From: a virus
DNA length: 22,206 nucleotides
Strand: one strand, 5' to 3'
IMG/VR virus record: IMGVR_UViG_3300044846_000824
Location: 1 to 22,206 of that record
The notes below the pieces were generated by a model. That model was not told where the DNA came from. It searched no databases and saw only the letters and a list, made by a program, of their open reading frames with translations. The position numbers and the translations under genes were made by a program. This document shows, piece by piece, positions 1 through 22,206 of this stretch. The first letter of the stretch is position 1. Every line of letters starts with the position of its first letter.

Positions 1-548
1 GTAGTAGCAGCTAATTTAGATAGTGCTACACCAGTAGCAATTTTTACGTCAGTAACAGCGTTACTTGCAATAGAAGCTTCAACAACTTGACCCCATTTAA
101 TGCCGTTAGCAGTTGTGCTATCAGTAAGCAACGTCAAGTTATTTGTAGCCGAAGCAGCAATCTTTGCAGTTGCTGTTCCAGTATGAGTAACCAAAGAACC
201 TTTAGTGTCCTGAAGATTCACGTAACGGTTGGCTTGTTCGACTGTGTAAGCATCTAAGCAATGATCAACAGTGGCACCAATACTATGGTTTACAGCACTA
301 GTACCGTCATATCCGGCCTGTTGAATAGTAAAAGTAACATTACTTGTTCCTGATGTTGTGTCAATCAAAAACTTTTCTTCGTTTGCTAATCCACGATCTA
401 CTACAACAACAAAAGGTCCAGACGAACCATCCGGAAATGATGTGCCGTTAGCGACAGATAGTGTTGCTGCGCCAGCAGTAAATCCTGATGTAAGTGCGGT
501 TGTTTGCGCACCACCATCAAAGCTTTTAAGAATGTATTCGTCTGCCAT
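1..548 (-). CDS. Tail fibre / receptor-binding-type protein, N-terminal part (runs off left edge)
   Basis: The reading frame starts with an ATG at 548-546, has a GGAGA ribosome site at 554-558 that overlaps the previous gene's end, and is open for 182 codons to the left edge, so the C-terminus is missing. Residues about 15-98 form a beta-rich module (SVANGTSF, then ANEEKF, then a GYDGTSAVNH stretch) that recurs in the capsid and adaptor proteins of this window. After it the sequence becomes a Thr/Ala/Ser-rich repeat-like region with VTDVKIATG and LSKLAATT, typical of trimeric phage fibres. It directly follows the nozzle gene (9-base gap), the usual place for a fibre. The role in host attachment is inferred from this position and composition; no receptor-binding domain can be seen because the end is cut. 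Confidence 0.7.
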   Translation of the reverse strand, partial: MADEYILKSFDGGAQTTALTSGFTAGAATLSVANGTSFPDGSSGPFVVVVDRGLANEEKFLIDTTSGTSNVTFTIQQAGYDGTSAVNHSIGATVDHCLDAYTVEQANRYVNLQDTKGSLVTHTGTATAKIAASATNNLTLLTDSTTANGIKWGQVVEASIASNAVTDVKIATGVALSKLAAT

Positions 549-557
549 TTTAGTCTC

Positions 558-2357
558 CTATAGTGTCACTAATCTTACAACCATTAAGCCTTCAAAGCCA
601 GTTTGATTGTCCGACCAGTCATCTGGTGAGTATTCGTATGCTTCTAAACGTACACGGCGTGAAGTTTTACCTTCTACATAACTAACAGGCCGTTTTGTTT
701 CCCATATTTCTTGTAAAAATAATAGTTCTTTGTCGGTGTCTAAAGACATTAGTTGCCCTTGTGAATCGTTAACAATAGTTTTACTATACAAAAGTATAGG
801 AATTATATATTGTTCTACTGGTGGAGCAATGGGGAATGACCGCAATCTCCAGCGTTCAAATGTAGGGGTGGATGTGCCTGGGCCAGCAAGTTCTACACGG
901 ACTTGGAACCAGTCGCCTTGTTCACCATCTAATTGGACGATAATACGAGTATTGTTGGGTACGCTATTTCCTGCACTGTTTAGAAGTAAAGCCTGGTCAT
1001 CATATATTTTTACTGTTACAGATTGATTAGCCGCTAATGGTTGGAATGTTGCGTTTAGGTCTGTTACTGATTTGCGTTCTACCGTGCCGTAATAAATATG
1101 TCCTGAAAAAATATGACCGCTAGTTACATACCCTGTAGTTGATTCAACATATACGCCAACAGTAGGGACACCCAGTACTGTGCGACCATTAAAACGAGCA
1201 ACAGTAGTACACGAGCTTGCGGTATCGGCATACACATCCGTCGCAAAGGCAGGCTGCATAGGACGAGGAGTGTTAGAAAGATCAAGACGACCAGCTCCTG
1301 ATTTGTTTGTATCGATTGATTGCCAGTTGAACCATACGTATTGTCCTTCGGCTTGTGCTGAGGTGACTGAGCCTGGTGTGTCAATAAGTGGACCGTAGGT
1401 GAGGCTTCCGTCTGCGCTTACTGTAGCCATTCGGATACCTTTGTTAGTGCAGAATATGACTACGCCAGCGTGGCTGGTGACGTGTTGTATTAGTTCATTG
1501 ATTGATAGGGATACGACTTCTGCACCTTTAACTAGTGTGCCTGTTGAACTAACACTAAAGCCAAAGATTTCTGAGCGTGAGCCTGCATATCCGCCTGCAT
1601 AGATTTTGCTACCTACAGCAAATACTGTGCTGTAAACAAATGATGTTTGGAAGTGTGTATCTACTGTAGTTGCTGTATATGCAGAATCATATGTTTTAAG
1701 AACATTTGCAATAGACGCAAAAAGCCGGCCACTAGCAAACCACACACGACTATGAGCAGATGCAACAACACTTGTAGCCGCAGTACCTGAACCAACAGTA
1801 TATAAAGCAACAGAAGTAGCCACATAAACAGTTACACCATCTGTAGCAATATCACGGATAGTTCCACTAATACCAGTAATAGTGTCCCATGAACTAAAAG
1901 TAGAAGTACGTTTAAGCGATGCCCCGTCGGAAGCATAAAGAAAAGTATCAGTTGGACACAACAAACTTACAGAACCAGTAAAAGACCCATCAGAAAAAGA
2001 CGTAGATCGAAGAAGCGACAACTCGCCCTCTTCCCACACATTAATACCAACACTTGAGTCAAACCGACTCACGTTCCTATCATCGCCAAGATCCATAATA
2101 TATTGGCCAGCACCACTAAACCAGTTATAACGATAACGCCACCAAGCACCATCAGTGTTAAACAACGAATCGTCAACCTGACCCGTAGAAACAACAGCAT
2201 CACGCAAAGAAGTAAGCGACGACCGCTTATAGTTCTTTACATCAATCGGATATGTACGCCCATCAATTTTAATAGTAAACGGAATAGCCGTATCATTAGT
2301 AGATGAACCAATATAAAAAGGGTAAGAACCTAAACCGAGAAGAGGACTAAAACTCAT
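558..2357 (-). CDS. Tail nozzle / tail tubular protein B-like beta-propeller protein (599 aa)
   Basis: The protein is rich in Ser, Thr, Val and Gly, with repeated short beta-strand blocks such as GVTVYVATS, HSRVWFASGRLFAS and GVVIFCTNKGIRM, each about 40-60 residues apart, as in a beta-propeller. This fits a podoviral tail nozzle (T7 gp12 role), which extends the portal-adaptor channel outward. The frame can be read back to a TTG at 2381, but the better start is the ATG at 2357-2355: it overlaps the adaptor stop as ATGA and has a GAGG site at 2363-2366 with five-base spacing. It lies between the adaptor and fibre genes, which supports the assignment. I did not recognise a specific family from sequence alone, so the nozzle call rests on fold-like repeats and gene order. 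Confidence 0.65.
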   Translation of the reverse strand: MSFSPLLGLGSYPFYIGSSTNDTAIPFTIKIDGRTYPIDVKNYKRSSLTSLRDAVVSTGQVDDSLFNTDGAWWRYRYNWFSGAGQYIMDLGDDRNVSRFDSSVGINVWEEGELSLLRSTSFSDGSFTGSVSLLCPTDTFLYASDGASLKRTSTFSSWDTITGISGTIRDIATDGVTVYVATSVALYTVGSGTAATSVVASAHSRVWFASGRLFASIANVLKTYDSAYTATTVDTHFQTSFVYSTVFAVGSKIYAGGYAGSRSEIFGFSVSSTGTLVKGAEVVSLSINELIQHVTSHAGVVIFCTNKGIRMATVSADGSLTYGPLIDTPGSVTSAQAEGQYVWFNWQSIDTNKSGAGRLDLSNTPRPMQPAFATDVYADTASSCTTVARFNGRTVLGVPTVGVYVESTTGYVTSGHIFSGHIYYGTVERKSVTDLNATFQPLAANQSVTVKIYDDQALLLNSAGNSVPNNTRIIVQLDGEQGDWFQVRVELAGPGTSTPTFERWRLRSFPIAPPVEQYIIPILLYSKTIVNDSQGQLMSLDTDKELLFLQEIWETKRPVSYVEGKTSRRVRLEAYEYSPDDWSDNQTGFEGLMVVRLVTL

Positions 2358-3256
2358 GTAAACCTCAACGGGTACTGCCAACGCAGACGATCTATTTCCT
2401 CAGCCTTTCGACGCACATACAACGGATACAAACGATTAGCTTCATCAGATGCAGTACGAGGAGGAACTTCCTCAGCACGACGAGGAGTGTCCTGAGCCAC
2501 ACGAGCCGACCTACCAGCTTCAGAGTCACCCAACAAACGCCACTTAATACCAAGATCAAGCACATCAAGCATAGAGGGCTTTAAACCAACATCGTCAACA
2601 AGATCAGATGACCAAGAAATAGCTTCCACATCAAGAGGAGCGGCAGCAACAAAATACAATGAACCCATATAAACCGGTGGGAACATACGAAACAGCACAC
2701 CACTAGCAGGACCATTAGTCCAAGTGCCAGGAACACCACGTTGCAAACGACCTGCTACTCGTGCCCAAGAAGTTGTGTCGTCATCAGTCCAGTTGCGACG
2801 AACATCAACCAAACCAAAAATGTTACGCCAAGCAACAGGCAAATGGACTGTTTGTGAACCGTCACTAACAGCCTCAATGCGAGCCATAGTGCGATATAGG
2901 TCAGGACCCCAAGATGTGAGTTCATCAATTAGGGTTTCGTAAATGTGTAGCCCACTAAAACGAGGGTTAATATAAACCTCATCGTTAACGGTGTGTGTTA
3001 AAGCTTCTGAGCCGTTCCAGCCCCGAAGAACTGAAGCAGTTTTGGCAACACGGTCAACTGACATGACACGCATCTCTTCATTAGCAATAGATAAAATTGC
3101 ACCAGAAACTAGTGATGCAGAGAGTTCGTAGGTCAATGTTACTGACGTATCCGTCAAGTCAACATCGGAGGCAAGCGTGTTTACCTCATAACGGAACGAC
3201 GAAGCAAGCTGACGCTTGACTCGCTGGACCGCTGCGCTTACAAGTGTGCGCGACAA
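2354..3256 (-). CDS. Head-tail adaptor / connector protein (300 aa)
   Basis: This protein probably docks on the portal and bridges it to the tail nozzle (T7 gp11 role). The N-terminus is helical and basic (AAVQRVKRQLASSFRYEV). Residues about 27-98 are a beta-rich module with IANEEMRV and VLRGWNGSEALTH, shared with the capsid and fibre proteins. The middle contains a long beta region (about residues 120-215). The C-terminus has charged helices with KWRLLGDSEAGRSAR and RRKAEEIDRLR, a pattern seen in phage adaptor proteins. The start is TTG at 3256-3254 with an AAAGGA site at 3263-3268 and six-base spacing; no ATG lies nearby. It follows the capsid gene after a stem-loop and overlaps the nozzle gene by four bases. 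Confidence 0.65.
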   Translation of the reverse strand: MSRTLVSAAVQRVKRQLASSFRYEVNTLASDVDLTDTSVTLTYELSASLVSGAILSIANEEMRVMSVDRVAKTASVLRGWNGSEALTHTVNDEVYINPRFSGLHIYETLIDELTSWGPDLYRTMARIEAVSDGSQTVHLPVAWRNIFGLVDVRRNWTDDDTTSWARVAGRLQRGVPGTWTNGPASGVLFRMFPPVYMGSLYFVAAAPLDVEAISWSSDLVDDVGLKPSMLDVLDLGIKWRLLGDSEAGRSARVAQDTPRRAEEVPPRTASDEANRLYPLYVRRKAEEIDRLRWQYPLRFT

Positions 3257-3280
3257 CAGCGTTCCTTTCGTTAAGCAGTA

Positions 3281-3314
3281 AGCGGGGGCTGCTGGAGGGG
3301 ATACAGCCCCCGCT
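3281..3314 (-). terminator. Strong stem-loop after the capsid gene (terminator or attenuator-like)
   Basis: The arms AGCGGGGGCTG (3281-3291) and CAGCCCCCGCT (3304-3314) pair perfectly over 11 bp with a 12-base loop. A G-T and a T-A pair can extend the stem outward. It sits in the 74-base gap between capsid and adaptor genes. There is no run of T after the stem in the transcribed direction, so it is not a classic intrinsic terminator. It may act as an attenuator, an mRNA-stabilising 3' end, or a terminator needing a factor. Confidence 0.7.
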
Positions 3315-3330
3315 CACTACATCGTTATGG

Positions 3331-4497
3331 TCAGACTAAGGTTCCGGCAGTGGGGAACGCTGCGGTGAGATCCAAGCCAGTGAACTTGGCCATATGGTCT
3401 TGTCCCTTGATTTGGAATCCGCATTCTCCGACCATCATGTATGAATCCGTGTCGTTGGTCTTAGCCAACTTCTGAGCCACGAGAGGCTGGAATACACGCT
3501 GGATGAAGTTGTCACGGCTGTAACAGAATGCGTCGGTCTTACGGACGTAACGGTTACGGACCAAGGTGACTTCACCAAATTCGGTCATGACGGTCTGTGC
3601 ACGGCGACGACCACGGCGAGCATCTTCAACCGTTACGGTCTGGACTCGCTCGTTGCCAACGGTGTTGTTTAGTGCACGGAATGCAGCAGGACGGGCGGTA
3701 ATGAAGTCAAACATACCGCCGTTGTCGTATGCGGTCTGCTGGAGTGCTTCGATTGCACCAACGGTAATCCAGTCTGAGGACGAGTCAATGTTGCTGGTGA
3801 TGTACGAGTTCAAACCACCAGTTGAGCGGACACGAGTTGCCGTATCTTCGTACTTGATACCGTACAAAGCAGCCTGTTCAATGCCGACATTGCAGTGAAG
3901 CATTGCGTTGCGCATTTGCTTGTTCAATTCGTTTGGCACACCGTACTTCGGGATGCTCTGCTCGGTACGTGACACGGTGAGCTTCTTGGAGAAGATCTGC
4001 GTGTAGTTGGAGTACTTGTCACGGCCTTGGAAGTTTGCCGTTCCAATGTCACCTTCTGGCAGTACGGTTCCAAGACCAATAATTTCTGCTCCTGAAGTGT
4101 GGCTGGCTGCGGTTGAACCAAGAGCACCACGAGTAACAGTCAAGACTTCAGTTGAGGTATCAACTGCGGTTACCTTGAAGATTTCGTCGTCAATGCGGAT
4201 GGCGTCGCCAACAGCAAACTTGACTGCATCGCCTGCAACAACATCAACACCAGTTTCGCTGCTATCAAGTGCTTCGTTAAGAACGCCACGGGGCAACGGT
4301 ACATCTTCTTCCATCCAGTAGAAAACGGTGTTGTCAACTGGAGCCTTACCAATTACACCAAGTCCATCTGAACCGATGCCTGAAAGCAACGGAAGATCTT
4401 CTGGGGTAAGGATGTAGATCAATTCATCAATATTGATCTTAGTTTCGACCTGGAGGTCATATGAATAAAAGTTTGGGCCAACAAGTTCTTGTGCCAT
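3331..4497 (-). CDS. Major capsid protein, SU10/DUF5309-like (388 aa)
   Basis: This is the main shell protein. Features resembling the SU10/DUF5309 type are an early TPEDLPLLSGIG segment (31-42), then an aromatic FYWMEEDV strand (59-66), a NYTQIFSKKLTVSRTEQSIPKYG block after residue 160, and a late basic arm with VEDARRGRRRAQTV. Between residues about 72 and 145 a beta-rich module (IDDEIFKV, then VTRGALGSTAASH) is inserted, as a surface or decoration-like domain; the same module occurs in the adaptor and fibre. The ATG start has an AAAGGA site at 4507-4512 overlapping the previous gene's stop region. It follows scaffold and a 96-residue gene and precedes a strong stem-loop. The sequence is more GC-rich than the ejection-protein block. 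Family naming is from memory of conserved patterns, not from a search. Confidence 0.85.
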   Translation of the reverse strand: MAQELVGPNFYSYDLQVETKINIDELIYILTPEDLPLLSGIGSDGLGVIGKAPVDNTVFYWMEEDVPLPRGVLNEALDSSETGVDVVAGDAVKFAVGDAIRIDDEIFKVTAVDTSTEVLTVTRGALGSTAASHTSGAEIIGLGTVLPEGDIGTANFQGRDKYSNYTQIFSKKLTVSRTEQSIPKYGVPNELNKQMRNAMLHCNVGIEQAALYGIKYEDTATRVRSTGGLNSYITSNIDSSSDWITVGAIEALQQTAYDNGGMFDFITARPAAFRALNNTVGNERVQTVTVEDARRGRRRAQTVMTEFGEVTLVRNRYVRKTDAFCYSRDNFIQRVFQPLVAQKLAKTNDTDSYMMVGECGFQIKGQDHMAKFTGLDLTAAFPTAGTLV

Positions 4498-4502
4498 GAT
4501 AA

Positions 4503-4793
4503 TTAATCCTTTGTGGTTTTAACGCGAGAAGCTCGCAAGTGGTCGTTGATTTTGTGGCGTTGCTCACCAGCCTGCTTCATGCGTACAGGGGTCATGTCTG
4601 GATTCATAACAGGCATTTTGGTCCCGTTAGGTCTCTCATCATAAAGAATCCCTTTATTCCATGAAGGCGGTTCTACTTGCTTGCGACGCCCATTATGCCG
4701 ACTTGGAGTAGCCGATGGCGACACTTGTAAACCCTTACTTTTGAGGCGACACCCGTAGTGTTCCTCGCAGTTAGGAATCTCACAAAGAGCCAT
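4503..4793 (-). CDS. Small Cys-containing protein between scaffold and capsid genes (96 aa)
   Basis: I do not recognise a defined function. The N-terminus has three cysteines and a histidine close together (CEIPNCEEHYGC, residues 4-15), which could bind a metal ion. This is followed by a basic, Ser/Pro-containing stretch (SKGLQVSPSATPSRHNGRRK) and a charged, probably helical C-terminus (RMKQAGEQRHKINDHLR). It begins two bases after the scaffold stop and ends five bases before the capsid start, so it is almost certainly co-translated with both. A capsid-assembly or minor head role is likely from this position alone. Confidence 0.75.
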   Translation of the reverse strand: MALCEIPNCEEHYGCRLKSKGLQVSPSATPSRHNGRRKQVEPPSWNKGILYDERPNGTKMPVMNPDMTPVRMKQAGEQRHKINDHLRASRVKTTKD

Positions 4794-4795
4794 AA

Positions 4796-5329
4796 CTACC
4801 GATCAAATCGGTGTCCGATTGAACGAGCATTAGATGCCCAATCATTCGGGTCAAAGATTGCACGCTTGTCACCAGATGCTGCTGCCACTAAAACACGGTC
4901 AATTGCTGCAAGTCCGGCATCATCCAAAGTTGTTCCCTTTTGACGGGCTTCATGAAAAAGATCATAAGCTTCGTCATATGGATCACGCTCTGGCATTTCC
5001 GAAGGTGTACCAATATTACCCTTAGCAAAGGTTTGACGGAAGTCCTGCTGTCCTCGTTCCTCGGGTTGAATCTCGTTACTTCGTGGTGCTTCTACACCAT
5101 TAAGTCCAAGATCGGATGCTTCGGTCTTGAGTGAATCAAGATCTTCGCCGTCCCAAGTCTTAAACAATAACTTGCCAATTTTGCTAGTTGTATCAATACC
5201 AGCCTTTGCAAACAACAGTTCCCGCTTCATTTCAGCCAACTCATTTTGAGCTTGCTTTCCTGCTTCGGCTGCCTTACGCAACGACTTAATATCGTGTTGT
5301 TCTTCAGTGATTTCAATATCTTCTGACAT
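4796..5329 (-). CDS. Capsid scaffold protein (177 aa)
   Basis: The protein is acidic and largely helical: the first 45 residues form a charged, probable coiled-coil helix (DIKSLRKAAEAGKQAQNELAE), followed by an AKAGIDTTSKIGKLLFKTWDG segment often seen in phage scaffold proteins. The C-terminal third is more compact and ends with a basic tail (SIGHRFDR), where scaffolds commonly contact the capsid protein. Size, charge and the place just before the capsid gene all fit a scaffold that shapes the procapsid and leaves before DNA packaging. The ATG has an AAGGGA site about ten bases upstream. It is the first clear gene after the promoter-like region. Confidence 0.8.
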   Translation of the reverse strand: MSEDIEITEEQHDIKSLRKAAEAGKQAQNELAEMKRELLFAKAGIDTTSKIGKLLFKTWDGEDLDSLKTEASDLGLNGVEAPRSNEIQPEERGQQDFRQTFAKGNIGTPSEMPERDPYDEAYDLFHEARQKGTTLDDAGLAAIDRVLVAAASGDKRAIFDPNDWASNARSIGHRFDR

Positions 5330-5372
5330 TTGTGTTTCCCTTCAATGGTTTTTTGTCAACAGCCGACTCGAC

Positions 5373-5459
5373 TTACACCCACATTGCGGCGACTTTGTGA
5401 GGATTAATTTGACGGCCACCTAAGTAGCACACATCTATAGGGCCACTTGCGTAGCTCAC
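5373..5459 (-). CDS. Candidate small peptide with GTG start (28 aa), uncertain
   Basis: From GTG at 5459-5457 a frame runs to TAA at 5375-5373. The product contains SYASGP, then CYLGGRQINPHKVAAMWV at its end, which looks more protein-like than random sequence. No Shine-Dalgarno site precedes it. However, its start lies about seven bases after the expected transcription start of the promoter at 5473-5499, so near-leaderless translation is possible. The internal similarity of SYASG and CYLGG comes from the direct repeat in the DNA. It competes with a 19-residue ATG frame (5404-5463) in another phase. Either could be chance. Confidence 0.3.
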   Translation of the reverse strand: MSYASGPIDVCYLGGRQINPHKVAAMWV

Positions 5460-5472
5460 CCATATAACTAAA

Positions 5473-5499
5473 AGTATATCATATAGTCGGTACTGTCAA
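5473..5499 (-). promoter_or_regulatory. Sigma70-type promoter with extended -10, before scaffold-capsid unit
   Basis: In transcribed orientation the sequence has a perfect TTGACA -35 box (5494-5499) and TATACT -10 box (5473-5478), preceded by TGA, which makes an extended -10 (TGn). The spacer is 15 bases, shorter than the usual 17; the extended -10 can compensate. It starts just five bases after the stop of the 95-residue gene and faces the scaffold, 96-residue and capsid genes. It probably raises expression of the capsid unit above the rest of the late operon. Confidence 0.65.
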
Positions 5500-5504
5500 G
5501 TACC

Positions 5505-5792
5505 CTACCATTTAACTTTGTCAGCCCAATATGCGGCTGACATTTTTCCTTTGGAAATATTAGAGGCATGTCGTGCTTTAAATGATTTGCGACGTGCAGC
5601 ATATGAAGCAGATTCACCAGCTTTTTTAGGTGAACCGCTTACACCTTGTTGTCCAAACCGAATAGTTTTAACTTGTTCGCCTTGTTTGGCTACAACAACA
5701 TGAGACTTTTTAGGATGGTCCGGGGTACGTTTGGGCTGGTTGAACCCTGAAACACCAGCACGACTCAACCTAGGATCTTTTTTAGAAGCCAT
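5505..5792 (-). CDS. Small basic conserved phage protein (95 aa)
   Basis: This is a Lys/Arg-rich protein of unknown function. Recognisable blocks are KDPRLSRAGVSGFNQPKRTP (5-24), HVVVAKQGEQVKTIRFGQQG (31-50) and the C-terminal KSFKARHASNISKGKMSAAY (69-88) followed by a Trp-containing end. I recall very similar proteins in many environmental phages, where they are annotated as hypothetical. The ATG overlaps the previous stop by one base (TAATG), so translation is coupled. It is the last of five basic genes and ends just before the promoter-like region. A virion-associated, nucleic-acid-contacting role is possible from charge, but nothing in the sequence proves it. Confidence 0.8.
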   Translation of the reverse strand: MASKKDPRLSRAGVSGFNQPKRTPDHPKKSHVVVAKQGEQVKTIRFGQQGVSGSPKKAGESASYAARRKSFKARHASNISKGKMSAAYWADKVKW

Positions 5793-6196
5793 TACTTTTT
5801 ACCCCTAGCGGTTTTACTAGCCTTTTTGGCGGCAGAAGTATTAGGAACAAACTGTTTGCCCTTACTTGTGCCTTCACGTTTTGCTTTAGTAGTAGCAGCA
5901 TACTGCGAAGAAGTCAAAGACTCAATAGCCTTCTTAGGCAGATACCGTTCACCAGTAGCCTTAGGCCCCTGCGTAGATGGTTTGCCTGACTTAGTAGTCC
6001 ACTTTTCTTTAGTCCACTTAGACAAATCTTTTTGAGCAGACGTTTTCTCACCACTATAACCACCGCCAGCAGCTTTATACTTTTGTCCTGCTAGTTGTGC
6101 TTTTCGAGCGGACCATTGCCCAGGCTTGCCACCTGACGAGGAGGCTTTTACTTGGGCAACAATCCGCTTTCTAAGTTCAGGTTTAGTGTATGCCAT
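5792..6196 (-). CDS. DUF5872-like basic protein (134 aa)
   Basis: Three blocks match what I remember of DUF5872: RKRIVAQVKASSSGGKPGQW (9-28), DLSKWTKEKWTTKSGK (57-72), and GERYLPKKAIESL then SSQYAATTKAKR (82-107). The C-terminus is a Lys/Ala/Ser tail. This family occurs in bacteria, phages and large eukaryotic viruses and has no established function to my knowledge. The open frame extends back to 6427, but the start at ATG 6196-6194 is chosen because it lies one base after the previous stop and the protein similarity begins there. It ends with a TAATG overlap into the 95-residue gene. A DNA-contacting virion role is inferred only from the strong positive charge. Confidence 0.75.
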   Translation of the reverse strand: MAYTKPELRKRIVAQVKASSSGGKPGQWSARKAQLAGQKYKAAGGGYSGEKTSAQKDLSKWTKEKWTTKSGKPSTQGPKATGERYLPKKAIESLTSSQYAATTKAKREGTSKGKQFVPNTSAAKKASKTARGKK

Positions 6197-6197
6197 T

Positions 6198-6671
6198 TTA
6201 CATTGTTCGAGGAAGTTTTGGTTTACTGCCACCACCACGAACAGGACGAGGAGTTGGCTTCTTTCGTTTATCGCCTCGTGGTTGCATAGCTTCTCTAGGA
6301 TCACGCTTAGACTCAACCTTAGCAAGTCGCCCACCTTGAGGTCTGCTTCCACCAGGACCACGAACAGGTCGCTTAGCAGGCGCAGGTTTTGAACTAGCAA
6401 AGGATCCCGCAGGAGCACCGCCACCACTAGTTACAGAATTAACAATCTTGCCAGCAAGACCAGCAAGACCACTAGCAGCACCAACAACAGTCCTAACACC
6501 GCTACCAGCAGTATTAATATAAGCAGAAGCAGCCTTTATAAGTTGATCTTCTGGACGACCAAAACCGCCACTCTTAGGCTTTGGACCTGCTTTACCATCC
6601 TTACGAGGACCCGAAGGCTTAACAGGTGGCTTGGGAATAGGACGAGGAGGAACACGCTTTTTAGCAGCCAT
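6198..6671 (-). CDS. Pro/Gly/Lys-rich basic protein with Gly-zipper segment (157 aa)
   Basis: Both ends are disordered-looking and rich in Pro, Lys, Arg and Gly (PPRPIPKPPVKPSGPRKDGK near the start; KRKKPTPRPVRGGGSK near the end). Residues about 47-80 form one non-polar helix of small residues (TVVGAASGLAGLAGKIV), with a Gly-zipper pattern that could insert into or span a membrane, or pack helix to helix. I recognise no family. The ATG overlaps the 37-residue gene stop by one base (TAATG). It sits among four other basic small genes after the ejection proteins, so an internal virion or ejected role is possible, but this is a guess. Confidence 0.7.
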   Translation of the reverse strand: MAAKKRVPPRPIPKPPVKPSGPRKDGKAGPKPKSGGFGRPEDQLIKAASAYINTAGSGVRTVVGAASGLAGLAGKIVNSVTSGGGAPAGSFASSKPAPAKRPVRGPGGSRPQGGRLAKVESKRDPREAMQPRGDKRKKPTPRPVRGGGSKPKLPRTM

Positions 6672-6784
6672 TATTTTTTACCCATCTTTTTTTTGGGTTT
6701 AGCCTTAACTTTCATAGCGGCTTTCTTAGCCGCAGCCATACCTTCTTTAGTATACGGAAACTTCTTACCACCAACATTAGGCAT
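6671..6784 (-). CDS. Very short Lys-rich protein (37 aa)
   Basis: ATG at 6784-6782 opens a 37-codon frame. The product begins MPNVGGKKFPYTKEGMAAAK and continues as a Lys/Ala/Pro tail; 13 of 37 residues are Lys. The start MPxVGGKKFPYT is a motif I recall from many environmental phage mini-proteins of unknown function. It lies two bases after the 87-residue gene stop and overlaps the next start by one base (TAATG), which strongly supports it being real despite its size. It may be a DNA-binding or structural virion peptide. Confidence 0.75.
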   Translation of the reverse strand: MPNVGGKKFPYTKEGMAAAKKAAMKVKAKPKKKMGKK

Positions 6785-6786
6785 AA

Positions 6787-7050
6787 TTACTTCTTTCCAC
6801 GGTTACGTGCCCGATTACTCGAAACACTTTCTTTAACTAACTTACCATCTTTAGTATGTGACAAGTCAAGACCCCCCTTGCCCATCATACCCTTAGCACG
6901 ACGAGCCTTAGCAAGTTCCCTACGCTTAGCCATCTGCTCCGCTTTAGCATTAAAAACAGTATCAGTTTTAGCTTTAACTTTACGAGCATCAGGGTTGGCC
7001 TGATAGAATCTGGCAGTTTTGCGAGGGTTGACGACAGGTTTAGGAGCCAT
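6787..7050 (-). CDS. Basic protein with DxSH...NRxRN signature (87 aa)
   Basis: The protein has 25 Lys/Arg in 87 residues. The middle is a basic helix (AKAEQMAKRRELAKARRAKG, 35-54). The C-terminus contains DLSHTKDG (62-69) and NRARNRGKK (79-87). Proteins with this D-x-S-H then N-R-x-R-N arrangement are common in marine and freshwater phages as hypothetical proteins; the spacing recalls part of an HNH fold, but no full catalytic set is visible, so I do not call it a nuclease. The ATG overlaps the preceding stop as TGATG. It is the first of the five basic genes. Confidence 0.75.
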   Translation of the reverse strand: MAPKPVVNPRKTARFYQANPDARKVKAKTDTVFNAKAEQMAKRRELAKARRAKGMMGKGGLDLSHTKDGKLVKESVSSNRARNRGKK

Positions 7051-7913
7051 CAGCGTTGCGTTCCTAAACCAGTAGTGCCAGACTGCCCAACAAACGCTCC
7101 GCTAGCAGCATCACGTTGTTTTAATTGACGACCCATTAACCGATCTTCTAATGTTTTATTAGCTTCAACATTACCCATAGCCCCAGCTTCAAAAGCAACA
7201 TCAGAACCAATAGGTTGACCAGCCTCTCCAAACGTACTAGAAGTTAAACCCTGCAAAGAAGCAACCTGTTGAATATCTTGTTGCGACTGACTAACCGAAC
7301 GACCCAACTCAGCATAACTTTCAGCCTGTTGCTTACTAACCGTCACATTCTGTTTAGCACCAAAACCGGCAATAGCAGCAGCACGAGTAGCTTTGTCTAG
7401 TTGAGCCAAAGTCTTTTCAGGGTCTAATACAGCAGCAACTAAAGCACCATCAGTTGAGTCACCATAGAACTGTTGAAACATGTCTTTAACTTCAGTTGGC
7501 AAAGATTTAACAATAGCATATGATGAAGTAATACGATCAGCAATTTGATTAATGGTTAGATTGCGACGAATAGCATCATGGGCGTCAGTGTATGAATCAT
7601 AAAACCATGAAGGTACACCAGCCGTAGACATGGTTTGTATGTACTCAGATTCATATTTTAAAACATCGGACACTGTAGGAACAACAACATTCTCACCTTT
7701 AGCCTGGCGATCACGCATATCAAAAATAACTTTGTAGCGTTGCTGAAAAACTGGGGTCTGTTCCAAAGACTGCAAAATGCCCGCTTCGGAATCATTGCCA
7801 TTAATCATCTGGTCATACAACCAACCACTTGGCGTACCATCAGCAGCAACACTAAATAACGAACCTAAACCTAACTGACTTAAATATGCTGCAAGTGTTG
7901 CAAAATTTTCCAT
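7050..7913 (-). CDS. Putative internal virion / ejection protein (287 aa)
   Basis: No family is recognised. The first 25 residues are non-polar (LAAYLSQLGLGSLFSVAADG), then the protein is mostly helical, with an Ala/Gln-rich helix region (about 175-225: AELGRSVSQSQQDIQQVASL) and a Gly/Ser/Thr-rich, basic C-terminus. The gene is coupled to both neighbours through TGATG overlaps. It follows the 2420-, 460- and 323-residue genes in one unbroken run, so an ejection-protein role (comparable to the small T7 core protein) is a positional inference. Confidence 0.65.
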   Translation of the reverse strand: MENFATLAAYLSQLGLGSLFSVAADGTPSGWLYDQMINGNDSEAGILQSLEQTPVFQQRYKVIFDMRDRQAKGENVVVPTVSDVLKYESEYIQTMSTAGVPSWFYDSYTDAHDAIRRNLTINQIADRITSSYAIVKSLPTEVKDMFQQFYGDSTDGALVAAVLDPEKTLAQLDKATRAAAIAGFGAKQNVTVSKQQAESYAELGRSVSQSQQDIQQVASLQGLTSSTFGEAGQPIGSDVAFEAGAMGNVEANKTLEDRLMGRQLKQRDAASGAFVGQSGTTGLGTQR

Positions 7914-8884
7914 CAGAACACGCTCCTACCAAATATTTTAGACAACATACCAGCCATTTGAGAACCCATCTGTTTAGCCTCAGAACTTTTAGCCCAACGA
8001 GTATCAGTACGAATATTTTTTTGTAGTTCGTTATTGTTGGCTAACCGCATACCAGACTTAGGGTCATCAACTGTAACCATTTTAAGATACTGATTATTGC
8101 TAAAATCTACTTCGGCAGGATTAAGACCCAAACTTTCAGAAATCTTGTTGCGTGAAGCGGCCAACATGTCTAAAGGATTAATGCCCGAATCAATAGTTGC
8201 GGTAAGCCAAGGATTTAAAGTTTTTGCTTGTTGAGCAATAATAGATTTAACAGTATCAGCAGTCATCGAATTGTTTGCTACACGGGTGGCCCAATCTTGA
8301 GCAGTTTTATCGTCAACATTAACTAAATAGTTTTTGCCTAAGTCTTTAAACTGTTGAACATTGGTAGTTAAATCACCATCTTGTAAGTTAGACCAATCGG
8401 TCATGCCAGTAAGAGTTGTTGTTAATTGTTCTTGAGAAAAACCTTGTTTCTCAGCAACAGTAGCAATATAAACAACAGTATCGTTATTTAACGTAATACC
8501 AAGTCGTTTAGATTCATTAGCAACAGTAACCGCAAGCGAGTTAATATCGTATTGGCGTTGTTCAGCAGACTTACCGCCACCACCGCCACCACCACCGCCA
8601 CCAAATACTGAAATAGGAATACCAAATTTATTTCCAATTCTCCACATATCAGCACGGTCAAGATCTGCGCTACCTTCACGACCCCAAATAAGATCAGTGG
8701 CATAATCTACAGCCCCTTTTATATTGCGTAATTTGGGGAGTTCGTTATAAACATCTAATTGAGCAGCAAACCATGCTGGATGTTGTAATCTAAAAACACC
8801 AAAAGCATCTTTAGAATAAACCTGTCCTACTTCGTAAGGATTATCTCTAGGTTCTCTATTTGATTGAACAAAATTGTCACTCAT
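7913..8884 (-). CDS. Putative ejection protein with ten-Gly linker (323 aa)
   Basis: The protein has two parts joined by ten consecutive Gly (residues 95-104). The N-terminal part has FGVFRLQHPAWFAAQLDVYN (28-47). The C-terminal part is helical and ends with NELQKNIRTDTRWAKSSEAK (about 284-303) followed by a non-polar helix to FG; this terminal pattern of a helix, D-x-R-W and then a final FG motif recalls other phage internal proteins I have seen. No enzyme motif is visible. It starts six bases after the 460-residue gene and ends in a TGATG overlap. The ejection role is inferred from context. Confidence 0.65.
   Translation of the reverse strand: MSDNFVQSNREPRDNPYEVGQVYSKDAFGVFRLQHPAWFAAQLDVYNELPKLRNIKGAVDYATDLIWGREGSADLDRADMWRIGNKFGIPISVFGGGGGGGGGGKSAEQRQYDINSLAVTVANESKRLGITLNNDTVVYIATVAEKQGFSQEQLTTTLTGMTDWSNLQDGDLTTNVQQFKDLGKNYLVNVDDKTAQDWATRVANNSMTADTVKSIIAQQAKTLNPWLTATIDSGINPLDMLAASRNKISESLGLNPAEVDFSNNQYLKMVTVDDPKSGMRLANNNELQKNIRTDTRWAKSSEAKQMGSQMAGMLSKIFGRSVF
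8573..8602 (-). repeat. GGT/GGC microsatellite encoding a ten-Gly linker
   Basis: Ten consecutive Gly codons are all GGT or GGC (three GGC among seven GGT), making a near-perfect trinucleotide repeat inside the 323-residue gene. Such tracts can change in length by replication slippage in steps of one residue without breaking the frame. It separates two differently composed protein parts. Confidence 0.95.
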
Positions 8885-8890
8885 TGTTTA

Positions 8891-10273
8891 TCACCCAAAA
8901 GCCTGTTTAAGAAGTTTAATATTATTTGGCATACTATTTATAACAGTTTCTTCACGATACGTATCTTGCATATACCGATTAATCCTAGCCTCAATATCAG
9001 GTTGAGAAAACACATCACCTTCCGGTCCAACACCAGTAGCAGAAGTTTTGTATGCTTCACGTTCCCAATTACGAACAGCGGCAGTCAAAGACTCAAGTTC
9101 AATTTTATCTAAACCACGACCCAAAACTTGTGAACCGACAGCAAGAACGGCAGATTCAACACTTGCTTCATCTAGAAAAAGATTTCCTTGTCCACTAGCC
9201 ATACGCTTAGCAAAATCTTCAGAAGATTTTTTTAAACGGGCAGAAGGAGTTTGATTGTTGCGTACTGAATCGGAAAGTAAAAGATTCCATGCCAAAGCAG
9301 TTGCTTCATCTGGTTGCCCATAGGCCGGAAATTTTCCTAATTTGTCAAAATATCCTGCGTCACGTAAACTTTTTTGAAGTTTAGTAACTTTTGCTGTATC
9401 TAATCCATAAATATATCGAACACCTTCAGAAAGACTCCAAGTTGTTTGACCACCATTAGGATCAGCCCAATTTACTGCACTAACTTGGCCAGTTAAATTA
9501 GTAATAAATTCTCCGGATTTAAATACGTTTGGTTTTTCCATCCCTGTTTGAGCTTCTAATCTTAAAAGATCATCAACTGTAGCCGTTGCGTACTCCTGCA
9601 AATATTCGGTGTAATCTATTTGATTATTTTCCGCAAGTGTCATTGCATCAAAAGTAAATGTTCCATCAGCATTAATAGAAGGACCAGAAGAGGGAGTAAC
9701 ATTAGTACCCGAATATGGTTCATACCCTGGGGAATTTGGAGAAACAGGACCGCTTGACATATCTTTATTAGCATCAGAACCAACGATAGGATTAGTGTCC
9801 ATTTGCAAAGGAGAAAATCCTGTTGATGTTTTAATAGATTCTGTTGCTGCTTGTTCTAATTGAACATCAGTATAAGTGACACCTTCTTGTTTACCTTTTT
9901 CGGAAATAAATTCTTTACTAAGTTCTATATACTTCTTATTAACATTATCTAAAACTTCGGTAACGTATTTGGTATTGCCATTTAAATATTTTCCAGATTC
10001 AACATATTTAAACATCGATTCAAGAAGTGGTCTAATATCAACATTTGGTAAAAGATTTTGTTTGCGAAACCGCTCAGGCAAAAATGAAACAGCTTTTTCT
10101 AAAAGTAAAACTCTGGGATTAGTTTCATCATACTTAAGCCCAAGAAAATCGTAATAGTTTTTAACAACTTCAGTTTCTCCTAAAACTTTAGAAGTTGAAT
10201 AATTTTGGTTAGCCCATGTTTCAAAATCGGTAGTAGTATAAATTTCTGGAACAATAAAATCATTATCAGCCAT
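8891..10273 (-). CDS. Putative ejection protein with peptidoglycan-binding-like segment (460 aa)
   Basis: Residues 1-150 are helical and charged; 150-205 are a Ser/Pro/Gly/Asn-rich linker. Residues about 293-334 (AKVTKLQKSLRDAGYF, then QPDEATALAW) resemble a PG_binding_1 repeat, whose usual form is a helix with LQ..L...GY followed by a D-x-x-T helix. The rest of the C-terminus is helical (about 380-460). If the segment binds peptidoglycan, the protein may help the ejected complex cross the cell wall. No lytic active site is visible. The ATG overlaps the giant gene stop (TAATG). This part of the window is strikingly AT-rich. Confidence 0.65.
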   Translation of the reverse strand: MADNDFIVPEIYTTTDFETWANQNYSTSKVLGETEVVKNYYDFLGLKYDETNPRVLLLEKAVSFLPERFRKQNLLPNVDIRPLLESMFKYVESGKYLNGNTKYVTEVLDNVNKKYIELSKEFISEKGKQEGVTYTDVQLEQAATESIKTSTGFSPLQMDTNPIVGSDANKDMSSGPVSPNSPGYEPYSGTNVTPSSGPSINADGTFTFDAMTLAENNQIDYTEYLQEYATATVDDLLRLEAQTGMEKPNVFKSGEFITNLTGQVSAVNWADPNGGQTTWSLSEGVRYIYGLDTAKVTKLQKSLRDAGYFDKLGKFPAYGQPDEATALAWNLLLSDSVRNNQTPSARLKKSSEDFAKRMASGQGNLFLDEASVESAVLAVGSQVLGRGLDKIELESLTAAVRNWEREAYKTSATGVGPEGDVFSQPDIEARINRYMQDTYREETVINSMPNNIKLLKQAFG

Positions 10274-13200
10274 TAGTCAAGTCCTGTCTCTGGACGGATA
10301 ACCGTCAACCAAAATGTACTAGCTTCAGGATAATCTAACAAAAACTGGTTAGACCATTCCTCAAATTGTTTCTTAAATACTTCCAAAACAGCACGACCAC
10401 GAGCAGACTGATCCAAACCAAGACTACCCTTGTTCGTTACAAACGTATCAAAAGAATTCATTAAAATACGCAACCCACCAAAATGTTCAGCTTGCGGTGC
10501 TTCAGGATCATTTAACAAATAACGCATCTGAGTAATAGTGCGAGCACGACGCTCACGAGCATCAGAACTAGTCAACTTTTCATTAAAAATAGGATGAGCA
10601 GCACGAAAAATAGCAGACTGTGCATCCCAAGCATTCTTTAAAGCAGCAGCCTGACTTTTTTGACCAGCATCTTTTAAAGCCTCATACTGATCTAAATAAT
10701 CTTTACGAGAAGCAAAATAGATATTTGCTCCTTCTTTATACTTCACTTCGTTTAAGAACTCTTCAGGAGTTTTTTTAACACGCAAACCTTCAATAACCTC
10801 ATTATCGTACGCATACTTACTGCGAGTATCTCCTTCCTTTGCAGGAGGCAACAACCATGCACCAGCTTCAGGATACTGATTTAATAACTCTTGATTATCA
10901 AAATAAAAATTAATACTCTGCTCAGTAGAAGGCAACGGAGCACCAGATCTAGTAGCAGTCTTAGACACTGTATAAGCCAACGGATTAATAATATCGTGGA
11001 CTCGGTTGTCAGGATACAACTCTAAATAACGGACAGTACCTTCTTCAATACCTAACTTTTGCACAAGAGTGTAATACGTTGATGAAAGCAATTCCGCCGG
11101 ATTCTTTACTGCACCTTCCGTTAACCATTCAACAGAATTTTGATCTTCAGTGGTTTGCAAACCTGAAGCAGGACCAGGAGTAAACCAGCCAGCCAAAGCT
11201 TGCGACATAACAATAGTACGAGCATGATTACGTACACGACGCAAATACTCGTCAACCTCACCAGGAGTAGCACCATCTTGCAAACCGTTACCCGATGCTT
11301 CAAGATGAGCCATAGCGGCCATCATTGATGAACCAATCTTCTCATTATGTTTTGCAGAATTAGAATCAACATAAAGTCGCATGGCTTCGAAAGTATTTTT
11401 AACTTGTGCGGGCAAAATGTAGTCATAGAAAGCCCTGTTAGATCCGGCTTCACCAAACATTGCTGTTTGAAGGTCACGCAAACTTTCACTTTCAGGAAAC
11501 AAACTTTGCACCATATCCATTGGCATACCAATAAGGGGCGACAATCCTGCTGCACCAATATTGGCTTCAAAACCAGGAATTAAACGATCTGCTGGTGTTT
11601 GCAACATTGCTTGAACGGGCAACAAATTGAGGCCAGGAATTTTGCCTACTGCTTCAATTAAAAGATCTGAACCTGGGTAAACAAAATAACTTTTACCTTG
11701 TGCATCTTCACGAAGAACTCCAGAAGTTTTTAGACCAGCGTAAGTTAATTGCATTTTACGTGCTTGAGCCAAAGTGCCTAATGGTCCATCAAGTGTAAAG
11801 ATTTTGCCCCAACGCTTTAAAAAGTTTTCTTGTGCATACCAGAATGGCAAGAATCCTCTGCCCCATTCAGAAAATTGTGAACGGAATTCGTGACTGTCAA
11901 TAAATGGCATTGTGTCACGGATAGCATATTCGGCTGCATATTCTTCGGCATTAGTGTAAGCAAGTTTCTTTGCTTCTGCCGCTTCACGAATAGTTTTCCA
12001 GTCATCAGGGTTAAGTGAAGTATAAACTTTTCTTACTTCGGAAATGTTTTGTACTTTGCGAGGGTTAGTAACTTTTCCTGCAAGTGCAGCACCTTCACCA
12101 AACCATACATCTATTTGATCAACAAAATCCCATGCATCAACATTGTGAGGCAATGAAATTGCTAGGTTGCCATTATTTCTTTCAAACCATCTGACCAAAG
12201 CTTTGGCTTGTTGTTGACTAAATTGAGTTAAATCTTTAGAAGCGTTATTGCGCAACCGATTTACAAATGTGGTTAGTTCATCAGGTTCGGCTTCATTCCA
12301 AAATCCTTTAAGAAAGGCAAAAGCTTCACGATCGCTCCATTGTTCAACACCTTGCAAACCTTCAACTTCACCTGCATAACGACCCACTTGCCCAAACTTT
12401 TTCATTTGAGCAGGACCATTAACGCTGAATAGTTGTTTACCATTTAATGTTGAAATGGTATTGTTTAGATTTGTTTCTGCTTGTGAACCTTTAAAAAGCC
12501 ATTCAACAGATTTAATGTTTCGTACATGAGCCTGATGAAAAGCATGAAATGCCATTGGGCGGCGTGCTACAGCATCAATTGTTGCACCAAGAACATTATT
12601 AAAACCGTATTGAACAAACCGATCCCAAGTGTTTTCATATTTGGGTTCATAAATTTTTGCTACTTCAAAATCTGGTAACATACCTGCATCAGTTTTTGAT
12701 ACGTCAGATACTGATGATGTACGCACTCGGTCAAAGTCATACCCAAAATCCATAGTACTTGGGGTCATGGAACCATCAATATTTTCTATTGGAATAACAT
12801 CAATCTGACTGCTCTTTTTAGGAACAGTCAACATTCGTCCAGTAACTAACTCTGCATGGTCATAAACAACGGGTGAAACAATTGACCACAATATTTCGTC
12901 GTTACCTTCAAAAGTAACAGGACCACTCAAAATATATCGTTGGTTACCAAGCTCAACAGGCTTACTCATTTTGGCATCTAGATAATAAGTATCACTACTA
13001 TCAATAACAGTATTGCCTGGTATTTCTACTGCCCGACCATTAAAGTTTCGATACAAAGTTTGATTAGGAGCAACATACCATTCAGAACGTCGTCCGGCTT
13101 TAATTCTTTCACGAACTGCATTACTTAAAGTATCAGCAAGTTTTTCGTTGCCACCAATAGCAGTTGCTTCATCTAAATACTCGCGTGTTAATGGATAAGT

Positions 13201-16200
13201 ATCTTGGTCCCAACCAACAACAGATAGTGTGCGACCATCTTTACCACCAACACGAATGTTATGAATTTTCTCTGCAAGAACTGGATAGCCATCAGTAAGG
13301 TCAGAGCCTTGTTTAATTGGTAGGCGAGCGTAAGCAACATCAGGTATTTGCGGATAGCCAGCCTGACCAAAAGCTTTATTTAACATTGCTTTCAAACGAT
13401 AAATATCTGAATTATCAAATCCTGTTAGTACAAGTTCATTGCGCCGAATAATAGAGTCTAGGATTTGATCGCCAATTCCTTGCAATGCTTTTCTTTGAGT
13501 CAGATTTAATGTTGCTGGATCTAATTTAAATACTTCACTAGCAAGTCGGTCAACATCAATATTACCAACATTGTCAGTTAAATGTCCGCGTAAGAAAGTT
13601 GAATCAATCGGTTGATCACCCAGTCTTGGGAACAACATTACTCGTGCTTGAGTACCTTTGGCTACTGGAATAAAATCACGGTTGCGATTTAAATTAGCCC
13701 ATTCTCCCTGGCCCTCATTTGCTTTAGTTAAAAATTCGTTCTTGCCGTTTGTTAAAGCAACCTCAAGATCATTATAGAAAGGTCCAACTTGACCAAAATC
13801 ATTAACATTGCCTAGCCCAGATTTAATTTCTGAAGCCCAACGATCAATTTCTGTTCTACTTAAATGACTACCACGTGTAGCAAAATCTAAATTAAGGTTG
13901 GCAAACAGCCATTGACGAGCAACATCATCGCTAACAGTGGCAATAAAATTATCGTAGAAACCTTCCAACTTCTTTAAATAATTTAAAGAAACAGGATTAT
14001 CTCCCGCCCTAAGCCGAACAGCATCTTCCCATGTAGGAATTCTTAATCCACCAAATTCTTCATTGATGTTATTCATCCACTGGTTAAGAGTTGAATTAGT
14101 GGTTTTAAGTTTTTTTGTTAAAGCATCGATGCGATGCCTTGCGTCAAGAGGATTGGCTAACTTTTCATTTAAAACCATAAACATATGCATTAAATCGTCA
14201 GCATCACGAGGCATTTGTTCAACGGCTTTAATATCTAAAATTCTTTTCCATTCTACAACCGTGTCAAGAAGTTGATCTTCTGGAATAGACTTCAAAATAT
14301 TTTGGGTCAATACTCTTTGCGTATGACCAAGAAATAGTGCTCCAGCAGGATCGTCAGTTAAACGAGTAACACTTTCTAAAACAGCAGAATGACCATCTTG
14401 CAACAAACGGCTCTTAGGACCATTAACACGGACAACACCACGCTCACCATTAATGTGCAAGAAATCTACTCGTCCACTGAAACGATTAGATTTTTGCCCA
14501 ACATTGTTTTCAAACAATTCTTCGCCAGTCATTTGACGTTGACCAGGAAGAAGTCTGCTGGTGCCAATTCGTTCCATTAATGACTTGGCATATGTTTTTT
14601 CAAATGCTCGTGCTGATTCAATAAGATCAACATTTACGCCACCCATCATCATACGACGACTTGAGTATGGGTTGCCTAAAACAAGTGCTTTAATATTGCT
14701 ATTAAAGTTTGCTTTAAGATTTTCTGGTGCAAAACTAAATGCTTTTGTAGCATCAGATGGAATTGAATCAATTTCTTTCATCCACCCGTTAATTGTTTTG
14801 GAACCAAAACCATTAGTTAATTTTTCATACAAATAATCGTTATAATGCTGCAATTGCAAATTAAAAGGCTTACCAACTGTTGTGAACTTTTCAACTATTC
14901 TTTGCACCGGACGCATGTGGCGTGGAATAGCATAGTTTTTAAGTAAAGCATTTGCTTCTTGGTCAGTCAACCTTGATTCTTTAATGGACTTTTGAATTGC
15001 ATCATCAAACAGTTCATGCTTGGCGACATTACGTGCAGAAAACTCTTGAGCCATATGGCCAATGCCAGCACGACTAACATAACTAGTGAGATCTTCCATA
15101 CTGTTTTTAACAGCAAAACCGTAACGCAACAAAACTGCTGGCTTCCAAATACGCCCTTGAAAATATTGCAACGGGACAGACTCGGGTATACCAACAAGTG
15201 CTCGCATCAACGAACCTTGAGCAGCGGCTTTACGAATACCATGCAAATCAGGAATACTTATTTCAACAGCATTATCAACAAATGGTAGAACAGCACGATT
15301 AATTTCTGATCCACCAGCAGTCATCACACGACCATTGGGACCAATGGCATACGACTGCTTAATGCCTTTAAGAAAAGTATCAGCCCATTCAGCAACATCA
15401 TCACTCATACCAATGCCTGAAGCCCTAAAGAAACTGTCATACATCGAAGTAATAGCGTTAAGACGTGCACCTACATCTGGTGCATCAAGAATAGTTTTCT
15501 TCCAAACATACCTGACAGAATCAGGGACATTTGCAACACGGAACAAATCAACTAACTGTTCAATTTCTTGCATTGCATCAGGACCGGCAAGACTAATATG
15601 TCGGCCTGGAACCATTGTTCGCATACCATTAAATAATGCACCTAATGATTTTATTCCTGGAATATTTGCAGCAAAAGCACCTGCGTCAAAAGCTTTAGGA
15701 TTTAAAGCATCTATAAGATGAGGATTTAGTCGTGCTTCTTCAGGGAGATCATCTAACAAACTTTTCATAAAGTCAGGATTATCAGAAGCTTGGCGTGTCA
15801 AATTTTTGAGACTATATTTACTTGCTTCGGGTGTTGCTTCACCAAGTTTAGGAAGAAGTTTTCCTAGTCTAGATCCTTCACCCATTGTTTGTGCAGCAAC
15901 TTCATCTACACCACGGAAAAATTCTTTAACACTACCTTTAGCAGTACGCATTGCATACTGTGTTTTGTTTAACCCACGCAAAGTTCCTTTGCCTGCACCA
16001 TTAATAATTCCTGTACCAGACATAATTGATTTAAGATTGTTTTGATCAACAATCCAATTAACTACATCTTCGCCAGTAAACGCAGATTTAGGCGTACCAA
16101 GAAGAAGCCCTGCTTCCATAAGATCATCGTTAAAATATTTCCATCCACGCAATTCGTCATAAGCAGGCTTCATCCACGGAGCATAATTATCTAATAAACG

Positions 16201-17535
16201 AATATTGCCAGTGTTTACTGATTCGGCAACAAGATCAAATACTTTTTTCATTTCGGGCAGTTCAGCAACTTTGCGAACACGCTCAACACTTACAGCACCG
16301 TCCATCCATTGCAAACCACGACGAGCAAACTGCCAACCGTGAGCAACTTTGCCAGCAAGAATAAATGGGTCAATAGCAATAATTGTTGCAGCATCAATAC
16401 CACCAGATATCCAACGGTATGCAGATGAATCTTCATCAAATGCTATGCCAGCAATATCTCGGCCAATACTAATTTTGCTTTGAACAAGCGTTTTGACAGC
16501 ATCTTGAAATAGCGGTTGTGCAAGAAGTTCAGTTAAACTTGAAACAAGTTTAGAATGTTCTTCTGTTCCTTCTTCAGCAAACTTCGATGCAACAGTATTT
16601 ATTTCTTGTAGTTGTTGCTGTTGGTTAAGACTGTTACTTGTTCCGGCAACATCACGCGCAATGTCAATAAGAGAATAGTCATCCATTGATTCAGCAAACT
16701 GTTGAGCCAAGTTAACCAGTCGTGGATCGCCAAGTGTTTCTTCTGCTTTTTTAATACCGCTTGTTTTAAATAATCTTTCACCGTTACCAGCAGCAGACCA
16801 AGCATTAGTCCAGTCAAGTCCGTTACCCAAAAGTGTTTCCGACCCAACTGCTGTAGCGGAAGCTCCAGCAACAGCACCAAGTCCTGCAACACTCAACGCA
16901 GCAAAAGTACCAAGACTTCCGCCAAATGTTGCTGGGGCTAAAGCGAGAGCAGCAGCACCACCAGCAATACCACCAATAGCCGCCAAAATTTGTGTGGGTG
17001 AATCTAATTGGCGGATTGTTCTGTATGGACGAAAAACCATGGTATCGGAAACTGTGTCAAGTAATTGAAGTGCGGGACTAACAACACCCATTAAAGGTTT
17101 GCCAACACCGCCAACAGCCCAACCAACAGGTTTAGCCAAAGGACCTAAAACATCATCGAACCACGATCCGTTATTAATATCAGACTTTGGAACTTCGTAA
17201 CCCATCTGAACTAAAGTGTTTTGTTGTCCAGGAGTTAACGAACTAAAAATAGAACGCTGAATAGAAGGAGAATATTTTTGAATGTCCGACGAAATACTTG
17301 AAGCGGTTTCCATGCCATACATTTGACCTGCATGAGAAAGTAAGTCATTATCACTAATAGGCATTTGAGCCAACTTTAAAACAGCATCTGGACGGGCTGC
17401 CATGTAAGGATTTTGATTAGCGATAGTACGAACACGCCAAGCAAGACGACCATCTTGACCAAACTGTGAAGTAATATTGTTTACAAGAATACGATCTCGG
17501 TCAAGTTGACTAAAATCAATTTCAGTTGATGCCAC
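10273..17535 (-). CDS. Giant putative ejection / internal virion protein (2420 aa)
   Basis: One unbroken frame of 2420 codons, about a third of the window. Order of features: a mostly helical start (1-130); a long Ala/Gly-rich non-polar stretch at about 183-228 (AAIGGIAGGAAALALAPATF and following), possibly a membrane-inserting hairpin; a block near 796 (WKPAVLLRYGFAVKN) and another near 1655 (NNVLGATIDAVARRPMAFHA) that recall conserved patches of very large phage proteins; an aromatic patch near 1895 (RGFLPFWYAQENFLKRW); and a charged helical end. I see no lysozyme, transglycosylase, polymerase or kinase motif. The place after the portal, the size and the three co-translated followers suggest a core/ejection protein with the role of T7 gp16, not a proven homologue. 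The ATG lies two bases after the preceding stop. Confidence 0.7.
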   Translation of the reverse strand: MASTEIDFSQLDRDRILVNNITSQFGQDGRLAWRVRTIANQNPYMAARPDAVLKLAQMPISDNDLLSHAGQMYGMETASSISSDIQKYSPSIQRSIFSSLTPGQQNTLVQMGYEVPKSDINNGSWFDDVLGPLAKPVGWAVGGVGKPLMGVVSPALQLLDTVSDTMVFRPYRTIRQLDSPTQILAAIGGIAGGAAALALAPATFGGSLGTFAALSVAGLGAVAGASATAVGSETLLGNGLDWTNAWSAAGNGERLFKTSGIKKAEETLGDPRLVNLAQQFAESMDDYSLIDIARDVAGTSNSLNQQQQLQEINTVASKFAEEGTEEHSKLVSSLTELLAQPLFQDAVKTLVQSKISIGRDIAGIAFDEDSSAYRWISGGIDAATIIAIDPFILAGKVAHGWQFARRGLQWMDGAVSVERVRKVAELPEMKKVFDLVAESVNTGNIRLLDNYAPWMKPAYDELRGWKYFNDDLMEAGLLLGTPKSAFTGEDVVNWIVDQNNLKSIMSGTGIINGAGKGTLRGLNKTQYAMRTAKGSVKEFFRGVDEVAAQTMGEGSRLGKLLPKLGEATPEASKYSLKNLTRQASDNPDFMKSLLDDLPEEARLNPHLIDALNPKAFDAGAFAANIPGIKSLGALFNGMRTMVPGRHISLAGPDAMQEIEQLVDLFRVANVPDSVRYVWKKTILDAPDVGARLNAITSMYDSFFRASGIGMSDDVAEWADTFLKGIKQSYAIGPNGRVMTAGGSEINRAVLPFVDNAVEISIPDLHGIRKAAAQGSLMRALVGIPESVPLQYFQGRIWKPAVLLRYGFAVKNSMEDLTSYVSRAGIGHMAQEFSARNVAKHELFDDAIQKSIKESRLTDQEANALLKNYAIPRHMRPVQRIVEKFTTVGKPFNLQLQHYNDYLYEKLTNGFGSKTINGWMKEIDSIPSDATKAFSFAPENLKANFNSNIKALVLGNPYSSRRMMMGGVNVDLIESARAFEKTYAKSLMERIGTSRLLPGQRQMTGEELFENNVGQKSNRFSGRVDFLHINGERGVVRVNGPKSRLLQDGHSAVLESVTRLTDDPAGALFLGHTQRVLTQNILKSIPEDQLLDTVVEWKRILDIKAVEQMPRDADDLMHMFMVLNEKLANPLDARHRIDALTKKLKTTNSTLNQWMNNINEEFGGLRIPTWEDAVRLRAGDNPVSLNYLKKLEGFYDNFIATVSDDVARQWLFANLNLDFATRGSHLSRTEIDRWASEIKSGLGNVNDFGQVGPFYNDLEVALTNGKNEFLTKANEGQGEWANLNRNRDFIPVAKGTQARVMLFPRLGDQPIDSTFLRGHLTDNVGNIDVDRLASEVFKLDPATLNLTQRKALQGIGDQILDSIIRRNELVLTGFDNSDIYRLKAMLNKAFGQAGYPQIPDVAYARLPIKQGSDLTDGYPVLAEKIHNIRVGGKDGRTLSVVGWDQDTYPLTREYLDEATAIGGNEKLADTLSNAVRERIKAGRRSEWYVAPNQTLYRNFNGRAVEIPGNTVIDSSDTYYLDAKMSKPVELGNQRYILSGPVTFEGNDEILWSIVSPVVYDHAELVTGRMLTVPKKSSQIDVIPIENIDGSMTPSTMDFGYDFDRVRTSSVSDVSKTDAGMLPDFEVAKIYEPKYENTWDRFVQYGFNNVLGATIDAVARRPMAFHAFHQAHVRNIKSVEWLFKGSQAETNLNNTISTLNGKQLFSVNGPAQMKKFGQVGRYAGEVEGLQGVEQWSDREAFAFLKGFWNEAEPDELTTFVNRLRNNASKDLTQFSQQQAKALVRWFERNNGNLAISLPHNVDAWDFVDQIDVWFGEGAALAGKVTNPRKVQNISEVRKVYTSLNPDDWKTIREAAEAKKLAYTNAEEYAAEYAIRDTMPFIDSHEFRSQFSEWGRGFLPFWYAQENFLKRWGKIFTLDGPLGTLAQARKMQLTYAGLKTSGVLREDAQGKSYFVYPGSDLLIEAVGKIPGLNLLPVQAMLQTPADRLIPGFEANIGAAGLSPLIGMPMDMVQSLFPESESLRDLQTAMFGEAGSNRAFYDYILPAQVKNTFEAMRLYVDSNSAKHNEKIGSSMMAAMAHLEASGNGLQDGATPGEVDEYLRRVRNHARTIVMSQALAGWFTPGPASGLQTTEDQNSVEWLTEGAVKNPAELLSSTYYTLVQKLGIEEGTVRYLELYPDNRVHDIINPLAYTVSKTATRSGAPLPSTEQSINFYFDNQELLNQYPEAGAWLLPPAKEGDTRSKYAYDNEVIEGLRVKKTPEEFLNEVKYKEGANIYFASRKDYLDQYEALKDAGQKSQAAALKNAWDAQSAIFRAAHPIFNEKLTSSDARERRARTITQMRYLLNDPEAPQAEHFGGLRILMNSFDTFVTNKGSLGLDQSARGRAVLEVFKKQFEEWSNQFLLDYPEASTFWLTVIRPETGLD

Positions 17536-17537
17536 TA

Positions 17538-17990
17538 TTACAACCTACCCTTAGCAGCAAGATTAGCGAAAATAGGGTCGCCAGTACGTGCAGATAGTTC
17601 ACGCATGATCTGTCCCGTACGGTTTACATAAGGTTTCATGGGGTTGCCAATATTGGAACCAGGACCACCAGGTAAACCATAATTGAAAGGTTGATCAGGT
17701 TGATCGTCGGGTGCAGTTAATTGTCCGCCAGCACCTTTAAGTGTTTCTAATAAAGCAGCAAGATCAGGTTTTTGCGCCTGAACACCACCTTGATCTTGCA
17801 TGGGTTCATTTTGTGGTGCGCTCTGAGCGGCTGGTTGAGTAGCAGGTACTCTTACACCTGTATTTGCTTGTGGCGCCGGCATAACGGCTTGTAGAGCCTG
17901 TTGTTGCACACCCTCACCATATGTTTGACCTTTAATAACTTGTGATGCTTGGCCTTGACCACCAGCCAAAGTTTTTTTTGCTCTAGGCAC
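17538..17990 (-). CDS. Short Q/P/G-rich protein downstream of portal (150 aa)
   Basis: The frame can be read back to 18050, but the start is taken as GTG at 17990-17988: an AGGAGG site at 17996-18001 lies five bases before it, and the first residues (VPRAKKTLAGG) follow directly. The protein is Gln/Ala/Pro-rich in its first 90 residues and probably disordered; the later part (PFNYGLPGGPGSNIGN, then ELSARTGDPIFANLAAKGRL) ends in a short helix. I recall comparable short proteins right after the portal gene in environmental phages. The function is unknown. It overlaps the portal end by eight bases and ends two bases before the giant gene. Confidence 0.7.
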   Translation of the reverse strand: MPRAKKTLAGGQGQASQVIKGQTYGEGVQQQALQAVMPAPQANTGVRVPATQPAAQSAPQNEPMQDQGGVQAQKPDLAALLETLKGAGGQLTAPDDQPDQPFNYGLPGGPGSNIGNPMKPYVNRTGQIMRELSARTGDPIFANLAAKGRL

Positions 17991-19818
17991 CTTGTCCTCC
18001 TCGCATTGCCTGTAGTAACTGTTGCATGTTTGCCCGTGGGTTTTCGGCACCTTGTGGTGCCTGAGCCTGAGCCTGTTGCATCGCCATCATCTGCTCGGGA
18101 GGACCAGCCATACCAGGCATAGCCTCAGGTGGTGCAACCATTCCTTCAGGAGCTGGCGGTGCTTCTGATGCTTGACGCTTACGCATCTCGTCATCAGCCA
18201 TAGCAACAGCATCAAAAATATCTTTACCAGCAGACAAATACTTCTTGATCATCGTAGAAGCAATTAACGGCAACTCGCCAGTCAAAAGCTTTTGAAGGAC
18301 ACTCTGACGCAAAGCATCATCAAAGTCCTCGTCCTGAACAAGACGCTCTTCAGCCTCATGATCATCAATGTACGGATGCATAGCCCTAAAGGTGCGACCC
18401 GAAATAGCTTTAGCACCACGCAACGACCCAAGGATCTGTGTCTGTTGCATAACATCAGCACCAGGAAGGTTATAAGAAACTGTGTTATCTAACAGTTCTA
18501 TGTGTTCTTGCGGCGTAAATGTGACAATGCCTTTGTCTCCAGCCCATCCAGAGTACATTGAATACTTCTTGTCAGGCCAATACGCTTTATAGGTAGCAAG
18601 AATTGCTGAGTTAAGATGTGGTAGCCACGCTTCACTGATTTCGTGAAGTTCTTGAATGCGCGGATCAACAGCCATACCGGCCATAGCGTCCATACCACGA
18701 CCAGTACGCAAAGCACCGTAAGTCTCACCACCAAATTGTGGAACCAAACCAGTTGAGGTGCGGAAGTTGCGTTCAAGACGGTCAATGGTTTGCGTGGTCC
18801 TAATGTCTGGCGTGGATCGAATCTGACCGATGGACTCAACGTCCTGTAGTAAGTTGATTTCACCTTCGCGACCATCTTTCCATTGTCCACCAATAATACG
18901 GGGCATTCCACCTGAACGCCCAATGGCGTACATGTCGGGCCAAATAGCTTTTTCTTGGGCAAGAATGTCTAGTGCCATAAGTCTTGCTTGTAGGTCTACG
19001 TTTCCGAGCATTGATCCGATACGGCTTGCGATGCGTCCTAAGCTCACGTTGTGGGGCACTACGGCTGGCATCATGCCGATACGGTTCGGGTAACTTGGTG
19101 ATAACTGTTGCCATGGGGTAATCCATGGGCGTTCGCTTGACATGCGACGGTCATCAAATACTGGTCCGATGATGCCGAATACGGTTTGGTCTAGGTCGTA
19201 CCATTCAACACATTCCCAAAGGTCACGGTAGTCGTCTTTGTGGATTGGTCCGCCTACTTCTTGGCGTGATTGTGGGTAGACACGACGTAGAAATTCGGCT
19301 GAGTGGCGGGTAACAAAGGCTACATATTCGGGTTGTCGTAGTTCTTCGTTGGCTGTTGGCTCAATATAGGTGCCGAGTGGATCACGAATTTCAATGCGGG
19401 GAATACCAGCATTGAAGTCTGGAATAACGACAAGACTGCAAGTGTGATAGGCGGCTAGTTGACGGTAGTAGCGGCGACGACCAAGGTTCCATTTAGAGTT
19501 TGAGTAGGTTGCTGCTACGATCTTGCGTCGTTTGTCAGCATATTCACGGGACCTGCGACCGTTATCTTTCATAGGGTCAATGGCAGGAAACACGTTGTTT
19601 GGGCGTACCGAGGCGGCTCGCATAGCCATATTGTCTACGGCTTCAGCAATAAGTGCTGGTGTTAAGGGCGGGAGATTTGGTTCTTTGTCAATATCAGGCA
19701 TAGGAAGAATCCAATCGCCGTCATAACGATCAAGAATATCCTTCATACGGTTAAGTACAGGGCCTTGCATTGTTTGCAAGTCCTTTACTATGCGTGTTAT
19801 TTCATCGAATGTTCTCAA
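17983..19818 (-). CDS. Portal protein (611 aa)
   Basis: The portal forms the dodecameric ring at one capsid vertex through which DNA enters and leaves. Typical portal features are a helical start (about 1-60), a basic SREYADKRRKIVAATYSNSK region (90-109), the RIEIRDPLGTYIEPTANEEL strand block (141-160), a long central helical part, and a Pro/Gln/Met-rich flexible C-terminus of about 65 residues (MMAMQQAQAQAPQGA). The frame extends back to 19887, but TTG at 19818-19816 is the better start: an AGGAG site at 19826-19830 is seven bases before it, and TTGA overlaps the terminase stop. Position between terminase and ejection genes agrees. This region is GC-richer than the giant gene. Confidence 0.85.
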   Translation of the reverse strand: MRTFDEITRIVKDLQTMQGPVLNRMKDILDRYDGDWILPMPDIDKEPNLPPLTPALIAEAVDNMAMRAASVRPNNVFPAIDPMKDNGRRSREYADKRRKIVAATYSNSKWNLGRRRYYRQLAAYHTCSLVVIPDFNAGIPRIEIRDPLGTYIEPTANEELRQPEYVAFVTRHSAEFLRRVYPQSRQEVGGPIHKDDYRDLWECVEWYDLDQTVFGIIGPVFDDRRMSSERPWITPWQQLSPSYPNRIGMMPAVVPHNVSLGRIASRIGSMLGNVDLQARLMALDILAQEKAIWPDMYAIGRSGGMPRIIGGQWKDGREGEINLLQDVESIGQIRSTPDIRTTQTIDRLERNFRTSTGLVPQFGGETYGALRTGRGMDAMAGMAVDPRIQELHEISEAWLPHLNSAILATYKAYWPDKKYSMYSGWAGDKGIVTFTPQEHIELLDNTVSYNLPGADVMQQTQILGSLRGAKAISGRTFRAMHPYIDDHEAEERLVQDEDFDDALRQSVLQKLLTGELPLIASTMIKKYLSAGKDIFDAVAMADDEMRKRQASEAPPAPEGMVAPPEAMPGMAGPPEQMMAMQQAQAQAPQGAENPRANMQQLLQAMRGGQGA

Positions 19819-21572
19819 ACTTTTGCTCCTAGTGGAATTACTAACCCTGTTCTGGTACCTGACCAGGGTATTCCTTTTACTCTCCACGTTTCACTCGTAT
19901 TACTTTCTACGGGTTGTTTCCATCTTTGTCGCCAAAGAATCCAAACAAACCATAGTGCCATTACTCTGTCTTGCCTAAGTTTACTACCTCTAGCACCTGG
20001 CCTCCATGCCTTTAGTTGCCTACATAGTTCCCCTATTTCGGTTCTAGTATAGTCATCTCCTGCCCATGGTAACACAATTTCTTGTCGCATGAATGACTCG
20101 CACATAGATGCTACACCTACTGACTCATCATATTTGTTCCAGCCAGTAATATGTTCGCGCATTGCGAACCCGTAGTGTTGTTGCATTTCTAGCAATCTTT
20201 CATCTCTTGCTAGGCCGGCTTGGAAGTTTTTAGTTTCGATTACTACGTCTGTTACCCGTCCTGTTAGGTTGCAGGACTGAATAACGCTATCTAATGCTTG
20301 CATAATCTGTTCGTTGCGTCGGAACCCTACATCTTCACGGATGCGACGAACAATAAGTTTGCCTTCAGGAGATACTTCGCAGGCTATAACACAGTTTTGT
20401 GACCCTAGAGCGGGGTCTAAGCCTACATAAACGATGTTGTCGGTAGGTATTTCGTGCTTTAAGGAGATTAAAGGATTCAAACATTCGTCAACCATCTCAT
20501 CTGTGAAGGTTCGGTTGCTGTTTGATGACCCTGGTGATTGCATATAGTTACGATCCCAAGCTTCTTGACCTACTTTGCGTCGCTGACGGTCTAACATGTC
20601 TAGCGTGTACCGTTCTGGCCATAGCGGTTTTTGTTCACCGCTCTCAAAATCGGTGATGATTGCTTTAAACTTGATGACTTTAAGGATGCCCTGTAGGTCT
20701 GTGTCGTCGGCTAGACGACTGTAGATGTCATCTTCACCCACACGAGTGCCAGCAATGGTTGTAATACCGTGTTCGCCTGGGCGTGTGAGTGCGTCCTGTC
20801 GGAACCATTCTTCAATCTTGTTGGTTTGTGTGTATGTTTTGACAGATTGAATGTCGTCAACATGAAGATGGTCGGTACGGGTTGAAACAATTGATGATCC
20901 AACACCAAGAGCCATCATCGTATAGTCACGCTCGTCATGATGTGACTTTTTGTAGACGTTAAAATGGTCTGCGCCCCACGGTTGAGCCACTTTGCCTTGC
21001 CCTAAACCTACTGGTGGGCGGAATGGACCCCATCGTTCCACATACTTAGGAAACGGACCGCCTGGTTCCATACGGTTCTTGATACGACCAATGATCTTGC
21101 GGGCGATTGACTGGTTTTCTGAAGCTACCGTCTGCCTACGGTTCGGATGTAAAGCAACCATTTCGGATACATAGTTCTCATATGTGGTTGTTTTACCGTG
21201 TTCCGGTGGCCAGAGTGCCATAAGAATATTACCAGGTGGTAGATTCTCTAGTTCTTGTAGGAATACAAGTTGAAACCACGCATATTCCATATCAAAGTAC
21301 TCTTTAGCAAAAGAAGCGTGAGTACCGTTGTACTCACCTTCTTCTTGTGCCTCGTTTGCACGGATACGGTCTACTTCGGCAGCAAACTTCTTATCTCGCT
21401 TACGCCACTGACGGTATGCCTCGTATCCGACACCAACTATTTTTAAAGCTTCTTGTAGCGGAACATTTGCTTGCGTTAGTTGCAAGAATTGTTGCTGTCG
21501 CTGTACTGCACGCGAATGATGTGCGTTAGCGGCTAAAGCTTTTTTAATGGTTGGTTCATTCAGGTGTTTCAA
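19815..21572 (-). CDS. terL: Terminase large subunit with N-terminal HTH extension (585 aa)
   Basis: This ATP-driven motor and nuclease packages DNA into the capsid. The ATPase has a Walker A-like loop PPEHGKTT (122-129), Walker B HLHVDD (235-240) and a coupling motif TTIAGTR (271-277). The RNase H-like nuclease shows its acidic residues at D386 (VGLDPALG), E446 (VVIETKNFQ) and D535 (RQDRVMALW). Residues about 26-60 form a helix-turn-helix-like segment (LQEALKIVGVGYEAYRQWRK) of the kind found in small terminase subunits, ahead of the ATPase. The earliest start is TTG at 21572-21570, since a stop lies three codons before it; no good Shine-Dalgarno site is seen, but the start overlaps the 54-residue gene by 17 bases, suggesting coupling. 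Confidence 0.92.
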   Translation of the reverse strand: MKHLNEPTIKKALAANAHHSRAVQRQQQFLQLTQANVPLQEALKIVGVGYEAYRQWRKRDKKFAAEVDRIRANEAQEEGEYNGTHASFAKEYFDMEYAWFQLVFLQELENLPPGNILMALWPPEHGKTTTYENYVSEMVALHPNRRQTVASENQSIARKIIGRIKNRMEPGGPFPKYVERWGPFRPPVGLGQGKVAQPWGADHFNVYKKSHHDERDYTMMALGVGSSIVSTRTDHLHVDDIQSVKTYTQTNKIEEWFRQDALTRPGEHGITTIAGTRVGEDDIYSRLADDTDLQGILKVIKFKAIITDFESGEQKPLWPERYTLDMLDRQRRKVGQEAWDRNYMQSPGSSNSNRTFTDEMVDECLNPLISLKHEIPTDNIVYVGLDPALGSQNCVIACEVSPEGKLIVRRIREDVGFRRNEQIMQALDSVIQSCNLTGRVTDVVIETKNFQAGLARDERLLEMQQHYGFAMREHITGWNKYDESVGVASMCESFMRQEIVLPWAGDDYTRTEIGELCRQLKAWRPGARGSKLRQDRVMALWFVWILWRQRWKQPVESNTSETWRVKGIPWSGTRTGLVIPLGAKV

Positions 21573-21720
21573 TATTTTCCACTACGTCAGTATCGGCGGT
21601 TTCTTCCGCTGGTACCAACTGCTGTAGAACGGTCTGCAAGATAGCAATCTGCTGTGCTTGCATTGCGATTTGTGTTGATAGGTTTTCGATAACTTTGTTG
21701 AAGTCTATTTGGTTGTTCAT
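21556..21720 (-). CDS. Small coiled-coil protein upstream of terminase (54 aa)
   Basis: ATG at 21720-21718 follows a strong ribosome site and opens 54 codons. Non-polar residues recur in heptads at I11, L14, I18, (Q21), I25, L28, L32 and L35, so residues 8-36 should form a coiled coil; the rest is acidic. The gene overlaps the terminase start by 17 bases. The function is unknown; it may be an oligomerisation or packaging accessory protein, or serve mainly to couple translation of the terminase. It is too short to be a normal small terminase and lacks a helix-turn-helix. Confidence 0.75.
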   Translation of the reverse strand: MNNQIDFNKVIENLSTQIAMQAQQIAILQTVLQQLVPAEETADTDVVENIETPE

Positions 21721-21721
21721 T

Positions 21722-21734
21722 TCCCCTCCTAAGG
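21722..21734 (-). promoter_or_regulatory. Strong Shine-Dalgarno site of the 54-residue gene
   Basis: In transcribed orientation the sequence is CTTAGGAGGGGAA just before the ATG at 21720. It contains AGGAGG and is the best ribosome site at the right end of the window. It decides the start of the 54-residue gene and, through overlap, probably drives terminase translation too. Confidence 0.8.
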
Positions 21735-21756
21735 TGTGTTAGTAAATTGTACTGTA

Positions 21757-22206
21757 TCAGAATGATCCTAAATCTTCAACCATAAGAAACGCACGACTTG
21801 TGGTACTGCGAACCAATACTGGAGCACCAGTAGTTGACGATGTTAATGCTGAAGCATTCACAGTTTGAGTTCCAGCAGAAAAAGTGGCAGTCACATATGA
21901 AACTGTAACAGCACCTTCAATTTCGACTGCGGCAGCAGTTGTGATTCTACCTGACGACAATTGCCCACCAGCCGCTGTTGCACCTGACCTAATTTGTAGG
22001 GTCGTTGTGCCACCTGAAACTGTTGGTGTTTGTGCTTCAGGTTCAAAATATGTGACACGATAGTAATGGTCTGCTATTGCAGTCCAAGTCACAGATGTTA
22101 ACGCTAGTGCTGAAGTGGTCAACGTATAGTTCGAATTCATTGAAGCAACAGCAACAATTCCTCTAGGCATAAAATTAGTACCAAGACGAAAATCGGTAGC
22201 AGTAAC
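21757..22206 (-). CDS. Fibre-like structural protein, C-terminal part (runs off right edge)
   Basis: The frame is open for 150 codons including the stop, from the right edge to the TGA at 21759-21757. An internal ATG at 22170 exists, but the upstream codons (VTATDFRLGTNF) continue the frame without a stop, so the gene most likely starts beyond the window. The product is Thr/Ser/Ala/Val-rich and beta-like: FMPRGIVAVASMNSN, then SVTWTAIADHYYRVTYFEPE, and an end SRAFLMVEDLGSF. This RGIVA...W/F-TA-A..YY+V...VEDLG arrangement recalls the C-terminal domain of phage tail fibre or minor tail proteins. It precedes the terminase region; a second fibre-type gene lies at the left end. Confidence 0.65.
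   Translation of the reverse strand, partial: VTATDFRLGTNFMPRGIVAVASMNSNYTLTTSALALTSVTWTAIADHYYRVTYFEPEAQTPTVSGGTTTLQIRSGATAAGGQLSSGRITTAAAVEIEGAVTVSYVTATFSAGTQTVNASALTSSTTGAPVLVRSTTSRAFLMVEDLGSF

Follow-up and report, generated by a model that had tools for sequence, protein, structure and literature searches.

The window that we analysed, a 22,206-nucleotide stretch of viral DNA, contains a run of five small and strongly basic genes on its minus strand, between the genes for presumed ejection proteins and a presumed scaffold gene. In close relatives, the first and last genes of the run (A and E) are constant, and the genes between them vary while remaining basic. We propose that this slot encodes small proteins of the head interior, which would be made together with the scaffold and the coat, would meet the DNA by their charge, and would perhaps leave the head along with it. 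This is a tentative reading, to which we assign a probability of about 0.4.

A basic gene run with constant ends

On the minus strand of the window, the terminase and portal genes are followed by the gene for a 2,420-amino-acid protein, by g460, g323, and g287, and then by the basic run (Table 1). After the run come an acidic gene, a 96-amino-acid gene, the coat protein gene, and the tail genes. We presume that the acidic protein is the scaffold because its gene precedes that of the coat protein; it had no family match in our profile search. A preliminary description of this DNA had reported five consecutive small basic genes in the head and ejection region, and both the run and its place between g287 and the presumed scaffold are borne out: all five are intact open reading frames, with the joints and the lysine and arginine counts that were described. 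The run was placed at 5787-7050, however, which leaves out nearly all of the fifth gene; the correct interval is 5505-7050. The genes are tightly packed. There are 1-base overlaps between g287 and A, between B and C, and between D and E, while A and B are separated by 2 bases and C and D by 1 base. Flanking proteins (g460, g323, g287, and the scaffold) have isoelectric points of 4.7-5.4, versus 10.5-11.9 within the run.

Table 1. The basic cassette and its surroundings, in order along the minus strand (positions are those of the window).
Feature	Positions	Strand	Length	pI	Lys+Arg	Remarks
g287	7050..7913	-				Presumed internal/ejection protein before the cassette; phrog_8424 (family without assigned function)
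A87	6787..7050	-	87 aa	11.3	25/87	phrog_6437 family; always first in the slot; homologous to Syn5 gp50
B37	6671..6784	-	37 aa	10.6	13/37	Weak phrog_33179 match; variable interior gene
C157	6198..6671	-	157 aa	11.9	35/157	Rich in Pro, Lys, Arg, and Gly; short hydrophobic middle
D134	5792..6196	-	134 aa	10.5	32/134	phrog_17747 (N part) fused to phrog_14910 (C part)
E95	5505..5792	-	95 aa	11.0	22/95	phrog_7595; constant last gene of the slot
Non-coding gap	5330..5504	-	175 nt			Separates E95 from the scaffold gene; conserved across the four relatives
Presumed scaffold gene	4796..5329	-	177 aa			Acidic; directly after the cassette
Major capsid protein	3331..4497	-				phrog_1328 major head protein, 8e-45

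Two features of the surrounding proteins are worth recording. The presumed ejection protein g323 (7913-8884) contains a run of ten glycines. The coat protein (3331-4497) has an extra domain of about 70 residues (residues 73-139), which is also found in a neighbouring 300-amino-acid protein (2354-3256; residues 28-94, 28% identity, E = 1e-4) and also matches tail-protein PHROGs (6e-12). Judging from these matches, it is a domain common to several virion proteins.

We compared the slot, by which we mean the interval between g287 and the scaffold, across the window and four related contigs: L089 (L093 is the same contig), L090, L091, and L092. The window has A-B-C-D-E and L092 has A and E, with nothing between them. 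L091 has A, B, an 85-amino-acid gene, and E; L090 has A, a 51-amino-acid gene, C, and E; and L089 has A, a 95-amino-acid gene, a longer, B-like gene of 59 amino acids, genes of 146 and 99 amino acids, and E. A is first and E is last in all five genomes, and the interior differs. The slot genes are nevertheless all basic (21/21 across the five genomes), though many of the middle genes are non-homologous. In its C-terminal part the 51-amino-acid gene of L090 matches the B gene of L091, but its N-terminal part is different, which is a sign of shuffling. For C157, we found no family match in profile searches and no relatives in a pattern scan of the viral contig collection; its sole homologue (77-80% identity) is the one in L090, which was reached through A. 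The preliminary description had supposed a conserved cassette. As one fixed set of five genes it is not conserved, since B, C, and D come and go, but as a type it is: A, D, and E recur, linked to each other, in unrelated phages (see below).

The two ends of the slot also stand out in how they evolve. By simple Nei-Gojobori counts against the four related contigs, dN/dS is 0.05-0.15 for A and 0.06-0.12 for E, as compared to 0.12-0.20 for the coat protein and 0.22-0.60 for g287 and g323. (The values for C, 0.47, and B, 0.26, are from one comparison each.) These ratios indicate that A87 and E95 are under strong purifying selection. Against L090 and L091, dS is 1.1-1.3 for g287, but it falls to 0.15-0.24 for A, and it is 0.2-0.5 for E, the scaffold, and the coat protein. 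This drop at the start of A implies a recombination boundary at the g287/A junction (near 7050), with the cassette travelling with the head genes and not with the ejection genes.

The non-coding stretch that separates E95 from the scaffold gene is strongly conserved. It is found at 12698-12872 in L089, 11249-11423 in L090, 10961-11136 in L091, and 10583-10753 in L092, and its length varies just from 171 to 176 nt across these contigs and the window. It carries TTGACA and TATACT, 15 nt apart, and behind them a conserved leader with two similar predicted hairpins (GCUAC....GUGGC) and 8 predicted compensatory pairs, for which nearly all of the changes are in L092. The promoter scan, which demands a spacer of 16-18 nt, did not flag these boxes, and the leader has no match in Rfam. 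The gap is possibly the promoter of a head operon, with a structured leader.

Families and spread of A, D, and E

E95 belongs to phrog_7595 (2.2e-40, residues 2-95 of 95), which also matches 53/53 of its homologues, and A87 belongs to phrog_6437 (7.8e-22, residues 8-86; 26/26 homologues). We considered whether A87 might be a degenerate HNH nuclease and rejected this: phrog_6437 is the sole family that it matches, it has no Pfam match, and the HNH genes are merely its neighbours. B37 matches phrog_33179 at 7e-6. The two halves of D134 match different families, namely phrog_17747 (9.5e-19, residues 3-47) and phrog_14910 (1.3e-22, residues 52-128), and the halves are separate, adjacent genes in L113, L117, L130, and many other phages, so D134 is a fusion, in one gene, of what are two neighbouring proteins elsewhere. 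In the PHROG library, the families of A, B, D, and E are single proteins without a function; the library does not mention the slot that they share, its constant ends, or the fusions.

E95 scores 12.1 bits against DUF5754, which is below Pfam's gathering cut-off of 27.4, and the best of its homologues has E = 0.0024. None of the 40 E-bearing records reaches the cut-off, which is why we do not file E95 in DUF5754. An E-like protein of 96 amino acids from MW202828 scores 42 bits against our profile for E (95.6% in hhalign) and 23.8 bits against DUF5754 (4.6e-5). Through intermediates such as this one, E95 is probably a distant relative of Tlr6f/DUF5754. D134 has a similar relation to DUF5872: residues 8-115 of its 134 match at 23.8 bits (E = 7e-5), short of the cut-off of 27.5, and DUF5872 matches 15/15 of the full-length homologues of D (best 4e-6; the L290 protein scores 26.4 bits). 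D differs from DUF5872 in that its halves are two genes in many phages. Both DUF5872 and DUF5754 are annotated in the haptophyte virus CpV-BQ1 (PMC12085832). A literature search for DUF6321 returned nothing.

Sequence searches of solved structures with E, D, and A, both as single sequences and as profiles, gave no significant match. The phage tail tube initiator family PF23980 weakly matches 26 of the 53 E homologues (best 0.0019), with the PDB chain 9euf_M at E = 0.22. We judged this structure match to be chance, along with matches to chloroplast L24 (0.85) and, for A, an adhesin repeat (0.018). E is predicted to form a hairpin plus helices, with moderate confidence (pLDDT 73); the fold search with this model gave no PDB match with E < 2.8, and in the viral library a few small unnamed proteins stood out, at 43-65% identity. 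D is predicted to be helical (pLDDT 84.5). Its best PDB alignment has Z = 2.2, and its viral matches are mostly unnamed, along with a 1022-amino-acid, ParB-like phage protein that has the N half in common. Conserved residues include G16, P20, T23, P24, H26, G38, G47, R74, H75, S85, W89, and W95 in E; W61, W66, and RYLP in D; and G54, G60, D62, H65, G69, N79, and R80 in A. Together with the predicted models of E and D, the invariant glycine, histidine, tryptophan, and proline residues suggest that A, D, and E are folded domains that make specific contacts rather than protamine-like polycations.

All of our evidence is from sequences, and most of the relatives are metagenomic contigs. IMG/VR scans gave at least 600 matches for E and at least 600 for D, and in the genome collection, E was found in 56 contigs, nearly all of them from metagenome-assembled genomes, which we took to be phage contigs. 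Homologues of E95, mostly 55-76% identical, are found in phages that infect Roseobacter, Synechococcus, Celeribacter, Lentibacter, Vibrio, and other hosts, and the backbones of these phages include P22-like, cobavirus, HMO-2011-type, and siphovirus ones. No isolate has a coat protein that is more than about 28% identical to that of the window. High identity of E across such different coats argues against a phage-specific structural partner.

Homologues of A are found in cyanopodoviruses, including Syn5. S-CRES1 has A-D-E, in the same order as in the window, and other phages have E-A, or E-A and then the two halves of D. In deduplicated sets of loci, each fetched with one query, E lies within 2.5 kb in 7/12 loci fetched with D and in 5/13 fetched with A, and D lies within 2.5 kb in 5/27 loci fetched with E. 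(B37 is too short for a scan of its own; its co-occurrence with E was measured solely in loci fetched with other queries and is hence biased.) We then asked how often small basic genes occur near E homologues, using independently fetched and deduplicated loci and a simple longest-ORF method to call genes. Within 3 positions, 30/149 genes were small and basic, versus 13/177 farther off (odds ratio 3.2, P = 9e-4; per-locus Wilcoxon P = 0.035). This stricter test supersedes one with laxer deduplication, which gave an odds ratio of 8.7. With homologues of A, B, D, and E removed, the enrichment persists (22/141 vs. 11/175, odds ratio 2.8, P = 0.009). Because of this enrichment, the constraint on A and E, and the uniform charge of the slot genes, we do not believe that the basic run is due to chance.

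Three other contigs deserve mention. L163 (6920-10192) has an expanded version of the cassette, a row of about 8-9 small basic genes that begins with an E homologue, includes a D homologue, and ends with an A homologue. In L106 (6071-6991), a 306-amino-acid ORF beside A appears to be a small basic protein, similar to the N half of D, that is split by an intein-like insert. The insert starts with Cys and has a TPDHSW motif; an insert of this type is unusual in so small a protein. L002, which also has E, encodes a further type of small basic protein (MPLKKGYSSKTISGNIK..GKPQKQAVAIALSTA; 5970-6152) that adjoins a P22-like coat gene and is probably another member of the same guild. Apparent fusions of E in L041 and L065 were rejected as upstream read-through, with a low-complexity prefix that is rich in arginine and histidine.

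The E domain in prohead proteases, and further links to the head

With the divergent E domain of L306 as the query, tblastn found Vibrio phage ICP1 and Aeromonas phages. In ICP1 (gene names are as deposited), the order is terL, portal, gp126, gp125, scaffold, decoration, and coat. The E-like domain is at the C-terminal end (residues 187-261) of gp125, which is annotated as the capsid protease and matches Peptidase_S78_2 at residues 37-160 (2e-9). The Aeromonas protein 2L372X_100 has its E-like domain at 78-150 and Peptidase_S78_2 at 176-287 (2e-20), so that the domain lies on the opposite side of the protease from that in gp125. Both genes are within the interval from the portal to the coat. 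In a profile search of 11 proteins, these two scored 34-47 bits against the E profile, and hhalign of the E alignment against gp125 gave 92.5% probability (E = 5e-7). Furthermore, the length of phrog_9979 (278) equals that of gp125, and its match to E falls at positions 188-262, which makes it the probable family of gp125. In short, the gp125-type protease includes an E-like domain of about 75 residues; E95 stands alone, without Peptidase_S78_2, whereas gp125 and 2L372X_100 have both.

Other matches also lead to the head. Of the 53 E homologues, 51 match phrog_220, a family labelled "minor head protein and DNA pilot" (best 1.8e-7), and through L306 the match is at 3.4e-12. L306 itself encodes one 241-amino-acid protein with E and the N and C halves of D in a row, and this gene is directly before an acidic 388-amino-acid gene and a head protein gene (phrog_13704, 7e-114). 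In L293, the C half of D is fused to a 340-amino-acid region; the end of this region matches tape-measure proteins at their own ends (2e-9), and the gene is between the portal and the coat. Portal, coat, scaffold, and endolysin PHROGs all occur among the genes close to E, and A homologues adjoin HNH nucleases and terminase genes. In L107-L109, which have the same type of terminase and portal as the window phage, A is directly before the terminase.

Possible roles

In the model that we prefer, E95, and probably A87 and D134, would be small modules, folded and positively charged, that go into the prohead while it is being assembled and meet the DNA as it is packaged. They may remain on the DNA and be delivered with it into the cell, and the middle genes would be exchangeable accessories in which positive charge is kept more than sequence. 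We propose a location in the head interior because of the fusions of E to proteases, the match to phrog_220, the fusions in L306 and L293, the basic slot, the constraint on A and E, the proximity of A to HNH and terminase genes, and the neighbours of E. Against this, in several isolates E or A adjoins lysis genes instead of head genes, and no solved structure resembles the model of E, which is itself of moderate confidence. In the papers that we read, no virion proteomics turned up for A, D, or E; the cobavirus paper, for one, contains no virion mass spectrometry.

The preliminary description had suggested that the proteins are carried in the capsid and either condense the DNA or target the host nucleoid. 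The fusions of E to prohead proteases and its match to phrog_220 put the first idea on a better footing, at the level of sequence similarity. Nothing in our analysis points to the nucleoid, and condensation is doubtful: the evidence that bears on protamine-like condensation by A-E is their charge, and PMC3281028 states that evidence is lacking for any large share of basic proteins in neutralising phage DNA, which counts against a bulk condensing role.

As an alternative, the basic modules might bind the acidic scaffold, the portal, or the packaging complex while the prohead is assembled or filled and then be lost or degraded, in which case they would neither pack DNA nor be injected. In the window and its relatives, E lies next to the gene for the acidic scaffold, the E-D fusion adjoins an acidic gene that precedes the coat gene in L306, and the protease fusions and the location of A beside terminase and HNH genes fit such a role as well. 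But a protein that is fitted to each phage's scaffold would not be expected to stay well conserved while the coats are unrelated, and E is away from scaffold genes in many phages. We consider a purely assembly-related role to be unlikely, while giving it more weight than the remaining alternatives. The conservation of E regardless of backbone could also reflect a target that is common to many bacteria, and together with the strong positive charge this would suit late-expressed nucleic-acid binders of the cytosol that stay out of the virion and have host DNA, RNA, or ribosomes as their target. This seems quite improbable to us, as the genes lie with late structural genes, the E domain occurs joined to prohead proteases and half of D to a tape-measure-like domain, and the weak ribosomal-protein-like matches are not significant.

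A and E might instead be ordinary cargo in a hot-spot for morons, moved between phages, with no common function and basic by coincidence. The highly variable interior, with its chimeric small genes, and the gene orders that differ by lineage are what such a hot-spot would produce, but it would not account for 21/21 basic genes, the linkage of A, D, and E across lineages, the E-D fusion, or the enrichment of basic genes near E after homologues are removed, and we view it as very improbable. Least probable of all is that the proteins aid a holin, endolysin, or spanin at the envelope. This idea was raised by CRP-9, CRP-810, P12053L, S-EIV1, S-CRES1, and S-CBS2, in which E or A adjoins endolysin, lysozyme, or holin-like genes, and endolysin PHROGs are indeed among E's neighbours. 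It was not upheld by the survey of those neighbours, which include portal, coat, scaffold, and terminase genes too, or by the window, where we recognised no lysis gene near the cassette; and the fusions of E are with prohead proteases and not with lysis enzymes.

Aquatic phages widely carry small basic proteins of this kind, and their annotation goes no further than hypothetical. The protease fusion gives E its first testable location, the prohead interior, and a slot with constant ends and an interchangeable basic middle is a clean natural experiment on whether phages manage their packaged DNA with proteins. Tlr6f is described as conserved in almost every polinton-like virus, as well as in several virophages, many giant viruses, and some phages, and its role as important but unknown (PMC4642659; the family is also treated in PMC12220804). 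Like E95, it is small, widespread among DNA viruses, and without an assigned function, and if the probable link between them holds, then E95 would provide a way into the study of this protein in polinton-like and giant viruses. It is even conceivable, if improbable, that E95/phrog_7595, the accessory domain of S78_2 proteases, and Tlr6f/DUF5754 are one ancient head-interior module that ties genomes to the capsid's interior across unrelated DNA viruses, and which here has become the fixed end of a cassette that is selected for charge.

The internal proteins of phage T4 are basic. IPI, IPII, and IPIII are small, non-essential proteins of the head interior, and if our preferred model is correct, they would be analogous to the cassette proteins in function only. 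About 360 copies of each are in the prohead core (PMC9958956). The cassette proteins are likewise small, basic, and encoded with head genes. The chlorovirus PBCV-1 differs from a cassette-bearing phage in that it infects eukaryotes and has a low density of DNA (PMC3281028). As in the cassette, though, several proteins of high isoelectric point, which are DNA-associated virion proteins, are encoded by this DNA virus, and they are proposed to organise its packaged DNA (PMC3281028).
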